64,000 nt of DNA, taken from contig JAFWQJ010000039.1 of the NCBI GenBank assembly GCA_017545185.1, positions 58,205 to 122,204 on the forward strand. Direction: 5' to 3'. This stretch comes from Oscillospiraceae bacterium (GTDB taxonomy: Bacteria > Bacillota > Clostridia > Oscillospirales > Ruminococcaceae). Shown in pieces: positions 1 through 64,000 of this stretch; position 1 is the first letter of the stretch, and each line of letters opens with the position of its first letter. The notes beneath the pieces were generated by a model. The model was given only the letters and a program-made list of their open reading frames with translations. It searched no databases and was not told the DNA's origin. A program made the translations under genes and the position numbers.

Positions 1-513
1 GCCTCCGGCGATGTGATCTCCGTCACCGTGAACGACGTTGTCTCCGGCAGTGCGGGCAAGCCCGGCGAACTGCGCGGCAGATTCGAGACAGGCGGGAGCA
101 TCGGTACGCTGCTGGCCAATACGCCGAGCGGCGTGTTCGGTCTGATGAAGAAGCTCCCGAAGCAGAAGCTGCAGCTGCCGGTCGGCTTCCGGCAGGATAT
201 CACCCGCGGTGAAGCTGAGATCTACACGACGGTTGACGGCGATGCGCCGCGTCCCTTTGCCGTGGAGATCGAGGAGATCCGCAGCGACGACAACGCCCAG
301 CGCGATCTCGTGATCCATGTGACAGACCCGGCGCTCCTTGAACTGACCGGCGGCATCGTGCAGGGCATGAGCGGCAGCCCGATCGTGCAGCACGGACGGC
401 TGGTCGGTGCGGTGACGCATGTGTTCGTGCGCGACCCGACCAGAGGCTACGGCATCCTTGCGGAGCACATGTATGTGCAGACCGCGGCCTTTGCGGACGC
501 ACCGGCCGGATAG
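1..513 (+). CDS. spoIVB: SpoIVB peptidase, C-terminal part (5' end outside window)
   Basis: This is the C-terminal serine protease domain (family S55) of SpoIVB, the forespore-secreted protease that triggers sigma-K processing during sporulation. The reading frame is open from base 1, so the PDZ and N-terminal parts lie outside the window; the GTG at 13 is internal. The hallmark is the GGIVQGMSGSPIVQ stretch with the catalytic Ser near residue 121, followed by LVGAVTHVFVRDPTRGYGI, the usual SpoIVB ending. A strong terminator follows the stop at once. Its presence suggests a sporulating organism or one of sporulating descent. Family call is firm; the full length cannot be judged. Confidence 0.93.
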   Translation, partial: ASGDVISVTVNDVVSGSAGKPGELRGRFETGGSIGTLLANTPSGVFGLMKKLPKQKLQLPVGFRQDITRGEAEIYTTVDGDAPRPFAVEIEEIRSDDNAQRDLVIHVTDPALLELTGGIVQGMSGSPIVQHGRLVGAVTHVFVRDPTRGYGILAEHMYVQTAAFADAPAG

Positions 514-520
514 AAAAAAG

Positions 521-548
521 AGGGCGTTTCGCGTGAAACGCCCTTTTT
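521..548 (+). terminator. Intrinsic terminator after spoIVB
   Basis: The arms GGGCGTTTC and GAAACGCCC with a 4-base loop are followed by a run of T. It starts 8 bases after the spoIVB stop and lies between two convergent genes (spoIVB plus strand, HPr minus strand). An A run on the other side means it could serve both. Confidence 0.9.
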
Positions 549-633
549 CTTTCAGTTATCAAGCAGCTTTGTCAGGTGCGCTGCCCTCTGTACGCAGAGC
601 CCCGATCAGGGCTGCACTTTATATCAGATGCGA

Positions 634-906
634 TCAGCGGCTCTCGTCGCTGAAACCGCTGTCAACCAGCTCGACCAGCGAAGCGACAGCCTGCTCTTCA
701 TCGGTGCCGTCTGCGATGATGCGGATCGCGGTGCCGCCGACGATACCCAGCGAAAGGATACCCAGCAGGGACTTCGCATTCACGCGGCGCTCTTCCTTCT
801 CGATCCAGATTGCAGAGCGGAACTCATTTGCCTTCTGGATGAAGAATGTTGCGGGACGAGCGTGCAGACCTACCTGATTCTGAACCATGACATCTTTGAT
901 ACACAT
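634..906 (-). CDS. ptsH: HPr phosphocarrier protein
   Basis: HPr of the phosphotransferase system passes phosphate from enzyme I to sugar-specific EII proteins; in Firmicutes its Ser46 form is also a co-repressor with CcpA. The protein is 90 residues. The His active site is in QVGLHARPA and the Ser46 region is NAKSLLGILSLGI, so both phosphorylation sites are present and it is not a Crh-type protein. The start at 906 is chosen because AAAGGAG stands 8 bases upstream; a longer frame to 939 has no such site. It is monocistronic here and is preceded by a long leader from a promoter near 1195-1171. Confidence 0.9.
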   Translation of the reverse strand: MCIKDVMVQNQVGLHARPATFFIQKANEFRSAIWIEKEERRVNAKSLLGILSLGIVGGTAIRIIADGTDEEQAVASLVELVDSGFSDESR

Positions 907-1170
907 AAACTTTCTCTCCTTTAAGATTTCGTAACCCAAATTGCGGACAATCGGATATGTGTTCCGTCCTTCTGCGCCGCAATACGCGGAATCAAATTCG
1001 CAAAGGACGCAAGCTGCAATTTATGAGCGCGCTACGGCTGCCTGCACGTTTCTGCCTGACCAGCCATGCAAATACATTCTGTAAACCCCTTCCAAAATAT
1101 ACCCACCGTATAGCGCCGAACATTCGTTTCAAATCCCGGCAGCTTCCGATTCTTACGGAACCACGCTCTC

Positions 1171-1199
1171 ATTATACTGATTTTTTTCCGTTTCGTCAA
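1171..1199 (-). promoter_or_regulatory. SigA-type promoter for HPr gene
   Basis: On the minus strand TTGACG (1199-1194), a 17-base spacer and TATAAT (1176-1171) form a near-consensus housekeeping promoter. The predicted start of transcription near 1164 gives a leader of about 260 bases before HPr. No other gene is visible between 907 and 1343, and I found no known riboswitch there. Confidence 0.7.
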
Positions 1200-1343
1200 T
1201 GTCTTTTCTACACAAAAACGAGGCTGACGGGAAAATTCTCCCCTATGCTACATTCATAATCAGCGTAAAGCGCTTGGTTTGGGCATAATCACGAAAAGGA
1301 ATTGTTGAAACTGTGTTGAAAAGCTTTGTTCATGTGGCTAGTT

Positions 1344-1365
1344 TTCAACAAAACATTTTGTTGAA
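1344..1365. terminator. AT-rich inverted repeat behind trmD
   Basis: TTCAACAAAA and TTTTGTTGAA are separated by two bases, 17 bases beyond the trmD stop. The arms themselves supply A and T runs, so it may act as a weak terminator for trmD, but a protein binding site is equally possible. Several GTTGAA words lie beside it. Confidence 0.45.
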
Positions 1366-1382
1366 TGTCACAACAGATACCC

Positions 1383-2078
1383 TTATTTCGAGGCATTCCA
1401 CTTTTCCCAGAGGTCCGGACGGCGCTCTTTGGTGATCGCCTGACTCTGCTCGGCGCGCCATGCGGCAATATTTTTGTGATGTCCGCTCAACAGCACTGCG
1501 GGCACCGTTTCCCCCTCCCATGTCTCCGGGCGGGTATACTGCGGGTATTCCAGCAGGCCGCTGAAATGGCTCTCCTCCGTGTAGGCATCCGGGGACGGGA
1601 GCACGTTCTCGCACATGCGCGCGACGGCATCCGTCAGCACGAGTGCGGGCAGCTCGCCGCCGGTCACAACATAATCGCCGATCGAGATCTCCTCATCGAC
1701 GATGCGGTCCAGCACGCGCTGGTCAATGCCTTCATAATGGCCGCAGAGCAGAAACAGCCGCGGCATCTCCGCAAGCTCGCGGACGCGCTGCTGCGTCAGC
1801 GTTCTGCCCTTCGGGGAAAGATAGATCGTGTGCATCGGCAGCTCGGACTGTTCCCGCACGGCGTTCCAGCAGTCAAAGACCGGCTGCGCCTGCATCACCA
1901 TGCCCATGCCGCCGCCGAACGGCGAATCATCCACACGGTTGTGCTTATCTGTGGTATAGTCGCGGATCTGGTGACAGCGGACGGTGATCGCGCCCTTTGC
2001 GCGCGCTCTGCCTAAGATGCTCGCGGAGAGCACCGCCTCACACATTTCCGGAAACAGGGTCGCGATCTCGATCAGCAT
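1383..2078 (-). CDS. trmD: tRNA (guanine-37-N1) methyltransferase
   Basis: TrmD methylates G37 next to the anticodon using S-adenosylmethionine and prevents +1 frameshifting. The 231-residue length is normal. The N-terminus IATLFPEMCEAVLSASILGRA and the SPFGGGMGMVMQ loop are diagnostic, and the trefoil-knot SAM-binding part follows in LFLLCGHYEGIDQRVLD and EISIGDYVVTGGELPALVL. Its start codon overlaps the rimM stop by one base (TGATG), so the two are translationally coupled, the common rimM-trmD pairing. Confidence 0.97.
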   Translation of the reverse strand: MLIEIATLFPEMCEAVLSASILGRARAKGAITVRCHQIRDYTTDKHNRVDDSPFGGGMGMVMQAQPVFDCWNAVREQSELPMHTIYLSPKGRTLTQQRVRELAEMPRLFLLCGHYEGIDQRVLDRIVDEEISIGDYVVTGGELPALVLTDAVARMCENVLPSPDAYTEESHFSGLLEYPQYTRPETWEGETVPAVLLSGHHKNIAAWRAEQSQAITKERRPDLWEKWNASK

Positions 2079-2584
2079 CAGTCAAACAGCCCCTCCAGCG
2101 GACGGATCAGAATGCGGTCACTCTCAAAATCAATGCTGAGAACGACCTGCGGGATCACCGGCACGAGCAGCGAGCGGCCGTCCGGTGCCTCGACCTCGTA
2201 AACATCGTTTGCGCCTGTCTGCAGCACATCTTTGAGCGTCCCGTAGACCTGACCGGAATCCGCATCGGCGACCTGCATCCCCTGCAGATCCTGAATAAAG
2301 AAGGTGTCGTCGTCAAGCTCAACGTCATTTCTGTCCATATAAAGGACGGTGTTGCGCAGCGCGTTTGCGGCCTCCGGCGTATCAACGCCTTTGAACTTCA
2401 CGAGCGCCATATTTTTCTGGACGGACGCGCGCTCGATCTCCATTGGGATGTGCTGTTTGCTGCGGTAAAGCGTTTCAAATTCGCAGAGAAACTCCGCGCT
2501 GTCACACCACGGCATGATCTTCACGACGCCGCCCAGCCCGTGAATATTGACGATCTTGCCGATCTCAAGAAACTGTTTTCTCAT
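2078..2584 (-). CDS. rimM: Ribosome maturation factor RimM
   Basis: RimM assists maturation of the 30S subunit head by binding S19. The protein is 168 residues. The N-terminal RimM barrel begins EIGKIVNIHGLGGVVKIMPW, and the C-terminal PRC-barrel is seen in DVLQTGANDVYEVEAPDGRSLLVPVIPQVV. I take the ATG at 2584 because GAGG stands five bases upstream; an upstream extension to 2626 adds residues outside the family. It is the first gene of the rimM-trmD pair. A copy of the R1 repeat (2623-2676) lies directly upstream. Confidence 0.95.
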   Translation of the reverse strand: MRKQFLEIGKIVNIHGLGGVVKIMPWCDSAEFLCEFETLYRSKQHIPMEIERASVQKNMALVKFKGVDTPEAANALRNTVLYMDRNDVELDDDTFFIQDLQGMQVADADSGQVYGTLKDVLQTGANDVYEVEAPDGRSLLVPVIPQVVLSIDFESDRILIRPLEGLFD

Positions 2585-2622
2585 AGGAACCTCAATAATA
2601 GATGTATCTTCGACGGATTCAG

Positions 2623-2676
2623 CCAAAGGGACATATGTCTGAAAACCGTAGCCCTTTGGAATCCCGTTTTGAGATA
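2623..2676. repeat. R1 repeat, partial copy behind deoB
   Basis: This contains CCAAAGGGACATATGTCTG and later GCCCTTTGGAATCCCG, matching the distal hairpin module of the copy at 8801-8900 with few changes. It lies just past the deoB stop (minus strand). Confidence 0.7.
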
Positions 2677-2693
2677 CACGGAATATGCAAATA

Positions 2694-3860
2694 TCAGATC
2701 AAGTCACGATAAAAGCTCGTACCTGCTAAGCTTTCCGCCGGGACGCCAAGCGCCTCGCAGACGGTCTGCCCGATATCCGAGAAGCCTGTCCGGATACCGA
2801 GATCAACCGGCTTCACGCCCTTGCCCCAGACCAGCACCGGGATATATTCCCGCGTGTGATCGGTGCCGTGCGCCGCCGGGTCGCAGCCGTGGTCGGCCGT
2901 CAGGATCAGCAGGTCGTCCTCACCGAGCTGCGGCAGCAATGCGCCGAGCTGCGCGTCAAACGTATTCAGTGCCTGCGTATAGCCCGCAATGTCGCGGCGG
3001 TGGCCGTAGGCGCTGTCAAATTCGACCAGATTGACGAAGCAGAGCCCCTCGAAATCCTGCGCGGTCAGCCGGAGCGTCTTGCCCATGCCGTCGTCATTCG
3101 AGACGGTGCGATAGCCCACGGAGATGCCCTGTCCGTTGAAAATATCGCGGATCTTGCCGACTGATATAACTTTCTTGCCAGACCCAATGATACGGTCAAG
3201 CATGGTCGGCGCAAACGGCGAAACGGAGTAATCATGCCGGTTCGCGGTGCGCGTAAAATTCGGATATTCGCCGATAAACGGCCTTGCGATGATGCGTCCG
3301 ACCGCATACTCCCCCTGCATGATCTCACGCGCCTGCTCGCAGATTTTGTACAGCTCCGGCACGGGGATCACGTCCTCGTGCGCGGCGATCTGCAGCACGC
3401 TGTCGGCAGATGTATAAACGATCAGTGCGCCGGTTTTGAGATGCTCCTGCCCGTAATCCTTGATGACCTCAGTGCCGGAATACGGCAGATTACAGAGGAT
3501 GTCGCGGCCGGTCGCTTTGCGCAGAAGATCAAGCACCTCCTGCGGAAATCCGTTCGGATAGGTCTTCATCGGTATCGTCGAGATCAGTCCGGCGATCTCC
3601 CAGTGGCCGGTCGAGGTATCCTTGCCGGCGGAGCGTTCGGCGCATTTGCCGTATGCCGCAGAGGGTGCGTCCGCGGGCGTCCCGCAGCCGATGCCGTCGA
3701 TATTGAACAGCCCCATTTTCGTCAGATTCGGAACATACAGTTTCCCGGAATCCACACAGGAACGGATCGTATGCGAGCCGGTGTCGCCGAATTTGTCAGC
3801 GTCCGGCAGTTCGCCGCAGCCGCAGCTGTCGAGTACGATCAGAAAGACACGCTTTGCCAT
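2694..3860 (-). CDS. deoB: Phosphopentomutase
   Basis: DeoB interconverts ribose-1-phosphate and ribose-5-phosphate (and the deoxy forms) in nucleoside salvage. The 388-residue protein is of usual length for this alkaline-phosphatase-fold, metal-dependent enzyme. Metal-binding motifs are visible: VLDSCGCGELPDADKFGDTGSHT at the N-terminus, GKDTSTGHWEI near residue 80, and ILTADHGCDPAAHGTDHTREYIP near the C-terminus. A good site (AAAGGAGG) precedes the ATG. No pup or deoC gene is adjacent here, so it stands alone between rimM and scpB. Confidence 0.97.
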   Translation of the reverse strand: MAKRVFLIVLDSCGCGELPDADKFGDTGSHTIRSCVDSGKLYVPNLTKMGLFNIDGIGCGTPADAPSAAYGKCAERSAGKDTSTGHWEIAGLISTIPMKTYPNGFPQEVLDLLRKATGRDILCNLPYSGTEVIKDYGQEHLKTGALIVYTSADSVLQIAAHEDVIPVPELYKICEQAREIMQGEYAVGRIIARPFIGEYPNFTRTANRHDYSVSPFAPTMLDRIIGSGKKVISVGKIRDIFNGQGISVGYRTVSNDDGMGKTLRLTAQDFEGLCFVNLVEFDSAYGHRRDIAGYTQALNTFDAQLGALLPQLGEDDLLILTADHGCDPAAHGTDHTREYIPVLVWGKGVKPVDLGIRTGFSDIGQTVCEALGVPAESLAGTSFYRDLI

Positions 3861-3979
3861 GATGAAGCCTCCTTTTATGATGATATTGTAGGTGATTGTA
3901 ATTCTTACGCAAGCATCTGTTTGCTTACTTTTTCAGCCGTTTTTTGCTGCTTTTCTCCACCTTTTTTGATTGAAAAGAT

Positions 3980-4150
3980 GTATCCGCTTCGCGGATGCTA
4001 TTTGAGAATGGGAGCCGCTCTTGTCTGCTCCCAAGCCCTTCGAGCGCTTGAACGCTGGGGAATTTCGCTCGTTGCGACGAGCGACCAGAGCTCAGCCTCT
4101 GGACTCCGCAAGCTTTTAAAAAAGCTTGACCAAAACTTTCGATATGGATG
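3980..4150. repeat. R2 dispersed repeat, copy 1 (behind scpB)
   Basis: About 170 bases opening with TATCCGCTTCGCGGATGC and ending near GATATGGATGCG. The reverse complement of 15351-15528 follows the same order of modules: TATTTGAGAATGGG, a C/G-rich stem, CCCAAGCCC, GGAATTTCGC, a pair of GCG stems, CCAGAG...CTCTGGACTC, then AAGCTTTT and AACTTT..GATATGGATG. It fills most of the gap 3861-4208, where no gene is seen. Confidence 0.8.
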
Positions 4151-4208
4151 CGCGCATTTTACTTTTACGACCACCTATGATGATATTGCATAAGATAATC
4201 TTGCGGAA

Positions 4209-4844
4209 TCAATCCTCGGAATCGTCCGCGGATTCGATCGTTTCAAGGTTATCAAGCTCCGCTGCAGCTTCCTCCGCGTCCTCCGGGAGCATATCCTCCT
4301 CGCCGGTCTGCACCTCGAACAGGTCGGGCTCCCCGCTCGTCGGGAGCGGCGGCAGCTCGGCCAGAGACTGCAGGCCGAATGTCCGCAGGAAATGCGCGGT
4401 CGTGCGGTAGGTGACGGGGCGGCCGGGCACCTCGATGCGTCCGGCTTCCTCCAGAAGGCCGCGCTCGACCAGAGTATTGACGACGGAGCCGCTGTCCACG
4501 CCGCGCACGCGCTCAACAAAGCCCTTGGTCACGGGCTGGTTGTAGGCGATGATCGTCAGCGCCTCCATGGCCGCGTTCGAGAGCGGCGTGTTGCGCTTGA
4601 CCTCAAGTGCCGCGCGGATCTGCTCGGCAAATTCGGCGCGGGTCGTCAGCTGGAAGCTGTCGCCGAGCGTGAGCAGCTGCAGGGCGCTGCCGGTCTCCGC
4701 AAGATGCGACGAAAGCGTGGCCGCCATGTCCCTGACGGTGTCCGGCTCAAGGCCGAGTGCTTCCGCGAGACGGTCGGTTTCCATGGGCTCGCCGGCGGCG
4801 AACAGCACCGCTTCCAGTGCCGCGATTTCGTATTCCAGTTTCAT
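4209..4844 (-). CDS. scpB: Segregation and condensation protein B
   Basis: ScpB is a winged-helix protein that joins ScpA and SMC to form the bacterial condensin complex. It has 211 residues. The family core is clear: LEAVLFAAGEPMETDRLAEAL at the start, then NAAMEALTIIAYNQPVTKGFVERVRGVDSGSVVNTLVERGLLEEAGR and YRTTAHFLRTFGLQSLAELP. An acidic tail of about 45 residues follows, as often seen in Clostridia. It is the last gene of ddl-murF-scpB, 24 bases after murF. Its usual partner scpA is not in the window. Confidence 0.95.
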   Translation of the reverse strand: MKLEYEIAALEAVLFAAGEPMETDRLAEALGLEPDTVRDMAATLSSHLAETGSALQLLTLGDSFQLTTRAEFAEQIRAALEVKRNTPLSNAAMEALTIIAYNQPVTKGFVERVRGVDSGSVVNTLVERGLLEEAGRIEVPGRPVTYRTTAHFLRTFGLQSLAELPPLPTSGEPDLFEVQTGEEDMLPEDAEEAAAELDNLETIESADDSED

Positions 4845-4868
4845 GTTGACTTCCTTTTGACAGGCGGC

Positions 4869-6290
4869 TTATTCGCCGCGCAGCAGCGTTTCGAGTGCCT
4901 CGTCGGCACGCTCCATGTGCAGCCCGCGGGAGCCCTTGATCAGATAGCAGCACGGCGCATCGCCCTGTTCGGATGCAAATTCCGTCAGCGCGGCGATCAG
5001 CTCGGACTGCTCCGCAAACGCGGTACCGGCAGTGCCGAAGCCCTCCGCAAAATCCTTATAATTGTCACCGCAGAAAAATGCGGCATCCGTCAGCTCTCTG
5101 CAAAGTGCGCCGAGCTCCCTGTGACGGTCGGTGGCAAAATCGCCCAGTTCATTCATATTGCCGAGAACCGCAATTTTCTTTGAATTTCCGGCGATCGTCT
5201 GCATGCCGTTCAGTGCAGCAGCCATAGCCTCCGGGTTCGCGTTGTAGAAATCGCGGATGACAAGACTGCTGCCGATCTGCACGCGCTCCGAGCGCATTGC
5301 GCCGGGTACGAAGTCCGCAAGCGCATCCGCAGCTTCGGAAAGCGTCATGCCGCAGACCAGTCCCGCATGGATCGCAAGCAGCGCATCCGTGACGTTATGC
5401 AGGCCGGTCATCGGCAGGATGACGGAAGCGAATTCGCCTTGATAACGAACCGTAAACTTCGTATCATCTGCACTTTCGGCGATGTTGTCGGCAGTCAGCT
5501 CCGCTTTGGCATCACCGCATCGGGAGCTGTAGCGAAGGGTCACGCGATCCGCCAAAGCTTCTGACTGTGCGCGCAGAAGCGGGTCGTCCGCCGGGACGAT
5601 CAGGCAGCCGCCGTCCATGCCGTTCAGGATCTCGAGCTTTGCTTTCAGGATGTTCTCCTGCGAGCCGAGATTGCCGATATGCGCCGTGCCGATGTTCGTG
5701 ATGACTGCGTGATCCGGCACCGCAATATGCGTCAAATAGTCGATCTCTCCGGCATGATTCATGCCCATTTCGATCACGGCAGCTTCGGTCTGTTCCGGCA
5801 TGTGCAGAATCGTATACGGGACGCCGATATGGTTATTGTGATTGCCGGATGTTGCGAATGTGTTGTATTTTGCAGCAAGGACATGTGCGGTCATATCCTT
5901 GACCGTGGTCTTGCCGCTGCTGCCCGTGATGCCGATCACGCGGAGGCCGTTCGCCTTCCGCTGCAGCATGACATGATGCGCGATTGCCCCGTAGGCCTTG
6001 ACCGTGTCCGGCACGATGATGTACGGGACGGTCGGGTCCGCGGCGGGCTCCTCCGATAAAATGCACAGAGCTGCGCCCTTTTCGGCTGCCTGCTTCGCAT
6101 ACAGATTGCCGTTGAAGTTCTCGCCCTTCAGCGCGATAAAGCAGTTGCCCTTCGTGATCGTGCGGGTGTCCGTGCTGAATCCGGCTGCGGAAAATGACGC
6201 ATCCGCGCAGTTTTTCAGTTCTGCGCCGAGCACCTCCGCGATCTCCGCGGCCTGCATCCGGATATCCGGCTGTTCGCTGAGCAGTCCCAT
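4869..6290 (-). CDS. murF: UDP-N-acetylmuramoyl-tripeptide--D-Ala-D-Ala ligase
   Basis: MurF adds the D-Ala-D-Ala dipeptide to the UDP-muramyl tripeptide, the last cytoplasmic peptide step of peptidoglycan synthesis. The 473-residue protein has the Mur ligase layout: an N-terminal substrate domain (GFSTDTRTITKGNCFIALKGENFNGN), the ATP loop GITGSSGKTTVKDMTAHVL, the central GMNHAGEIDYLTHIAVPDHAVITNIGTAHIGNLGS, and a C-terminal domain with RDFYNANPEAMAAAL. The start at 6290 is fixed by GGAGG six bases upstream, which also spans the ddl stop. Its substrate is made by the preceding ddl gene. Confidence 0.97.
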   Translation of the reverse strand: MGLLSEQPDIRMQAAEIAEVLGAELKNCADASFSAAGFSTDTRTITKGNCFIALKGENFNGNLYAKQAAEKGAALCILSEEPAADPTVPYIIVPDTVKAYGAIAHHVMLQRKANGLRVIGITGSSGKTTVKDMTAHVLAAKYNTFATSGNHNNHIGVPYTILHMPEQTEAAVIEMGMNHAGEIDYLTHIAVPDHAVITNIGTAHIGNLGSQENILKAKLEILNGMDGGCLIVPADDPLLRAQSEALADRVTLRYSSRCGDAKAELTADNIAESADDTKFTVRYQGEFASVILPMTGLHNVTDALLAIHAGLVCGMTLSEAADALADFVPGAMRSERVQIGSSLVIRDFYNANPEAMAAALNGMQTIAGNSKKIAVLGNMNELGDFATDRHRELGALCRELTDAAFFCGDNYKDFAEGFGTAGTAFAEQSELIAALTEFASEQGDAPCCYLIKGSRGLHMERADEALETLLRGE

Positions 6291-6291
6291 G

Positions 6292-7350
6292 TTATGCCTC
6301 CGCAGCCAGCTCGATGACACGATCGAGCAGTTCCGCGAACGGGATGCCGTCCGCCGCCCACATCTTCGGGTACATCGAAATCGGCGTAAAACCGGGCAAA
6401 GTGTTGATCTCATTGAACACGATCTCGTTCGTGTCACGCGTGACGAAGAAGTCCACGCGGGACAGTCCCGAACAGCCGAGCGCGGTGAAGATCCTGACCG
6501 CCCATTCTCTCACCTGCGCGTTCAGCTCCTCGCTGATGCGCGCCGGGATAAATGCCTGCGAGGTCGAGGTCACATACTTGGTCTCGTAATCGTAAAACTC
6601 CGCACCTGCGTCGATTTCACCGGCTGTCGCAGCCTTCGGCGATTCGTTGCCGAGCACCGCGACTTCGATCTCGCGGCCGTTGATGAACTCCTCCGCGAGG
6701 ATTTTGCTGTCGAATCTGAACGCGGTTTCGAGCGCGGGGAGCAGGTCGGCTTCGGTCTTGACCTTGGAAACGCCGACCGACGAGCCGGTGCTGCACGGCT
6801 TGATAAAGACCGGGAACGCAATATTCTCCATGATCTGCGCGCACATCGCGGCAGCATTTTCCCTGAAATCGGCACGGCGGAGCGTCAGCCAGTTTGCCTG
6901 CCGCACGCCGGTCGTCGCCGCGATCAGCTTCGTGACGGATTTGTCCATGGACGCCGCCGCCGCGCAGACATGACAGCCGACATACGGGATGCCGGAAAGC
7001 TGGAACAGTCCCTGGATCGAGCCGTCCTCGCCGTTTTCGCCGTGCAGGACGGGGAAGATCACATCGACCGGCACGGTCTCGATGCCGTTCTCCTGAAAAA
7101 TACAAAGACCCGCACCGCGCTCCGGCGAAAGAAACGCCGTGCGGTTTGCGGGGTTGTCTTCCCATTTGTCTGCCGCAATATCGGCATAATTGTCGCCGCC
7201 GAACAGCATCCATTTGCCCGAAAGCGTGATGCCGACCGGCAGGATCCTGCGGTTTTCCTTGTTCAGATTGCGCAGAACGGCCTCTGCGGAAACGAGCGAT
7301 ACAGCGTGCTCCGGAGAGACGCCGCCAAACAGTACCAGAACTGTCTGCAT
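6292..7350 (-). CDS. ddl: D-alanine--D-alanine ligase
   Basis: Ddl joins two D-alanines for peptidoglycan. The 352-residue ATP-grasp protein carries VLFGGVSPEHAVSLVSA at the N-terminus, FPVLHGENGEDGSIQGLFQLSGIPYVG, the ATP-binding FPVFIKPCSTGSSVGVSKV, and SGLSRVDFFVTRDTNEIVFNEINTLPGFTPISMYP with metal-binding Glu and Asn. Length and motifs fit the VanA/Ddl family; the EINTLPGFT segment is typical of a D-Ala-D-Ala enzyme. It begins the ddl-murF-scpB operon, with R1 repeats in its upstream region. Confidence 0.97.
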   Translation of the reverse strand: MQTVLVLFGGVSPEHAVSLVSAEAVLRNLNKENRRILPVGITLSGKWMLFGGDNYADIAADKWEDNPANRTAFLSPERGAGLCIFQENGIETVPVDVIFPVLHGENGEDGSIQGLFQLSGIPYVGCHVCAAAASMDKSVTKLIAATTGVRQANWLTLRRADFRENAAAMCAQIMENIAFPVFIKPCSTGSSVGVSKVKTEADLLPALETAFRFDSKILAEEFINGREIEVAVLGNESPKAATAGEIDAGAEFYDYETKYVTSTSQAFIPARISEELNAQVREWAVRIFTALGCSGLSRVDFFVTRDTNEIVFNEINTLPGFTPISMYPKMWAADGIPFAELLDRVIELAAEA

Positions 7351-7375
7351 GAAAAATTACCTCTTTTCGTATTTA

Positions 7376-7462
7376 GCGGTATCTGCGATGCATCCGTAAT
7401 GGGGGCTCCGTCCCCAAGCCCCCGCCAGAGGGATACGATCCCTCTGGACTCCCGATATGAGA
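7376..7462. repeat. R1 repeat copy upstream of ddl
   Basis: It holds the R1 order: GCGGTATCTGCGATGCATCC, AATGGGGGCTCCGTCCCCAA, GCCCCCGCC, an AGAGGGA...TCCCTCT stem and GGACTCCCGATATGA. Together with the inverted copy at 7530-7590 it fills the 270-base gap between nagA and ddl. Confidence 0.75.
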
Positions 7463-7529
7463 CAGGAAATATCTATGAAGTTATATCCACTTCCGAAAAT
7501 GCAAGTGTTTTTCCATATTATGCCTGAAA

Positions 7530-7590
7530 GCGGGATTCTTAAGGGACAGGTCCCTTAAGCGGGGTTTGGGGCAGCGCCCCATTCTGAATC
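7530..7590. repeat. R1 repeat copy, inverted, behind nagA
   Basis: Read on the minus strand it gives AATGGGGCGCTGCCCCAAAC, CCCGC, a TTAAGGGACCTGTCCCTTAA stem and GAATCCCGC, the same module order as the other R1 copies. It lies 29 bases past the nagA stop and faces the 7376-7462 copy head to head. Confidence 0.75.
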
Positions 7591-7618
7591 CGTCGGAGAC
7601 ACCTTATTTGCAGATACC

Positions 7619-8680
7619 TTATTTATAAAACGAACCGGCGATCATGACGCGGACGATCTCGCGGTTTTCGTCGAGCAGCACCAAATCAGCGTCCGCGCCG
7701 ACCTCAATGCGTCCCTTTTTCGGCTCGCCGATCATGTCGGCCGGGGTGCGGGTCGCCATTCTGACGGCGTCCTCAAACGGAACGCCGAAGCTTGCCGCCT
7801 GCTTCACGCACCGCCAGAGCGTTGAGGTAGAGCCTGCGATCGCGCCGTCCATTGTCCGTGCGACGCCGTTTTTGACCTCGATATCCTGTCCGCCGAACTC
7901 GTAGATGCCGTCGCCCAGACCCGTTGCGCGCATTGCATCGCTGATGATGACCATGCGCTCCGGCCCGAACATTTTATACAGCATCATGACGATCGCCGGA
8001 TGCAGATGCAGGCCGTCGGTGATCGCCTGCACGTAGATGTTTTTCGCAAGCGCTGCGGGGATCGGCCCCGGCTCGCGGTGGTGGATGCCCGGCATCGCGT
8101 TGAAGGTATGCGTCAGGCAGTTTGCGCCCGCCTCGATCGCCTTGATGCAAGTGTCATAATCCGCATCGGTATGGCCGATGCAGACCAGCGCGCCGCATTC
8201 TTTGATGAACTCCATGGAGCCTTCCAGCTCCGGCGCGATCGTGACCACGCGCATACCGTCCAGCGACTTAAATTCAGCAAGATCGGGATTTTTGATGTAC
8301 TTGCCGTTCTGCGCACCCTTCTTCTTCGCGTTGATGTACGGGCCTTCCATGTGGAAGCCGAGGATCTGTGCGCCCTTGACATTGCGGTCGCCCTCGGTGA
8401 CCTTTTTGATCGCCTCGTAGCTCTGCGTCATGGTCGTCGGGAGCCATGCGGTCGTGCCGTTTTCCGCAAGAAATGCGCTCATTTCGGTAAATTCACCGTC
8501 CATGGTGTCCTTGCCGACGCAGCCGTGCGTGTGCATATCGACCAAACCGGGAATGACCGAAAGACCGGTGCAGTCCTCACCGGCAGTGTCCGCCGATGCC
8601 GGCGCGATCGCGGTGATGCTGCCGTTTTCGATCGTGATGTCGGTCAGTTTGCCCTCAAAGAGCAGGTTTTTTAAGATCAT
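7619..8680 (-). CDS. nagA: N-acetylglucosamine-6-phosphate deacetylase
   Basis: NagA removes acetate from GlcNAc-6-phosphate, feeding amino sugars to glycolysis or cell-wall synthesis. The start at 8680 follows GAAAGG and gives 353 residues, near the family norm; a longer frame to 8761 reads repeat-derived sequence. The amidohydrolase motifs are present: VIPGLVDMHTHGCVGKDTMDG, GFHMEGPYINAKKKGAQN, VCIGHTDADYDTC, LTHTFNAMPGIHHREPG, and the catalytic Asp in MVIISDAMRATGLGDG. It lies next to a ROK-family sugar kinase, which could supply its substrate; no nagB is seen nearby. Confidence 0.96.
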   Translation of the reverse strand: MILKNLLFEGKLTDITIENGSITAIAPASADTAGEDCTGLSVIPGLVDMHTHGCVGKDTMDGEFTEMSAFLAENGTTAWLPTTMTQSYEAIKKVTEGDRNVKGAQILGFHMEGPYINAKKKGAQNGKYIKNPDLAEFKSLDGMRVVTIAPELEGSMEFIKECGALVCIGHTDADYDTCIKAIEAGANCLTHTFNAMPGIHHREPGPIPAALAKNIYVQAITDGLHLHPAIVMMLYKMFGPERMVIISDAMRATGLGDGIYEFGGQDIEVKNGVARTMDGAIAGSTSTLWRCVKQAASFGVPFEDAVRMATRTPADMIGEPKKGRIEVGADADLVLLDENREIVRVMIAGSFYK

Positions 8681-8800
8681 ATCTATCGCCTTTCTGAAAG
8701 CGGTTCGATATCCCCATAGCCGGAGATTCCGTGTGCCGCTTTTATATTTTGCCGGAAACATACAGGAAGCCCCTTCTTATCTGTCCGGCACATCGTATTC

Positions 8801-8900
8801 TATATCAAAACGGGATTCCAAAGGGCTGCGGCTTTCAGACGTATGTCCCTTTGGCGGGTTTGGGCGGAGCCCATTATCAATCATCGCGGAGCGATACCGC
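8801..8900. repeat. R1 repeat copy directly behind the ROK kinase
   Basis: On the minus strand it starts at the base after the ROK stop with GCGGTATCGCTCCGCGATGA, followed by AATGGGCTCCGCCCAAACCCGCC, a long CCAAAGGG...CCCTTTGG stem and AATCCCGTTTTGATATA. No gene is seen from 8681 to 8900. Confidence 0.8.
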
Positions 8901-10241
8901 TTATTTCGCTGCCGGGAGCGATGCTGCCGCGACCGCCTGACCAACGCGTCTGTCCATTTCGTCCGGGAGAATGAACTCGATCTTTTTGAACAGCTCCGGG
9001 AATTCCTGTTCGAGGACTTCCTTTGCCTTTTCGATGATGAGATCACCGCCCAAGCCAGAGGTCACGCGGCCGGAGATCTGCAGATAGCGGATGTCGTAGA
9101 AGTCCGCGTAATTTGCGATCGCATAGCCGAAATAGGTACCGATCGTGCGGAAGATATCCTTCGCGCCCTCGTGACCCGTTTCGAGGATCTTCTGGACGGC
9201 CTTCAGCTTTTCCGCGAGCGTCAGGCTCTCGTCCAGCTCGATACCGGCCTTCGGTGCGAGACGGATGACCGCATCCTGCGAGAAATACTTGACGCCGCAG
9301 CCGTAATCGCCCGACCACTCATCGACCGGCGAATCCGGATTGTAGTCCACCGGCACGAAGGCAAGCTCATTGTGCCAGCCGGTGACATGTCCCTCGGTGT
9401 CGATATAGCCGCCCGCTTCGGACGTACCCATTGCGATGCCGAGCACGCCGTTGACGTCCATTGCCATGGAAGCCGCCAGTGCCGCGACGTCGCCGTCATT
9501 TGCGACCGCATACGGCACGCCGAGCTCTTCGAGCACATCGACATACACATTCTTGCAGGCTTCGCCCTGCGTATCCTTCGGCACCTTGAGGAACAGGTGC
9601 GAGACCATTGCACGGTTCGCGACCAGAACGCCCGCGGTGCTGACGCCGACTGCATCAAAGCCCGGCATGTGCTCCGCCGCTTTCAGGATCGCGGCCTTGA
9701 TATGCTCATGGTGATAGGCGATATCCTCTGCGAGCTTCGGCAGCCAGACGATCTCCTCTGCCCAGACGGTCTCGCCGTTGACGACCGCAGCGACCTTCAT
9801 ATCCGACCCGCCTGCGTCAAAGCCGACGCGGCAGCCGTTCAGGTTTCTGCCGATCGGCAGCGGACGCACCTTGTTCTCCGGCATATCGGCAAAATCGCGC
9901 TCCTCGACCTCGAAATCACGCTCGTAGGTCGTGCTCCAGAAATCGACATCGAATGCGCGCAGGCCGTCCTTCGTGTAGGCGTCGCGGATGTACTCGAACA
10001 CCTCATGGTCGCCGGCAAGCATGACCTTCCAGCCGCCTGCACACCAGAGGATCGTTTTGATGAGGCGCTCCGCATAGCGGCAGTTCTCCTCTTTGCTGTC
10101 GCCGAGCATGGTGTCGCGGCGGTAAACAAGCCCGTCCTCACGCTCCACGGCGATCGAAAACGGTCTGGTCGCTTTCGCAAGAAAATCGCGGTTGAAATAC
10201 ACCGCAGGAACAAAATCACGGTCGAGAATCGGCTGGATCAT
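8901..10241 (-). CDS. ROK family sugar kinase, large form
   Basis: A sugar kinase of the ROK/ASKHA fold, 446 residues, about 130 longer than a standard ROK protein. The ROK part begins near residue 137: the phosphate loop GFDAGGSDMK, GVSTAGVLVANRA, the catalytic Asp in AVANDGDVAALAASMA, and GIAMGTSEAGGYI. The usual zinc motif CxCGxxGCxE is not present; only one Cys is seen in the corresponding GDYGCGVKYFSQD stretch. The N-terminal 130 residues form an extra domain that I do not recognise. The start at 10241 follows AGAAAGGA. Position beside nagA suggests a GlcNAc- or ManNAc-type substrate, but glucose is not excluded. Confidence 0.75.
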   Translation of the reverse strand: MIQPILDRDFVPAVYFNRDFLAKATRPFSIAVEREDGLVYRRDTMLGDSKEENCRYAERLIKTILWCAGGWKVMLAGDHEVFEYIRDAYTKDGLRAFDVDFWSTTYERDFEVEERDFADMPENKVRPLPIGRNLNGCRVGFDAGGSDMKVAAVVNGETVWAEEIVWLPKLAEDIAYHHEHIKAAILKAAEHMPGFDAVGVSTAGVLVANRAMVSHLFLKVPKDTQGEACKNVYVDVLEELGVPYAVANDGDVAALAASMAMDVNGVLGIAMGTSEAGGYIDTEGHVTGWHNELAFVPVDYNPDSPVDEWSGDYGCGVKYFSQDAVIRLAPKAGIELDESLTLAEKLKAVQKILETGHEGAKDIFRTIGTYFGYAIANYADFYDIRYLQISGRVTSGLGGDLIIEKAKEVLEQEFPELFKKIEFILPDEMDRRVGQAVAAASLPAAK

Positions 10242-10292
10242 ATTCGGTTTCCTTTCTGGTTTTGATTTTTTGGTTTGCGCTTTTACACAATA

Positions 10293-10325
10293 AAGCAAGC
10301 GGCAGCACGAAACCGCCGCTTGCTT
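10293..10325 (-). terminator. Terminator behind the SDR gene
   Basis: AAGCAAGCGGC pairs with GCCGCTTGCTT around an 11-base loop, 14 bases past the SDR stop and followed by TTTATTGTG on the minus strand. It separates the SDR gene from the ROK kinase, which therefore has its own transcript or relies on readthrough. Confidence 0.7.
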
Positions 10326-10339
10326 GATCTGCGGTTTGG

Positions 10340-11287
10340 TTACTTCGTGTTCTTGATATTCCACCGGAACGGGCAGATGCGCGAAGCCTTGGTGGTATCA
10401 AACATGAAGTTCTTGTCAATGGTCAGGACATCGAGGAAGCGGTAATTCGTTTTCTGTTCCGGATCACCGAACACCTTTGCCTTCAGGCTGACGGCGAAGC
10501 TGCTTTTCTGGAGCACCGGCCCCAGACGGTGATTCTCCTTCATGAACGTGATGATCTCGGAGGCCATGACAAGGGAGCTGTCCGCGACATTGTAGATGCC
10601 CGTATAGCTCGGGCTGTCCGCCTGCCGAAGGAATCCGATGATGAAATCGGAGATGTTGTGGATGCAGCACATGTGGTAGCCGTATTCGCCGGTGCGGAAC
10701 ACGAATACCGAATGATCCTTCGGATCGGTGATGCGCGACATCAGGTTGTCGGTGAAATTCAGCGAATACACCATGGGCGTGCGGATGACGCAGCAGACCA
10801 TGGTTTTTGTGCCGCGGACGTCATTTGCAAAGGCGACCTCTGCATTGGCCTTCATTTTGCCGTAATTGGAGGCCGGCTTGACGGGTTCGTCCTCACGCAC
10901 GGGCTCGCGGTTTTCGGGCTGCTTGTAGACCTGCGTGGTGCTGAGCAGAATGAACTTCTTGATATTCTTTGCGACTGCCATTTTGTAGATGAACTTATCG
11001 TAGGCAGCGCTTTCCTCGACCTGCGGCTTCTCAATGATCGGACCGAGATCGTTGTCAACCGTACAGGCGAGATGCACGACGTAGTCGATCTGGAACTCGT
11101 CGAAGATATCCCCGTAAGCATTCTGGTCATGCGCGCCGGCTTCACGGTAGATGAAGTTTTCTTTTCCGGTGTTGTAATCGCTCTGCTTGGTATCAACCGC
11201 GATAACGGTATTGCCTTTTTTCAGCAGGCCGGAACAGATATGATCTCCGAGCAGGCCGCAGCCGCCGGTAACGAGAATGGTTGCCAT
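10340..11287 (-). CDS. NAD-dependent epimerase/dehydratase (extended SDR)
   Basis: A short-chain dehydrogenase/reductase of the extended, sugar-nucleotide type, 315 residues. The Rossmann motif is TILVTGGCGLLGDHI, followed by VVHLACTVDN, LLSTTQVY and the catalytic pair in SNYGKMKAN (YxxxK). The start at 11287 is preceded by AGAAAGGA; upstream in-frame codons lack a site. The exact substrate (UDP-sugar epimerisation, dehydration or reduction) cannot be told from sequence. It is transcribed alone, from a promoter near 11400 to a terminator at 10293-10325. Confidence 0.85.
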   Translation of the reverse strand: MATILVTGGCGLLGDHICSGLLKKGNTVIAVDTKQSDYNTGKENFIYREAGAHDQNAYGDIFDEFQIDYVVHLACTVDNDLGPIIEKPQVEESAAYDKFIYKMAVAKNIKKFILLSTTQVYKQPENREPVREDEPVKPASNYGKMKANAEVAFANDVRGTKTMVCCVIRTPMVYSLNFTDNLMSRITDPKDHSVFVFRTGEYGYHMCCIHNISDFIIGFLRQADSPSYTGIYNVADSSLVMASEIITFMKENHRLGPVLQKSSFAVSLKAKVFGDPEQKTNYRFLDVLTIDKNFMFDTTKASRICPFRWNIKNTK

Positions 11288-11372
11288 AACAATCAGTCCT
11301 TTCTGTAATGGGATGCCCATGCCCCGAGGCATGAAATTGATACATTGATTCCGGACACATTGATTCACTATT

Positions 11373-11401
11373 ATTATATCACACAAAGGGTAGAAATGCA
11401 A
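11373..11401 (-). promoter_or_regulatory. Promoter for the SDR gene
   Basis: TTGCAT (11401-11396), 17 bases, TATAAT (11378-11373) on the minus strand. It gives a leader of about 80 bases. Confidence 0.6.
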
Positions 11402-11502
11402 GCGTGTTCCTAAAATTTGACAGAATGGATATTCCGGCGCAAATTTTACAGGTTTGCTTCGTGATTATGCACAAAACAACCTTGCGTATTTAATACTGTT
11501 TT

Positions 11503-11967
11503 TTACAATTTGCCGCGTAAACCGGCAAAAAACGCCTGCAGAACAGCCGCGCAGGGCTCCTCCAGCAGCCCCGCCGTGACGCGCGGCTTATGGTTGTACG
11601 GCAGCGAGAACATCTGCTGCACGGAAACGACCGCACCGGCCTTTTCGTCGTAGGCGCCGAAGATCACGCGGTCGATGCGCGCATTGATGATCGCGCCGCT
11701 GCACATCGGGCAGGGCTCCAGCGTGACATAGAGATTGCAGCCGGAAAGCCGCCATGATCCGCGCTTTTTCGCGGCCTCCTCGATCGCGAGGATCTCGGCG
11801 TGGGCGGTCGGGGAATGATCCTGTTCGCGGCGGTTGCGTCCCCGGCCGAGAATTTCGCCGGTCTCCCTGTCCACGACCACGGCGCCGACCGGGATCTCCC
11901 CTGCCGCGGCGGCCTCCTCCGCAAGCGCGATCGCCGCCCGCATATAAGCAAAATCGTCTGAAAACAT
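11503..11967 (-). CDS. tadA: tRNA-specific adenosine deaminase
   Basis: TadA converts A34 to inosine in the tRNA-Arg(ACG) anticodon. The 154-residue protein carries the zinc deaminase signature: HAEILAIEEAAKKRG with the proton-shuttle Glu, and TLEPCPMCSGAIINARI with the two zinc Cys. The ending GLLEEPCAAVLQAFFAGLR matches the C-terminal helix of bacterial TadA. It lies 26 bases after the membrane protein gene on the same strand and is probably cotranscribed with it. Only a weak GGTGAT site is seen before the ATG. Confidence 0.95.
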   Translation of the reverse strand: MFSDDFAYMRAAIALAEEAAAAGEIPVGAVVVDRETGEILGRGRNRREQDHSPTAHAEILAIEEAAKKRGSWRLSGCNLYVTLEPCPMCSGAIINARIDRVIFGAYDEKAGAVVSVQQMFSLPYNHKPRVTAGLLEEPCAAVLQAFFAGLRGKL

Positions 11968-11993
11968 CGTATCACCGTTTCAGGACGCAGCGT

Positions 11994-13100
11994 TCACTGC
12001 AGCAGGTTCAGCAGCATCAGCAGCAGCGAGGCCGCCAGCCACGGCAGCATCGGAACGGACTGCGTCAGGTAGTAAAGCTTCTTTTTCATCGGCAGGAAGG
12101 TCGTCCGGTTTTCGAGCATCAGCTTTGTCCGGCGGAAGTGCACGAAGAACAGAATCAGCACCGTACCGATGCCGAGCAGGATGATGATATACTGCCAGAG
12201 CCGGATCTCCTCCGAGGCGTATACCAGACCGAGCCGCGCGTATTTCAGCGCGGAATACACGATCCGCAGGGCGGCGCACTTGATGATCGAGCCGGAACGG
12301 ACCAGCAGGTAACCGGCGGACAGTCCGATCAGCAGCTCGCAGATGCGCTCCGGAAACTCGTTCGGACAGAGGAAGCCGATCAGCGCCGTGACGAGCACCG
12401 CAAACGGATCCCCGAACTGCCGGAGCAGCGGGAGCAGCGCGCCGCGGAAGAACAGCTCCGCGAGCACCGAGACCGCCAGCGTATCGAACACGCCGTAGGT
12501 GCCGATCGCGGCGACATCCTTGTAGGCGAACAGCCGCTGCGAGGTCTGCACGCTGGTGCCGATCGCAGCCGTGGAATAAACGGCGGCGATGATCATGCCG
12601 GCACCGACTGCGGCGATCATTTCCGGGATCGCGCCGAGCGCGGCGGGTGCGAATACGGGCTGCGGGAGCCTGCACATCTTCGTCAGGATGAGCGTCGGCA
12701 GGCCGTATTTGAGGACAAGGCAGAGAATGCGCACGCCGGTGACCGCCCACTGACTGCCGCCCATTTTGAAATCGAGAAAGTTGATGCTGATCGGGATGTG
12801 CAGCATTTTCATTGCGGCGATCAGCAGCGAGCTGCCGAGCACCTCCGAGAGCAGGAAGATCAGCAGCGCCGCACCGAGCATCGTGCTGCAGTGCATGAGT
12901 GCCTGCCGTTCCGCGAGCGCCGCGTCCATGCTGACGGGCGGTGCGCCCTCGACATACACATGCTCGCGGCTGTTGTCGCTGAACCGGAATACAAACGGTT
13001 CTCTGGTATGGCGGCGCCAGTGCCGGTAATCCTGATTATACTGTTCATTTTCCGAATCGTATTCAAAATCCTCCACGACGTCAATACGCTCGTTTCCCAT
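11994..13100 (-). CDS. Polytopic membrane protein, degenerate CPBP-like
   Basis: A 368-residue membrane protein with about 70 cytoplasmic N-terminal residues and roughly eight hydrophobic segments. The stretch AVSVLAELFFRGALLPLLRQFGDPFAVLVTALIGFLCPNEFPERICELLIGLSAGYLL has the shape of a CPBP (CaaX protease/bacteriocin-processing) domain. The EExxxR motif has only one Glu, and the later His positions are not seen (FLCPNEFPER stands in the second motif), so protease activity is unlikely. AAAAAGGAGG precedes the ATG. Function unknown; it shares a transcript with tadA. Confidence 0.65.
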   Translation of the reverse strand: MGNERIDVVEDFEYDSENEQYNQDYRHWRRHTREPFVFRFSDNSREHVYVEGAPPVSMDAALAERQALMHCSTMLGAALLIFLLSEVLGSSLLIAAMKMLHIPISINFLDFKMGGSQWAVTGVRILCLVLKYGLPTLILTKMCRLPQPVFAPAALGAIPEMIAAVGAGMIIAAVYSTAAIGTSVQTSQRLFAYKDVAAIGTYGVFDTLAVSVLAELFFRGALLPLLRQFGDPFAVLVTALIGFLCPNEFPERICELLIGLSAGYLLVRSGSIIKCAALRIVYSALKYARLGLVYASEEIRLWQYIIILLGIGTVLILFFVHFRRTKLMLENRTTFLPMKKKLYYLTQSVPMLPWLAASLLLMLLNLLQ

Positions 13101-13135
13101 GCAGGCACCTCCTTTTTTACACGGTTTATCTACTA

Positions 13136-13164
13136 ATTATAACAAATCGCGCGGTGGGGAGTGA
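13136..13164 (-). promoter_or_regulatory. Possible promoter for the CPBP-like gene and tadA
   Basis: TATAAT (13141-13136) on the minus strand with TTCACT 18 bases upstream (13164-13159 region). The -35 is weak, so the call is tentative. Confidence 0.4.
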
Positions 13165-13270
13165 ACCGGATTTCGTAAATAGAATATGAACAAAGCATGA
13201 ACAATCGCAATAGTTGAATTATTGCGGCGCAAATGATGATAATCGGACATAACCGGGCTGATTTTGTGTA

Positions 13271-13299
13271 TTTACTCCCATAAAGATGTATGCTATAAT
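13271..13299 (+). promoter_or_regulatory. Promoter for the GH5 cellulase gene
   Basis: TTTACT (13271-13276), 17-base spacer, then an extended -10 TGCTATAAT (TATAAT at 13294-13299). The leader is about 55 bases. The gap 13101-13360 holds only this and the divergent promoter. Confidence 0.7.
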
Positions 13300-13360
13300 A
13301 CAATCGGATGATGCCGAAATTGTCCGAACACGTTTCAATTTTACGAGGGGGTAAATTCGT

Positions 13361-15190
13361 ATGAAACACAACAAATTTTTCCGCTTCGGCGGAACGGTGA
13401 CGGCTGCCGTCATGCTGCTCTCGCAGGTCGCTGCGATGCCCGGCTCGGCTGCTGCACCGGCACCGAAGGACATAGACGCCTGCGACTATGTCCTGGAAAC
13501 CGACGGCAAGAAGGTCGAGCGCGGTACGCCTGTTGAATTCAGTACCAGCGAACTCGGCGTGCCTGCGGGTGCTGTCGTCAAGGAGATCTGGATCGACATT
13601 TCCGTCGATACCTCCAAGAGCCTGCCGACCATGCCGGCGTTCGGCTACTACGCACCGGGCTGCGGCGAATATGACTGGTATTCCGACGGCCTCTGGATGC
13701 AGACGCCGTCCGCGCAGGCTGTCGTGAGCTTCCCGGTCAGCGAGGAGTACACGATGCCGGCAAAGTTCCAGATTCAGTGCTGGGGCGAGGAGGGCGAGTC
13801 TCTGGACTTCTTCACGCTGAATGCGGTCGGTGCCTGTGTTGAGGGCGGCACAAGCAACGATCCGGATATCGGCATGGTCACCCGCAAGGGCGACGTCGAT
13901 CTCAGCAAGAGCGTTGACAAGGATGATGTCACGGACCTTGTCAATTATCTGACGCAGGAAAAAGCGATCGAATCCGCCGCAAATGCCGATCTGGACGCCA
14001 GCAAGCAGCTCAATGCGATCGACCTGACACTGCTGAAGCGCGGCATTCTGGACGGTTCCCTGAATCCGCAGGTGCAGAACAACGATGAGACGGCCATGGA
14101 GTTCGTCAAGCACATCAAGCTCGGATGGAACCTCGGCAATACGCTCGATTCGCAGGGCTATTATTCCGAGAAGAACCAGTCCGCTTCTGCCTATGAAACA
14201 AGCTGGGGCAACCCGAACACGACCAAGGCAATGATCGACGCGGTCAAGGCCGCAGGCTTCAACACCGTCCGTATTCCGGTTTCCTGGGGCGTCAAGATGG
14301 ATGCGAACTACCAGATCAGCAAGGAATGGATGGACCGCGTGCAGCAGGTCGTCAATTATGTCATTGACAACGATATGTACTGCATCCTGAACATCCACCA
14401 CGACAACACGGATTATGACTACAACACCAAGACGCATCATTATCCGGACTTCCCGTATTTCTATCCGGATTCCGCACATTATGATCAGTCCGAGAAGTTT
14501 GTGACCGCTGTCTGGACGCAGGTTTCTGACCGCTTCGAGAACTACGACAATCACCTGATCTTCGAGACGCTCAACGAGCCGCGTCTGGTCGGAAATCAGC
14601 AGCATGAGTGGTGGATCGACACGAACAGCGCAGACTGCCAGGATGCCCTGAACTGCGTCAACAAGCTGAACGCTGCGGCACTCAGCTCGATCCGCAAGTC
14701 CGGCGGAAACAACGCAAAGCGCTTCGTCCTGATGCCGACTTATTCGGCCAGCCCGGATGCACAGAACCTTGCGGCCTACCAGATCCCGAATGACGATCAC
14801 ATCATGGCGGAGATCCACGCATACAGACCGTACAAGTTCGCGCTTGCGAATGACGGCACCGGCGTCAGCACGTTCAATGAGGCGACTGACAAGGGCGAGC
14901 TGATCGAGATGTTCAACAATCTCAAGAGCAAGTTCCTGAACAACGGCGTTCCGGTCATCATTGACGAGTTCGGCGCAATGAACAGAGACAATGAGGATCA
15001 GCGTGCGGCGTGGGTGAAGTGCTATCTGGAGCTGGCGGATTCCTACGGCATCCCGTGCGTCTGGTGGGACAACAACCTGTTCAGCGGCACCGGCGAGCAG
15101 TTCGGTCTGCTGAACCGCGGCACACTCCAGATCCAGTATCCGAAGATCATGGCTGCCATGGTCGAGGCAACCAAGAACCGCGGGCAGTAA
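13361..15190 (+). CDS. Dockerin-containing GH5 endoglucanase
   Basis: A secreted cellulase of glycoside hydrolase family 5, 609 residues. A signal peptide (about 1-30) precedes a beta-rich module (about 35-165) that is probably carbohydrate-binding. A type I dockerin follows at about 174-232, with two calcium-binding repeats (GDVDLSKSVDKDDVTDLVNY and NADLDASKQLNAIDLTLLKR). The GH5 barrel runs from about 245 to the end: LGWNLGNTLD, FNTVRIPVSW, acid/base Glu406 in LNEP, nucleophile Glu536 in IIDEFGA. The GWNLGNTLD start suggests subfamily 4. The dockerin sits inside the chain, not at the end. GAGGGGG precedes the ATG. The product should attach to a cellulosome scaffoldin; none is in the window. 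Confidence 0.94.
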   Translation: MKHNKFFRFGGTVTAAVMLLSQVAAMPGSAAAPAPKDIDACDYVLETDGKKVERGTPVEFSTSELGVPAGAVVKEIWIDISVDTSKSLPTMPAFGYYAPGCGEYDWYSDGLWMQTPSAQAVVSFPVSEEYTMPAKFQIQCWGEEGESLDFFTLNAVGACVEGGTSNDPDIGMVTRKGDVDLSKSVDKDDVTDLVNYLTQEKAIESAANADLDASKQLNAIDLTLLKRGILDGSLNPQVQNNDETAMEFVKHIKLGWNLGNTLDSQGYYSEKNQSASAYETSWGNPNTTKAMIDAVKAAGFNTVRIPVSWGVKMDANYQISKEWMDRVQQVVNYVIDNDMYCILNIHHDNTDYDYNTKTHHYPDFPYFYPDSAHYDQSEKFVTAVWTQVSDRFENYDNHLIFETLNEPRLVGNQQHEWWIDTNSADCQDALNCVNKLNAAALSSIRKSGGNNAKRFVLMPTYSASPDAQNLAAYQIPNDDHIMAEIHAYRPYKFALANDGTGVSTFNEATDKGELIEMFNNLKSKFLNNGVPVIIDEFGAMNRDNEDQRAAWVKCYLELADSYGIPCVWWDNNLFSGTGEQFGLLNRGTLQIQYPKIMAAMVEATKNRGQ

Positions 15191-15280
15191 GCGGTATCGC
15201 TTCGCGATGTATCCGAAATGAGGGCTCCGCCCTCAAACTCCCGCCAAAGGGACACTGTCCCTTTGGAATCCCGTTATGAA
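15191..15280. repeat. R1 repeat copy directly behind the GH5 gene
   Basis: It begins at the base after the stop: GCGGTATCGCTTCGCGATG, ATCCGAAATGAGGGCTCCGC, CCTCAAACTCCCGCC, the stem AAAGGGACACTGTCCCTTT, then GGAATCCCGTTATGAATCA. It runs straight into the terminator below. Confidence 0.85.
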
Positions 15281-15286
15281 TCACAA

Positions 15287-15318
15287 AATGGGTGCTGATG
15301 TAACAATCGGCACCCATT
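15287..15318 (+). terminator. Terminator of the GH5 gene
   Basis: AATGGGTGC and GCACCCATT enclose a 14-base loop and are followed by CTTTAT. The run GGTGCTGATGTAACAATC is shared with the terminator at 27376-27407, which also follows an R1 repeat. Confidence 0.8.
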
Positions 15319-15350
15319 CTTTATCCGGATATGCATTACGCTGCTGTACG

Positions 15351-15528
15351 CATCCATATCAAAAGTTTTGATCAAACTTTTTCAAAAGTTTGCGAGAGTC
15401 CAGAGGCGAGGAGCCTCTGGTCGCGCTCCGCAGAGCGCGAAATTCCTCCGGCGGGCAAAGAGCTCGGCGGGCTTGGGGGCCTGCGATAGAGGCCCCCATT
15501 CTCAAATAGTATCCGCGAAGCGGATACC
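15351..15528. repeat. R2 dispersed repeat, copy 2 (behind the anti-sigma gene)
   Basis: The inverted counterpart of 3980-4150, with the same module order from CATCCATATC through AGTCCAGAGGC, the GCGC stem, GGCGGGCTTGGGGGCC...GGCCCCCATTCTCAAATAG to TATCCGCGAAGCGGATACC. Read on the minus strand it follows the anti-sigma gene. With the R1 copy, the two terminators and nothing else visible, it fills 15191-15590. Confidence 0.8.
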
Positions 15529-15545
15529 TTTTTTGACAAACCAGG

Positions 15546-15574
15546 GCACTGACTTTGAACGGTCAGTGCCCGTG
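15546..15574 (-). terminator. Terminator-like hairpin behind the anti-sigma gene
   Basis: GGGCACTGAC and GTCAGTGCCC enclose a short loop 17 bases past the minus-strand stop. The following bases (TGGTTTGTC) are only moderately T-rich. Confidence 0.6.
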
Positions 15575-15590
15575 CCGTTATCGTGCAATT

Positions 15591-16442
15591 TTATTCCGCT
15601 TTTTCCCATCTCCAGCTGACATGCGGCGACCGGTAATCCTGATCTCCGGTCTTCTTCAGGCGATACAGCACATGGCCGTCCGCGTCCAGTGCCTCACCGG
15701 CCGCATCGGTATAATCCTCCGCATACCCGCAAAGGAAGTATGCGACCTGATCAAAGCCGACCCTGACCTGATATTCCTTGTCAGGGAACGAAAGCCGCAG
15801 GCTTCTGACATCGGCATCCGGCACCGTTGTCGAGGCAAATGTGATGTCCTGATCCACTTTCTGCAGAAACATGTGTCCTGTCGGAACTTCAATATCGTAG
15901 CAGATATCGTAATTGGTTTTTGCGGTATACAGACCGTCTTCTCCTTTTGTGACCTTCACCGCCATCAAAAAATGGGTCGGAGAAGGGCTCAGCTGGTTGA
16001 CAAAGTAGATCGAACAGGCGCCGTCCGGCGCATCGTACTGCAGCTTTGTCTCATATTTCACATCTCCGGTGAAAATTCTTCCGTAGCCGCCGGTAAGCGC
16101 CTCCCTGATCGCGCCGTCCACCGTTTTGCGTCCGTGATAGTACCGGCTGCCGATGTAGATCTGATACGCGCTCCATGTTGCCAGAAAGCCGCAGAGAAAC
16201 ACCGCCAGCATCCGGAGCAGCCACTTTCTTCTGTACCGCTTCGCGGCCTTGACAAAGTCCTTTTCCTCCGGTGCAGGCACCTTCGCATCAAGGTCGATCC
16301 CCTGCTGGATCTCCGACCAGCACCGCGCACATTCCACGCAAGTCCCGATGTGCTCCCTGACCGCCTGCCGGCTCGCCTCCGCTGCTTCGCCGTCCGCGCA
16401 GAGCGGCATCAGGTCGCGGATCATGTCACACTGATATTTCAT
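15591..16442 (-). CDS. Anti-sigma factor with zinc-finger domain
   Basis: A single-span membrane anti-sigma factor of 283 residues. The N-terminal zf-HC2/ZAS domain shows HIGTCVECARC (HxxxCxxC), typical of anti-sigma proteins that bind ECF sigma factors. One hydrophobic span near residues 74-95 (WLLRMLAVFLCGFLATWSAYQIYI) places the remaining 190 residues outside the cell, where a signal could be sensed. I do not recognise the outer domain. It overlaps the sigma gene by 17 bases, so the two are coupled, the standard sigma/anti-sigma arrangement. Confidence 0.88.
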   Translation of the reverse strand: MKYQCDMIRDLMPLCADGEAAEASRQAVREHIGTCVECARCWSEIQQGIDLDAKVPAPEEKDFVKAAKRYRRKWLLRMLAVFLCGFLATWSAYQIYIGSRYYHGRKTVDGAIREALTGGYGRIFTGDVKYETKLQYDAPDGACSIYFVNQLSPSPTHFLMAVKVTKGEDGLYTAKTNYDICYDIEVPTGHMFLQKVDQDITFASTTVPDADVRSLRLSFPDKEYQVRVGFDQVAYFLCGYAEDYTDAAGEALDADGHVLYRLKKTGDQDYRSPHVSWRWEKAE

Positions 16443-16932
16443 AGCCGTATTCCTCCTTCAACAGCCTGCGGATCTTCGCCTTGGCGCGGCTGAAAATGAC
16501 CATGGCCGTGCCCTCTCTGATCTGCATGAGCTTTGCGATCTCCGCATAGCTCAGCTCCGAGAACAGGCGGTATTCCGCAACGGTTCGTGTTTTTTCGTCC
16601 ATTTCTGCAATGATCTGCCGGACGGCACGCAGCATTTCCTTCTGCTCCGTCTGCTCCGGCAGAGACTGTCCGGGCGCGGGAACAGCGTGTTCCGCGAGTG
16701 CCCGCTGCTTTGCTTCATTCCGGATAAACCGCGCATAAACATGCTTTGCGATCGAACAGAGCCATGTGCGCATCTGACATGTGCCGCGGAATTTTCCGAA
16801 TGAAAGGAACGCCTGATAGAATGTTTCCTGCGTCAGCTCCTCAGCCAGCTGACTGTCGCAGCCGGTCAGCCGGTACAGGAACCGGCGGACATCTGCCGCA
16901 TACTGCCTGTAGATCTCCCCGAATACATCCAA
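16426..16932 (-). CDS. ECF-type RNA polymerase sigma factor
   Basis: An extracytoplasmic-function sigma factor, 168 residues. Region 2 is FGEIYRQYAADVRRFLYRLTGCDSQLAEELTQETFYQAFLSFGKFRGTCQMRTWLCSIAKHVY in outline, with the conserved ELTQETF and FRG..RTWL elements. Region 4 is seen in LRAVRQIIAEMDEKTRTVAEYRLFSELSYAEIAKLMQIREGTAMVIFSRAKAKIRRLL. The start is TTG at 16932, nine bases after GGAGG. It is held by the anti-sigma factor encoded next. Its target genes are not evident; no matching promoter pair was recognised in the window. Confidence 0.93.
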   Translation of the reverse strand: MDVFGEIYRQYAADVRRFLYRLTGCDSQLAEELTQETFYQAFLSFGKFRGTCQMRTWLCSIAKHVYARFIRNEAKQRALAEHAVPAPGQSLPEQTEQKEMLRAVRQIIAEMDEKTRTVAEYRLFSELSYAEIAKLMQIREGTAMVIFSRAKAKIRRLLKEEYGYEISV

Positions 16933-17132
16933 ACGCGTTCACCTCCGTGCTTTCAGTGTCAGATTTGCAAATCCGTATATAAGTGCCGCGAAGCAGAAAA
17001 ACCTTACAGCTTTTTGCTCCATTTTATCATATCCGGCGGCAGAATGCAAATCCCGCTGCGGCAGACGGATATCCTCCAAAAAAATGCCGCAGACATGCAG
17101 TATTTTTGGCTCATAAAAAAGCAGCGATTCCC
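16933..17132. other. Intergenic region between divergent sigma and V-ATPase operons
   Basis: No gene is seen from 16933 to 17320. The right part holds the ATPase promoter (17133-17161) and a leader of about 150 bases. The promoter of the ECF sigma gene must lie in the left part, but I could not identify it. Confidence 0.5.
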
Positions 17133-17161
17133 TTGACAATTCTTACAAATTGGAGTATAAT
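17133..17161 (+). promoter_or_regulatory. Consensus SigA promoter of the V/A-ATPase operon
   Basis: TTGACA (17133-17138), exactly 17 bases, TATAAT (17156-17161): a perfect match to the housekeeping consensus. It should drive strong, constitutive transcription of the eleven-gene operon. Confidence 0.85.
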
Positions 17162-17320
17162 GTCACTAAGTTTTCCCGTTCGTGTTTGTGCAGTTTTCCG
17201 AAGATTTCTCCCGGAACGGCTGTGCGGAGCGGGCGGGCAGACCGCAGGAGCAACCTTTGCGTACAAAACGCCCTGTGATTTTGCACAAAAACAGCAGGGA
17301 TACAGAAAGGAGCGGCGTCA

Positions 17321-17641
17321 ATGGATCAGACGATCCGGAAAATCATGGAGCTGGATGCCGAGACCGAAAACCGCCTCAATGCCTCAAAGCAGAAGTGCGC
17401 GCAGATCGTGGAGGACGCCAGAAAGCAGGCTGCCGCGATCGCGCAGGCGCAGAAGCACCAGACCCGCGATACGATCACGGAGCTGGAGGAGCAGGCACGC
17501 ACCGAATGTGAGCGCAGGATCGCGGAGCTGCGCGCCGGCTATGAGAGCCAGTCCGAGGCTATGGAACGGCATTTCAATACGCAGCACGATGCGCTGCTGA
17601 ATACACTGTTTGACGAGACCCTGCGTGCAGCGGAGGCGTAA
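17321..17641 (+). CDS. V/A-type ATPase peripheral-stalk subunit (G/H type)
   Basis: A 106-residue, charged, helix-only protein beginning MDQTIRKIMELDAETENRLNAS and continuing with Glu/Lys/Gln-rich heptads, consistent with a coiled coil. Size, composition and position as first gene of the ATPase operon identify it as the small stalk subunit (NtpF/AtpH-like) that pairs with subunit E. AGAAAGGAG precedes the ATG by eight bases. Sequence alone is low-complexity, so the call leans on context. Confidence 0.75.
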   Translation: MDQTIRKIMELDAETENRLNASKQKCAQIVEDARKQAAAIAQAQKHQTRDTITELEEQARTECERRIAELRAGYESQSEAMERHFNTQHDALLNTLFDETLRAAEA

Positions 17642-17644
17642 GCC

Positions 17645-18700
17645 ATGCCGAAGAATTATCAGGCGACCATGGCTGCGATCCGCTCCGCCTACGGCCACCG
17701 GCTCCGCGCCGCCGATTACCGCGACCTGATGAACATGCATTCCGTCGCGGAGATCGTCGCGTTCCTGAAGGAGACAGAGGGCTACGGCGAGCTTTTGCAG
17801 GGGCTGGAGCCGAACTATACACACCGCGGCTATCTGGAAATGCTGCTGAACCGCAACCTGTTTACGCAGTGTCTGCACTTCTGCAGTCTGGAGCATTTGC
17901 AGCATACGCCGTTCTTCCGGTTCTTTATCTATGATTACGAGATCCGGGAGCTCATCAAGAAAATTCAGCTGATCCCCAGCGGCCCGGAGGCGTATATCTC
18001 CGCCATGGACGCATGGCTCGATCCCTATCTCAGCTTTTCGCAGGAAAAGCTTGCGCGTGCGGAAACGCCCGCGGAGATCATTGAAGCCGTTGCGCAGACG
18101 CCCTACGCGGCCGTGCTCCGGAAGTTCAGCAGCAAGGGCGATATCGTCCGGGATTATTCCGCCTGCGAGATCGGCCTGCGCGCCTGCTGCATGGAGCGCA
18201 TCCTGAAGGAAGCGGAGGAGACCGTCAAGGGCGATGACCTTGACGCGCTCAAAACGCTGATCGGCGAGCAGATCGACCTGATCAACCTCATCAACGCGTA
18301 CCGCTTAAAGCGCATTTTCTCCGTGGAGGAGGACATGCTCCGGGAGATGATGCTCCCGATCGACGGCCGCCTGCCGAAGCGGGTCATGGAGCAGCTTTAT
18401 GCCGCACCCGATCTCGGCGCGTTCATTGAGGTGCTGCAGACCACACACTACGGCAGAATGCTGGACGGGCTTTCCTCTGCGGAAACGCCGGAATCCGTCC
18501 GGCTGGAGCACGCCTTCCAGACACTTCGCTGGAAAAGCGCGCGGACTGCCCTGCATTTTTCCGGCCATGCCGCCGTCAGTCTTTATGCGGTGCATGTGCT
18601 GTATCAGATCGAGGTGCGGAACCTCATCACGATCATCGAAGCAATCCGGTACGGCAAGTCCGTGCCGTATATACAGTCGCTCCTGATCACGGAGGACTGA
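17645..18700 (+). CDS. ntpC: V/A-type ATPase subunit C
   Basis: Subunit C (AC39/V0D family) links the rotor ring to the central stalk. The protein is 351 residues, mainly helical, with the repeated pattern of family members: YQATMAAIRSAYGHRLRAADYRDLMNMHSVAEIVAFLKET near the start and DLDALKTLIGEQIDLINLINAYRLKRIF in the middle. It starts three bases after the previous stop. Placing subunit C ahead of subunit I is less usual; many Firmicute operons have it after subunit E. Confidence 0.85.
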   Translation: MPKNYQATMAAIRSAYGHRLRAADYRDLMNMHSVAEIVAFLKETEGYGELLQGLEPNYTHRGYLEMLLNRNLFTQCLHFCSLEHLQHTPFFRFFIYDYEIRELIKKIQLIPSGPEAYISAMDAWLDPYLSFSQEKLARAETPAEIIEAVAQTPYAAVLRKFSSKGDIVRDYSACEIGLRACCMERILKEAEETVKGDDLDALKTLIGEQIDLINLINAYRLKRIFSVEEDMLREMMLPIDGRLPKRVMEQLYAAPDLGAFIEVLQTTHYGRMLDGLSSAETPESVRLEHAFQTLRWKSARTALHFSGHAAVSLYAVHVLYQIEVRNLITIIEAIRYGKSVPYIQSLLITED

Positions 18701-18719
18701 ATGCCCGGGAGGTGTTATT

Positions 18720-20687
18720 TTGTCCATTGAAAAGCTGGAGCTGGTCAGCATTGCCGGCGATCTCCCGCAGCTCAATGCAGCGATCACAGCCTGTCTGCGG
18801 AGCAAGGTGTTCCATATCGAGAACGCATCCAAGCTGCTCGGCAGCACGGAGGATTCCGGCAGCACCGGCAGCCTGACAAATCCGTTTGCGGAGCCGCTGC
18901 ACGCGCTGCAGGAGCTCGACCTGCGGCGGATCAAGTCAGACCCCGATGCGGTGCCGCTGCCTGCGGAGTTCACGCCGGAGGAGATCATCTCCGAAACGGA
19001 GCGGATCACCGGAAAGCTGAAGGACGTCCGCAGCGAGCTGGATGCCGCACGCAAGCAGATCGCGGATTATGAGTCTGCGGCGATCCATTTGAAGCATCTG
19101 CAGCCTTCAGAGTTCGACCTCGGAGAGCTGACCAGATGCAAACACATTCTTTACCGTTTCGGCAGGATGCCGGAGGAAAATCTGCAGAAGCTGGAATTTT
19201 ACAGCGACGCAGGCTTTATTTTCCAGGCGTATCACACCGCGCATGAATATGTGTGGGGCTTTTACTTCGCGGCCGAGGACAGGATCATGTCCGCCGACGC
19301 GATCATGAAGGGACTGCTGTTTGAACGCTACGAGCTGCCGGAAGATATCTCCGGTACGCCGGAGCAGGCCATGGCCGATCTGCAGATCAAGCTGACGGAG
19401 CGGAAGGCCGAGCTCGAAAAGCTCGAAAAGGCAGAGGACGGCATCTATGAATCGGAATCGGAGCTGCTCGGCAGGATGTACCGCTTTGCAAAGTACGAAA
19501 GCGAGATCTGGAAGCTCCGTTCACAATGCATCCTGACGGCGGACAAATTCAGCCTCATGGGCTATGTGCCGGTCTCGGAGAAGGAAACCTTCAAAAAGTG
19601 CATCGACAAGGTGCCGGAGATCAGCGTGACCTACGAGGCACCGTGGGCGGATTCACGGGTACAGCCGCCGGTCCGCCTGAAAAACGGCTGGTTCTCCAAG
19701 CCGTTCTCGATGTTTGTGGAAATGTACGGCCTGCCGAATTACAACGGCTACAACCCGACGGTCTTCGTCGCGATCACGTACACGCTGCTGTTCGGCATCA
19801 TGTTCGGCGATCTCGGTCAGGGCATCGTGCTCGCGCTGATCGGTCTGTTCCTCGATAAGAAAAAAGGCATCCAGCTCGGCGGCGTCATGACGCGCATCGG
19901 CGTATCCAGTGCGGTATTCGGCGCGCTGTACGGCTCGGTGTTCGGCTTTGAGGAAGCCCTCGACCCGCTCTGGGAGCGCACCGGCATCCCGTTCCTGCCG
20001 CTGAAGGCCATGGAAAACATGAACGTCTTTGTTTACGGCGCGATCGGGCTCGGCGCGTGCATCATCATCGTGTCGATGCTCATCAACATTGCCGTGAACC
20101 TGCGGCGGCGCTGCTTTACAGAGGCGGTGTTCGGCAACAACGGCATCGCGGGACTTGCGTTCTTTGCGACCGTCATGCTGCTGATCGTCGGCATCGTGAC
20201 CGGAAAGCAGCTGATGCCGAAGGGCGCGGCCGTCACGATCCTTGTCGTGACGCTGCTGCTGATGTTCTTCCGCGAGCCGCTCGGCCACTGGATGGCGCAC
20301 AAGCACTACGAATCGGAGGGGCTTGCGGACTTCATCGCCGGCAACTTCTTCGAGTGCTTTGAATTCCTGCTCGGCTACACCTCGAACACGATCTCCTTTA
20401 TCCGTGTGGGCGGCTTCGTCTTCTCCCACGCCGGCCTCATGGCCGTTGTCATGACGATCGCCGAAATGATCGGCAAGGATCACAAATCCATCCTGACCGT
20501 CATCATCGGCAACATCATCGTCATGGGCTTTGAGGGACTGATCGTCGGCATTCAGGTCATGCGTCTGGAATTCTACGAGATCTTCTCCCGCTGCTACGAC
20601 GGCGACGGCAAACCGTTTACGCCGATCTCCGTCAGCTTTGATGATTTTTCCGAAAAAAAGCAGTCCGAGCAGACTGCAAAAGCATAA
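18720..20687 (+). CDS. ntpI: V/A-type ATPase subunit I (a-subunit)
   Basis: The membrane stator subunit that forms the ion half-channels next to the c-ring. It has 655 residues: a cytoplasmic coiled-coil N-terminal half (about 1-320) and a membrane half with several spans. The motifs MFGDLGQGIVLALIG and NTISFIRVGGFVFSHAGLMAVV contain the conserved Arg of the a-subunit (SFIRVGGF). The start is TTG at 18720, seven bases after GGAGG; no better ATG is in reach. It lies between subunits C and K. Confidence 0.95.
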   Translation: MSIEKLELVSIAGDLPQLNAAITACLRSKVFHIENASKLLGSTEDSGSTGSLTNPFAEPLHALQELDLRRIKSDPDAVPLPAEFTPEEIISETERITGKLKDVRSELDAARKQIADYESAAIHLKHLQPSEFDLGELTRCKHILYRFGRMPEENLQKLEFYSDAGFIFQAYHTAHEYVWGFYFAAEDRIMSADAIMKGLLFERYELPEDISGTPEQAMADLQIKLTERKAELEKLEKAEDGIYESESELLGRMYRFAKYESEIWKLRSQCILTADKFSLMGYVPVSEKETFKKCIDKVPEISVTYEAPWADSRVQPPVRLKNGWFSKPFSMFVEMYGLPNYNGYNPTVFVAITYTLLFGIMFGDLGQGIVLALIGLFLDKKKGIQLGGVMTRIGVSSAVFGALYGSVFGFEEALDPLWERTGIPFLPLKAMENMNVFVYGAIGLGACIIIVSMLINIAVNLRRRCFTEAVFGNNGIAGLAFFATVMLLIVGIVTGKQLMPKGAAVTILVVTLLLMFFREPLGHWMAHKHYESEGLADFIAGNFFECFEFLLGYTSNTISFIRVGGFVFSHAGLMAVVMTIAEMIGKDHKSILTVIIGNIIVMGFEGLIVGIQVMRLEFYEIFSRCYDGDGKPFTPISVSFDDFSEKKQSEQTAKA

Positions 20688-20704
20688 TTTAGGAGGTATA
20701 TCCC

Positions 20705-21148
20705 ATGTCTGTTTTTGAAATCGCGGAACTGATCCTGCTGCCGCTGCTGATCGTGGCACTGCTTTCCCTGCCGGTCTATGCGGCGATCAAAAAGAAGAAG
20801 GACGGCCGCTCCATGCGCCGTGCAATGATCACGAATCTCTGCGCATTCGGCGCCGTCATGCTGGCAGCGATCGCGCTGCCGGTCGGCGGCTTTGTCTCCG
20901 CGGATACGGCACAGGCTGCGGCATCCGCATCCTCGAACGGTCTCGGTTATCTGGCAGCGGCTCTGGCGGTCGGCATCGGCTCGATCGGCTGCGGCATCGC
21001 CGTCGGAAACGCGGCACCGGCTGCGATCGGTGCACTGGCTGAGGATCCGAAGTCCTTTGCAAAGGCTCTGATCTTCGTCGCGCTGGGTGAAGGCGTCGGT
21101 ATCTACGGCACCCTGATCGCGATCCTGATCATCGGTAAGCTGGGCTGA
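20705..21148 (+). CDS. ntpK: V/A-type ATPase subunit K (c-ring proteolipid)
   Basis: The rotor-ring subunit, 147 residues. An N-terminal span (about 7-28) and a second (about 45-68) precede one c-type hairpin (about 78-147), GLGYLAAALAVGIGSIGCGIAVGN...ALAEDPKSFAKALIFVALGEGVGIYGTL in outline. The ion-carrying Glu is in ALGEGVGIYG. Residues that bind sodium in known Na+ c-rings (Gln in helix 1, Ser/Thr after the Glu) are replaced by Val, Gly and Val, so I infer proton coupling. AGGAGG precedes the ATG. Its stop overlaps the subunit F start. Confidence 0.92.
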   Translation: MSVFEIAELILLPLLIVALLSLPVYAAIKKKKDGRSMRRAMITNLCAFGAVMLAAIALPVGGFVSADTAQAAASASSNGLGYLAAALAVGIGSIGCGIAVGNAAPAAIGALAEDPKSFAKALIFVALGEGVGIYGTLIAILIIGKLG

Positions 21149-21456
21149 TGCGCGGCTTCGTCATCAGCGACAATACCGATACGCTCATGGGGATGCGCCT
21201 CGCCGGATTTGAGGGCGAGCTTGTGCATACCCGCGAGGAAACGCTTGCTGCGATCAGCAAAGCGATGCACACGGAGGACATTGCGGTCGTTCTCATCACT
21301 GAGAAGCTGGCCGCGCTCTGTGAGGCAGAGGTGCTGGAGCTGAAAACGCATGTGGCTGTGCCGCTGCTCGTCGTGATCCCCGACCGGCACGGCAATTCGG
21401 ATATGACCGCTGCGATCTCCCGCTATCTGGCGGAGACGGTCGGGATCCACATATAA
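21148..21456 (+). CDS. ntpG: V/A-type ATPase subunit F
   Basis: The small central-stalk subunit F, 102 residues. It begins MRGFVISDNTDTLMGMRLAGFEGELVHT, the family's Rossmann-like start (GxxDTxxGxRLAG), and includes DIAVVLITEKLAALCEAEV and PLLVVIPDRHG. Its start overlaps the subunit K stop by one base. Gene symbols differ among species (ntpG, atpF), so the name is given by function. Confidence 0.9.
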   Translation: MRGFVISDNTDTLMGMRLAGFEGELVHTREETLAAISKAMHTEDIAVVLITEKLAALCEAEVLELKTHVAVPLLVVIPDRHGNSDMTAAISRYLAETVGIHI

Positions 21457-21518
21457 AACCGTGCGCGGAGCGGGGATGCGCTTTGCTCCGTGCACCTGTT
21501 TATAAGGATTGGTTTGAA

Positions 21519-22109
21519 ATGGACGCAAATCAGAAGCTTACGCAGTTTATGGAATCGGTCAGCCGCAGCACGGACGCGGCGATCGCACAGGAGGAGCGCG
21601 AGGCGCAGCAGGAGGCGGAACAGATCCTGCTGGAAGCCGAAACACGCTGCAAGGCGGATGCGGAGCATACCGTCGCAGGTGCGCGCGCCCGCATCACTGC
21701 GAAATATCAGAAACGGATGTCACAGGTCGGATACCGCAGCAAGACGACGCTGCTCAGCCGGCGGCAGTCGCTCCTGATGGGGCTGTTTGCCGCACTGCGG
21801 GAAAAGCTGACTGCATTTACGGCATCGGCGGATTATCTGCCGTGGCTGAAAAAGCTGCTCGAACAGAATGCCCCGGAGGAAAACGCCGTGATCCTGCTGC
21901 GCGAGGCCGATCTCCCGCTGCAGGAGGAACTGCGGCAGGCGATCTCCGTGCCGGTCAGCTTCCGTGCGGACAAGAGCATTCTGCTCGGCGGGCTCTCCGT
22001 GCTCTCCGCGGACGGCAGACGCTGCCGGAACCATACGCTCGATGAGGCGTTTTCGGAGCAGCTCCGCAATTTTTACCGCAACCATAAGATCGACAGGGGG
22101 GACGAATGA
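21519..22109 (+). CDS. ntpE: V/A-type ATPase subunit E
   Basis: Peripheral stalk subunit E, 196 residues. The first 100 residues are a charged helix (QEEREAQQEAEQILLEAETRCKADAEH), and the rest forms a globular domain ending in NHTLDEAFSEQLRNFYRN. The ATG at 21519 is chosen because AAGGA lies upstream; an earlier frame start at 21483 lacks a site. A 62-base gap to subunit F is the only sizeable spacing between ATPase subunits. The stop overlaps the next start in ATGA. Confidence 0.87.
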   Translation: MDANQKLTQFMESVSRSTDAAIAQEEREAQQEAEQILLEAETRCKADAEHTVAGARARITAKYQKRMSQVGYRSKTTLLSRRQSLLMGLFAALREKLTAFTASADYLPWLKKLLEQNAPEENAVILLREADLPLQEELRQAISVPVSFRADKSILLGGLSVLSADGRRCRNHTLDEAFSEQLRNFYRNHKIDRGDE

Positions 22110-23881
22110 TGCAGAATCCGGTTATTTACAGCGTCAACGGCCCTGTCGTCAAGATCCGCAATACCAATGTGTTCTCCATGATGGAGATGGTCTATGTCGG
22201 CAACCGGCGTCTGATCGGTGAGGTCATCGGTCTGACGGACACCGAAACGACGATCCAGGTCTATGAGAGCACCTCCGGACTTCAGACCGGCGAGCCTGTC
22301 GAGCCGACCGGAGCTCCGATGTCCGTGACGCTCGGCCCCGGCATCCTGACGAACATCTTTGACGGCATCGAACGCCCGCTCCGTGCACTGGAGAATGCCT
22401 CCGGTGCCTTCATCGGAGACGGGCTGGATGTGCCGATCCTCGATACCGAAAAGGAATACGACGTTGACGTCAAGGTCAAAGTCGGCACGGTGATGCAGCC
22501 CGGTGAAGCGTATGCCTCCTGCCCGGAGACCTCTGCGATCCTGCACCTCTGCATGATCCCGCCGACGCTCTCCGGCAAGGTCGTCTTTGCCGCACCGAGC
22601 GGAAAATATAAGGTCAATGACGAGATCGTCCGCATTGAGGACGCCGCAGGCCGGGTGCATTCCCTGACGCTCTGCCAGAAATGGCCGATCCGCCGCGCAA
22701 GACCCGCTGCCAAGCGGCTTGCACCGTCAAGGCCGATGATCACGGGTCAGCGCGTGCTCGATACGCTGTTCCCGATCGCGAGAGGCGGCACGGCGGCGAT
22801 CCCGGGCGGCTTCGGCACCGGCAAGACCATGACCCAGCACCAGATCGCAAAATGGTGCGATGCGGATATCATCGTCTATATCGGCTGCGGCGAGCGCGGC
22901 AACGAGATGACGCAGGTGCTTGAGGAATTTACCGCACTGAAGGATCCGCGCACGGGCAAATCTTTGATGGAGCGCACCGTGCTGATCGCCAACACCTCGA
23001 ATATGCCGGTCGCGGCGCGTGAGGCGTCCATATATACCGGCATCACGCTGGCGGAATATTACCGCGACATGGGCTACCATATCGCAATCATGGCAGACTC
23101 GACCTCCCGCTGGGCGGAGGCGCTGCGCGAGATCTCCGGCCGTCTGGAGGAGATGCCCGCGGAGGAAGGCTATCCGGCCTATCTGCCGTCCAGACTGTCC
23201 GAGTTCTACGAGCGCACCGGCGCTTACGAAACGCTCAACGGCAGAGAGGGCAGCGTCACCGTTATCGGCGCAGTCTCGCCGCAGGGCTCTGACTTCTCCG
23301 AGCCGGTCACGCAGAATACGCGCCGCTTTGTGCGCTGCTTCTGGGGTCTGGACAAGGCACTTGCATACGCCCGCCATTATCCGGCGATCAACTGGAACAT
23401 GAGCTACAGCGAGTATCTTGACGATCTCGCACCGTACTATGAAAAGCAGGTCGATATCAAGTTCAATGAGTACCGCACCGAGATCAGCGCGCTGCTGAAG
23501 GAGGAGCAGTCCCTCATGGACATCGTCCGCCTGATCGGCTCCGATGTGCTGCCGGACGACCAGAAGCTCGTCATTGAGATCGCGCGTCTGATCCGCGTCG
23601 GCTTCCTGCAGCAGAATGCCTACCACGCAGAGGACACCTATGTCCCGCTGGACAAGCAGTTCCGCATGATGGAGCTGATCCTGCACGTTTATCACCGCAC
23701 GAAGGCGCTGCTCGCAGAGCACGTTGATCTCGACGCGATCAAGTCCAGCGGCGTCATGGAGCTGGTCATCAAGGTCAAATACGATATCCCGAACCGCGAG
23801 CTGCAGCGCTTTGACGCGCTGACCCGTCAGATCGACGGGATGCTCGATGCGCTCCGCTCACAGAAAAAGGAGGTGCTGTAA
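22106..23881 (+). CDS. ntpA: V/A-type ATPase catalytic subunit A
   Basis: The catalytic, nucleotide-hydrolysing subunit, 591 residues, full length. It has the N-terminal barrel ([27 protein letters not shown]), the A-type insertion domain, the P-loop [37 protein letters not shown] with the catalytic Glu, and [36 protein letters not shown] in outline. A GGGGG site precedes the ATGATG start, so translation may begin at 22106 or 22109. It couples with subunit E through an ATGA overlap. Confidence 0.97.
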
Positions 23882-23884
23882 CCC

Positions 23885-25303
23885 ATGAGTCTGCAATATT
23901 TCGGGCTTCACAGCATCAGCGGCTCTCTGGTCGTGCTCGATCATGTGGAGGGCGCACAGTTCGACGAAATGGCGCGCATCGTGCTGGATGACGGCACCGA
24001 GCGCACCGGCCGCGTCGCCATGCTGGAGGGCGACAAGGCGATTTTGCAGGTATTCGAGGGCACACACGGGCTCTCCCTGACCAATACGCGCACGCAGTTT
24101 ACCGGCCGCCCGATGGAAATGCCGCTCTCCGACGATCTGCTCGGCAGAGTGTTCACCGGTGCGGGCAGACCCGCCGACGGTCTCGGTGAGGTCATGCCGG
24201 AGAAGTTCGGGGATATCAACGGTGCGCCGCTGAACCCGGTCTCCCGCCAGTACCCCCGCAACTATATCCAGACCGGCATCTCCTCGATCGACTGCCTGAT
24301 GACGCTGATCCGCGGCCAGAAGCTGCCGATCTTCTCCGGCACGGGACTTTCGCACAACAAGCTTGCCGTGCAGATCGTGCAGCAGGCGAAGATCGCGAAG
24401 GATTCCGGCGCGGAGTTCGCGGTCGTGTTCGCGGCCATGGGCATCCAGAACGACGTTGCGGATTATTTCCGCCGCAGCTTCGCGGAAAGCGGCGTTCTGC
24501 AGAATGTCGTCATGTTCCTGAACCTCGCGAACGACCCGATCGTGGAGCGTATCATCACCCCGCGCTGCGCACTGACCGCCGCGGAGTATCTTGCCTACGA
24601 AAAGCACAAGCATATCCTCGTCGTCATGACCGACATGACGGCTTACGCGGAGGCGCTGCGCGAGTTCTCGTCCTCGAAGGGTGAGATCCCGGGCAGAAAG
24701 GGCTTCCCGGGCTACCTCTACTCCGACCTTGCCTCGCTCTATGAGCGTGCAGGCATCATTGAGGGCATCGAGGGCAGCGTGACGCAACTCCCGATCCTGA
24801 CCATGCCGAACGACGACATCACGCACCCTGTCCCCGACCTGACCGGCTACATCACTGAGGGTCAGATCGTTCTGGACAGAGGTCTTGAGCAGGGCGGCAT
24901 CTATCCGCCGATCTCCGTGCTGCCGTCTCTGTCCCGTCTGATGAAGGACGGCATCGGCGAGGGCTACACCAGAGCCGATCATGCGGCAGTCGCGAACCAG
25001 CTCTTTGCGTCCTATGCGCAGGTGCAGGATGCAAGATCGCTGGCATCCGTCATCGGTGAGGAGGAGCTCTCCGCACTCGACAAGAACTATCTGGAATTCG
25101 GCAAATACTTTGAAAAATGCTTCCTCTCGCAGGGCTTTACCGAGAACCGCTCTATGGAGGAAACACTGGAGCTCGGCTGGACGCTGCTGTCTCTGCTGCC
25201 GAAATCGGCACTCGACCGCGTGGATGATACCGTGCTGAATGAGCATTATAATCCCGAGGCGGCGGAAGCACTTGTCAGAAAGGTAAGGGAACGCAATGGC
25301 TGA
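23885..25303 (+). CDS. ntpB: V/A-type ATPase regulatory subunit B
   Basis: The non-catalytic nucleotide-site subunit, 472 residues. It lacks a P-loop; [18 protein letters not shown] stands in that place, as expected for subunit B. Other family stretches are [67 protein letters not shown] in outline, and [20 protein letters not shown]. It starts three bases after subunit A and overlaps subunit D by eight bases. Confidence 0.97.
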
Positions 25304-25910
25304 TCAGGTATTCCCGACGAAAGGAAATCTGATGGCGGCAAAGCGGTCTCTGGCACTTTCCAAGCTCGGCTATGACCTCATGGACCGCAAGCGCAATGTG
25401 CTGATCCGCGAGCTGATGCAGCTGGTCGAGCGCGCAAAGGAGCTGCGCGGCTCCATTGAAAAGACCTACGAAACGGCCTATGCGGAGCTGCAGGAAGCGA
25501 ATATCACGCTCGGCGTCATCGGCCGGTTTGTCAATGCCGTGCCGATCGACAACAGCATTCAGCTCGAAACGCGGAGCGTCATGGGCGTGGAGATCCCGAT
25601 CATCACGCATGAGGAGGCGATCGGGCAGAAGATCCCCTACGGCTTCCTTGACACGAACGTGCAGCTGGACGAGGCCTATGCCGCCTTTGTCAAGGTGCGG
25701 AATATGACGCTGATGCTGGCGGAGGTCGATAACGGCGTGTTCCGTCTGGCAACGGCGATCTCCGCGACGCAGCGCAGGGCGAATGCGCTGAAAAACGTGC
25801 TGATCCCGCGTTATTCCGCCATTATCCGGACGATCTCCGATGCGCTTGAGGATAAGGAGCGCGAGGAGTTCACCCGCATGAAGATCATCAAGGCGACCAA
25901 GAAAACATGA
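25296..25910 (+). CDS. ntpD: V/A-type ATPase subunit D
   Basis: Central rotor shaft subunit D, 204 residues, a long antiparallel coiled coil. The start [31 protein letters not shown] and the end [40 protein letters not shown] are diagnostic. Its stop overlaps the following unknown gene in ATGA, so the ATPase operon continues downstream. Confidence 0.96.
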
Positions 25911-26407
25911 ACATGAAAATATTTGACGGGCTGATCCCGCCCGCACAGCGCACAGCCCTCTGTCAGCAGTTTACCGGCGGTGCGCTGTCTTTGTTTGAAT
26001 ACGCACCGGAAAAATGCGGAATTGACGGCATGATCGCCGCCGCGCATTTTCTTGCGCCAGATCTCACACTGTTCGGGGACTGCGTGTTCCTGACGGCGAT
26101 CATGCCGCCCGCATTTGACGAAGCCTCATACCGCGAACTGAAAGCGCGGTTTCACGGTGACTGCTCTGAAATGGAGCGATGGGTCAATGCGTGGTCGGTC
26201 GGCGGCTTTTTCGGGAATACCGATTCGCCGCTCATGGATGACGAAGCCGTGCTGACCGCCTTCACGGACTGCCTGCGGTACCACTGGGGACAGAGACTGA
26301 AGCTGCTGTTCCCGGAGCGGAAATTTGTCTTTGAGACCGGTTATGAGATCGCGGGCGAATTGGGCTTTTCGATCACATTTTATCAGAAAAGGAGCGATAC
26401 GGAATGA
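25907..26407 (+). CDS. Unknown protein encoded in the ATPase operon
   Basis: A 166-residue soluble protein that I do not recognise. It has no signal peptide or membrane span and is rich in aromatic residues (MERWVNAWSVGGFFGNTDSPLMDDE; FTDCLRYHWGQRLKLLFPERKFVFETGYE). Four-base overlaps at both ends tie it to subunit D and to the amidase gene, so it is clearly cotranslated. Translation may instead start at the second ATG (25913). Nothing points to a biochemical role. Confidence 0.75.
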   Translation: MNMKIFDGLIPPAQRTALCQQFTGGALSLFEYAPEKCGIDGMIAAAHFLAPDLTLFGDCVFLTAIMPPAFDEASYRELKARFHGDCSEMERWVNAWSVGGFFGNTDSPLMDDEAVLTAFTDCLRYHWGQRLKLLFPERKFVFETGYEIAGELGFSITFYQKRSDTE

Positions 26408-27285
26408 GCAGACTTGTCACAGCCGCTGCCGTGCAGATGCAGTGCAGCCCGGATCCTGCGGAGAGCCTTGCGAAGGCGGAGCGCATGATCCGCAGAGCAG
26501 CCGCGGACGGCGCACAGATCATTCTGCTGCCGGAGCTGTTCGAGCGGCAGTATTTCTGTCAGGAGCGGCGGTATGAATACTACGCATTTGCACAGAAAAC
26601 CGAGGAGAATCCCGCGGTTCGCCGCTGCATGGAGCTCGCAAGGGAGCTTGCGGTCGTGCTGCCGGTCAGCTTCTACGAGCGGGACGGCGACCGGCTGTTC
26701 AACTCCGCGGCGGTCATTGACGCGGACGGCTCGCTGCTCGGCGTCTACCGCAAGACGCATATTCCGGACGATCATTATTATCAGGAGAAGTTTTATTTCA
26801 CGCCGGGCAACACCGGGTTCCTGACATGGAAAACCCGCTATGCGACGATCGGCGTCGGCATCTGCTGGGATCAGTGGTTCCCGGAGACGGCGCGCGCGCT
26901 GGTGCTGAACGGCGCGGAGCTGCTGTTTTATCCGACGGCGATCGGCGCGGAGCCGATCCTCGAAACAGACAGCGAACCGCACTGGCAGACCTGTATGCAG
27001 GGACATGCCGCGTGCAACATGACGCCGGTGATCGCGGCGAACCGCGTCGGGCTGGAAACGGTCGTGCCGTGCGCGGAAAACGGGATGCAGGAATCCGCGC
27101 TGCGGTTTTACGGCTCCTCGTTCCTGACGACGGAGACCGGTGCCGTCGCGGTGCAGGCTGACCGCATATCGGAGGCCGTGCTGATGCAGACCTACGATCT
27201 GGACGCGATCGCGCAGGGCAAGCTGGACTGGGGTCTGTTCCGCGACCGCCGCCCGCACTGCTACACGCCGATCACTGCACCGTGA
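26404..27285 (+). CDS. aguB: N-carbamoylputrescine amidase
   Basis: A nitrilase-superfamily enzyme of 293 residues that most resembles AguB, which turns N-carbamoylputrescine into putrescine, CO2 and ammonia. The catalytic triad is visible: Glu in LLPELFERQYFCQE, Lys in YRKTHIPDDHYYQEKFYFTPGN, and Cys in GVGICWDQWFPETAR. The HIPD...YYQEKFYFTPG and CWDQWFPE stretches are typical of AguB. Agmatine deiminase (aguA) is not in the window. The gene is the last of the ATPase operon through an ATGA overlap, a linkage I do not know from elsewhere. Confidence 0.88.
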   Translation: MSRLVTAAAVQMQCSPDPAESLAKAERMIRRAAADGAQIILLPELFERQYFCQERRYEYYAFAQKTEENPAVRRCMELARELAVVLPVSFYERDGDRLFNSAAVIDADGSLLGVYRKTHIPDDHYYQEKFYFTPGNTGFLTWKTRYATIGVGICWDQWFPETARALVLNGAELLFYPTAIGAEPILETDSEPHWQTCMQGHAACNMTPVIAANRVGLETVVPCAENGMQESALRFYGSSFLTTETGAVAVQADRISEAVLMQTYDLDAIAQGKLDWGLFRDRRPHCYTPITAP

Positions 27286-27287
27286 AT

Positions 27288-27370
27288 GCGGTATGGCTTC
27301 GCGATGATTTAGAATGAGGGCTCCGCCCTCAAACTCCCGCTGGGGACCAGTCCTCAGACCCCATTATAAA
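27288..27370. repeat. R1 repeat copy directly behind aguB
   Basis: GCGGTATGGCTTCGCGATGA, AGAATGAGGGCTCCGCCCTC, AAACTCCCGC and a changed distal stem (TGGGGACCAGTCCTCAGACCCCA) start two bases after the stop. It is close to the copy behind the GH5 gene except for the distal stem. Confidence 0.85.
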
Positions 27371-27375
27371 AAACA

Positions 27376-27407
27376 AAAGGGTGCTGATGTAACAATCAGT
27401 ACCCTTT
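27376..27407. terminator. Bidirectional terminator between aguB and the rSAM gene
   Basis: AAAAGGGTGCTGA and TCAGTACCCTTTTT enclose the loop TGTAACAA. A and T runs on the two sides fit termination of both the plus-strand ATPase operon and the minus-strand rSAM operon. Confidence 0.85.
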
Positions 27408-27426
27408 TTCAATGTTCCGATTCTGC

Positions 27427-28494
27427 TCAGCCCTGTGCATACCGTCTCCGGAATGCGGCTTCGTCCGCGGTAAAGAGCCGGTCGGCGGTCTCATCCGCGA
27501 TCGCGATCAGCATCTGCTCATACGTACACTGCAGCGGCGAAACGGTATTTTCATTGCCGGTTTCCAGCCGGTTCAGGCAGCCGCAGGAATTGGTACAGCG
27601 CTTCCGCAGCGCGCATTCCCGGCAGGTCTCCGGCACGGCCTCACGCTTTGCAAGCTCCCGCTGCCGCTCTTTGGAGATGCCGCCGAACACATCCCCGAGG
27701 CAGAAATCCGCATCCCCGATGAACTGTGTGCAGGCGTAGATCCTGCCGTCCGGTGCGACCGGCATCTGCCGGAAGCCGAGATGACATCGCTCGCCCGGAT
27801 TGAACCCCGTGATGCAGTCGCGGATCTTCGCATCGAACGGGCTGAAATAAAACGGTCTGCCATGCAGGAATCTTTCCGCATAATATGCAGCAATCTCCCG
27901 CAGCTGCGCCTCCAGCAGTTCAAGGTCGCTGTCCGTCCAGTGTACCTTTTTTCCGTAGGCGATCGTTCCGGTGATGCGCCGGAATCCGAGGTCATACAGA
28001 TATCGCACCGCTTCCGCATACTGCGGCACGGCCTGCGGCGCAACGGTCATCATCGCATGGGCATCCGGCTGATAGTCAAGCAGCAGCTTTGCCTTTTCCG
28101 ATACCACGGAAAAGCTGCCGCTGCCGTCCCGGAATGTCCGGCAGCAGTCCTGCGCCGTGCCCTCAAACGACAGCCCGATACCGATGTCCTCGCGCTTTGC
28201 CAGCGAAAGGAAATCCGCATCCAGCAGCGTGCCGTTCGTCGTCATTTTATAGGAAACCGGCTTGCCGGTCTCCGCGCTGATCTGTTTGCAGCGTGCGACC
28301 GCACGTTCGATCAGCGGACGTTCCAGCAGCGGCTCTCCGCCGAAGAAGCAGAGCCCCGCCGTTTTCCCCTGCGAAAACGCCAGATCACAGGCCGCGTCCA
28401 GCACAGCCTCCGTCATCCGGACAGGCTGCTTGACGCGCGTGCAGTAGGCGCAGTCCATGTTGCAGGCTTCCGTTAAATGCAGCGTCAGATTCAT
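27427..28494 (-). CDS. Radical SAM/SPASM enzyme
   Basis: A radical S-adenosylmethionine enzyme of 355 residues. The radical cluster motif is CNMDCAYC (Cys11, Cys15, Cys18), followed by GLCFFGGEPLLERP. The C-terminal SPASM region carries two likely auxiliary iron-sulfur clusters: Cys residues in FNPGERCHLGFRQMPVAPDGRIYACTQF in outline, ADFCLGDVFGG, and ETCRECALRKRCTNSCGCLNR. Such enzymes modify peptides or proteins (sulfatase maturation, thioether or carbon crosslinks). The start overlaps the stop of a lipoprotein gene in ATGA, so the lipoproteins are the obvious candidate partners. No sulfatase is nearby. Confidence 0.9.
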   Translation of the reverse strand: MNLTLHLTEACNMDCAYCTRVKQPVRMTEAVLDAACDLAFSQGKTAGLCFFGGEPLLERPLIERAVARCKQISAETGKPVSYKMTTNGTLLDADFLSLAKREDIGIGLSFEGTAQDCCRTFRDGSGSFSVVSEKAKLLLDYQPDAHAMMTVAPQAVPQYAEAVRYLYDLGFRRITGTIAYGKKVHWTDSDLELLEAQLREIAAYYAERFLHGRPFYFSPFDAKIRDCITGFNPGERCHLGFRQMPVAPDGRIYACTQFIGDADFCLGDVFGGISKERQRELAKREAVPETCRECALRKRCTNSCGCLNRLETGNENTVSPLQCTYEQMLIAIADETADRLFTADEAAFRRRYAQG

Positions 28495-29276
28495 AAGCCG
28501 AGATCCTCAAACACCTTCGCGGGATCGGGGTTCCCGCTGATATCCACAAAGGCTGCGCGTTCTGCCCCGTTATCATCGTCCTGTATGATGCAGCCCCAGT
28601 CAAAGAACGCCGTGCCCAGACCGTCCGCCCATTCCCGCATCGTAAGCCCTGTGCTGTCGGCCGCGCTGCCGTCATAGAGCAGGAAGGCTGTCCCCTGTGC
28701 TTCCAGGATCAGCGTGTACTGAAAGCCTTTCCCGAACCACTTTGTATTCTCCTCGCTGAGATCGGCCGTCCAGCCGCGGTTGCGGCAGGCTTTTTTCCAG
28801 CGCGAGACGATCTGTTTCTGTTCCGTATCATCCATGCCTGCTGCCGGCTGAAAATCCGGGATGCCCTGCTCCGGATCCGGCTCCGAATTCATCTGAATCA
28901 TACCCGCAAGCTGCGGCTTTGCGGGTGTCGTGCATGTATGCACAGGCTCCGTACACACATCCCCGCCGTCATAGACATCCACATCGCCGTCCAGTACAAC
29001 AACGCCGCCTTCCAGCATGACAGGCTCGTCGCTCACGGCAGTCGTCACGGTCTCGGTCACTGTCTGTTCGGAAACTGCGGTCTGTGCGGGCTCCGTCAGT
29101 GCCTCCGGTATCATCTCCGCTTCGCCCATGAGCTGCACTTCCGGATAAGAGTCTGCCGGTGCCGTACCCTCTGTTGTGAGCACATCGTCATAGCCGCATC
29201 CTGTCAGCATAACGGCCGCAGCGAGTACGGCGGCATATTTCGGGATCTTTGCGGTGTTTCTCGGTTCAATTTTCAT
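28491..29276 (-). CDS. Lipoprotein B, partner of the rSAM gene
   Basis: A 261-residue lipoprotein of unknown function. The lipobox is LTGCGY after MKIEPRNTAKIPKYAAVLAAAVM. A low-complexity segment (about 35-110) rich in Thr, Val and Glu holds the acidic repeat VVVLDGDVDVYDGGDV, followed by CTEPVHTCTT with two Cys. The C-terminal part (about 140-261) is globular and shares FDWG(C/Y)I with lipoprotein A. GGAGGTG seven bases upstream fixes the start at 29276, inside the end of the lipoprotein A gene. Its stop overlaps the rSAM start. Confidence 0.85.
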   Translation of the reverse strand: MKIEPRNTAKIPKYAAVLAAAVMLTGCGYDDVLTTEGTAPADSYPEVQLMGEAEMIPEALTEPAQTAVSEQTVTETVTTAVSDEPVMLEGGVVVLDGDVDVYDGGDVCTEPVHTCTTPAKPQLAGMIQMNSEPDPEQGIPDFQPAAGMDDTEQKQIVSRWKKACRNRGWTADLSEENTKWFGKGFQYTLILEAQGTAFLLYDGSAADSTGLTMREWADGLGTAFFDWGCIIQDDDNGAERAAFVDISGNPDPAKVFEDLGL

Positions 29277-29868
29277 CTGAATACACCTCCGTTTCGGATG
29301 CTGCTTCCCCGAGCAGATCGGCAATGACCCGTTCGGCATCTTCCTCTGTAACGGAATAATCCTCCGGTGCCGCTGCGATCAGTGCCGTCCGGTATTCCGC
29401 CTGTTCCTCCGCCCCGTGCGGATATTGCGTATTGCAGATATAGCCCCAGTCAAACGCTTCCGCGCCGTTATCCTGATACCGTTCCTCTGCGCCGCTGTAT
29501 TTATCATAGAATGCGACGATGATCTTTTTCTCCGTGTCGATATACCACGTTTCCTGATAATTCCCTGCAAGATCGGCAGCGGCGTCGGTGCGTTCCAGCG
29601 TGATGCCGTGTCCGTCAAAGACTTTCCTGAGTACCTGCTCGGAATCTGCTGCCGCGACCGCGGAGAGCGCGACGTCGCCGTCCAGCTGCACATCGTCATC
29701 CGGGCAGACCTGCATATCACCGTCGATCTGCACCTGCGAATCTATGGGCTGCGTTTCTCCTGCAAGCGCGACCTCTCCGGAATATCCGCAGCCGGTCAGC
29801 AAAACAGCTGCTGCCATGAGAGCTGCATATTTCGGCACTGCTGCCGTTTTTCTCGGTTGAATTTTCAT
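29266..29868 (-). CDS. Lipoprotein A, paralogue of lipoprotein B
   Basis: A 200-residue lipoprotein, first gene of the three-gene rSAM operon. Its N-terminus (MKIQPRKTAAVPKYAALMAAAVLLTGCGY) is nearly that of lipoprotein B, so the two arose by duplication. An acidic repeat stretch (VQIDGDMQVCPDDDVQLDGDV) with one Cys follows the lipobox, then a globular domain with AEAFDWGYICNTQYPHG. GGAGGCG precedes the ATG. It overlaps lipoprotein B by 11 bases. Function unknown; either lipoprotein may be substrate or partner of the enzyme. Confidence 0.85.
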   Translation of the reverse strand: MKIQPRKTAAVPKYAALMAAAVLLTGCGYSGEVALAGETQPIDSQVQIDGDMQVCPDDDVQLDGDVALSAVAAADSEQVLRKVFDGHGITLERTDAAADLAGNYQETWYIDTEKKIIVAFYDKYSGAEERYQDNGAEAFDWGYICNTQYPHGAEEQAEYRTALIAAAPEDYSVTEEDAERVIADLLGEAASETEVYSDEN

Positions 29869-29961
29869 TTGGATCGCCTCCTTTACTCACAATACGTTCA
29901 AGGGGCGGAAGATTCCTTATGCATCCCGCAAGAATCGGCGGAATGCACAAATGCAGGCCGG

Positions 29962-30579
29962 TTATTTTATACGCTCTGCCAGATACTGCATGATCTGTTC
30001 ATGCTGCTGTTCATAGCTTTCAAAGCGCACCGCATGGAAACCGAGTGCCTCTGCAGCCGCGATATTCTTCGGGTTGTCGTCAATGAACAGGCTCTCCTCC
30101 GCTTTCAGGCCGTACCGGTCGAGCAGCCGCTGAAAACTCTCCGGGCTGGGCTTGATGACCTTTTCCTGCCACGAGAAAATCCCGCCGTCGGTTTCGTCTG
30201 CAAAGGCGCGGACATCGGGACGCTGCTCCCAGATCCTCTGAAAATAATTGGAGAGGTAGTAAACATGAAAGCCCTTTGCTTTCAGCTCGCGGATCCAGCC
30301 GATCGTATACGGCTTGACGGACGCGCATTCGCTGACGCGGTCAAGCGCCTCGCGGATCTGCGGCTCATAGTCCGGCGCATTCGCAATGAACAGCGCGGTG
30401 ACCTCCTCCATAGAGAGCACGCCGCGGTCCATTTCGTCCCAGGCCGCCGTCCCCCACATCGCCGGGGAAACGACTTTTGCTGTCTCCTCGTCAAACAGAT
30501 TGCGCAGGAACTTCTGCCAGTCAAATTCGATCAGCACGTTCCCGACGTCAAAAATCACATTCCGAATCATCATTTTCAT
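29962..30579 (-). CDS. HAD-family phosphatase (YihX-like)
   Basis: A haloacid dehalogenase-type hydrolase of 205 residues. Motif I is NVIFDVGNVLIEFDW with the nucleophilic Asp, motif II VYYLSNYF, motif III the Lys in QEKVIKPSPESFQRLL, motif IV SLFIDDNPKNIAAAEALG. The FDVGNVL form is typical of the YihX group, some of which act on alpha-glucose-1-phosphate; the phosphoglucomutase two genes upstream fits that, but this is inference. A first Met two codons later is an equally good start. Confidence 0.87.
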   Translation of the reverse strand: MKMMIRNVIFDVGNVLIEFDWQKFLRNLFDEETAKVVSPAMWGTAAWDEMDRGVLSMEEVTALFIANAPDYEPQIREALDRVSECASVKPYTIGWIRELKAKGFHVYYLSNYFQRIWEQRPDVRAFADETDGGIFSWQEKVIKPSPESFQRLLDRYGLKAEESLFIDDNPKNIAAAEALGFHAVRFESYEQQHEQIMQYLAERIK

Positions 30580-30592
30580 CCTTTATCTGATA

Positions 30593-30991
30593 TCAAAGAC
30601 ATTTCAATTCCCGGATAAACGCCGGAAACACCGTCTGGTCTGTCATAAAATGAAACCGCAGGGACTGAACGTCCGCATCGCAGATCAGCTCGCCGGATAC
30701 CCGGATATGGCCGGTGCTGTCACATGCAAAATGAACGGTTCTGCCGGTGCTGATCTCCGTCAGGGAGACTTCCGTTCTCCGGAACGCGATCATATCTTCC
30801 AGTGCCGCGATGAAATTCTGCAATTCTTTATAGTCGTATTCGCAGCGGTCCGCGATACCCGCAAAATCGCCCGACTTTACCCGGATATCAAAGGTACAGT
30901 TATAGGGATTGCCGCTTTTCTCCGCCGCGGCATCATGCTGAAAATCATCGAGTTCCAGATAATTGCCGCAGTATTCCAGTCTTGCGTTCAC
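30593..30991 (-). CDS. WapI-like small protein
   Basis: A 132-residue protein starting at GTG 30991, preceded by GAGGTGAG; the longer frame to 31054 would run through the terminator of the upstream gene. The pattern NYLELDDF...FDIRVKSGDFAGIADRCEYDYKELQNFIAALEDMI...GHIRVSGEL...LRFHFMTDQTVFPAFIREL resembles WapI-like immunity proteins and their many orphan relatives. No toxin gene is adjacent, so it is probably an orphan with unknown role. Confidence 0.55.
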   Translation of the reverse strand: MNARLEYCGNYLELDDFQHDAAAEKSGNPYNCTFDIRVKSGDFAGIADRCEYDYKELQNFIAALEDMIAFRRTEVSLTEISTGRTVHFACDSTGHIRVSGELICDADVQSLRFHFMTDQTVFPAFIRELKCL

Positions 30992-31013
30992 AGTTATGCT
31001 CACCTCGGTAAAC

Positions 31014-31050
31014 AAAAGGCAGACCGATCCGCTGACCGGTCTGCCTCTTT
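31014..31050 (-). terminator. Terminator of the phosphoglucomutase gene
   Basis: GGCAGACCG and CGGTCTGCC pair around a 10-base loop and are followed on the minus strand by TTTTG. It lies 10 bases past the stop and 20 bases before the start of the WapI-like gene. Confidence 0.85.
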
Positions 31051-31060
31051 TCATCTTCCA

Positions 31061-32794
31061 TCAGCCGAGCAGCAGCTTGTGCGTATCTGCTTTCAGCTTG
31101 TTTTCCAGCGCGATCGCCTCATCCATGGTCCTGCAGGCGGTCGTGTAATACGCCTTGACCTTCGGCTCCGTGCCGGACGGCCGCACGATCACGCTTGCAT
31201 GATCCGGCAGCCGGAATGCGACCACATCCGATTTCGGCAGGCCGGTCGGCGTCACAGTGCCGGTCAGCTTGTCCGTGACGGTGCCTTCCAGATAATCCGC
31301 CGTGCCGATGACCTTCAGGCCGCCGATCTCCGCCGGTGCATCCGTGCGCAGGGACTTCATCAGCTCACGCATCTTCTCCATGCCGCTGATGCCCTCGAAC
31401 GCAAAGCTCTCCTGGCTGTGGCGGAACACGCCGTACTTCTGATACAGATTCTCGCGCGCCTGCATCAGGGAGATGCCCTTCGTGCGGTAATATGCCGCCA
31501 TTTCCACGATCAGCATGGATGCAACGACTGCATCCTTATCGCGGACGTATGTGCCGGCCAGATAGCCGTAGCTTTCCTCAAAGCCAAACAGATAGCGGTT
31601 CTCCTCGCCCTTTTCTTCCAGCAGGCCGATCTGCTCGCCGATAAACTTGAAGCCGGTCAGAACGTCGATCAGCTGCACGCCGTAAGCCTTTGCGATCGAC
31701 TTGACGATATCCGTCGTGACGATCGTCTTGACCGCGACCGGATCCTTCGGCATCGTTCCGAGCTTCGTGCGCTCCTCGCAGATATACTCAAACAGCAGCG
31801 CGCCGACCTCATTGCCGGAGAACAGCGCATAGCCGCCCTTGCCGTCCGGCACCGCAATGCCGACACGGTCGCAGTCGGGGTCGGTTGCGAGCAGCAGATC
31901 CGGCTGCACCTCGTCGCAGAGACGCAGACCGAGCTCCAGTGCCTCGCGGATCTCCGGGTTCGGATACGGGCAGGTCGTGAAGTTGCCGTCCGGGAGCTCC
32001 TGCTCCCTGACGATCGTCACATCCTGAATACCGATCCGCTTCAGGATCTCGCGCACCGGCTTGTTGCCCGTGCCGTTCAGCGGGGTATAAACGATCTTCA
32101 GGCCGCTGTCCGGGCAGACATCGGTATGGATGCCCTGTGCGAGCACGTTCTTATAATATTCCTCAATGACGTCCGCGGTGATATACGAGATCATGCCGTC
32201 CTTGACAGCCTGATCAAAATCACATATCCTGACGTCTTTGAACAGGTCAAGCGCATTGATCTTGTTGATGACAGTCTCCGCGACTTCCAGCGTGATCTGG
32301 CAGCCGTCCGCGCCGTAGGCCTTGTAGCCGTTGTACTTTGCGGGGTTATGGCTCGCGGTGACCATGATGCCGGCGGAGCATTTGAGCGCACGGACTGCCC
32401 ACGAGAGCATCGGCGTCGGCATCAGCTCCCTGTAGATATGCACACGGATGCCGTTTGCCGCAAGCACCGCTGCCGCAGCCTTTGCGAACAGATCGGACTT
32501 GTTGCGGCTGTCGTAGGAGATCGCGACACTCGGCGCATCAAAGGATTCCTTCACGTAATCGGCAAGACCCTGTGTTGCACGGCGCACGGTATAGATATTC
32601 ATTCTGCCTGTGCCTGCGCCGAGCACACCGCGCAGACCGCCGGTGCCGAACTCCAGATCACAGTAAAACCGCTCGCGGATCGCATCGCCGTCGCCGCTGA
32701 TCTCAGCCAGCTCTCTGACAAGGTCGGGATCCTCCGTCGCGTTTTTGCACCAGAGCTGATAGAGAGACAGCTCCTTCGTCATATCGGGTTGCAT
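31061..32794 (-). CDS. pgcA: Phosphoglucomutase/phosphomannomutase
   Basis: An alpha-D-phosphohexomutase of 577 residues, interconverting glucose-1- and glucose-6-phosphate (possibly mannose too). The phosphoserine loop is GIMVTASHNPAKYNGYKAYG, the metal loop is LLLATDPDCDRVGIAVPDG, the sugar-binding loop is FGFEESYGYLAG, and the C-terminal phosphate-binding loop is IVRPSGTEPKVKAYY. Length fits the PgcA group of Firmicutes. It has its own promoter (32862-32890) and terminator. Confidence 0.95.
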   Translation of the reverse strand: MQPDMTKELSLYQLWCKNATEDPDLVRELAEISGDGDAIRERFYCDLEFGTGGLRGVLGAGTGRMNIYTVRRATQGLADYVKESFDAPSVAISYDSRNKSDLFAKAAAAVLAANGIRVHIYRELMPTPMLSWAVRALKCSAGIMVTASHNPAKYNGYKAYGADGCQITLEVAETVINKINALDLFKDVRICDFDQAVKDGMISYITADVIEEYYKNVLAQGIHTDVCPDSGLKIVYTPLNGTGNKPVREILKRIGIQDVTIVREQELPDGNFTTCPYPNPEIREALELGLRLCDEVQPDLLLATDPDCDRVGIAVPDGKGGYALFSGNEVGALLFEYICEERTKLGTMPKDPVAVKTIVTTDIVKSIAKAYGVQLIDVLTGFKFIGEQIGLLEEKGEENRYLFGFEESYGYLAGTYVRDKDAVVASMLIVEMAAYYRTKGISLMQARENLYQKYGVFRHSQESFAFEGISGMEKMRELMKSLRTDAPAEIGGLKVIGTADYLEGTVTDKLTGTVTPTGLPKSDVVAFRLPDHASVIVRPSGTEPKVKAYYTTACRTMDEAIALENKLKADTHKLLLG

Positions 32795-32861
32795 GGTACT
32801 TCATCCTTTCCTGTGCGGCACACCCCAGCCGCAGTGCATCAACAATTTTGCACACATCATC

Positions 32862-32890
32862 ATTATAGCATATTTTCCCGGTTTTGCAAA
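32862..32890 (-). promoter_or_regulatory. Promoter for pgcA
   Basis: TTTGCA (32890-32885), 17 bases, TATAAT (32867-32862) on the minus strand, giving a leader of about 60 bases. Confidence 0.55.
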
Positions 32891-32990
32891 GGGGCAGAAT
32901 ACCGAATTTTGATAGAATACAACTCATTTTTTGTATCAAACCCTCAAACAGACAGTGAAAAGAAGATGCATAACGGGCTATCTGACGAAA

Positions 32991-33020
32991 AAAGCAGCCG
33001 GGAACATGTCCCGACTGCTT
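32991..33020 (-). terminator. Terminator of rpmE
   Basis: AAGCAGTCGGGA and TCCCGGCTGCTT (minus strand) pair around a short loop and are followed by a T run, 17 bases after the rpmE stop. Confidence 0.88.
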
Positions 33021-33036
33021 CCGATGCCTGATTGGA

Positions 33037-33240
33037 TCAGCCTCTGTTGAAACGCTTGTTGAAGCGCTCGACGCGGCCGCCGGTATCGACCAGCTTCTGC
33101 TTGCCCGTGAAGAACGGGTGGCACTTGGAGCAGATTTCAACCTTGATGTCCTTCTTGGTGGAGAGCACCTCGATGACGTTGCCGCAGTGGCAGGTGATCG
33201 TGGTTTTCTCGCAGTTCGGATGGATGCCTTCCTTTGCCAT
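33037..33240 (-). CDS. rpmE: 50S ribosomal protein L31
   Basis: Ribosomal protein L31, 67 residues, zinc-binding form: Cys in [19 protein letters not shown] and the CxxC of [14 protein letters not shown] are present, followed by [14 protein letters not shown]. The start at 33240 follows GAGGTG; a longer frame is not supported. The gene is monocistronic with its own terminator. From 33241 to 33429 I see no gene. Confidence 0.96.
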
Positions 33241-33429
33241 GATTTTCACCTCTTTCGGTATTTGATATGAGTATAATCTGACATAACAGCCCATCCGTGT
33301 ACTGTTCGGACAGTAGTGCTATGGATCAAACGCAGAGTTTATTATATCATATTTTCGAAAAAAAATCAAGTGTCAATACTGAACAAATCGCAGTAAGGTT
33401 TTTCGGGGATTCTGCAAAAAGCTGTCAAT

Positions 33430-33481
33430 GGCGCGGAGCCCGCTCCGGCGCTGCCCGCCCGGAGGGAATCGCCGGCGGGTG
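33430..33481. repeat. R3 repeat fragment behind accA
   Basis: It contains CTGCCCGCCCGGAGGGAAT and CGCCGGCGGG, the distal part of the R3 unit found at 41832-41957 and 52512-52636. It abuts the accA stop codon. Confidence 0.65.
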
Positions 33482-34273
33482 CTACCCGCCGATTTTGCGG
33501 AATTTTTCGTAGCGGTGGTCGAGGAGGGCTTCGGGGGTCATCTGCGAAAGTCTGGTAATTTCCGTCATCAGCACTGCTTTCAGTGCAGAGCAGATCTCCC
33601 GGTCGGTCTTTCCCGTCTCCGGGATCACCTTTTCCACAACATCAAATTTCAGCAGATCGTAGGACGTCAGCTTCAGATGCGCCGCAGCCTCCGGTGCCTT
33701 CGATGCGTCCTTCCAGAGGATGCTCGCGCAGCCCTCCGGCGAGATCACCGAATACACGGCATTTTCCAGCATGATCGCCGTATCGCAGACGCCGAGTGCC
33801 AGTGCGCCGCCGCTGCCGCCTTCTCCGACGACGACCGAGATGACCGGCGTTTTCAGTCCCATCATCTCATAGAGATTCTCCGCGATTGCAAGACCCTGCC
33901 CGCGCTTTTCCGCTTCAATGCCGCAGTATGCGCCGGAGCTGCCGATAAAGCAGATCACCGGGCGGCGGAATTTCTCCGCTTCCTTCATCAGGCGCAGCGC
34001 CTTGCGGTAGCCTTCCGGCTCCGGACAGCCGAAGTTGCGCTTCATGCGCTCCTCGATCGTATCGCCGCGCTCCATTGCAATGACCGTCACCGGGATCCGG
34101 TTCAGATAACCGACGCCCGCCACGATCGCGGCGTCGTCCCCGAAGCGGCGGTCTCCGTGCAGCTCGACGAAATCGTCGATCATGTGCTCAATATAATAAG
34201 AACCCATCGGGCGTTTGCCGTTCCGCGCCGCCTGTACGCGCTCGTAAGCGGTCTTGACATCGGCGATTGCCAT
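33482..34273 (-). CDS. accA: Acetyl-CoA carboxylase carboxyltransferase, alpha subunit
   Basis: AccA with AccD transfers the carboxyl group from biotin to acetyl-CoA, giving malonyl-CoA for fatty-acid synthesis. The 263-residue protein is the short Firmicute form. Crotonase-fold landmarks are DDFVELHGDRRFGDDAAIVAG, PVICFIGSSGAYCGIEAEKRGQGLAIAENLYEM in outline, and VVVGEGGSGGALALGVCDTAIMLENAVYSVISPEGCASILW in outline. It is the last gene of the fatty-acid operon and lies 23 bases after accD. Confidence 0.96.
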   Translation of the reverse strand: MAIADVKTAYERVQAARNGKRPMGSYYIEHMIDDFVELHGDRRFGDDAAIVAGVGYLNRIPVTVIAMERGDTIEERMKRNFGCPEPEGYRKALRLMKEAEKFRRPVICFIGSSGAYCGIEAEKRGQGLAIAENLYEMMGLKTPVISVVVGEGGSGGALALGVCDTAIMLENAVYSVISPEGCASILWKDASKAPEAAAHLKLTSYDLLKFDVVEKVIPETGKTDREICSALKAVLMTEITRLSQMTPEALLDHRYEKFRKIGG

Positions 34274-34296
34274 GATATATCCCTGCCTTTCCTCTG

Positions 34297-35118
34297 TCAG
34301 TTATGCGGCTGATGCAGCTTCAGCAGCTTTCTCAGCGTATAGGTCAAGCGCGAACGCTCCTCGATCAGATCGACGAAGCCGTGCTCAAGCTGGAACTCCG
34401 CTCTCTGGAAGCCTGCCGGGAGCTTTTCGCCGGTGGTCTGCTCAATGACGCGCTGTCCGGCAAAACCGATCAGTGCCTTCGGCTCCGCAATGATGATATC
34501 GCCCTGCATTGCAAAGCTTGCGGTGATGCCGCCTGTGGTCGGGTCGGTCAGCACGGCGATGTACAGCAGTCCGGCCTCGGAATGCCGCTTAACCGCGCCG
34601 GAGACCTTCGCCATCTGCATAAGGGAGAAAATGCCCTCCTGCATTCTCGCGCCGCCGGATGTGATAAACCCGACGACCGGCAGCTTCGATGCAGTCGCCT
34701 TTTCAAACAGCCGCGTGATCTTTTCGCCGACGACCGTGCCCATGCTGCCCATCATGAATGCAGAATCCATGACGAACAGACCGCAGTCAATGCCGCCGAT
34801 CTTCGCGGTGCCGCAGACAACGCCCTCGTTCAGACCGCTGGCTTTCTCGGCTTTTTCGAGCTTCTCCGCATAATCCGGAAAGTTGATCGGATTTTTGGAT
34901 TTCAGCTTTTTGTCCATCTCCTGAAACGTGCCGGGATCCACAGTCTCATCAAGGCGCTCGACGGCACGCATCCGGAAATAGGTTCCGCACTGCGGGCAGA
35001 TGCAGTGATTCGCAACATATTCTGCATAGGGAATCTCCGTGCCGCACTGCTTGCAGGTGCGCGGCGGCTGCTCCGGACTGCCCTTCAGACTACTGAAAAA
35101 CTCCCTGAGCCCGCTCAT
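34297..35118 (-). CDS. accD: Acetyl-CoA carboxylase carboxyltransferase, beta subunit
   Basis: AccD, 273 residues. The N-terminal four-Cys zinc ribbon is clear ([27 protein letters not shown] in outline), followed by the crotonase-fold core with [42 protein letters not shown] and [20 protein letters not shown]. It overlaps fabZ by four bases. Biotin carrier accB and biotin carboxylase accC, usually in this cluster, are absent here. Confidence 0.96.
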
Positions 35119-35549
35119 GCCTCTGCCTCCTCTGCAGGCTTGACGACAAAGGAGAACTCCGCGCTGACGCAGCGCTTACCGTGCGTGAAGCCCTCGCCCT
35201 TTGCCCAGTAAAACGGTCCGCGGTTTTTGATGATCTCGCATTTCGTTTCAAAGACGTCGCCCGGCACGACCGGATGACGGAATTTGACCTTGTCGATACC
35301 GGTGAACAGCGTCAGCGGCTGGGTGCCGTCGGGCTGTTTTTCCATGAGAACACAGACAGACTGCGCCATGATCTCGCAGAGGATCACGCCCGGCACGACC
35401 GGATGTCCTGGAAAATGGCCGTCCAGAAATCCCTCATTGCCCGTGATCTTCTTTTTTCCGTGCGCGGCACCGTCCACGACCTCCGCTTCATCCAGCAGAA
35501 GCATACTGTTCCGGTGCGGCAAAAGCGTCTTCAGTTCTTCGCGGTTCAT
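35115..35549 (-). CDS. fabZ: 3-hydroxyacyl-ACP dehydratase FabZ
   Basis: FabZ dehydrates 3-hydroxyacyl-ACP in the elongation cycle. The protein is 144 residues, a single hot-dog domain with the catalytic His and Glu in [34 protein letters not shown] and [12 protein letters not shown] are also typical. The second Met (35549) is preferred because GGAGG stands seven bases away; from the first Met (35555) the spacing would be one base. Confidence 0.95.
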
Positions 35550-35578
35550 CTTCATTCCTCCGTCATATTTTTTTCATT

Positions 35579-36811
35579 TCATACCTTTTTGAACGCAACG
35601 CAGGCATTGTGTCCGCCGAAGCCCAGCGACATCGAGAGCGTCAGTGCCAGCGGCGTTTCCACGGCCTTGTTCGGCGTAATATCGAGATCGCATTCGGGGT
35701 CTGCTTCTTTATAATTGATCGTCGGCGGGATGATGCCCTCCTCCAGCGCCTTGATCGCCGCAATCGCTTCGATCGCACCTGCCGCGCCGAGCAGATGCCC
35801 GGTCATCGACTTCGTGGAGCTGACATGGATCTTATAGGCATCCGCGCCGAACGCGTTTTTGATCGCCTGTGTCTCGGTCTTGTCGTTGAGCGGCGTGCTG
35901 GTTCCGTGCGCATTCAGATAGATCTGCTCCGGCGGGAGCTGCACATCTGCCTCTGCAAGGCAGTCTGCGATCGCCTGACCGGAAGCCTTTGCCTCGCTGT
36001 CCGGCGCCGTGACATGGAACGCGTCACAGGTGCTGCCGTATCCGGCGACCTCTGCGTAGATCTTCGCGCCGCGTGCGAGTGCGTGCTCGTATTCCTCCAG
36101 CACGAGCGCACCTGCGCCCTCACCCATGACGAAGCCGTTTCTGCGCTTGTCAAACGGAATGGAAGCCGCATCCGGATCGGTGCTGTCGGTCAGTGCCTGG
36201 CAGTTGATGAAGCCCGCCATGGACAGCGGATGCAGTGCCGCATCGACGCCGCCCGCAATGACCGCATCGGCATAGCCGTGACGGATCGCGCGCATCGCCT
36301 CGCCGATCGAATTGGTGCCGGTCGCGCAGGCCGTCGTAATCTCGATGCACGGGCCCTTCGCGCCGAAATGGATCGCGATCATGCCCGCCGCCATATTGGA
36401 GATCATCTTCGTGATGAAGAACGGCGACACTCTGGCAGGGCCTCTGTTCAGGAAGGTATTGTGCTCATTGACGAAGGTCTCGAAGCCGCCGATGCCGCTG
36501 CCGTAATACACGCCGAAACGCTCCGGCGCGATCCTGTCTTTGATGCCGGAATCCGCGACCGCCTGCATCGCCGCAGCCAGCGCATACTGCTGATAGCGGT
36601 CGGTCTGGCGGACGTTCTTGGCATCCAGATACTGCTTCGGGTCAAAGTCCCTGACCTCTGCGCCGAGCTTTGCTTTCAGCTCCGATGTATCAAACCGCGT
36701 GATCGGCGCAATGCCGTTTCTGCCGCTTTTCAGGCCGTCCCAGAAGGATGCGGCATCATTGCCGAGCGGCGTCACCGCGCCGATACCGGTCACAACAACT
36801 CTCTTGCTCAT
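35579..36811 (-). CDS. fabF: Beta-ketoacyl-ACP synthase II
   Basis: FabF condenses malonyl-ACP with acyl-ACP. The 410-residue protein has the Cys-His-His triad: TTACATGTNSIGEAMRAI, NAHGTSTPLNDKTE and STKSMTGHLLGAAGAIE. MGEGAGALVLEEYEHA and the ending MSLGFGGHNACVAFKKV are standard. AAGGAG precedes the ATG. It is 94 bases from fabG, the widest gap between the fab genes. Confidence 0.97.
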   Translation of the reverse strand: MSKRVVVTGIGAVTPLGNDAASFWDGLKSGRNGIAPITRFDTSELKAKLGAEVRDFDPKQYLDAKNVRQTDRYQQYALAAAMQAVADSGIKDRIAPERFGVYYGSGIGGFETFVNEHNTFLNRGPARVSPFFITKMISNMAAGMIAIHFGAKGPCIEITTACATGTNSIGEAMRAIRHGYADAVIAGGVDAALHPLSMAGFINCQALTDSTDPDAASIPFDKRRNGFVMGEGAGALVLEEYEHALARGAKIYAEVAGYGSTCDAFHVTAPDSEAKASGQAIADCLAEADVQLPPEQIYLNAHGTSTPLNDKTETQAIKNAFGADAYKIHVSSTKSMTGHLLGAAGAIEAIAAIKALEEGIIPPTINYKEADPECDLDITPNKAVETPLALTLSMSLGFGGHNACVAFKKV

Positions 36812-36905
36812 AGTTTTACTCCTTGTGGAATCGCAGACGCAGCGAATGAATCGTGCTCAATCGGAATGCGTAATGCGTGTAATGGATGCGCCTGCAGCGC
36901 GCTGT

Positions 36906-37652
36906 TCAGGAAATTGCAAGTCCGCCGTCAACGCGGATGACCGTTCCGGTCACATAATCCGATTCGGGAGAGGCAAGGAATGCCGCGAGATTCGCAACAT
37001 CCTCCGGCGTACCGGCTCTGCCGAGCGGAATGGATTTCAGATAATCGGCTGTCGCTTCTTCGCTGATCGCATCGGTCATATCGGTCGCGATGAAGCCCGG
37101 CGCGATCGCATTGCAGGTCACGCCGCGGGAAGCGAGCTCTCTGGCCGTGACCTTGGTCAGCGCGACGACGCCCGCCTTGGAAGCGGCATAATTCGCCTGC
37201 CCTGCCGTACCGAGCTGGCCGGAGACGGACGACAGATTGATGATCTTGCCGTATTTCTGCTTCATGAACGGGCGGTAGCACGCCTGCGTCATGTTGAAGG
37301 TGCCTTTCAGGTTCGTATTGATGACGGCATCGAAATCCGATTCCTTCATGCCGAGGATCAGCGCATCGCGCGTGATGCCCGCATTGTTGACGAGGATCGT
37401 GAGATTGCCGAAATCCGCAAGCACCTGCTTCACGGTCACCTTGCACTGTTCCGCGTCGGAGACGTCGCAGGGATAGGTTTTGACGCGGACGCCGTACTGC
37501 TCGGTGAGCTCCTGCTCGAGTGCCGCGGTGCGTTCATCACACTTCCGTGCCGCGATCGCGATATCCGCGCCGAGAGACGCAAGCTTTCTGCAGACCGCCG
37601 CACCGATGCCGCGCGCACCGCCCGTAACGACCGCCGTCTTGCCGTTCAGCAT
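36906..37652 (-). CDS. fabG: 3-oxoacyl-ACP reductase FabG
   Basis: FabG reduces 3-oxoacyl-ACP with NADPH. It is a classical SDR of 248 residues: TGGARGIGAAVCRKLA, LVNNAGITRDALILGM, INLSSVSGQLG, YAASKAGVVALTK (YxxxK), and NAIAPGFIATDMTDA. It overlaps the fabD stop by seven bases. Confidence 0.97.
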   Translation of the reverse strand: MLNGKTAVVTGGARGIGAAVCRKLASLGADIAIAARKCDERTAALEQELTEQYGVRVKTYPCDVSDAEQCKVTVKQVLADFGNLTILVNNAGITRDALILGMKESDFDAVINTNLKGTFNMTQACYRPFMKQKYGKIINLSSVSGQLGTAGQANYAASKAGVVALTKVTARELASRGVTCNAIAPGFIATDMTDAISEEATADYLKSIPLGRAGTPEDVANLAAFLASPESDYVTGTVIRVDGGLAIS

Positions 37653-38569
37653 GATTCCTTCACCGCCTTTACGGCCGCTTCCAGCGTCTCCGCGCTGTCA
37701 ACATTGAGGATCTTTACATCCGCAGAGGTTTTCTTCACAAGGCCGCTGAGCGTCTTGCCCGCGCCGACCTCAATGAAGGTATCAAATCCCGCCGCGATCA
37801 TGTTCTCGATCGTGGTCTGCCACTGCACCGGACTGCGCATCTGCTGCTCCATGGTCTCCGCGATCTTCGCGGCATCGTAGGGCTCCGCGTTCAGGTTCGC
37901 ATAGACCGGAACCGCCGGTGCGGAGAAGCTGTAAGCTTTCAGTGCCGCGCCGAATTTCGCGGATGCTTCGTTCATAAACGGCGAATGGAACGCCGCGCTG
38001 ACTGCCAGCGGGATGCATCTGCCGCCCAGCTCCTTGATCTTCGCGGTGAAGTCCGGCATACTGCTTTTCAGGCCGGAAACGACCGTCTGGCCGGGGCAGT
38101 TGAAGTTGACGGCATAGAGCTGCTCAAATTCCGCGGCAGCATCCGCAACGGTCTTTGCGTCCAGCTTGACGACCGCGCACATGGCGGTCTCCGCCGCATC
38201 GGAAGCCTCCTGCATCAGCTGCCCGCGGGTGCTGACGATTCTGAAGCCGTCCGCATCGGAATAGGCACCTGCAAATGCCAGTGCCGCGATCTCGCCGAGC
38301 GAGAAGCCCGCCGCGGCATCCGCATGGATGCCGTTTTCCTCGAGCGCACGCGCCGCCGCCAGATCGACCAGATACAGGCAGGGCTGCGTATTCGCGGTCT
38401 GTTTCAGTTCCTCGTCCGTACCGGAGAAGGACTGCTGCATCGTGCCCGGGCGGATCGCCTCCGCCGTATCGTAAAGTGCCTTTGCAGCCGCGCTCGTCTC
38501 ATACAGCGTTTTGCCCATGCCGCTGTACTGTGCGCCCTGTCCGGCAAAAAGAAATGCGATCTTTCCCAT
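37646..38569 (-). CDS. fabD: Malonyl-CoA:ACP transacylase FabD
   Basis: FabD loads malonyl groups on acyl carrier protein. The 307-residue protein has FLFAGQGAQYSGMGKTLY, the nucleophile in AAGFSLGEIAALAFAGAYS (GFSLGE), and the catalytic His in VSAAFHSPFMNEA. PVQWQTTIENMIAAGFDTFIEVGAGKTLSGLVKK in outline is the typical ending. It lies 20 bases after fabK. Confidence 0.97.
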   Translation of the reverse strand: MGKIAFLFAGQGAQYSGMGKTLYETSAAAKALYDTAEAIRPGTMQQSFSGTDEELKQTANTQPCLYLVDLAAARALEENGIHADAAAGFSLGEIAALAFAGAYSDADGFRIVSTRGQLMQEASDAAETAMCAVVKLDAKTVADAAAEFEQLYAVNFNCPGQTVVSGLKSSMPDFTAKIKELGGRCIPLAVSAAFHSPFMNEASAKFGAALKAYSFSAPAVPVYANLNAEPYDAAKIAETMEQQMRSPVQWQTTIENMIAAGFDTFIEVGAGKTLSGLVKKTSADVKILNVDSAETLEAAVKAVKESC

Positions 38570-38589
38570 TGATTACTCCTGTTCGCTGC

Positions 38590-39516
38590 TTATCCGAGCA
38601 GTGCCTCTGCCTGTGCCATGATCTCTGCAATGATCTCTGCAGCGGGCTGCTCCTTGTTGACCAGTCCGGAGATCTGTCCCGCGAGGAAGCAGCCCTTCTT
38701 CGGGTCGCCGTCCACGACAGCCGCACGCAGCGTGCCGACTGCCATTGCCTCCAGTGCCTCGTCGGAGATATCCGTATATTCCGCCTTGGCATAGGCACGG
38801 GAGAATGCGGATTTCAGGCTCCGCACCGGATGACCGAGCCGTCTGCCGGTCACGACCGTTGACGTATCCTTCGCTTTCAGGATACGTTCCTTATATTCAT
38901 CTGCAATGCTGCATTCCTCTGCAGCAAGGAACCGCGTACCGATCTGCACGCCGCAGGCACCGAGCATCACCGCAGCGGCAAAGCCTCTGCCGTCCGCAAT
39001 GCCGCCCGCCGCAATGACCGGGATGCTGACCGCATCACAGACCTGCGGCACCAGTGCCATGGTCGTCATTTCACCGACATGGCCGCCCGATTCGGTGCCC
39101 TCTGCCACAACGGCATCCGCACCGGATTTTTCCATGAGCTGTGCCATGGCCGCCGTCGAGATCACCGGGATGACCCTGACGCCTGCCTCGCGCCACATCG
39201 GGATATAAGCTGCGGGACTGCCCGCGCCGGTCGTCACGACCGCGACCTTCTTTTCCGCGATCAGCTTTGCGATCGCGTCGATATTTTCACCGCGCAGCAT
39301 GATGTTTACGCCGAAAGGCTTATCCGTCAGCCGGCGGGCTTCGTCGATCTGATCTGCGATCTTCCGGATGTCTCCGCTCGCGGCGGAGATGATGCCGAGG
39401 CCGCCGCCGTTCGAGACGGCCGCTGCAAGGCGCGCATCGGAAATATGTGCCATGCCGCCCTGCATCAGCGGATAACGTGTCCCCAGCAGCTCGCAGAGAA
39501 TGTCCGTCTGCTTCAT
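38590..39516 (-). CDS. fabK: FMN-dependent enoyl-ACP reductase FabK
   Basis: FabK carries out the last reduction of the elongation cycle and replaces FabI in streptococci and many Clostridia. The 308-residue flavoprotein belongs to the nitronate monooxygenase-like group: RYPLMQGGMAHISDARLAAAVSNGGGLGIISAA in outline, VVTTGAGSPAAYIPMWREAGVRVIPVISTA in outline, EGTESGGHVGEMTTMALVPQV and ADGRGFAAAVMLGACGVQIGTRFLAAEEC in outline. Organisms depending on FabK are insensitive to FabI-directed triclosan, a known property of the family. Confidence 0.95.
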   Translation of the reverse strand: MKQTDILCELLGTRYPLMQGGMAHISDARLAAAVSNGGGLGIISAASGDIRKIADQIDEARRLTDKPFGVNIMLRGENIDAIAKLIAEKKVAVVTTGAGSPAAYIPMWREAGVRVIPVISTAAMAQLMEKSGADAVVAEGTESGGHVGEMTTMALVPQVCDAVSIPVIAAGGIADGRGFAAAVMLGACGVQIGTRFLAAEECSIADEYKERILKAKDTSTVVTGRRLGHPVRSLKSAFSRAYAKAEYTDISDEALEAMAVGTLRAAVVDGDPKKGCFLAGQISGLVNKEQPAAEIIAEIMAQAEALLG

Positions 39517-39519
39517 GGA

Positions 39520-39741
39520 TCAGCCCTGCTTGCTCTCGATATAGGCAGCGAGCTCGCTGACAGACTTGCCGGCCTCCTGCGGATTGATCTCGATGCCGAA
39601 CTCGTCCTCCATCTCCATCATGATCTCAACAGCCTCGAGGGAATCGACGCCGAGATCCTCAAAGGTGGTCTCCTCGGTAATCTCGGATGCATCCATCTCC
39701 AGGTGATTTGCAAGCACTTCAATGATCTTTTCGGTATTCAT
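39520..39741 (-). CDS. acpP: Acyl carrier protein
   Basis: A 73-residue acidic acyl carrier protein. The phosphopantetheine site is the Ser in FEDLGVDSLEAVEIMME. It carries the growing acyl chain between the Fab enzymes encoded on both sides. An AGGA-type site precedes the ATG. Three bases separate it from fabK. Confidence 0.96.
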   Translation of the reverse strand: MNTEKIIEVLANHLEMDASEITEETTFEDLGVDSLEAVEIMMEMEDEFGIEINPQEAGKSVSELAAYIESKQG

Positions 39742-39815
39742 AATAAGTTCCTCCGTTTTCGGTTAGAATGAAATATATAAAGCGGAGATCCCGCTCTATT
39801 GCGTAGGGTTCCGGC

Positions 39816-40769
39816 TCACCACCGGATCAGGGATGCGGCGCTGGAAAGTCCGCCGCCGAATGCGCACATCGCGATCAGATCGCCCTTTTTCAGCTTTCCG
39901 CTTCTCGCGAGCTCGTCAAAGGAGATCGGAACGCTCGCGGATGAGGTATTGCCGAAGCGGTCGAGATTCACGACGAACTTTTCGATCGGAATACCCAGCC
40001 GCCGTGCGGCAAGGTCGATGATGCGGAGATTGGCCTGGTGCGGCACGATATAATCAAACTGCTCCGGCGTGACACCCGCCTGCTCCGCGATCAGCTTCAG
40101 GTCGCTGACGATCTGCTTGACCGCGAATTTGAAGGTCTCCTGCCCGCTCATGCGGATCGCGATCGGCTGCTCCTCCTTCCCGTAGAACGGGGAATTGCCC
40201 TTGCCGAGCGGGATCGAAAGCACCGAATCGCTGCCCTGCGTATGCAGATGCGAGGCGAGATAATTCTCACCCGGCGAAATGACAAACGCGCCGGAGCCGT
40301 CACCGAAGATAACGCAGGTCGAGCGGTCTGTCCAGTCCACGATGCGGCTCAGACGCTCCGCACCGAGCACCAGCGCATAGCGGATGCCGCCTCTTGCGAC
40401 GAATGCCGCCGCGGTATCCAGCGCAAACAGGAAGCCGCTGCACGCGGAATTGACGTCAAATGCCGGGCAGGATGCGCCGATCTCCCGCTGCACCAGTGCC
40501 GCGACCGAGGGGCACACCGCATCGGCGGAAACCGTCGCACCGACGATCAGATCCAGCTGATCCGCCGTGATGCCTGCCGCTTCGAGCGCGCGCTGTGCAG
40601 CCTTCGCGCCCATTTCCGCAGCACTCTCATCGAAGGACACATGCCGTTCCTTCACGCCGACCCGCTGCGTGATCCACTCGTCCGAGGTATCGACCAAGCG
40701 TGACAGGTCGTCATTTGTCAGGATCCGTTCCGGCACATAGGCACCGGTGCCCAGAATCTGAATACTCAT
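39816..40769 (-). CDS. fabH: Beta-ketoacyl-ACP synthase III
   Basis: FabH starts fatty-acid synthesis by condensing acyl-CoA with malonyl-ACP. The 317-residue protein has Cys in AFDVNSACSGFLFALDTA, His in YIVPHQANLRIIDLAARRLG and Asn in RFGNTSSASVPISFDELA. The start follows GGAGATATTGAGGA. It is the first enzyme gene after the TetR regulator, 52 bases away, and I see no promoter in that gap, so both share one transcript. Confidence 0.97.
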   Translation of the reverse strand: MSIQILGTGAYVPERILTNDDLSRLVDTSDEWITQRVGVKERHVSFDESAAEMGAKAAQRALEAAGITADQLDLIVGATVSADAVCPSVAALVQREIGASCPAFDVNSACSGFLFALDTAAAFVARGGIRYALVLGAERLSRIVDWTDRSTCVIFGDGSGAFVISPGENYLASHLHTQGSDSVLSIPLGKGNSPFYGKEEQPIAIRMSGQETFKFAVKQIVSDLKLIAEQAGVTPEQFDYIVPHQANLRIIDLAARRLGIPIEKFVVNLDRFGNTSSASVPISFDELARSGKLKKGDLIAMCAFGGGLSSAASLIRW

Positions 40770-40821
40770 TCCTCAATATCTCCAATCGTCTTGTTCTCAT
40801 CCGTTCCGTGAACGGCGCACT

Positions 40822-41427
40822 TTATTTTACCACGCCGTTCAGCAGACATGCAAAGCCGAAGGTGAAATAGCGCACGGCCTCGTCCTTCGGGAGCTGTCTG
40901 GAAAGGGCATCTGCGTAGTATCCGCGGCAGAAGCACCAGATCGCATAGCAGAGCGCGTCGGTATCGACCTCTCTTGCAAAGCCCTGCTCCAGCGCGATCG
41001 CGTAATATTTTTTGACCTTATCCGCCCACCAGAGACGGTTGTTCTCCGTGAGGGAGTCATGCTCGAACACATAACATCGGAACTGCATCTTGACATCGTA
41101 GGTCTGCATCATCACCTTGACCGCGACATCCGTGCAGAACCGCAGAAAGCTGTCCTTATCGTGAAAATCCGGTTCGATGTTCTCATGCATCTGCACGACG
41201 GCATTGCGGTAGACGATCCGCAGAACCTCGTCAATATTGGAAAAGCGGTTATAAAACACGCGATTTGTCATGCCTAACTCGTTGATGACCTGCTTGGCTG
41301 TCACCTTATGCGCGCCCTCCTCGGCAGCCAGCCGCGCAACGATCTGCACGATCTGCTCCGAGAGCCCGTCCTGAATCTTGTCGGAACGCTTTTCGGCGTC
41401 CGCACTGTTTTTTACGGTCTCTGCCAT
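40822..41427 (-). CDS. TetR-family regulator heading the fatty-acid operon
   Basis: A TetR-type regulator of about 201 residues. The helix-turn-helix is GAHKVTAKQVINELGMTNRVFYNRFSNIDEVLRIVYRNA in outline. The ligand domain ends RYFTFGFACLLNGVV. I place the start at 41427 after AAGGAG, downstream of a consensus promoter; an upstream extension would include the promoter. As first gene of the fab/acc operon, with palindromic operators over its own promoter, it most likely senses an acyl-CoA or acyl-ACP signal and represses the operon. It stands where streptococci have the MarR-type FabT. Confidence 0.85.
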   Translation of the reverse strand: MAETVKNSADAEKRSDKIQDGLSEQIVQIVARLAAEEGAHKVTAKQVINELGMTNRVFYNRFSNIDEVLRIVYRNAVVQMHENIEPDFHDKDSFLRFCTDVAVKVMMQTYDVKMQFRCYVFEHDSLTENNRLWWADKVKKYYAIALEQGFAREVDTDALCYAIWCFCRGYYADALSRQLPKDEAVRYFTFGFACLLNGVVK

Positions 41428-41460
41428 CCTACCCGGACTCCTTCCTGCGGAATCTGTTTC

Positions 41461-41502
41461 AGCACATACTGTGCTCAGCACACCATGTGCTATTATAGCA
41501 CA
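41461..41502. promoter_or_regulatory. Triple palindromic operator at the TetR-fab promoter
   Basis: Three inverted repeats share AGCACA/TGTGCT half-sites: AGCACATACTGTGCT (41461-41475), AGCACACCATGTGCT (41477-41491) and TGTGCTATTATAGCACA (41486-41502). The third covers the -10 box and the others lie at and after the transcription start. Autorepression by the TetR product is the simplest reading. Confidence 0.75.
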
Positions 41503-41520
41503 GTTTCCTGTTTCTGTCAA
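41492..41520 (-). promoter_or_regulatory. Consensus SigA promoter of the TetR-fab-acc operon
   Basis: TTGACA (41520-41515), 17 bases, TATAAT (41497-41492) on the minus strand, a perfect consensus match. Transcription should start near 41485, about 58 bases before the TetR gene. Confidence 0.85.
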
Positions 41521-41604
41521 GCGGTTCGCAGGATTATTCATAAAACCGCAAGATTTCCGGCGTTCCGGCACGGCGGCAGCATTTCTTTTTAATAGTTCAA
41601 TGAC

Positions 41605-41633
41605 TTGACAGACATTCCCCTTCATGGTATCAT
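41605..41633 (+). promoter_or_regulatory. Plus-strand promoter before the lipoprotein relic
   Basis: TTGACA (41605-41610), 17 bases, TATCAT (41628-41633). It points at the lipoprotein relic and away from the fab operon. Confidence 0.55.
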
Positions 41634-41672
41634 AGGACAAAATTGCTGTCCGACAGCAGAAAGGCGCAATCC

Positions 41673-41780
41673 ACGCCTAAAAATCACCGTATATCCGCCG
41701 TACTCACCGCAGTTCTGACCTGCCTGCCGCTCCTGACCGGATGCGCAGGGACTGACGCGCAGCCCGGAACGCATAACAGC
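41673..41780 (+). pseudogene. Lipoprotein gene relic
   Basis: Reading from an ACG codon at 41673 gives PKNHRISAVLTAVLTCLPL then LTGCAG, a full lipoprotein signal peptide with a lipobox. AGAAAGG stands eight bases upstream, exactly where a start codon would be expected, but the codon is ACG instead of ATG. After about 36 codons the frame runs into a terminator hairpin (41781-41814) and repeat DNA. I read this as the 5' end of a lipoprotein gene that lost its start and its body. A TTG at 41643 could start the frame but has no binding site. Confidence 0.45.
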
Positions 41781-41814
41781 AAAAGGACGCCGACTGTTCT
41801 GTCAGCGTCCTTTT
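41781..41814. terminator. Terminator hairpin beside R3 repeat
   Basis: AAAAGGACGC and GCGTCCTTTT enclose a 14-base loop; A and T runs on the two sides allow action in both directions. A sister hairpin at 52454-52486 stands in the same place relative to an R3 repeat. Confidence 0.8.
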
Positions 41815-41831
41815 CCGTTTTCAGTTATGCC

Positions 41832-41957
41832 TGCGGGGGGCTTCAGCATTGGGAGAACTCAAGCCCAAGAAGCCGCTTTAGCGGCGTGAAGTTCAGACTG
41901 CCGGGAGAGCTTCGCTTACCGCCCCCGGAGGGAAATGCCCGCGGGGGGCTGCCCCGC
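41832..41957. repeat. R3 dispersed repeat behind the giant membrane protein gene
   Basis: GGGGGGCTTCAGCATTGGGA, AGAAGCCGCTTTAGCGGCGTG, TTCAGACTGCCGGGAGAGC, TTCGCTTACCGCCCCCGGAG and GGAAATGCCCGCGGGG are matched in the same order at 52512-52636. It abuts the minus-strand stop at 41958. Confidence 0.8.
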
Positions 41958-44900
41958 TTACCAAGTCCAGTCGTCCCAGAGACGGCCGGCTTTTGTTTTC
42001 AGGGAATCGCCCTTCTGCTTGAGCGTCTCGTTCGCCGCCGCGACCACGATCAGCAGCAGTCCGGCCAGCAGCAGATATACCCACCACTGTCTGCCCTGCG
42101 TCAGCTTCATGTGCATATAAATACCCGTCAGCACCAGCGAGATGCCGCCCAGCAGAAACCACTTCTTCTGCTTGACATAGAACGACGCGACAAACAGGAT
42201 CAGCGCGACCGCAAGCACCGTCAGCAGGTCGGCGGAGTTTTCGGAGACCGCCGCGCCAATGCCGAGCCGCAGCATGGAGTAGCAGCCGATCGCAAACAGG
42301 AACCCGCCGCCGGTCTCCCTGCCGTAAAGCTTCCGGATCACAATGCCGAAGCCGACAAGCGGGAGAATATGCAGCTTGCCCGCAAAATACGTATCCTCCA
42401 CATCCAGCACCGGCTGGATCCAGAACGCGATCATGCAGCAGGCTGCGGCTGCCGTCTTGAACAGGCGGTCTTTTTCCGCACCCGGGAAGCTTTTTCTCAG
42501 CTGCAGCAGATAGCCCGCGATCATCACCGGAACAAAGAAGATCATCCAGCGCTGCTGGTCGTGCGAATAGCTGATACCGCTCAGATCAAACAGCATCAGC
42601 AGCAGCCAGACCGGGATCACCCCGCCGAATACCGTCAGCGACCACGATTTGTGCTGCAGCTTCGGGTTATCCTGCGACTCCCGCAGCACGATGCCGAGAT
42701 ACGGGAACAGCACTGTCATGCCGAGCATCAGGATCAGCATGACCGCAAGCAGACTGTCTGCACCGGTATGCAGATGTACGCGCAGGGCTTCCAGCGCGAC
42801 GAGCAGCGCACAGGCACAGAGCAGCGGGGTGACCGTGCGGGAAGGCTTCGTCACGAACCACGCCATGATGCAGACCGCCAGCGTAAAGACAAAGCAGAAC
42901 GGCTCCCATTCGGTCTGCGACAGCACGATCAGTCCGCAGGAGAGCACCAGTGCGGAAAGCGGTGCCGCAATATCCATGACATTGACGACTGCGTCGCTGC
43001 CGACAAACAGCACCATGCGCTTCGAGACGGCCGCGGACAGCGCACTCAGCGCGATGATCCACGCAGCCGTGACCATGAGCACCGAGAACCGCATATCGCC
43101 GAAGAACATGCGCTCTTTGACGGCGAAGAAGGTCAGCTCCAGCGTCAGGAACAGTGCCGTCCCGAAGGACAGCGCGGAAAGCTTTTTGAAGCCGCGGTTC
43201 GCGAACAGCCGCCAGACGCCGGCCGCGATCACGGTGCAGAGCAGCAGCTCAGCCAGATACCATTTCTCACCCAGAAACGCGGGGCTGAACATGCCGAGCA
43301 GCAGTCCCGGAACGATCGCTGTTCCGAACACCGTGCGGCGGACGGTGTGGAACCGTACAGGCGTTGTGAAATAGGTCACAAAGCCGACTGCCGCAGCACT
43401 TGCCGTCATCAGAAGGATCGCGGGGCCGTCCTTCAGCAGCGGGATACTGAACATCACGCCGTACAGCGCAGGCAGCCACAGCCATGCGAAAACATACTGC
43501 ACGGGCTTTTCCGTATCATGCGCCAGCGCCAGCATCCACCAGAGCAGCGCGATCAGCAGCAAGATGCCCGCAACGAGCCATTGCACGGCGTACTTATCTT
43601 CATAATGTCCGAGTGCCGCGGCCGCAAAGCCGCAGCTCAGCAGCGTAAACAGCAGGTCGGAGAGATCCGTGCGATGCTTTTTCGTGAGAATAAACAGACC
43701 GAACAGCAGAAGCATCGCGCCGGAAACAATGAGTTCGCCGTAATGACTGCCGCCCGTCCAGAGCATTCTGACCAGATCAAGCACAGGCAGCACGCTCACG
43801 CACGCGATCAGGATACTGACCGGCAGCGCGGGCTTCTGCTTTGCGGCACAGAGCCATGTCAGCAGCAGGAGCACCGCCGCAGTCAGCAGCGTGATGACCG
43901 GCGCGGAAATGCCGGGATCAAGATCGGAAACCGCAGTCACATGCGGGAATACCGAAAGCGCCGTCACGCCGAACGCCGCGATCAGTCCGCCCTTCCGCAC
44001 CGTTTCCGGCAGGACGCGCAGCAGCAGCAGGATCAGAATAAGCACGGCGCAGATCATGCCGGCCGCCGACGCATACACATCCCCGTTTCTGCGGAGCAGA
44101 TCGCCGGTATCGGGATCAAACTGCATCAGCACACTGTCATACAGCGGGTACAGCAGCATGGCACAGCCGAGCAGCAGATAACCTGTCACAGGAACCATGG
44201 TCAGATCTTTCAGACGCTCCGTAAAGACCGGCGCGAGCAGTGCCGCGGCGATCAGGATAAACGCTGCCGCATAGAGCGCGGTCAGCCTGTGCCCCGCCTT
44301 GCCCGCATCAAAGCAGGCAAAGGTCAGGATGCCCGAGACCGCCGTGATCCCGGCCGCAAACGGCACCGGGATGCGGTTCATCGGTTCATGCAGACGGGCT
44401 GCGAGCTCCTCGCAGCGGAAGGCCAGCAGCGGCGCGGGGATCGCGGCCGCCAGACAGAACACGGCAATGCCGACCGCTTTTCTGCTGCCGTCCGGCAGGC
44501 TGATCGTTTTGAGCAGTCCGCCCGCCGCAAAATAATACGCAAGTGCGGCACCGGCTGCGGCGGCAATGCCCCAGCCGAGCTGTTTATAGTTTTTCGCGGC
44601 ATAAAGCGCGATCGGCGTGAATGCCGCAAAGGAAAGCGCGATCAGCCACGGATTGCCCGCGCCGGAAAGCTCCGAACCGAGCAGCTCAAAGCAGCCCGCC
44701 GCCCAGACCGAGATCGGCAGGAACACCGCGCCGAGCGTGAAGAACGCCATGGCAGTGCGTTCCAGACTCCACGCGCGCCTTGCCAGCGCGGATGCGCCGA
44801 AGAACAGGCCGCTGCCCGCAGCAAGCGTCAGGAGCTTGCCGAACGAGCCCATGGTATCCCATGCCGAGCGCACGAAGATCAGTCCTGCAATAATGATCAG

Positions 44901-45551
44901 TGCCGTGCCGACCGAGAGCATCACGGAAATTGCGGAGATATGTGCATTCCGTTCGATGCGTTCTGCCGGGGCAGGTGCATGGACGGCCTGCGGATACGGG
45001 ACCGCAGGCGGCTGTACCGTCTCCGCGGAAGTGTCCGGCTCTGCGGATCCTTCCGTTTCCGGTTCCGCGGCAGTTTCCTCTGCGGTTCCCTCTGCCGCCG
45101 CCAAGACCGTTTCCGCAGCTTCCTCCGGTTCCGCAAGGACTGCGGCAGCTTCCTCTGCATATTCCGCAGCGGATTCAGCAGCAGCTGCCGGTTCAGCGGA
45201 TGCAGTTTCCGGCAGCGCGGCAGGAACAGGCCCGCCGTTCAGCTCCGCCTCCGCGATCGCCTGCGCGCGCGCTGCGGCAGCCTGCATCGCGGATTCCGTC
45301 ACCGGACGGATCGTCTGCGCCGTGTCTCCGCGCTGTACGGCAGGCGGCGCGATCTGCTGCACCCCGCCGGGCGGCGCCGGAAGCTTCAGTCCCGCCGCGG
45401 TCAGGTCCGCATCCTTGATGCGTCCTTCGCGGTACAGATGATACAGGATCTCCTTCTGCCTGCGGTTCTTTTTGCTGAGTACAGCCGTCAGGATACCGAG
45501 GATGATCGGGGAGACCAGCCAGATGATCACGGCAGCGGCTATCATTTCCAT
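41958..45551 (-). CDS. Giant polytopic membrane protein (DUF2157/DUF2339-like)
   Basis: A 1,197-residue membrane protein of unknown function. A first span (about 3-25) is followed by a cytoplasmic Ala/Glu/Pro-rich linker (about 60-215), then by an almost unbroken series of hydrophobic spans to the end, about 30 by eye. The opening of the membrane part, ISVMLSVGTALIIIAGLIFVRSAWDTMGSFGKLLTLAAGSGLFFGASALARRA in outline, recalls DUF2157/DUF2339 proteins. The ATG at 45551 follows AAGGAGGG; a TTG two codons earlier would be too close to it. The opposite strand also has a long open frame caused by base composition. It stands alone. Confidence 0.8.
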   Translation of the reverse strand: MEMIAAAVIIWLVSPIILGILTAVLSKKNRRQKEILYHLYREGRIKDADLTAAGLKLPAPPGGVQQIAPPAVQRGDTAQTIRPVTESAMQAAAARAQAIAEAELNGGPVPAALPETASAEPAAAAESAAEYAEEAAAVLAEPEEAAETVLAAAEGTAEETAAEPETEGSAEPDTSAETVQPPAVPYPQAVHAPAPAERIERNAHISAISVMLSVGTALIIIAGLIFVRSAWDTMGSFGKLLTLAAGSGLFFGASALARRAWSLERTAMAFFTLGAVFLPISVWAAGCFELLGSELSGAGNPWLIALSFAAFTPIALYAAKNYKQLGWGIAAAAGAALAYYFAAGGLLKTISLPDGSRKAVGIAVFCLAAAIPAPLLAFRCEELAARLHEPMNRIPVPFAAGITAVSGILTFACFDAGKAGHRLTALYAAAFILIAAALLAPVFTERLKDLTMVPVTGYLLLGCAMLLYPLYDSVLMQFDPDTGDLLRRNGDVYASAAGMICAVLILILLLLRVLPETVRKGGLIAAFGVTALSVFPHVTAVSDLDPGISAPVITLLTAAVLLLLTWLCAAKQKPALPVSILIACVSVLPVLDLVRMLWTGGSHYGELIVSGAMLLLFGLFILTKKHRTDLSDLLFTLLSCGFAAAALGHYEDKYAVQWLVAGILLLIALLWWMLALAHDTEKPVQYVFAWLWLPALYGVMFSIPLLKDGPAILLMTASAAAVGFVTYFTTPVRFHTVRRTVFGTAIVPGLLLGMFSPAFLGEKWYLAELLLCTVIAAGVWRLFANRGFKKLSALSFGTALFLTLELTFFAVKERMFFGDMRFSVLMVTAAWIIALSALSAAVSKRMVLFVGSDAVVNVMDIAAPLSALVLSCGLIVLSQTEWEPFCFVFTLAVCIMAWFVTKPSRTVTPLLCACALLVALEALRVHLHTGADSLLAVMLILMLGMTVLFPYLGIVLRESQDNPKLQHKSWSLTVFGGVIPVWLLLMLFDLSGISYSHDQQRWMIFFVPVMIAGYLLQLRKSFPGAEKDRLFKTAAAACCMIAFWIQPVLDVEDTYFAGKLHILPLVGFGIVIRKLYGRETGGGFLFAIGCYSMLRLGIGAAVSENSADLLTVLAVALILFVASFYVKQKKWFLLGGISLVLTGIYMHMKLTQGRQWWVYLLLAGLLLIVVAAANETLKQKGDSLKTKAGRLWDDWTW

Positions 45552-45639
45552 ATGCAACCCTCCTTTTCCGGAGCTTTTATTTGATTATTTCTATTATAGC
45601 ACGATTATTTCAAAAAAGCAAGCAATTCCCTGCAAAAGA

Positions 45640-45672
45640 GCGGCCTGCACCGTTCGGTACAGACCGCCTGTT
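45640..45672 (-). terminator. Terminator of the dockerin protease gene
   Basis: On the minus strand GCGGTCTGTACC pairs with GGTGCAGGCCGC (one G-U) around a short loop, followed by TCTTTTG, a few bases after the stop at 45681. Confidence 0.7.
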
Positions 45673-45680
45673 TTCTGAGA

Positions 45681-47399
45681 TCAGCCCCAGCCGCCCCAGC
45701 CGGAATTGTTCCAGCCGCTCCAGTCTCCGCCGGGCCAGCCGCCGCCCGGCCAGCTCCAGCCGCCGGGATCCTGTGTCTGCTGCGCCGCCTCGGTCCAGAC
45801 CTCGCGGCTCGAGCCCTCGCGGATCGTCACGGTGCAGTAGCCGCCGCCGATCGAATTGACCTCCACGGTCACACCGGGATCGACCGTCTGGCGCCCGTTA
45901 TCGTCATACCACTGGAAGCCCTGATTGCCGCAGTCAACGCTGCTGCCCTCCGTGAAGAAGCCGTGATCGCCGTCCACAATGCGCAGCACGCGCTGCTTTA
46001 AGTTGCTGGTGTCGTAATTGAGGCCGTAATTGTTCCAGCAGAACTCCGGCCCCCATTTGCCGATGCCGGTCTCCGCATCACAGTGCAGGACGCGGATGCC
46101 GCCGCCGTTGAACATGTCGTAGGTAAACTGGCCGGAGAAGCCCAGCGTATTGTTGCCGGTGTCCGTCGCATATTCCAGAACGAAATATTCCGTCAGGAAA
46201 GATGTATCAGTGTCGAACGTCTCACCCTCATAATAAGAGCGCGGGATCAGAATGCAGCCCGGTGCATCCTGCGAGGACTGCAGCGAGAAGGTCTGCGTGC
46301 CGCCGGTATAGATATGCACCTCGTCCAGTGCATACCAGCCGTACATCAGCTTGTCGAACGCGGTCATGTCGCCCATGGCCTCGTCCATCATCGCAAAGCC
46401 CGCCTTGCCCGGCAGACCGTCGCCGTCACCAATCGGGTTCACATAATAGTAATAGTCCGGCAGACCCATTGCATGACCGAGCTCATGCACCCATGTGCTG
46501 TTGAAGCCGCTGCGGTCATTGAGCGGCCACGCGCCCATGCAGATATTGCCCGGCTTGACGCTGTCATACCGCGACCAGCCGCCGTATTGATACGAGCACG
46601 GCCACCACGGGCTGTAGTAATCCATTTCCGGATTCGCCGCAGGCGGCAGGGACATGAGGAACGTATCCAGCACCAGATCGCCGTTTCCGTCGTAATCCCG
46701 GTAATTGATATCCGCATTCAGCGCCTTCATGATCTCATCGACCAGCATATCCGACGCCTCTGCGTATGTATCCAGCGAGAAGCGCGCGGTATACTTATAG
46801 ACATCGCCGGTCAGGTGCAGCCTGCCGTAGGACGAACGGTTGTAGTATGCCGTGATGCTTTCCAGCGGGAACGCATCGCTCTGCGCGTCCTCCTCACCGA
46901 AAGCCAGATCGTAGATCTCCTCCGTTGAATAATCCCGCTCATTTTTGCAGTCCGGGAACTCCACGGAGACCATGAGGATCTTCTGCTCTCCGACAGAGCC
47001 GAGCGTCGGCTCCACTGCGCGCACCGGCGGATAGATCAGCTGTTTTTCGTCCGGGATCTCTGTTTCCTGATAGCGCGGCTGCGGATCCTTCTTTTCCAGC
47101 AAAATGCGCTTCAGAAGCGTCAGATCGTGCGCATCCAGCACATTGTTGTCGTCCAGGTCGGCATATTCCACGCTCTCCCCGGTCAGCGCATTGGGCTGCG
47201 CCAGCAGACAGAACTGCAGCTCCTCGACATCAACCTTGTCCACGATCAGATCCAGGTTGACGTCCCCGTAATATCCGAGCAGGGTCTGCTCAATGCGCGC
47301 GGACGCCTTCACCGCTGAAAACGGCATCAGCATCAGAACACCTGCCGCTGCAAGCAGTCCTGCAAAGAGGTTTCTTTTTTTTCGTTTATTCGTATGCAA
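45681..47399 (-). CDS. Dockerin-containing M6-type metalloprotease
   Basis: A secreted protease of 572 residues. A signal peptide (about 1-34) is followed by an N-terminal dockerin (about 42-100) with GDVNLDLIVDKVDVEELQF and ADLDDNNVLDAHDLTLLKR. The catalytic part carries HELGHAMGLPDYY (zinc His305, His309, catalytic Glu306) and KAGFAMMDEAMGDMTAFDKLMYGW, as in M6 immune-inhibitor-A-like peptidases. The last 27 residues are almost only Gly, Trp, Pro and Ser, an unusual tail. The start is TTG at 47399. The dockerin predicts a place in the cellulosome. Transcription is from a consensus promoter at 47448-47476. Confidence 0.9.
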   Translation of the reverse strand: MHTNKRKKRNLFAGLLAAAGVLMLMPFSAVKASARIEQTLLGYYGDVNLDLIVDKVDVEELQFCLLAQPNALTGESVEYADLDDNNVLDAHDLTLLKRILLEKKDPQPRYQETEIPDEKQLIYPPVRAVEPTLGSVGEQKILMVSVEFPDCKNERDYSTEEIYDLAFGEEDAQSDAFPLESITAYYNRSSYGRLHLTGDVYKYTARFSLDTYAEASDMLVDEIMKALNADINYRDYDGNGDLVLDTFLMSLPPAANPEMDYYSPWWPCSYQYGGWSRYDSVKPGNICMGAWPLNDRSGFNSTWVHELGHAMGLPDYYYYVNPIGDGDGLPGKAGFAMMDEAMGDMTAFDKLMYGWYALDEVHIYTGGTQTFSLQSSQDAPGCILIPRSYYEGETFDTDTSFLTEYFVLEYATDTGNNTLGFSGQFTYDMFNGGGIRVLHCDAETGIGKWGPEFCWNNYGLNYDTSNLKQRVLRIVDGDHGFFTEGSSVDCGNQGFQWYDDNGRQTVDPGVTVEVNSIGGGYCTVTIREGSSREVWTEAAQQTQDPGGWSWPGGGWPGGDWSGWNNSGWGGWG

Positions 47400-47447
47400 A
47401 GCGGGTCACTTCCTTCGAGGGTTTTATATTTGAGGGTGTATATATTC

Positions 47448-47476
47448 AGTATAACGAATTTTTTTCAGATTGTCAA
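47448..47476 (-). promoter_or_regulatory. Promoter of the dockerin protease gene
   Basis: TTGACA (47476-47471), 17 bases, TATACT (47453-47448) on the minus strand, with a leader of about 40 bases. Confidence 0.75.
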
Positions 47477-47588
47477 TGCATTTTTTGCGATTTCTGCCGA
47501 TGCACCGGAGAATAACAACAATCATTAAGACTTTTTTCAGCCTGTTTTCGCCGCTTTGCATCTTCAAAAATATTTCAGAACCCTGCAC

Positions 47589-47617
47589 TTTACTTTTTCC
47601 GGATTTTGTGTTATACT
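47589..47617 (+). promoter_or_regulatory. Promoter of the dnaD-dnaI-like operon
   Basis: TTTACT (47589-47594), 17 bases, TATACT (47612-47617), about 28 bases before the start codon. Confidence 0.65.
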
Positions 47618-47651
47618 ATAAGAGTATTACTATGTCCGGGAGGTCGGCATC

Positions 47652-48683
47652 ATGGATATCTATCTGAATAACGGGCACGCCTTCCCGGTTCCGGTCGCGG
47701 TCGCAGATCATCTGCTGGGGCTTGCCAGCCATGACCAGCTGAAGGTCCTGCTCTTTGTGCTCTGCCATGCGGGCGAAACGCTCACCGAGGCGCAGATCGC
47801 GAAAAGCTGCAAGGTGCAGCCCGCCGCCGTTGAGGAGGCACTCGTTTTCTGGCAGGACTGCAACATCCTGCAGAATGCACCCGCAGTTCCGGCTGTTTCC
47901 GTACAGAAAACCGCGGCGGAAGCTCCGCCCGCACAGGCAGCACCCGTTCAGCCGGTGCAGACCGTGCAGCAGAGCCGTCCGGCGGCAGCGGTGCAGAACA
48001 GCAGCCGTCCGAATCTGCGGCCCAGTGAGATCGCAGAACGCATCCAAAAGGATCCCGCCGTGGCAGAAATGTTCCATGCAGTGGAAAGCTTCACCGGCAA
48101 GCGGAATCATATCATTGACAACAGCCTTGTCTGGATGCATGAGTATCTCGGCCTGCAGCCTGATATTATTCTGATGCTCGCTGCATTCTGCGCACAGGAA
48201 GGCTTCAACGTGCGCTATATGGAGCAGATTGCGGTCGAATGGCAGGAGCGCGGCATCACCACGCACAAACTGGCACTGGACGATATCAACCGGCGCACCG
48301 AGGCCAGAAGCTATACCGGCAGGATCATGGCCATGTTTGATATGAAGCGCAGGCCGACGACCAAACAGCAGGAGTATATCGACAGCTGGCAGCAAAGCGG
48401 TTTTTTACCCGAACTGATCCGGCTCGCTTACGAAAAGGCACGCGATAAAAAAGGTGACGAAATCACCTTGGAAAGCATCCGTTATATAGACGGCATTCTC
48501 CGCCGCTGGGAAAAAGCGGGCATCCGCACCCCGGAGGACGCCGCACAGGAGGACGCTGCTTTTTATGCGGCGAAAAAACAGGAAACACAAACGGCCGGCA
48601 AATCGACTTCAAAAAGCCACAGAGAGGCTGACAACGCTTCTTTTGACCTGGAAGAATTCAAAAAGTTAAAAAACAAATTCTGA
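47652..48683 (+). CDS. DnaD-domain replication protein
   Basis: A primosome-type protein of 343 residues, related to DnaD/DnaB of Firmicutes. An N-terminal winged-helix part (about 1-75: DQLKVLLFVLCHAGETLTEAQIAKSCKVQPAAVEEALVFW in outline) is followed by a Pro/Ala/Gln linker and two DnaD-like helical domains (about 120-190 and 215-290), the second containing YIDSWQQSGFLPELIRLAYEKARD. GGGAGGT precedes the ATG. It is followed 20 bases later by a DnaI/DnaC-like loader, so the pair probably serves replication start or restart. Confidence 0.88.
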   Translation: MDIYLNNGHAFPVPVAVADHLLGLASHDQLKVLLFVLCHAGETLTEAQIAKSCKVQPAAVEEALVFWQDCNILQNAPAVPAVSVQKTAAEAPPAQAAPVQPVQTVQQSRPAAAVQNSSRPNLRPSEIAERIQKDPAVAEMFHAVESFTGKRNHIIDNSLVWMHEYLGLQPDIILMLAAFCAQEGFNVRYMEQIAVEWQERGITTHKLALDDINRRTEARSYTGRIMAMFDMKRRPTTKQQEYIDSWQQSGFLPELIRLAYEKARDKKGDEITLESIRYIDGILRRWEKAGIRTPEDAAQEDAAFYAAKKQETQTAGKSTSKSHREADNASFDLEEFKKLKNKF

Positions 48684-48703
48684 TTTAAAAAGCCGAGGGA
48701 ATT

Positions 48704-49690
48704 ATGTATCAGAAAGCTATATATGACGAGGCAATTCGTCGCATTCAGGAACGTCGGATATCTGCGCAAAAACAGCAGGAAACCCGCACAGATCAAATTC
48801 GCGCCAAAATTCCTGAGATAGCTGAATTGGATCGTCAGCTGCGCAATACCTGTCTCTCTCTTGCAAAGACATTTGGAACAAAAGACTGCAAAGAAAGAAT
48901 CAAAAAGCTGGAACAGTATTGCGAGAGTGCTGAGAACATGCTTCGGCGGATTCTTGTGCAGCACGGATATCCGGAAAATTATCTTGATACACAGTATTTA
49001 TGTCCTCATTGCAATGACACCGGATTTGTCGGCGGAAAACCGTGTGAATGTCTGATTCGCGAAATTGGAATGCTAGGTGCAGAAAAGCTGAACGCACAAT
49101 CACAGCTTTCACTTTGCTCCTTCAATTCGTTTTCTCTTTCTTATTACAACAATCTCCCCCCCGAGGAATATCGGGAAATGTGTAACATATTTGAAAAGTG
49201 CCGTTCTTATGCGCATAATTTTAATTTGCACACATCCGACAATATCCTGATGATTGGCAATACCGGACTCGGAAAAACGCATCTGTCCTTGTCGATCGCA
49301 ACGGTTCTTCTGCAAAACGGATTCAGCGTCATCTATGATTCTGTCGGAAATCTGATGCACAAGCTTGAGATGGAGCATTTCGGAAAGAACTCTGATGGAA
49401 ACACACTGGATTTGCTGCTGGAATGCGATCTTTTGATTCTTGACGATTTTGGAACCGAATTTGTCACCAGCTTCACCAAGTCCATGATTTACACGATCAT
49501 CAATAGCAGAATCAACGCTGAAAAGCCTTTTATCGTTAATACCAATCTTGTCGAAGAAGACTTGCAGGAGCAATACGGAAACCGAATTCTTTCGCGTTTA
49601 TTTTCCGCGTGTATAATGCAGTTTTATGGCAGAGATATCCGACAACAAAAAAGAATCCAGCAGAACAGAAGTCAGGAGGCAAGAACATGA
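48704..49690 (+). CDS. DnaI/DnaC-like helicase loader ATPase
   Basis: An AAA+ ATPase of 328 residues that loads the replicative helicase. After a coiled N-terminal part comes a Cys cluster (YLCPHCNDTGFVGGKPCECL), probably zinc-binding as in DnaI. Walker A is LMIGNTGLGKTHLSLSIA, Walker B is LLILDDFGTEF, and NTNLVEEDLQEQYGNRILSRLF follows. GAGGGAAT precedes the ATG. The gene is visibly more AT-rich than its neighbours. It ends in an ATGA overlap with the kinase gene. Confidence 0.9.
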   Translation: MYQKAIYDEAIRRIQERRISAQKQQETRTDQIRAKIPEIAELDRQLRNTCLSLAKTFGTKDCKERIKKLEQYCESAENMLRRILVQHGYPENYLDTQYLCPHCNDTGFVGGKPCECLIREIGMLGAEKLNAQSQLSLCSFNSFSLSYYNNLPPEEYREMCNIFEKCRSYAHNFNLHTSDNILMIGNTGLGKTHLSLSIATVLLQNGFSVIYDSVGNLMHKLEMEHFGKNSDGNTLDLLLECDLLILDDFGTEFVTSFTKSMIYTIINSRINAEKPFIVNTNLVEEDLQEQYGNRILSRLFSACIMQFYGRDIRQQKRIQQNRSQEART

Positions 49691-50622
49691 ACGAGATCTC
49701 TTTGCAGGAAATCAATCATCTCGCGAAGGAGGCTCCGGAGCTCTTTGTGATCGACGCAGAAGCCGCTTACGACAAGCAGCTCCGCGATCTCGCGGACGAT
49801 ATCTGCCGGCACGCAAAGGAGCGCCCGATCACGCTGATCTCAGGGCCGTCCGGCTCCGGCAAGACCACGACCGCCTGCCGCCTTGAGCAGATCCTCGACG
49901 CCTCCGGATTTGAGGCGCATACGCTTTCCATGGACAATTACTACGCCGACGGCACGCGCAATGCCGACATCGTCGATCAGTTCGGAAAGCCCGATTACGA
50001 ATCCCCGCTGCGGCTGGATACCGACCTGCTGAACACGCAGCTCGAGCAGCTTGCCCGCGGTGAGGAGGTCGAGCTGCCGCGCTTCGATTTCGCCGCGCAG
50101 AAGCAGCTCAAATCCGGCAGAACGCTCCGGAGAAAGCGCAATGAGCTCATCATCATGGAGGGCATCCACGCGCTGAACCCGGATGTTACCGGCGATACGC
50201 ACAGCATTGCGAACCGCATTTATCTCAGCGTGCGCACGCGCATCACGGTCGGTGAGAACCGGCTGCATCCCTCGCTGATCCGCTTTGCGCGCCGCCTGAT
50301 CCGCGACAGCCGCACCCGCGGCCGCTCGCCGCAGGAATCCTGCGAAATGCTCAGCAGCATTTCCAGAGGCGAAAATCTGTACATCATGCCGTATAAGCAT
50401 CTTGCGGACTACGAGCTTGATACCTTCATGAGCTATGAGCTTTCGGTCTATCAGCCGATCCTACTGGAGACCGTCCGGAAGCTGGCCGAAGCATCCGCAC
50501 CGGAGACCGGCATCCCGATGCTGCTCAGCGTGCTCGAGCAGCTGACGCCGCTGGAAAGCGAATGGATCCCCGAGCAGTCGCTCGTGCGGGAGTTCATCGG
50601 CGGTTCCGCGTTCACAAGCTGA
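49687..50622 (+). CDS. Uridine kinase-like nucleoside kinase
   Basis: A P-loop kinase of 311 residues. Walker A is LISGPSGSGKTTTACRLEQIL, followed by SMDNYYADGTRN, PLRLDTDLLNTQLEQLARGEEVELPRFDF in outline, and LIIMEGIHALNP. This layout is that of uridine kinase/phosphoribulokinase-like proteins; the substrate is uncertain. The start at 49687 is fixed by AGGAGG seven bases upstream and overlaps the loader's stop. The Clostridial proteins with an extra TGS/threonyl-like N-terminal domain are longer; this one has the short form. Confidence 0.85.
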   Translation: MNEISLQEINHLAKEAPELFVIDAEAAYDKQLRDLADDICRHAKERPITLISGPSGSGKTTTACRLEQILDASGFEAHTLSMDNYYADGTRNADIVDQFGKPDYESPLRLDTDLLNTQLEQLARGEEVELPRFDFAAQKQLKSGRTLRRKRNELIIMEGIHALNPDVTGDTHSIANRIYLSVRTRITVGENRLHPSLIRFARRLIRDSRTRGRSPQESCEMLSSISRGENLYIMPYKHLADYELDTFMSYELSVYQPILLETVRKLAEASAPETGIPMLLSVLEQLTPLESEWIPEQSLVREFIGGSAFTS

Positions 50623-51152
50623 TGCCCGCGCCCTTTGCGGTGTGCTTTTCCGGGCACAGACCCGAAAAGCTCCCGACCGGCACCTCTCTGCGTATGATCC
50701 AGAGCCTGCTCTACAGTGAGATCCGCAATGCGATCCGCGACGGTGCCGATACCTTTTATACCGGAACAGCCAGAGGCGTTGACCTCTGGGCGGCGGAAAT
50801 GGTGCTGCATTTCAAAAAGCAGTATCCCGCGCTGAAGCTGATCTGCGTGCTGCCCTATGCGGGACAGGGCGCCGGGCTCTCCGGTTCGGAGCGATACCGC
50901 TTCATGACCGTGCTGAACGCCGCAGACGAGACCGTCTGTATCTGTGAGCACTATCAGAAGAACTGCTACGCGATGCGCAACCGGTATATGATCCGTCACA
51001 GCAGACGGCTCATCGCGCTGGTCACGGACATGCGTTCCGGCACCGGCCAGACGATCCGCATGGCGGAGGCGGCAGGGCTTGAACTGCGGCTGCTCTCCGT
51101 GGAGCTGGCAAAGCAGCAGGCGCAGCCCGCTCATGATTATTTTTCGTTTTAA
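50622..51152 (+). CDS. SLOG-family protein (DUF1273/YpsA-like)
   Basis: A 176-residue Rossmann-like protein. CFSGHRPEKLP at the start and DTFYTGTARGVDLWAAEMVLHFKKQYPALKLICVLPYAGQ in outline are typical of the YpsA/DUF1273 group of the SLOG superfamily, thought to bind nucleotides or nucleotide-derived ligands. The ATG overlaps the previous stop (TGATG). Exact role unknown. Confidence 0.82.
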   Translation: MPAPFAVCFSGHRPEKLPTGTSLRMIQSLLYSEIRNAIRDGADTFYTGTARGVDLWAAEMVLHFKKQYPALKLICVLPYAGQGAGLSGSERYRFMTVLNAADETVCICEHYQKNCYAMRNRYMIRHSRRLIALVTDMRSGTGQTIRMAEAAGLELRLLSVELAKQQAQPAHDYFSF

Positions 51153-51238
51153 CGGCAACCCGCGCAGAGACTGTAAGTGCTCTGCGGCGCAGATCGTTTG
51201 CAAATCCCTGAACGGGAAGCCTCTGCGCGGCGCTGCCG
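51153..51238 (+). ncRNA. Candidate structured RNA before the LCP-like gene
   Basis: CCGCGCAGAG (51160-51169) and CTCTGCGCGG (51221-51230) are a perfect 10-base inverted repeat, extended outward by CGGCA (51153-51157) and TGCCG (51234-51238). Inside lie two smaller hairpins, TCTGC/GCAGA (51181-51193) and CCC/GGG (51206-51216). No T run follows, so it is not a simple terminator. It begins just past the SLOG stop and lies in the leader of the next gene. I match it to no known riboswitch. Confidence 0.4.
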
Positions 51239-51304
51239 GCCAATCACGGCACATATCCAATCAACAGGAAAGGAGCAGCAGTCTCAAAGGGACTGCGAAC
51301 AATC

Positions 51305-52363
51305 ATGGCAATGTCAAATTCCTATGCACGGCGCCGCCGCAGATCGAAGGCAGGCAGCACCGCGATCCCCTTCATGATCACCATTCTGATCTCTTTGCTC
51401 GTATTCGGCGGCGTTGCGCTGTACTTCTACAACAAGCTGACCGAAAAGACCAACGAGCTCAAGGTGATGGAGCCCGCGACCAAGATCATCTCCGCGGAGG
51501 ATATCAACACGATCCTGTTCGTGCTTGACCCCGCAGATGAAGGGCGGAAGAATGCGGTCATGCTGATGCGCTTCGACCCGGTGCGCAAGCAGATCCTCTG
51601 CATCGGCATCCCGCTGGAGCTTCAGGTTCAACTCGACAGCCGCGTGATGACGGTCGGTGCCTGCTACGAGAACCACGGCGCCGTCAGCCTGAAAGATGCT
51701 GTGGCCGAGACAATCGGACAGCCGGTTGACCGTTATATCATGATGGACAGCCGCGGCTTTGCGACGCTGGTCAACATCTTCGGCAACCCGAAAACGACGA
51801 TCGACATTGAGGACACCGGCCTGAACAAATCCAAGAACGGCCTGCCGGAAACGCTCGATATCGGAAAATACGAGCTGCTGCTCACCAGCCAGAGATACGC
51901 GGATGAGATCGAGCGCTGCACGAAGATCGGCCTGTCGATCGCGCAGCTGATCAATGACTGCATCAGCCCGGAGGATTCCCACGCGACAGCGGAAACCAGC
52001 GGCGGCAGCCGTATCGCGAACAATCTGGACAAGTATTTCAACACGGTTTTCAATGCTATCACCACAGATATCACCGTGATCGACTACGAGGATCACAAGC
52101 ACGCGATCAGCTATGTGTTCCAGTATGCGGTATCGCCGGCGCGCGGCTACACCATGGGCTGCCAGAAGCAGGAGGACGGTACGCTGACGATCAACGAGTC
52201 CACGCTGAACGACCTGAAGATGCTGTTTGCATCCAGCAGCTCGAATACGAAGTCCTCCGGTGATTCCTCCTCCGAGTCACAGGCGGAAGCGCCTGCAGAG
52301 GCACCGGCAGAAGAACCGGCGGAAGCCCCCGCAGAGGAGCAGCCCGCCGATCCCGCAGAATGA
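51305..52363 (+). CDS. LytR-CpsA-Psr-like membrane protein, catalytic residues missing
   Basis: A 352-residue protein with one N-terminal span (about 20-43) and an outer domain that resembles the LCP fold: NTILFVLDPADEGRKNAVMLMRFDPVRKQILCIGIPLELQVQL in outline corresponds to the LCP core. LCP enzymes need an Asp before the M-L-V strand and IPRD-type Arg/Asp after it; here they read KNAV and IPLEL, so glycopolymer-ligase activity is doubtful. The tail is an Ala/Glu/Pro-rich repeat (AEAPAEEPAEAPAEEQPADP). Two Met codons (51305, 51311) are possible starts; a hairpin lies between AAAGGAG and the start. Confidence 0.65.
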   Translation: MAMSNSYARRRRRSKAGSTAIPFMITILISLLVFGGVALYFYNKLTEKTNELKVMEPATKIISAEDINTILFVLDPADEGRKNAVMLMRFDPVRKQILCIGIPLELQVQLDSRVMTVGACYENHGAVSLKDAVAETIGQPVDRYIMMDSRGFATLVNIFGNPKTTIDIEDTGLNKSKNGLPETLDIGKYELLLTSQRYADEIERCTKIGLSIAQLINDCISPEDSHATAETSGGSRIANNLDKYFNTVFNAITTDITVIDYEDHKHAISYVFQYAVSPARGYTMGCQKQEDGTLTINESTLNDLKMLFASSSSNTKSSGDSSSESQAEAPAEAPAEEPAEAPAEEQPADPAE

Positions 52364-52378
52364 TTTACTGCATGATAC

Positions 52379-52413
52379 GAAAGATCCCTTCGCTGAGGCG
52401 GAGGGATCTTTTT
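52379..52413 (+). terminator. Terminator of the LCP-like gene
   Basis: AAAGATCCCT and AGGGATCTTT enclose a 12-base loop with a following T run, 16 bases past the stop. Confidence 0.9.
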
Positions 52414-52453
52414 GTATGCAGCACGGCAGAGCCCTGTTCCCCGCTGATATGCC

Positions 52454-52486
52454 AAAAGGACGCCGATGCAGTATCAGCGTCCTTTT
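52454..52486. terminator. Terminator hairpin beside R3 repeat (valS side)
   Basis: AAAAGGACGCCGAT and ATCAGCGTCCTTTT pair closely; it is the sister of 41781-41814. On the minus strand it lies beyond the R3 repeat behind valS. Confidence 0.8.
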
Positions 52487-52511
52487 CCTGTTTTATTGTC
52501 TGCATTATGAT

Positions 52512-52636
52512 CGCGGCGTGCTTCAGCATTGGGAGAAGCAGCCCTTCAGAAGCCGCTTCGCGGCGTGTGTTCGGACTGTTGGGAGCGCTTCGCTGCCCGC
52601 CCGGAGGGAGATGCCGGCGGGGGCTCCCCGCCCGAC
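52512..52636. repeat. R3 dispersed repeat behind valS
   Basis: CGCGGCGTGCTTCAGCATTG, GGAGAAGC, AGAAGCCGCTTCGCGGCGTG, GGACTGTTGGGAGCGCTTCG, CTGCCCGCCCGGAGGGA and GATGCCGGCGGGGGC match 41832-41957 in order and spacing. It abuts the valS stop. Confidence 0.8.
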
Positions 52637-55255
52637 TCAGGCGTTCCAGTTTGCAATGGATTCCAGCACCTTGGCGAGCTTTTCCTTCGCCTTTGCAAGC
52701 TTCTCGCGCTCGTTCTGGATCAGCTGTGCCGGCGCCTTCTCGCAGAAGCCCGGATTGCTCAGCTTCTTCTGAATGATCTCGATATCGTTCCGTGCCTTGG
52801 TCTCCTCTTTCGCCAGACGCGCAAGCTCCTTCTCCTTATCGACCAGTTCCTCCATCGGGATGAAGATGCGGGCACAGTCGGTCACGGCGGTCAGTGCGTT
52901 CTTGAACTTGTAGTCCTGACCGAATTCCAGTTCGGATGCACCGACCATGTTCTCGAAGAAGATGCTGTTTGCGGAGAACAGATCGACCTCCAGCGTCTCA
53001 AAGAACATCTTTGCCTTGACGGAGTTCGGCACGTTCAGCTCGGTGCGGCTCATGCGGATCGCCTTGATCGCGGCAATGACCTTTTCAAAGTCGTTTGCAG
53101 CATCGGAGAAGTCCAGTGCCTCCTGATAGGTCGGGTAATCCTCAAGGATGATCATGCTTTCGCCGTCGGTCAGCACCTGCCAGATCTCCTCAGTGATGAA
53201 CGGCATAAACGGATGCAGCAGCTTCAGCATACCGCGCAGCACCCAGACGAGCACCTGCTCTGCGGAGGACTTTGCCTCGCCGCCCGCACGCATTCTCGGC
53301 TTGGTCAGCTCGATGTACCAGTCGCAGTACACATCCCAGATGAAGTCATACAGCTTTGCGGATGCCACGCCGAGCTCGAAGTGATCGAGGTTGTCGTTGA
53401 CGTCCTTCGCGAGCTGATTGAACTTCGAGACGACCCACTGATCCTCCATGCGGAGATTTGCAGGCAGACCCTTGAACCGGAAATCGTTGGGCAGGTTCAT
53501 CATGACGAAGCGGGATGCGTTCCACAGCTTGTTCGCGAAGTTGCGCGCCGCCTTGACCTTGTCGTCCGTGAAGCGCATGTCGTTTCCGGGGGAATTGCCC
53601 GTTGCGAGCATAAAGCGCAGCGCGTCCGCGCCGTAGGTGTCGATGACCTCGAGCGGGTCAATGCCGTTGCCGAGCGACTTGGACATCTTTCTGCCCTGCG
53701 CATCGCGGACAAGGCCGTGGATCAGCACATGCTTGAACGGCACCTCGTCCATATTTTCCATAGCGGCAACGATCATTCTGGAGACCCAGAACGTGATGAT
53801 ATCGTAACCGGTGACCAGCGTGTCCGTCGGATAGAAATACTGGAGATCGTCGGTCTTTTCCGGCCAGCCGAGCGTGGAGAACGGCCACAGTGCCGAGGAG
53901 AACCATGTATCCAGCGAATCCGGATCCTGACGCATCGGCTTGCCGCACTTCGGGCAGACCGCGGAGCTCTCCTTCGTGACGGTCAGCTCGCCGCAGTCGT
54001 CGCAGTAGAACGCAGGGATCTGATGACCCCACCACAGCTGACGGGAGATGCACCAGTCGCGGATATCCTCCATCCAGTTGAAATAGAGCTTGTCAAAACG
54101 CTCCGGCACGAACTTGATCCTGCCGTCGCGCACAGCCTCGATCGCCGGCTTTGCGAGCTCGTCCATTTTGACGAACCACTGCAGCGACACACGCGGCTCG
54201 ACGGTCGTGCCGCAGCGGTAGCAGGTACCGACATTGTGGACATGCGGCTCAGTCTTGACCAGGAAGCCGCCCTCCTTCAGATCTTCGAGGATCGCTTTTC
54301 TTGCCTCGTAGCGGTCCATGCCTGCGTACTTCGGATAATCCTCGGTGATCTTCGCATCATCGGTCATGATGTTGAGCACCGGCAGATCATGCCGCTGACC
54401 GACCATAAAGTCGTTGGGGTCATGTGCCGGGGTGATCTTCACGACGCCGGTACCGAAGTCCATATCGACATAGCTGTCCGCCACGATCGGGATCTCTCTG
54501 CCGACCAGCGGAAGAATGACGGTCTTGCCGACAACATTCTTATAACGCTCGTCCTTCGGGTTGACCGCGATCGCAGTATCGCCGAGCAGCGTTTCCGGAC
54601 GGGTCGTCGCAAGGAACATATAGCCGGAGCCGTCTGCGAACGGATAGCGCAGGTGCCAGAAGCTGCCCTCCTGCTCCTCGTAGGTGACCTCCGCGTTGGA
54701 GATCGAGGTCAGGCACTTGGGGCACCAGTTGATGATGCGCTCGCCGCGGTAGATATAGCCCTTTTCGTAATAGTTGACGAACACTTCCTTGACCGCTTCC
54801 GAGCAGCCCTCGTCCATGGTGAAGCGCTCGCGCTCCCAGTCGCAGGAGGAACCGAGCTTCATCAGCTGCTGGTCGATCCGGCCTGCATACTGCTCCTTCC
54901 ATGCCCATGCGCGCTTCATGAAGCCCTCTCTGCCGATATCGGCCTTGGTGATGCCTTCCTTGCGCATCGCCTCAACGATCTTCGCCTCGGTCGCGATCGC
55001 GGCATGGTCGGTGCCCGGCAGCCAGAGGGTGCTGTAGCCGCTCATGCGCTTCCAGCGGATGAGGATATCCTGCAGGGTCTCATCCAGCGCATGACCCATG
55101 TGCAGCTGACCAGTGACATTCGGGGGCGGGATCACGATCGTATACGGGATCTTCTTGGGGTCGGTCTCCGCATGGAAGCAGCGCTTTCTCATCCACTGCT
55201 GATAGATGCGGTCCTCAAAGGTACTGGGGTCGTAGTTCTTTGCGAGTTCCTTCAA
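52637..55255 (-). CDS. valS: Valyl-tRNA synthetase
   Basis: Class I synthetase that charges tRNA-Val, 872 residues, full length. The HIGH-type motif is PPPNVTGQLHMGHALDE, the KMSKS motif is GRKMSKSLGNGIDP, the editing domain includes ATTRPETLLGDTAIAVNP, and a C-terminal coiled coil (KELARLAKEETKARNDIEIIQKKLSNPGF in outline) binds the tRNA. The start is TTG at 55255, nine bases after AAAGGAG; the next ATG lies far inside. A T-box leader and consensus-like promoter stand upstream, so expression responds to uncharged tRNA-Val. Confidence 0.97.
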   Translation of the reverse strand: MKELAKNYDPSTFEDRIYQQWMRKRCFHAETDPKKIPYTIVIPPPNVTGQLHMGHALDETLQDILIRWKRMSGYSTLWLPGTDHAAIATEAKIVEAMRKEGITKADIGREGFMKRAWAWKEQYAGRIDQQLMKLGSSCDWERERFTMDEGCSEAVKEVFVNYYEKGYIYRGERIINWCPKCLTSISNAEVTYEEQEGSFWHLRYPFADGSGYMFLATTRPETLLGDTAIAVNPKDERYKNVVGKTVILPLVGREIPIVADSYVDMDFGTGVVKITPAHDPNDFMVGQRHDLPVLNIMTDDAKITEDYPKYAGMDRYEARKAILEDLKEGGFLVKTEPHVHNVGTCYRCGTTVEPRVSLQWFVKMDELAKPAIEAVRDGRIKFVPERFDKLYFNWMEDIRDWCISRQLWWGHQIPAFYCDDCGELTVTKESSAVCPKCGKPMRQDPDSLDTWFSSALWPFSTLGWPEKTDDLQYFYPTDTLVTGYDIITFWVSRMIVAAMENMDEVPFKHVLIHGLVRDAQGRKMSKSLGNGIDPLEVIDTYGADALRFMLATGNSPGNDMRFTDDKVKAARNFANKLWNASRFVMMNLPNDFRFKGLPANLRMEDQWVVSKFNQLAKDVNDNLDHFELGVASAKLYDFIWDVYCDWYIELTKPRMRAGGEAKSSAEQVLVWVLRGMLKLLHPFMPFITEEIWQVLTDGESMIILEDYPTYQEALDFSDAANDFEKVIAAIKAIRMSRTELNVPNSVKAKMFFETLEVDLFSANSIFFENMVGASELEFGQDYKFKNALTAVTDCARIFIPMEELVDKEKELARLAKEETKARNDIEIIQKKLSNPGFCEKAPAQLIQNEREKLAKAKEKLAKVLESIANWNA

Positions 55256-55289
55256 AGTAATCAGCTCCTTTTCCTTGTTGCGCGTTGGG

Positions 55290-55620
55290 GGATTCTATCC
55301 GATAAAAAACGCCCCGAACGCAGTTTTCGTTGCGTTCAGGGCGAATAAACCTTGTGTTATCCGCGGTACCACCTGACTTCAGCGGCCACAGCGCGGGCTG
55401 CGGTCTGCTGCACTCTTTCCGGCAGCGCATATCATGCAGATACGGTACTGCCTGTCCGTTCACGGCGGACGACCCGTCAGACGGTTCTCCTTCTGAAAAG
55501 GCTTTCCCGTCTGCTGCTCGGAACGCGACTTCTTCACCGCAGCGGAAGCGCTTGCACCGTCCGCGCTCTCTCTGCACCGCTGTTGGGTGTGTACTACTCG
55601 TTCGTCATGGCATTTCAAGA
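55290..55620 (-). promoter_or_regulatory. T-box riboswitch of valS
   Basis: On the minus strand the leader contains the T-box core GGTGGTACCGCGG, which pairs with the NCCA end of uncharged tRNA, followed by the competing terminator (55305-55344). Upstream, GAGTAGTAC near 55595 fits the AGTA box of stem I. The triplet GTC at 55529-55527, within GAAGTCGCG, is a plausible specifier for tRNA-Val(GAC); that assignment is less certain than the T-box itself. Confidence 0.88.
55305..55344 (-). terminator. T-box attenuator terminator
   Basis: CGCCCTGAACGCAA and TGCGTTCGGGGCG pair around a short loop and run into TTTTTTA on the minus strand. It is the off-state of the valS T-box. Confidence 0.88.
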
Positions 55621-55627
55621 CAGATTC

Positions 55628-55656
55628 ATTATATCAGGCATTTGCCGAATCGTCAA
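55628..55656 (-). promoter_or_regulatory. Promoter of the valS T-box leader
   Basis: TTGACG (55656-55651), 17 bases, TATAAT (55633-55628) on the minus strand, placing the transcript start at the beginning of the T-box stem I. Confidence 0.78.
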
Positions 55657-55691
55657 GTATTTTGCGGATTTTCAGCGTTTTGCACAATCCT

Positions 55692-55901
55692 TTAGTCAAA
55701 GTAAAACAATTCCTCGAATTTCATGTCCAGTGCGATGCAGAGGATCAGGGCTAATTTGGCAGTCGGCTGGAACTGTCCGGTCTCCAGCGAGCTGATCGTA
55801 TTGCGCGAGACACCGACAAGCTGTGCCAGCTGCTGCTGTGACAGTCCCCGCTCGCTGCGCGCCTCCTTGAGCCGGTTTTTCAGAACAAGCGAATCATCCA
55901 T
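55692..55901 (-). CDS. XRE-family transcriptional regulator
   Basis: A compact helix-turn-helix repressor of 69 residues: LKNRLKEARSERGLSQQQLAQLVGVSRNTISSLETGQFQPTAKLALILCIALDM in outline, the Cro/CI-type fold of the YozG/XRE small-regulator group, which often accompany membrane-protein genes. Its ATG overlaps the stop of the upstream DUF gene (TAATG). As the last gene of a four-gene operon whose promoter carries three matching palindromes, it is most likely an autorepressor. Confidence 0.9.
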   Translation of the reverse strand: MDDSLVLKNRLKEARSERGLSQQQLAQLVGVSRNTISSLETGQFQPTAKLALILCIALDMKFEELFYFD

Positions 55902-56257
55902 TATATTGTCCCCGCTTTCAGGTCACGGAACAGGAAGCAGAGAAAGGAAACCGTGAAATAGATCATCACCAGACCGTAAAGCAGCCAGACGGCACCCCAT
56001 TCCGAAACAACACCGCGCCGCTTTCCGGCAATGTACCGCACAATACCGAAGATCGCATTATAGCTGCAAAACATGATACGGAGAAATGCGCCTCTGTAAT
56101 CCTCATACATGATCGTTGCGATCAGTTCAACGGTCGCGCAGAGCAGCAGCACCGCCGCGCCCGCAAAGCCCCGCGCTTCATTTTCCGTTTCCAGCTCCGC
56201 AAGGTCTCTGCCCTTGTGTTCTCTGCGCGATTTTACGGGAATTACCTTTTTGTTCAT
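55901..56257 (-). CDS. Small membrane protein, paralogue 3 (DUF6442-like)
   Basis: A 118-residue protein with a charged N-terminus (SRREHKGRDLAELETENEARG) and four likely spans, including GFAGAAVLLLCATVELIATIMY and AVWLLYGLVMIYFTVSFLCFLF. The N-terminal KGRDLAELE is the motif shared with the two genes upstream. GAGGAG precedes the ATG. It is third of three tandem paralogues and is coupled to the XRE gene. Function unknown. Confidence 0.78.
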   Translation of the reverse strand: MNKKVIPVKSRREHKGRDLAELETENEARGFAGAAVLLLCATVELIATIMYEDYRGAFLRIMFCSYNAIFGIVRYIAGKRRGVVSEWGAVWLLYGLVMIYFTVSFLCFLFRDLKAGTI

Positions 56258-56273
56258 GATGCACTCCTCTTCT

Positions 56274-56633
56274 TCACCAGATTTCTGTATGTCCGGAAAT
56301 CAGTCCGCCGTAGAGCCGGATCAGCGCCAGCACGGTCATCACTGACATGAAAAGACCGTATGCCAGCCAATAGCTGCCGCGGCTGTTCTGGCCGTTCTTT
56401 TTGTTGAGAATGAACTGCACGATCCCCATGACCGCCCAGTAGCAGAAAAACATCACCCAGAATTCCGGCAGGCTGCGGTCAAATACGAAGTCGCCGATCA
56501 GATTCATAACCGCGCCGACCGTCAGCGTGATGCCGCCGGCCAGACTCTTTGCCTTGTTCTGGATCTCCAGATCTGCGATGTCCTTGCCCTTGTTTTCCTT
56601 CCGTGCCTTTGCGAGAATATCATCCTTGTTCAT
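56274..56633 (-). CDS. Small membrane protein, paralogue 2 (DUF6442-like)
   Basis: A 119-residue protein beginning MNKDDILAKARKENKGKDIADLEIQNKAKS, followed by four predicted spans (GGITLTVGAVMNLIGDFVF; FWVMFFCYWAVMGIVQFIL; SYWLAYGLFMSVMTVLALI). It shares the start ILxKARKENKG with paralogue 1 and its span layout with paralogue 3. AAGGAGG precedes the ATG. Probably part of a small integral membrane family paired with XRE regulators in Firmicutes. Confidence 0.8.
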   Translation of the reverse strand: MNKDDILAKARKENKGKDIADLEIQNKAKSLAGGITLTVGAVMNLIGDFVFDRSLPEFWVMFFCYWAVMGIVQFILNKKNGQNSRGSYWLAYGLFMSVMTVLALIRLYGGLISGHTEIW

Positions 56634-56644
56634 AATATGCCTCC

Positions 56645-56968
56645 TTATCTGGTCAGATATTGAATGTAATGAACTGCTGCACAGACCATAATCACACCGA
56701 ACACCAGCGTCATGCCGATCTCAAATGCATTCCGCTTTTTGATTGCCTGCCGCAGAAATGTGCCGAAATCCATTGCAAAGATCATCACGGCGATCGCACC
56801 GGCTTCATCACCGTGGCCGGTCATAAACTGCAGAATCATGATGATCGGCGCTGCGATAATCGCTGCGATAAACGCGGCCTGCCAGTTCTTGCGGCGCTCA
56901 GTCTGCTCTGCAAGATCGTGGCCCTTGTTTTCCTTGCGCGCCTTTTCCAGTATTTCATCCCTATTCAT
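56645..56968 (-). CDS. Small membrane protein, paralogue 1 (DUF6442-like)
   Basis: First gene of the operon, 107 residues. MNRDEILEKARKENKGHDLAEQTERRKNWQ is followed by spans AAFIAAIIAAPIIMILQFMTG, AGAIAVMIFAMDFGTFL and IGMTLVFGVIMVCAAVHYI. The start at 56968 follows AAGGAGG by five bases; a longer frame to 57007 would enter the operator. Function unknown. Confidence 0.8.
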   Translation of the reverse strand: MNRDEILEKARKENKGHDLAEQTERRKNWQAAFIAAIIAAPIIMILQFMTGHGDEAGAIAVMIFAMDFGTFLRQAIKKRNAFEIGMTLVFGVIMVCAAVHYIQYLTR

Positions 56969-56995
56969 ATATGCCTCCTTGCCGTATGTCCGTTC

Positions 56996-57081
56996 TGCCA
57001 AGTTCACTTGGCATCTCCGTTGTGCCTATTATAGCACTGCCAAGTATACTTGTCAAGCCGTTTGCCAAGTTTTCTTGGCAA
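56996..57081. promoter_or_regulatory. Promoter with three CCAAG...CTTGG operators
   Basis: A perfect minus-strand promoter, TTGACA (57056-57051), 17 bases, TATAAT (57033-57028), is covered by three palindromes: TGCCAAGTTCACTTGGCA (56996-57013, just after the start of transcription), TGCCAAGTATACTTGTCA (57038-57055, spacer and -35) and TTGCCAAGTTTTCTTGGCAA (57062-57081, upstream). They are near-identical and 7- to 8-base half-sites suit a dimeric XRE repressor. Confidence 0.82.
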
Positions 57082-57181
57082 ATCAGGCATTTGCACAATC
57101 AAATCGTCTTTATCGCCATTCGATACTATGCACAGTGTACAAATCTGACGCGTCGGTTCCGTAAAACACCCCGCTCCCCTG

Positions 57182-57210
57182 TTGACAAAATCCGCAGTTT
57201 GTGGTACGAT
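57182..57210 (+). promoter_or_regulatory. Promoter of the small membrane peptide-deacetylase pair
   Basis: TTGACA (57182-57187), 17 bases, TACGAT (57205-57210), about 38 bases before the start codon. Confidence 0.7.
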
Positions 57211-57247
57211 ATAGGAAATACATTTGATTCCAAAGGAGGCTTTTCTT

Positions 57248-57403
57248 ATGAATCTTCTGTCGGCACTGCCCGCGCTGCCGCTCGGCGACGATACCCCGAT
57301 CCTGCTCTACTGCATCCTCGGTCTGCTCGGCCTTGCGCTTGTGATCGCCATGGTCATCATGGGCAAAAAGTCGAAGCAGGATAACGACAAGGATCAGAAA
57401 TGA
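57248..57403 (+). CDS. Small single-span membrane protein (51 residues)
   Basis: A 51-residue protein preceded by AAAGGAGG eight bases upstream and by a good promoter. A short Leu/Pro-rich start (MNLLSALPALPLGDDT) leads into one span (PILLYCILGLLGLALVIAMVIMG) and a Lys/Asp tail (KKSKQDNDKDQK). The layout, a short motif with GDD, a span and a basic tail, resembles C-terminal sorting signals that occur as free small proteins in Ruminococcus, but no LPxTG is present. Its stop overlaps the deacetylase start in ATGA, so the two are coupled. Confidence 0.75.
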   Translation: MNLLSALPALPLGDDTPILLYCILGLLGLALVIAMVIMGKKSKQDNDKDQK

Positions 57404-58047
57404 CCGGCGGACTGATCGCGCTGACCTTTGATGACGGTCCGGATCCGGAGGTCACGCCGCAGCTGCTCGATGTGCTGGAAAAGTATCATGTTCCCGCATC
57501 GTTCTTTCTGATCGGCGAGCGGATCACCGCGGAGACCGTACCGATCCTGCAGCGGGCGGTCATGCTCGGCTGCGAGCTCGACCACCATTCGTATTCCCAC
57601 CCGTATATGACCGTGCTGTCGCCGCGGCAGATCGAGCATGAGATCTTTTCCGCGACGCAGCGCATCATTCTGTCCACCGGGCAGACGCCGCGCTTCTTCC
57701 GGCCGCCGTATTTCGCGGTATCGGAGGCGCTGTTCTCACAGGTCAACATGCCGTTTATCGGCGGCTACGGCGTGCGGGATTACGATGCGAATGTCAGCGA
57801 GGCGGAGCGGTATCAGGGCGTCATGCGGCTGGCAAGGGACGGCAGGATCATTCTGCTGCACGATTTTGAAGGCAATGCGCCGACAGTTGCAGCAGTCCGG
57901 CGGCTCGTCCCCGACCTGCTCGCCAGAGGCTTCCGCTTTGTCACGGTCTCGGAGCTGTTCCGGTCAAAGGGCATCACGCCGCGCAATACCGACCGCATCC
58001 TGTATTCCTACACCGGACAGACGGAAATGTATGCGCCGGACGCATAA
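57400..58047 (+). CDS. Polysaccharide deacetylase (CE4 family)
   Basis: A 215-residue NodB-domain deacetylase without a signal peptide. Motif 1 is LTFDDGPDPEVT with the catalytic Asp, motif 2 is the zinc pair in ELDHHSYSHPYMT (HSYSH), motif 3 is RFFRPPYF, and motif 5 is IILLHDF. All metal and catalytic residues are present. Substrates of the family include peptidoglycan GlcNAc/MurNAc and chitin- or xylan-type polymers. Coupling to the small membrane peptide suggests that the two act together, possibly with the peptide as membrane tether. Confidence 0.9.
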   Translation: MTGGLIALTFDDGPDPEVTPQLLDVLEKYHVPASFFLIGERITAETVPILQRAVMLGCELDHHSYSHPYMTVLSPRQIEHEIFSATQRIILSTGQTPRFFRPPYFAVSEALFSQVNMPFIGGYGVRDYDANVSEAERYQGVMRLARDGRIILLHDFEGNAPTVAAVRRLVPDLLARGFRFVTVSELFRSKGITPRNTDRILYSYTGQTEMYAPDA

Positions 58048-58056
58048 CAAAAAACA

Positions 58057-58103
58057 AACGGAGAGGTTCTCGCATTTGCTGCGGAACCTCTCCGTTTTTT
58101 TGT
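58057..58103 (+). terminator. Terminator of the CE4 deacetylase gene
   Basis: AAACGGAGAGGTTC and GAACCTCTCCGTTT enclose a 14-base loop and are followed by a T run. Confidence 0.92.
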
Positions 58104-58109
58104 GTACGA

Positions 58110-58143
58110 AACAGGCAGACAGCCGGAGCCGTCTGCCTGTTTG
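58110..58143 (-). terminator. Terminator behind peptide gene 1
   Basis: AAACAGGCAGAC and GTCTGCCTGTTT pair around ten bases, about 25 bases beyond the stop of the peptide gene, with a T run on the minus strand. Confidence 0.85.
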
Positions 58144-58168
58144 TCATTCGTTCAGATCAAGTCGGAGC

Positions 58169-58261
58169 TCAGTCGTCCTCCTCGGTCTCGTAGCTGCTTC
58201 TGGTGATGACGTCCTCTGCATCAAATGCAACGACGGTCAGTTCCGGAGTCTGGTACTTCAT
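58169..58261 (-). CDS. 30-residue peptide, copy 1
   Basis: A small gene preceded by AAGAGGTG seven bases upstream, 43 bases after the large secreted protein gene and before a terminator. The peptide opens MKYQTPELTVVAFDAEDVI and ends in TRSSYETEEDD. It has no signal peptide or Cys. The coding sequence and 19 bases past it (58150-58261) are identical to 61791-61902. The opening resembles many short Ruminococcus/Lachnospiraceae peptides of the form MKYxxPExxVxxFxxEDVI, whose role I do not know. A peptide precursor, a small regulator or an unlinked secreted-protein partner are all possible. Confidence 0.75.
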   Translation of the reverse strand: MKYQTPELTVVAFDAEDVITRSSYETEEDD

Positions 58262-58304
58262 GTGTTTTCACCTCTTTTCAGTGATTTGATTCTTTACGCT
58301 TTGA

Positions 58305-61300
58305 TCAATCAAACGGGATTTCTTCGGACGGTTCTTCTGCAGCCGGCGCTTCCTGTGCCGGTTCTGCCGGTTCAGCGGACTCCTCATCCGGATCCACTGC
58401 ATCCAGACCGAAGTATTCTCTTGCAGCATGGCAGTACATCATCAGAGCGGTCAGCGTGCTCTTGAGCGTCTCGTTGCTGCTCTTTTCCAGTCTGCTTGCG
58501 ATGTAGCACTCAGGGCTGTAGATCGTGGTCAGGCTGATCTGCTCATAAGCAGAGCCGTTCTTCACGCAGACATAAGCCTCGTAAGCATCGGTCATGTCCG
58601 GAGCCTTGATGCCGACGATATCAGCGATCAGACGGATCGAGCCGTCCTCTCTCTTGTTTCTGACGATCTTCGCATACTTGAAGCTGTCCTCAGAGCCTGC
58701 AACGCGGTATGCCAGATATGCATCCGGCAGCACGGACTCGTCTTCCAGCGTCACGATGTAACGGAGCGTCGTTGCAGCATCCAGAATGAGGGAGTGCGAG
58801 GCGACTGCTGCAGTTGCATTCTCAATGCTGTCCTCGATGACCTGCTCAGCAGCGTCGGTGTTCACATAGCTTCTGTCAATCGTAACCGGGCCGTAAAGGC
58901 TCTCGACGTTTGCATCCGCAAGATTGTCGGTGTTTACATCGAAGTAACGCTGTGCGTAAGAACCGTAGGTCGCCATGTAAGCTGCCAGCGTTCTCATCTT
59001 CTCGTCCGTGGACTTCTGCATTCTGCCGTCCAGATATGCCTGAACAGAATAGGTGAACGGATCCTCAGCATCGGTAGAAACCTCAGCGCCGTTCAGCGTT
59101 GCAGCGTAGGTGCAGTAGATCGTGTCAGCCATTTCCGGAGCAGCGACCATGTAGGTGAATCTGTAGCGGCCGTCCCACTCACCGTCATCGTTCAGGTTGT
59201 GCTTGCCGGTGATCTCGGTCTTGACCCACTCGCCGTTCTCCTGGGTATGCCATGCGGTCATGACCGGGTTCTCAACGCCCTCTGCGAACTGCACAAGATA
59301 GTTGACACCGATCTTGCCGTTGACGAGCAGCGTGTGGTTCTGCTTGATGATAAAGGTCGGAGCGATCGCAACGTCCTTGGTCGCGGTGTACTCAACGTCC
59401 TCGAAGGTCGCGGTCGCGGTGTAGGTCATGGTGCCTGCGGTCGCAAGACCCGGCTCCTGCGAAACAACGCCTTCGCCGACGACTGCGTTCACGGTCTTCT
59501 CGTCACCGCACTTGCTGCAGGTGAACTTTGCGCTTGCGGAAGAAGCATCTGCTGCCCATTCCCATGCCGGTTCGCCGTAGCTGTGACCCTTTGCCGGGAT
59601 CTCAAATTCTTTGACATCCTCATAGGTCTCGCCGTTGAAGGTAACGGTTGCAGTATAAAGCTCGGCGCCTGCACCGGTGCAGGTTGCTTCGCTCGTCACA
59701 ACCGGCTCGCCGATCTCAGCCTCAAGCGTGAAGGTGCTGTCGTTCTGCTGGCAGGTAAAGACCGCCTCTGCATAAGAAGCATCGTTTGCCCAGTTCCACT
59801 CCGGCTCACCGTAGGTGTGCTCCGCTGCCGGAAGCACCTCTTCCTTCTCGTTGGTGTAGGTCACACCGTTGTAAACGGCAGTCGCTTTATAGGTGCGGAT
59901 GCCGGTCTCGGTGCAGGTCGGTTCGGCCGTGATCTCGCTTGTGATCTCAACATCGGTGACTGTGACGTTCTCGGAGCAGTTCTCGCGTGCGCAGGAAAGC
60001 GTCAGCACTGCGCTGCTGTAGCCGTCCCATGCCCATGCCGGGACCGTGAACTGATGACCGAGTTCCGGGCTGATATCATTGACCGTCTTTTCTTCCTTCA
60101 GGCCGTTGCAGGTCGCGGTGTAAACTTCATATTCTGCTTTGGTGCAGGTCGCATCAAAATGCTCACAGCTGACGACCGCATCCGTGCGTCTCTCAGCATC
60201 GCATCTGCTGCAGACTTCAACAAGCTTTGCGGAGGACAAATCTTCCGCCCACTCGAAACCAGCTGCCTCAAACACATGGCCGAGTGCATCAACAGATTCC
60301 GTCAGCTTCTCGTCGTTGGTGTAGGTGACGTTCGGATCAACATCCGTGTTCGTCCACTTTGCGATGATGAGCTTTGTACCCTCGTCCGTGCAGGTCGGGG
60401 CCGGATCGACAGAATACTCATAGAAGCACGGCAGGCCATACTGCCAGGCCCAGTTGTCCGGATCTTTCTCGGGATGTCTGCCTGTTGCATCATCTTTCAG
60501 TTTCTTGACATCGACGGTGCAGGTCTTGGCTTCCGTATCCCAGTGCCATGCGCCGGGTCTCCACTGATGCAGATCGGCGATCGCTGCAGCATAATCCAGA
60601 TAACGCTGCTTCAGACGCTGACGGATCTCCTCGATGTGCGGGCTGGTATTGTCTGCCAGCATCTCATCCAGGATATTGTCGATGTTGCCGATTCTGCTGC
60701 CCTGCTGGCTCTTGACATTCTCAACCAGATTGTAGAGATACTCACCGGTCAGGTTCAGATCCTCGATCTGATTGCAGCCTGCGATGGCCTTCTTGATGTG
60801 GTCGATCGAAACATGTTTGCCCCACTCTCTCATGCCGGCGTTGTCACCGGTCAGCATGGAAAGGTCGATCACCTTGATGGAGGAGCAGCCGTTAAACATG
60901 TTCTCGATGTAGTCAACGGTCGTGACGTTCGTGAGGCCGGAAAGATCAACGGTCTCCAGCTTGGTCAGACCTGCAAAGGTCCAGCCGAAGTCATACACAT
61001 TGGAAGCATCGACGCTTTCCTGCACAACCAGAGACTCCAGATTGGTGAAGTTCTGGAACAGGTGATACCAGGACTTCGGAAGGGTCGCGCCGTCAGCGAT
61101 CACGATATGCTTCACCTTGCTGTAGCTGATCGTGGAGAAGAAAGAGGTGTGAAGATCTCCGGTGATCTGATCCGGATGGTCTTTACCGACTGCGCCCTCT
61201 GCGTTGGTAATGCCCTTCTTGATCGTCAGGGTGCCGGTCGCGGCATCCCATGTGATACCGCTGTGATTCCATGCATTGCTGCTGTTAATCGTTGCAGCCT

Positions 61301-61424
61301 CTGCCTCGATCACAGCAGGTGCGGATGCAAATCTGAACTGTGCCGGAGCAATCAGATTGCCCGTGACAGTCAGAACTGCCAGAATGCCGGCCGCAGACCG
61401 GCGGATAGAATGCTTTTTGCTCAT
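58305..61424 (-). CDS. Large secreted protein with LRR-like, Cys-pair and shared C-terminal modules
   Basis: A 1,039-residue secreted protein. A signal peptide (about 1-45) precedes a BspA/DUF285-type leucine-rich part (about 60-230; FTNLESLVVQESVDASNVYDFGWTFAGLTKLETVDLSGL in outline). Between about 340 and 620 come repeats of roughly 70 residues with pattern GH.YGEPxWEWAxDASxAxAxFTCxxC. The C-terminal module (about 625-1005; FIIKQNHTLLVNGKIGVNYLVQFAEG, then YMATYGSYAQRYFDVNTDNLA) is nearly identical to that of the gene upstream. A Glu/Pro/Ala tail ends the chain. AGGAGG fixes the start. No dockerin or anchor is seen. It is followed by the 30-residue peptide gene. Confidence 0.85.
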   Translation of the reverse strand: MSKKHSIRRSAAGILAVLTVTGNLIAPAQFRFASAPAVIEAEAATINSSNAWNHSGITWDAATGTLTIKKGITNAEGAVGKDHPDQITGDLHTSFFSTISYSKVKHIVIADGATLPKSWYHLFQNFTNLESLVVQESVDASNVYDFGWTFAGLTKLETVDLSGLTNVTTVDYIENMFNGCSSIKVIDLSMLTGDNAGMREWGKHVSIDHIKKAIAGCNQIEDLNLTGEYLYNLVENVKSQQGSRIGNIDNILDEMLADNTSPHIEEIRQRLKQRYLDYAAAIADLHQWRPGAWHWDTEAKTCTVDVKKLKDDATGRHPEKDPDNWAWQYGLPCFYEYSVDPAPTCTDEGTKLIIAKWTNTDVDPNVTYTNDEKLTESVDALGHVFEAAGFEWAEDLSSAKLVEVCSRCDAERRTDAVVSCEHFDATCTKAEYEVYTATCNGLKEEKTVNDISPELGHQFTVPAWAWDGYSSAVLTLSCARENCSENVTVTDVEITSEITAEPTCTETGIRTYKATAVYNGVTYTNEKEEVLPAAEHTYGEPEWNWANDASYAEAVFTCQQNDSTFTLEAEIGEPVVTSEATCTGAGAELYTATVTFNGETYEDVKEFEIPAKGHSYGEPAWEWAADASSASAKFTCSKCGDEKTVNAVVGEGVVSQEPGLATAGTMTYTATATFEDVEYTATKDVAIAPTFIIKQNHTLLVNGKIGVNYLVQFAEGVENPVMTAWHTQENGEWVKTEITGKHNLNDDGEWDGRYRFTYMVAAPEMADTIYCTYAATLNGAEVSTDAEDPFTYSVQAYLDGRMQKSTDEKMRTLAAYMATYGSYAQRYFDVNTDNLADANVESLYGPVTIDRSYVNTDAAEQVIEDSIENATAAVASHSLILDAATTLRYIVTLEDESVLPDAYLAYRVAGSEDSFKYAKIVRNKREDGSIRLIADIVGIKAPDMTDAYEAYVCVKNGSAYEQISLTTIYSPECYIASRLEKSSNETLKSTLTALMMYCHAAREYFGLDAVDPDEESAEPAEPAQEAPAAEEPSEEIPFD

Positions 61425-61534
61425 TAATTCAACCTCCTGAAAAAAGTATGCCTGATTACTTTTACACGCTGCAGAATGTTCCCACATAACCGCAGATCCC
61501 ACATTTTCCGCAGTCAATCATTCACAGCCTGTTC

Positions 61535-61563
61535 ATTATACCATGAAATTCCAGCAGTGTCAA
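61535..61563 (-). promoter_or_regulatory. Consensus promoter of the LRR-type cassette
   Basis: TTGACA (61563-61558), 17 bases, TATAAT (61540-61535) on the minus strand, a perfect match; the leader is about 100 bases. The rest of 61425-61750 is AT-rich without a visible gene. Confidence 0.82.
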
Positions 61564-61750
61564 TCATTTCACATAAACTATTTAGGGGTTTTCAAATTTC
61601 TGTGTTTTCGTCAAATTAGTTTAATCGAAGCTTGCAGATTTAGCTATATGCAATAAAACAAATTCTGTGAAAATGCTCGCTGTCCATACAATAATCAGTT
61701 CAATCTTTTCCGGGAAGCGTGTCCGTCCGGGCTGATTTCCTTTTAACAAA

Positions 61751-61786
61751 AAAGCAGACAGACAGCCGTAGCTGCCTGCCTGCTTT
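61751..61786 (-). terminator. Terminator behind peptide gene 2
   Basis: On the minus strand AAGCAGGCAGGCAG pairs with CTGTCTGTCTGCTT (G-U pairs) around CTACGG and runs into TTTTTTG. It has a different sequence from the terminator of copy 1. Confidence 0.85.
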
Positions 61787-61809
61787 CATTGTTCAGATCA
61801 AGTCGGAGC

Positions 61810-61902
61810 TCAGTCGTCCTCCTCGGTCTCGTAGCTGCTTCTGGTGATGACGTCCTCTGCATCAAATGCAACGACGGTCAGTTCCGGAGTCTGGTACTTC
61901 AT
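61810..61902 (-). CDS. 30-residue peptide, copy 2
   Basis: Identical to copy 1 in all 93 bases and in 19 further bases past the stop, while the ribosome-binding region (AAGAGGCG here) and terminators differ. It lies 49 bases after the disrupted large gene. Identity of a short gene amid diverged flanks points to recent duplication, gene conversion or strong selection. Confidence 0.75.
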   Translation of the reverse strand: MKYQTPELTVVAFDAEDVITRSSYETEEDD

Positions 61903-61951
61903 ATTTCTCGCCTCTTTTCTCAAAGTGAAATTCAGATATACCTTTCAGCCA

Positions 61952-63869
61952 TTATTCTGCATCCAGATCAAAGTAATCTCTTGCAGCATGGCAGTACATC
62001 ATCAGTGCGACCAGCGTGCTCTTGAGCGTCTCGTTACTGCTCTTTGCCAGTCTGCTTGCAATGTAGCACTCGGGGCTGTAGATCGTGGTCAGGCTGATCT
62101 GCTCGTAGGAAGAACCGTTCTTCACACAGATATATGCCTCGTAAGCATCGGTCATGTCCGGTGCCTTGATGCCGACGATGTCAGCGACCAGGCGGATCGA
62201 GCCGTCCTCTCTCTTGTTTCTGACGATCTTCGCATACTTGAAGCTGTCCTCAGAGCCTGCAACGCGGTATGCCAGATATGCATTCGGGAGCACGGACTCG
62301 TCTTCCAGCGTCACGATGTAACGAAGCGTCGTTGCAGCATCCAGAATGAGGGAGTGCGAGGTGACCTCGGCGGTCGCATTTTCAATGCTGTCCTCGATGA
62401 CCTGCTCAGCAGCGTCGGTGTTCACATAGCTTCTGTCAATCGTAACCGGGCCGTAAAGGCTCTCGACATTTGCATCTGCAAGATTGTCGGTGTTCACATC
62501 GAAGTAACGCTGTGCGTAAGAACCGTAGGTCGCCATGTAAGCTGCCAGCGTTCTCATCTTCTCGTCCTTGGACTTCTGCATTCTGCCGTCCAGATACGCC
62601 TGAACAGAGTAGGTAAACGGATCCTCCGCATCGGTCGAAACCTCAGCGCCGTTCAGCGTCGCTGCATAAGTGCAGTAGATCGTGTCTGCCATTTCCGGAG
62701 CCGCGACCATGTAGGTGAATTTGTAGCGGCCGTCCCACTCACCGTCATCGTTCAGGTTGTGCTTGCCGGTGATCTCAGTCTTGACCCACTCGCCGTTCTT
62801 CTGGGTATGCCATGCGGTCATGACCGGATTCTCAACGCCCTCTGCGAACTGCACGAGATAGTTGACGCCGATCTTGCCGTTGACGAGCAGCGTGTGGTTC
62901 TGCTTGATGATAAAGGTCGGAGCGATCGCAACGTCCTTGGTCGCGGTGTACTCAACATCGTTGAAGGTCGCGGTCGCGGTGTAGGTCATGGTGCCTGCGG
63001 TCGCAAGACCCGGCTCCTGCGAAACAACGCCTTCGCCGACGACTGCGTTCACAGTCTTCTCGTCACCGCACTTGCTGCAGGTGAACTTTGCGCTTGCGGA
63101 AGAAGCATCTGCTGCCCATTCCCATGCCGGTTCGCCGTAAACGTGATCTGTCGTCTCGACGGAAACAACACCTGTTACGATTTCATAATTGTTGGTATCA
63201 TCCGGCGTGAACTGATAATTCACGGTGCCTTCCTCGGATATTTCCTCCGAAGTCACTGCCAGCGTACCGGCAACGGATTCGTCGGTGCGGGACAGAACGA
63301 GATCCGCGAATGTCTGGTTGCATGCAAGCGTTGCCGCCGAAACCGTGCCCAGATTCGGAATTGCCTGTGCGATCGCAACCGTTGCAGAACCGGTCACTGC
63401 GTTGAAGTTGTCCTTCGTCACCTTGTAGTACACAGTGTAGCTGCCTGCATTGGTGCAGGTCGGATTTGCTTCGCTGTACTCGCCGTCTTCGGACTCTGCA
63501 TACATAACCGTCGCGCCTGCCGGTGCACTCACGCTGATTCCGTGTGCTGCGCCGTCATAGGTGCCGGTGTAGCCCTCTGCCTCGACGTCTTCCATGCTTG
63601 CTGCTGCGATCGTGAAATCGATCGTTGCATTCGCCGGCAGCTTGTAGTTCGGATTGGAAAGCGCATCTGCCGTTGCGACATACTCGCCAGCTGCGGTCTG
63701 TCCGCCCGTGACGTTCACATCACAGCTGTCGCCCTCGACCAGATTGCTAACGGTCGCCTTCGGTGCCTGCTCTTCGCCGGTGTAGGTCAGATCGGTATCC
63801 GTCCATTCGAGCACCGCCTCAAGCTGGGCGATCTCAACCGTTGCAGAACCGGTCACTGCGTTGAAGTTG
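61952..63869 (-). pseudogene. Large secreted protein with MBG-like repeats, 5' end disrupted
   Basis: About 639 codons of the 3' part of a gene related to its neighbour. Visible are MBG/YDG-like beta repeats (TYTGEEQAPKATVSNLVEGD; GYTGTYDGAAHGISVSAPAG), then one GHVYGEPAWEWAADASSA-type unit and the C-terminal module that is nearly identical to that of the LRR-type protein, ending FDLDAE. The frame breaks at 63869: NFNAVTGSATV, elsewhere preceded by TKD, is here preceded by foreign sequence with an in-frame stop at 63901-63899. No signal peptide or start with a binding site remains in the window, so the 5' part was separated by insertion or lost. Confidence 0.78.
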
Positions 63870-63870
63870 C

Positions 63871-63925
63871 AAAAGGCTTCCCCCTGGTGGGGAAGCTGTC
63901 AGCCGAAGGCTGACTGATGAGGGGG
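63871..63925. mobile_element. Double-hairpin REP-like element interrupting the secreted protein gene
   Basis: Two perfect stems follow each other: GCTTCCCC/GGGGAAGC (63876-63896) and GTCAGCC/GGCTGAC (63898-63914), then TGATGAGGGGGG. This form (hairpin, second hairpin, TGATGAGG) is common as a dispersed element in gut Firmicutes. It starts two bases after the point where the large gene is broken. Confidence 0.65.
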
Positions 63926-63957
63926 GCTATCGCTCAACCAGCTCGAAAGGATCCTCT

Positions 63958-64000
63958 ATGAAGTCACTCAAGAACGCAAATCTGACCGAATACTCAAAAA
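63958..64000 (+). CDS. Start of an unidentified gene, cut by window edge
   Basis: An ATG at 63958 with AAAGGA six bases upstream opens a frame of 14 codons to the window end, MKSLKNANLTEYSK. The short stretch recalls the N-termini of DUF559 endonuclease-like proteins that occur next to such REP elements, but this is too little for a firm call; a transposase is the main alternative. Confidence 0.35.
   Translation, partial: MKSLKNANLTEYSK

Follow-up and report, generated by a model that had tools for sequence, protein, structure and literature searches.

Short leader-bearing peptides encoded behind secreted proteins of Clostridia are candidate substrates of a RiPP-type maturation and export system

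Introduction

RiPP enzymology has mostly been seen as a source of free natural products, and peptidases of the S26 kind include the Sec11-like archaeal/ER-type signal peptidases and the Ni-SOD maturation protease. According to PMC10368454, lasso peptide precursors carry a YxxPxL motif, usually with Thr(-2), and are encoded alongside PqqD, a kinase and a nucleotidyltransferase (NTase). The small leader-bearing protein QhpC is reported to undergo modification and cleavage in the cytoplasm; an ABC transporter then translocates it, and it becomes part of a periplasmic complex (PMC7876137). Here, we describe a peptide family that shares features with both systems and whose genes mostly follow genes for large secreted proteins.

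Results

Two tandem cassettes with identical peptide genes

The window, i.e. the whole 64,000-nt stretch of an Oscillospiraceae genome that was analysed, carries on its minus strand two tandem units, each consisting of a large protein gene, a 30-codon peptide gene and a strong hairpin (Table 1). This duplicated layout had been proposed from the sequence and was confirmed: stop-to-start gaps from protein to peptide gene are 43 and 49 nt in cassettes A and B, the C-terminal modules align gap-free over 397 codons with 381 identical residues, and the longest block common to both cassettes is exactly 112 nt and spans the peptide gene. Both peptide ORFs encode MKYQTPELTVVAFDAEDVITRSSYETEEDD and are preceded by an RBS-like stretch (loose patterns).

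Table 1 Features of the two cassettes in the window.
Feature	Position	Strand	Remarks
Partner protein A	58305..61424	-	1039 aa from ATG 61424; signal-like N-terminus MSKKHSIRRSAAGILAVLTV
C-terminal module of protein A, as compared with relatives	58398..59357	-	
Peptide gene A	58169..58261	-	30 codons + stop
Peptide A leader	58261-58196	-	MKYQTPELTVVAFDAEDVITRS
Peptide A acidic tail	58195-58172	-	SYETEEDD
Terminator-like hairpin 3′ of peptide A	58111..58140 (approximate ends)	-	z -6.6
Sigma-70 promoter-like site in front of cassette A	61535..61563	-	12/12 matches; spacing 17; TG before second hexamer
Partner protein B	61952..63869	-	at least 634 aa; N-terminus missing
C-terminal module of protein B	61958..62917	-	near-identical to A module
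Peptide gene B	61810..61902	-	same sequence as peptide gene A
Peptide B leader	61902-61837	-	
Peptide B tail	61836-61813	-	
Terminator-like hairpin 3′ of peptide B	61745..61793 (approximate ends)	-	z -7.0

The ORF list lets protein A begin at TTG 61517 (1070 aa); judging by the sequence, the ATG is most likely the start instead. Both large proteins had been called secreted, which fits the signal-like N-terminus of protein A; in protein B neither a start nor a signal peptide can be seen, as its contig (C35) ends at window position 64,000. In alignment, the C-terminal module is a tandem pair of similar sub-units, both of which have a helix-like LxxALxxYxxAAxxY stretch at their end. For the N-terminal parts, the labels leucine-rich and MBG-like are weak, the Pfam matches (DUF285, E 0.077; LRR_5, E 0.15; MBG_2, E 0.0072) all falling below the cut-offs, and neither the peptide nor the C-terminal module had a significant Pfam or NCBIfam match.

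At the terminators noted after each unit, the hairpin is more stable than 200/200 of its own shuffles, though a terminator scan (6 sites found vs 5.1 expected) listed neither. A sigma-70 scan gave no excess overall (3 sites found vs 3.3 expected); its 12/12 site lies between the cassettes, so that cassette A, downstream, may be transcribed from a separate promoter. Between the modules, 61/1191 nt differ, amounting to 38 synonymous and 16 non-synonymous codon differences. At the module's per-codon rate, the absence of any difference from the 30 peptide codons has a probability of ~0.012, and the absence of synonymous differences, the comparison called for in the original prediction, one of 0.049. 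Since two peptide gene copies in the sister genome G002 differ at 6/93 nt, the identity seen here looks like local homogenisation.

A constant leader with variable tails

Counting cassettes across the genome of the window, as had been suggested, returned 13 peptide genes of the family, each 12–49 nt 3′ of a large protein gene and each with an RBS-like stretch (13/13). In a sample of the class, 42/391 genomes carry the family, with up to 19 copies per genome. The constant element is a leader, YxxPE..F..EDVITxS, followed by a variable tail and usually located behind a secreted protein of varied architecture. The leader's Y, F, E and D are invariant in 27 aligned sequences, in which the tails vary, and it is conserved across distant genomes. 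Y..[PA] occurs in 122 of the 128 distinct peptides and a Thr stands late in the leader; MKEIY-type leaders have a Y-to-T spacing of 17, vs 15 in published lasso leaders. The 13 tails of the window's own genome comprise 7–15 residues including the Ser; every one contains Asp/Glu, Lys and Arg are absent throughout, and its peptides contain neither Cys nor a signal peptide. Five loci of one genome have nearly the same tail.

In the open-access literature searched, the string EDVITTS does not occur, and papers found for the components of the system dealt with lasso peptides, RiPPs in general or unrelated subjects, with no description of such a layout among them. This agrees with the earlier statement that no such system is known, without being proof of it. 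The main text of RRE-Finder (PMC7470986) makes no mention of HPr or kinase.

Peptide genes follow secreted proteins of varied architecture

Signal-like N-termini were found in 10/13 partner proteins of the own genome. Among the genome_contigs loci, 47/59 have a long non-cluster ORF ending ≤130 nt 5′ of the peptide, 40 of these 47 being signal-like by a simple rule. The commonest gap is 14 nt. At 25/29 class-wide loci the gap is ≤46 nt, and 37/41 peptides in the fetched stretches of G245, G046 and G002 have a long upstream partner ORF.

The peptide gene had been predicted to be a conserved family tied to the preceding protein, and indeed 56/66 module-bearing proteins in the genus have a peptide match ≤1500 bp downstream (50 within 250 bp). 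The C-terminal module did not hold up as the fixed partner. It precedes 57/96 genus peptide matches (down to E 0.1) and occurs in 66/124 upstream proteins of the fetched sets, a count that includes L108 and L123, which are not real partners, and in 0/27 in G245 and G046 together; we therefore rejected it as the defining partner. By the proposed co-occurrence check, the peptide often occurs apart from the module, whereas a secreted-type partner is missing less often, in 9/56 judgeable genome_contigs loci (L073, L089, L099, L100, L108, L116, L121, L123, L125; L092, L093 and L122 are left out, as a contig end is too near). Several of these nine partnerless peptides look like ordinary RiPP precursors. 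The genes upstream of the L108 and L123 peptides encode HprK and a radical SAM enzyme.

A kinase, PqqD, peptidase and exporter cluster goes with the peptides

The cluster that goes with the peptides comprises an HprK-like kinase, PqqD, an S26-like peptidase and an ABC exporter, often with a PF14907 nucleotidyltransferase and sometimes with a radical SAM enzyme. In the own genome it lies on contigs apart from the window: C50 carries the kinase, PqqD, peptidase and exporter, and C77 a second set that includes the nucleotidyltransferase. In distant genomes, HprK-PqqD-S26, in this order, adjoins a secreted protein and peptide, as it also does in G789, which is outside the class. ABC and NTase genes continue the order in L095, L163, L164, L169, L170 and L171, and at some loci a small gene or another gene stands in between. 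PqqD was recognised by Pfam PF05402 in L237, L241, L243 and L244 (E 3e-11 to 5e-15), and a profile built from these four found the PqqD proteins of C50 and C77; the best NCBIfam match, itself below cut-off (E 2.7e-7 to 8.4e-10), is a model for lasso PqqD. In the S26-like peptidase, Ser21, His61 and Asp76 are invariant in 16/16 aligned sequences, and no N-terminal membrane anchor is apparent in the alignment. From their place in the cluster, the peptidase and exporter are a putative leader peptidase and tail exporter.

At the genome level, full-length HprK (start at profile position ≤10 and about ≥200 bits) was found in 40/42 peptide-positive vs 21/349 peptide-negative class genomes (Fisher 1.2e-36, kinship ignored), and within the genus HprK occurs in 15/21 peptide-positive vs 0/9 peptide-negative genomes (P 3.5e-4, kinship ignored). 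The HprK-like kinase alone is not specific to peptide genomes: 69/110 HprK-positive class genomes have no peptide match. Six of 11 kinase loci from peptide-negative genomes (L318, L319, L322-L325) show neither PqqD nor S26 within the fetched stretch, and both are also missing beside the kinase in the own contig C84, L238 and L245. Conversely, six genus genomes have peptides and no HprK match (G007, G017, G018, G021, G028, G029), two of them with an S26 match and four with neither, at 77–86% completeness, and in the wider class G289, at 97% completeness, lacks HprK despite carrying peptides.

Cys-containing tails occur in 6/6 peptides from loci or a strain in which a cluster radical SAM enzyme was seen (counting L122, on another contig of L123's strain) and in 2/122 others, the enzyme having been assigned from sightings at the loci or in the strain. 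In G789, a radical SAM gene lies 6 kb from the peptide, yet the tail has no Cys. The own genome has six weak radical SAM matches (best E 7e-10) and no close homologue of the cluster enzyme; of five scanned, only the C3 protein passed an NCBIfam cut-off, as a SCIFF maturase, while another had no match at E 1e-20. Given weak matches and Cys-free peptides, we set aside a maturase role for these enzymes. Overall, the assignment of the machinery to the peptides is strong.

Tails covary with the C-terminus of the partner

Within four genomes, tail similarity correlates with that of the partner's last 120 aa (r 0.55, 0.79, 0.95 and 0.72; P 0.0008 or less; duplicate C35b omitted, as well as the 4/41 peptides for which the stretch fetched has no partner ORF), also when the leader is partialled out (r 0.54, 0.76, 0.92 and 0.66). 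The correlation with the preceding 200 aa is weaker (r 0.40, 0.72, 0.56 and 0.23). In three of the four genomes, covariation with the partner extends to the leader (r 0.57, 0.65 and 0.40; own genome 0.20, P 0.10), and physical linkage alone gives some covariation of the tail with the adjacent C-terminus. A wider set of 87 tail-partner pairs omits loci without a long upstream ORF and includes L108 and L123. The match is imperfect: C22 has a partner of the L075/L078 type and a tail like that of C50, and the five loci mentioned above have nearly one tail in common. The tail appears to be matched to whichever C-terminal domain its partner has.

Discussion

We consider it probable that a RiPP-type maturation and export system, with its genes elsewhere in the genome, takes the 30-residue peptide as substrate, and that the peptide's processed tail is exported separately and joins the Sec-exported partner. 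For the chemistry and the partner binding, we infer the following route from sequence. The PqqD recognition protein would bind the leader YxxPE..F..EDVITxS; the HprK-like kinase and PF14907 nucleotidyltransferase would modify the tail and perhaps also the almost invariant Ser that follows VITx, with a radical SAM enzyme acting on Cys-containing tails in a few species; the S26-like Ser-His peptidase would cut the leader off in the cytosol and the ABC exporter would carry the short acidic tail out of the cell, where it would join its partner, the product of the gene directly upstream, at the C-terminal domain. The original guess of export, processing or a peptide product comes close to this, while its unit of C-terminal module plus peptide was drawn too narrowly.

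The family might instead be an ordinary RiPP, its tail an independent exported signal or antimicrobial and its precursors sharing operons with secreted proteins merely for regulation. The same leader indeed occurs in clusters without an adjacent secreted partner, with Cys tails and radical SAM enzymes (L100, L108, L123, and L122 of the same strain). We nevertheless regard this as unlikely, given that as many as 19 precursors per genome are scattered behind different secreted proteins, that tails covary more strongly with the partner's C-terminal 120 aa than with the region before it, and that the own tails are short, with only 7–15 residues from the Ser onwards, each containing Asp/Glu but no Lys or Arg. 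Less probable still is an unmodified cytosolic helper, with the peptide serving the preceding protein as a small chaperone or as a regulator of its secretion or translation. The missing signal peptide, the gap of most often 14 nt and the frequent pairing would suit it, but it leaves unexplained the genome-level linkage to the kinase and the PqqD/peptidase/exporter cluster, the conserved leader with variable tail, and the pairing of radical SAM enzymes with Cys tails.

A lasso peptide family with unusual genomic spread is suggested by YxxPxh and Thr near the leader end, by the PqqD match and by the HprK-like kinase, NTase and ABC exporter, as in the rumen lasso clusters described in PMC7533575 and PMC10368454. 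The B2 protease PF13471, however, exceeded its cut-off in 0/30 genus genomes (one sub-threshold match, in G010; none in the own genome), the sole ORF noticed to resemble asparagine synthase, in L114, lies on the opposite strand, and 0/13 own tails, with 6–14 residues after the Ser, start with Gly, as some tails elsewhere do. On the PF13471 result and the tail features, we set aside this very improbable identity. That the peptide genes are untranslated, decaying relics which have spread as the genes for the secreted proteins duplicated is hardly credible: copies are homogenised and duplicated together with the C-terminal module, but the leader is kept over distant genomes, RBS-like stretches precede 13/13 own copies, and presence follows the kinase.

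Returning to separate export and joining of the tail, a broader proposal is a general two-route assembly of surface proteins in Clostridia, in which one shared RiPP-type machine processes and exports tiny subunits that each complete or decorate, extracellularly, the particular Sec-secreted protein to which they are matched; we propose it tentatively, with somewhat more doubt than belief. If true, a dozen surface proteins or more could each be supplied, within one genome, with a modified peptide made to measure. RiPP-like machinery is here tied to many differently built secreted proteins of rumen and gut Clostridia. Should the tails be exported and bound, this would be a new way of surface protein maturation and a handle on many uncharacterised secreted proteins and on short ORFs that annotation tends to skip. 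Outside lasso clusters, concrete predictions follow about the HprK-like kinases and about PF14907 nucleotidyltransferases.

Among known systems, the family resembles RiPPs in its short precursor with conserved leader and variable tail and in a PqqD-type RRE encoded with tailoring genes; as in RiPPs, its product would be post-translationally modified. The Cys core with radical SAM enzyme of sactipeptides and ranthipeptides was found for only 6/128 distinct peptides, none of them from the own genome. Weak matches, all below cut-offs, link the kinase to ScmC (E 3.6e-6) and to HprK_rel_A (E 6.2e-4) of the HPr-rel-A/SynChlorMet type (TIGR04352/TIGR04353, TIGR04249), one of four PqqD proteins to PqqD_rel_X (E 0.063), and the S26-like peptidase to archaeal signal peptidase I (E 2.1e-7) and, at E 1.1e-4, to the Ni-SOD maturation protease, which it resembles in small size and conserved Ser, His and Asp, with no N-terminal anchor apparent. 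The partner proteins are reminiscent of BspA/MBG-type surface proteins in size, repeats and, for protein A, a signal-like N-terminus, with Pfam matches below cut-offs.

Lasso clusters with tailoring genes (Bsf, paeninodin) are alike in the YxxPxh leader, late Thr, PqqD/B1, HprK-type kinase, nucleotidyltransferase and ABC exporter. They differ in that an S26-like peptidase here replaces the B2 protease, no cyclase was noticed in the clusters inspected, own tails are Cys-free and without Gly1, and many precursors are dispersed, mostly behind a secreted protein. The Qhp system is one dedicated operon with a radical SAM enzyme, a subtilisin-like protease and thioether and quinone chemistry, whereas here a trans-acting cluster would serve many partners and most tails lack Cys. 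Still, QhpC, the gamma subunit of quinohemoprotein amine dehydrogenase, with QhpD/E/F, sets a precedent for a small leader-bearing protein joining other translocated subunits, and covariation and pairing suggest that the tails described here may assemble with their co-encoded proteins in a QHNDH-like manner.

Tandem secreted-protein and peptide cassettes

The original prediction of tandem minus-strand cassettes, each comprising a large protein, a 30-codon peptide gene and a hairpin, was borne out by the ORFs, the module alignment, the gaps and a common 112-nt block. The C-terminal modules of proteins A and B align over 397 codons, with 381 identical residues and 61 of 1191 nt differing. The stop-to-peptide gap measures 43 nt (A) and 49 nt (B), and the peptide genes encode the same 30 residues within the 112-nt block, which is free of differences. 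Each downstream hairpin is more stable than every shuffle (z = -6.6 and -7.0), and a sigma-70 site with 12/12 matches lies 5′ of cassette A, in a scan that overall gave no excess of sites. Since the window ends with its contig (C35), the N-terminus of protein B and its secretion are out of view.

By eye, the last ~130 nt of C35 (63870-64000) resemble an interspersed repeat fused to the repeat region of protein B, and contig C41 of the sister genome also stops shortly past the second cassette; the two ends suggest an assembly break within repeats. The sister genome (G002) has the same tandem, and each peptide copy of the own genome departs from the sister copies by a short indel and, over the aligned positions, by 1 or 3 nt. 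Because the two sister copies differ from one another at 6 of 93 nt, the perfect identity of the own copies looks like recent homogenisation.

Features of the cassettes and of the machinery encoded in the own genome
Feature	Location	Strand	Remark
Protein A	58305..61424	-	ATG start, AGGAGG just 5′
Protein B	61952..>63869	-	N-terminus beyond contig end
HprK-PqqD-S26-ABC set	C50, about 90975-94092		profile matches
Second machinery set	C77		different gene order, plus nucleotidyltransferase
Kinase without PqqD or S26	C84

The peptide family and its upstream partners

Searching the own genome with the peptide returned 13 clear copies, all with an ATG and a ribosome-binding-site-like stretch, and one weak, unrelated match. 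Their leaders approximate M-K-x-Y-x-x-P-E-h-x-I-x-x-F-x-x-E-D-V-I-T-x-S, followed by tails of 7-15 residues, counted from the Ser, that contain Asp/Glu and are devoid of Lys, Arg and Cys. Every copy sits 12-49 nt downstream of a long ORF, its partner. By a simple hydrophobicity rule, 10 of the 13 partners have a signal-like N-terminus; of the others, C35b is truncated by the contig end, and those on C50 and C7 show no visible signal. Twelve partners contain the C-terminal module, placed C-terminally in 11.

Beyond this genome, the peptide was detected in 21 of 30 genomes of the genus (E 0.1), in 42 of 391 of the class sample (E 0.001; up to 19 copies) and in three of 398 of the phylum sample, namely the own genome, G121 from the same order and G789 from outside the class. 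A scan of a contig collection gave 59 loci, chiefly from rumen and gut Ruminococcus and Oscillospiraceae, more rarely from Lachnospiraceae, Clostridia and Faecalibacterium prausnitzii, and once from a contig labelled Alistipes senegalensis (L095), a label that is probably misassigned. At 49 of these loci an ORF of at least 150 aa ends -30 to 130 nt upstream of the peptide. Two are machinery genes, HprK and radical SAM (L108, L123); the other 47 comprise 40 signal-like proteins, five that start at a contig edge, one that enters masked bases (L088) and one that lacks a signal for no evident cause (L105). The ten loci without such an ORF include three (L092, L093, L122) where the contig end is too close for judgement. 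Among class-wide loci, the gap is at most 46 nt in 25 of 29 (L160, among the other four, is probably spurious), and in fetched stretches of G245, G046 and G002 a partner lies at -8 to 45 nt for 37 of 41 peptides. The G245 and G046 peptides are ~48-68 aa long with a leader of the same kind; the Ruminococcus module was found in none of their 27 partners. At L116 (G007:C112:8729-8968), two tandem peptide genes have no same-strand secreted gene upstream.

Covariation of tail and partner

Tail similarity correlated, genome by genome, with similarity among the last 120 residues of the partners (r = 0.545, 0.79, 0.95 and 0.72 for the own genome, G002, G046 and G245; n = 12, 10, 11 and 16; permutation P ≤ 0.0008 in the four genomes). 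In the same order, partial correlations given the leader were 0.54, 0.76, 0.92 and 0.66, and those of the tail with the partner's preceding 200 residues 0.40, 0.72, 0.56 and 0.23. Against tail-specific matching, three of the four genomes also show covariation between leader and partner (0.57, 0.65, 0.40; own genome 0.20, P = 0.10), and physical linkage, which carries adjacent sequences along together, counts against it likewise. Moreover, C22 is an exception to the pattern, and in one genome (L068-L072) nearly a single tail occurs across several partners.

A machinery cluster accompanies the peptide

A cluster adjoining the peptide was first apparent at loci without a secreted partner. In profile searches its recurrent, sometimes incomplete order is HprK-like kinase, PqqD, S26-like peptidase, ABC exporter and PF14907 nucleotidyltransferase (NTase). 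HprK-PqqD-S26 directly follows secreted protein and peptide at six loci (L114, L163, L164, L165, L171, L176); one small secreted-type gene intervenes at L083, L095 and L175, and one gene, presumably S-layer-homology-like from its motif, at L169 and L170. ABC and NTase continue the row at L095, L163, L164, L169, L170 and L171 (there past an unrelated ORF), and the row is complete in G789. In the own genome, since the machinery sets lie on C50 and C77, they would serve the window peptides in trans.

Several arrangements were noted alongside. In G019, a full HprK-PqqD-S26-ABC-NTase row faces a convergently oriented secreted protein and peptide (L244:8228-8326 and 8344-12780). The peptide-kinase interval at L083:4641-5057, L095:8044-8685, L175:18151-18789 and L317:12009-12701 is occupied by small genes for lipoprotein-like or membrane-anchored products, which end in ELPFVPx or ELPMDRFD, similar to the ELPxI/V ends of several tails. 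Adjoining the second PqqD-S26-HprK-ABC set on C77, a longer precursor-like ORF (L236:7303-7698) starts VPTMDVVRFREDDIIAASAG, amid what by eye are polysaccharide-type genes.

In the class sample, an HprK-like match (E 1e-10) occurred in 41 of 42 peptide-positive genomes and in 110 genomes in total; full-length HprK was present in 40/42 peptide-positive versus 21/349 negative genomes (Fisher P = 1.2e-36, kinship ignored). The genus gave 15/21 versus 0/9 (P = 3.5e-4, kinship ignored) or, leaving out the weak G025 peptide, 14/20 versus 1/10 (P = 0.0026), and the S26-like profile matched 17 of 30 genomes, every one among the 21 peptide-positive. The kinase alone is not specific for the peptide, because PqqD and S26 are both absent nearby at six of the 11 kinase loci retrieved from class genomes that scored negative for the peptide. 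At two of the 11 (L317, L326), a broader profile did detect a divergent peptide within the retrieved sequence, with E-values computed for the small fetched set.

Hints at the chemistry

Cys occurs in the tail of 6/6 peptides assigned to radical SAM clusters versus 2/122 others; G789, outside this count, has a radical SAM gene 6 kb off and a Cys-free tail. Ser21, His61 and Asp76 of the S26-like peptidase are conserved in 16/16, which we take to fit a Ser-His S26 enzyme, and the Ni-SOD maturation protease is among the weak matches of this peptidase. The kinase conserves a P-loop, GxGK(S/T)TH, and an NxDKP motif.

F. prausnitzii APC923/51-1 (L122, L123) has three Cys-containing peptide versions; one of its contigs encodes HprK and radical SAM, and a second one PqqD, S26, ABC and NTase. 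These peptides are candidates for a cross-linked product in a commensal of the human gut. In the window, 27430-28494 (minus strand) encodes a 355-aa radical SAM/SPASM protein whose closest model is the PapB ranthipeptide maturase (E 1.1e-57, below cut-off). It adjoins a putative lipoprotein gene (28491-29339), and no Cys-rich precursor stood out nearby.

A RiPP-type model

Of the readings considered, a RiPP-type system with products that pair with Sec-exported proteins has the best support. From gene content, the leader would be bound and the peptide modified, cleaved and exported (steps 1-4); pairing and covariation suggest that the tail may then join the partner (step 5). Searches of an open-access library yielded no description of such a peptide/secreted-protein pairing. 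In lasso biosynthesis, Ser3 of BsfA is a phosphorylation target of a kinase of the HprK-like type, and the affinity of the PqqD-type PadeB1 for its leader is nanomolar (PMC10368454, PMC5067487). We do not claim the present system as a member of either the QhpC or the lasso family; rather, it would work in a manner like the QhpC route (PMC7876137).
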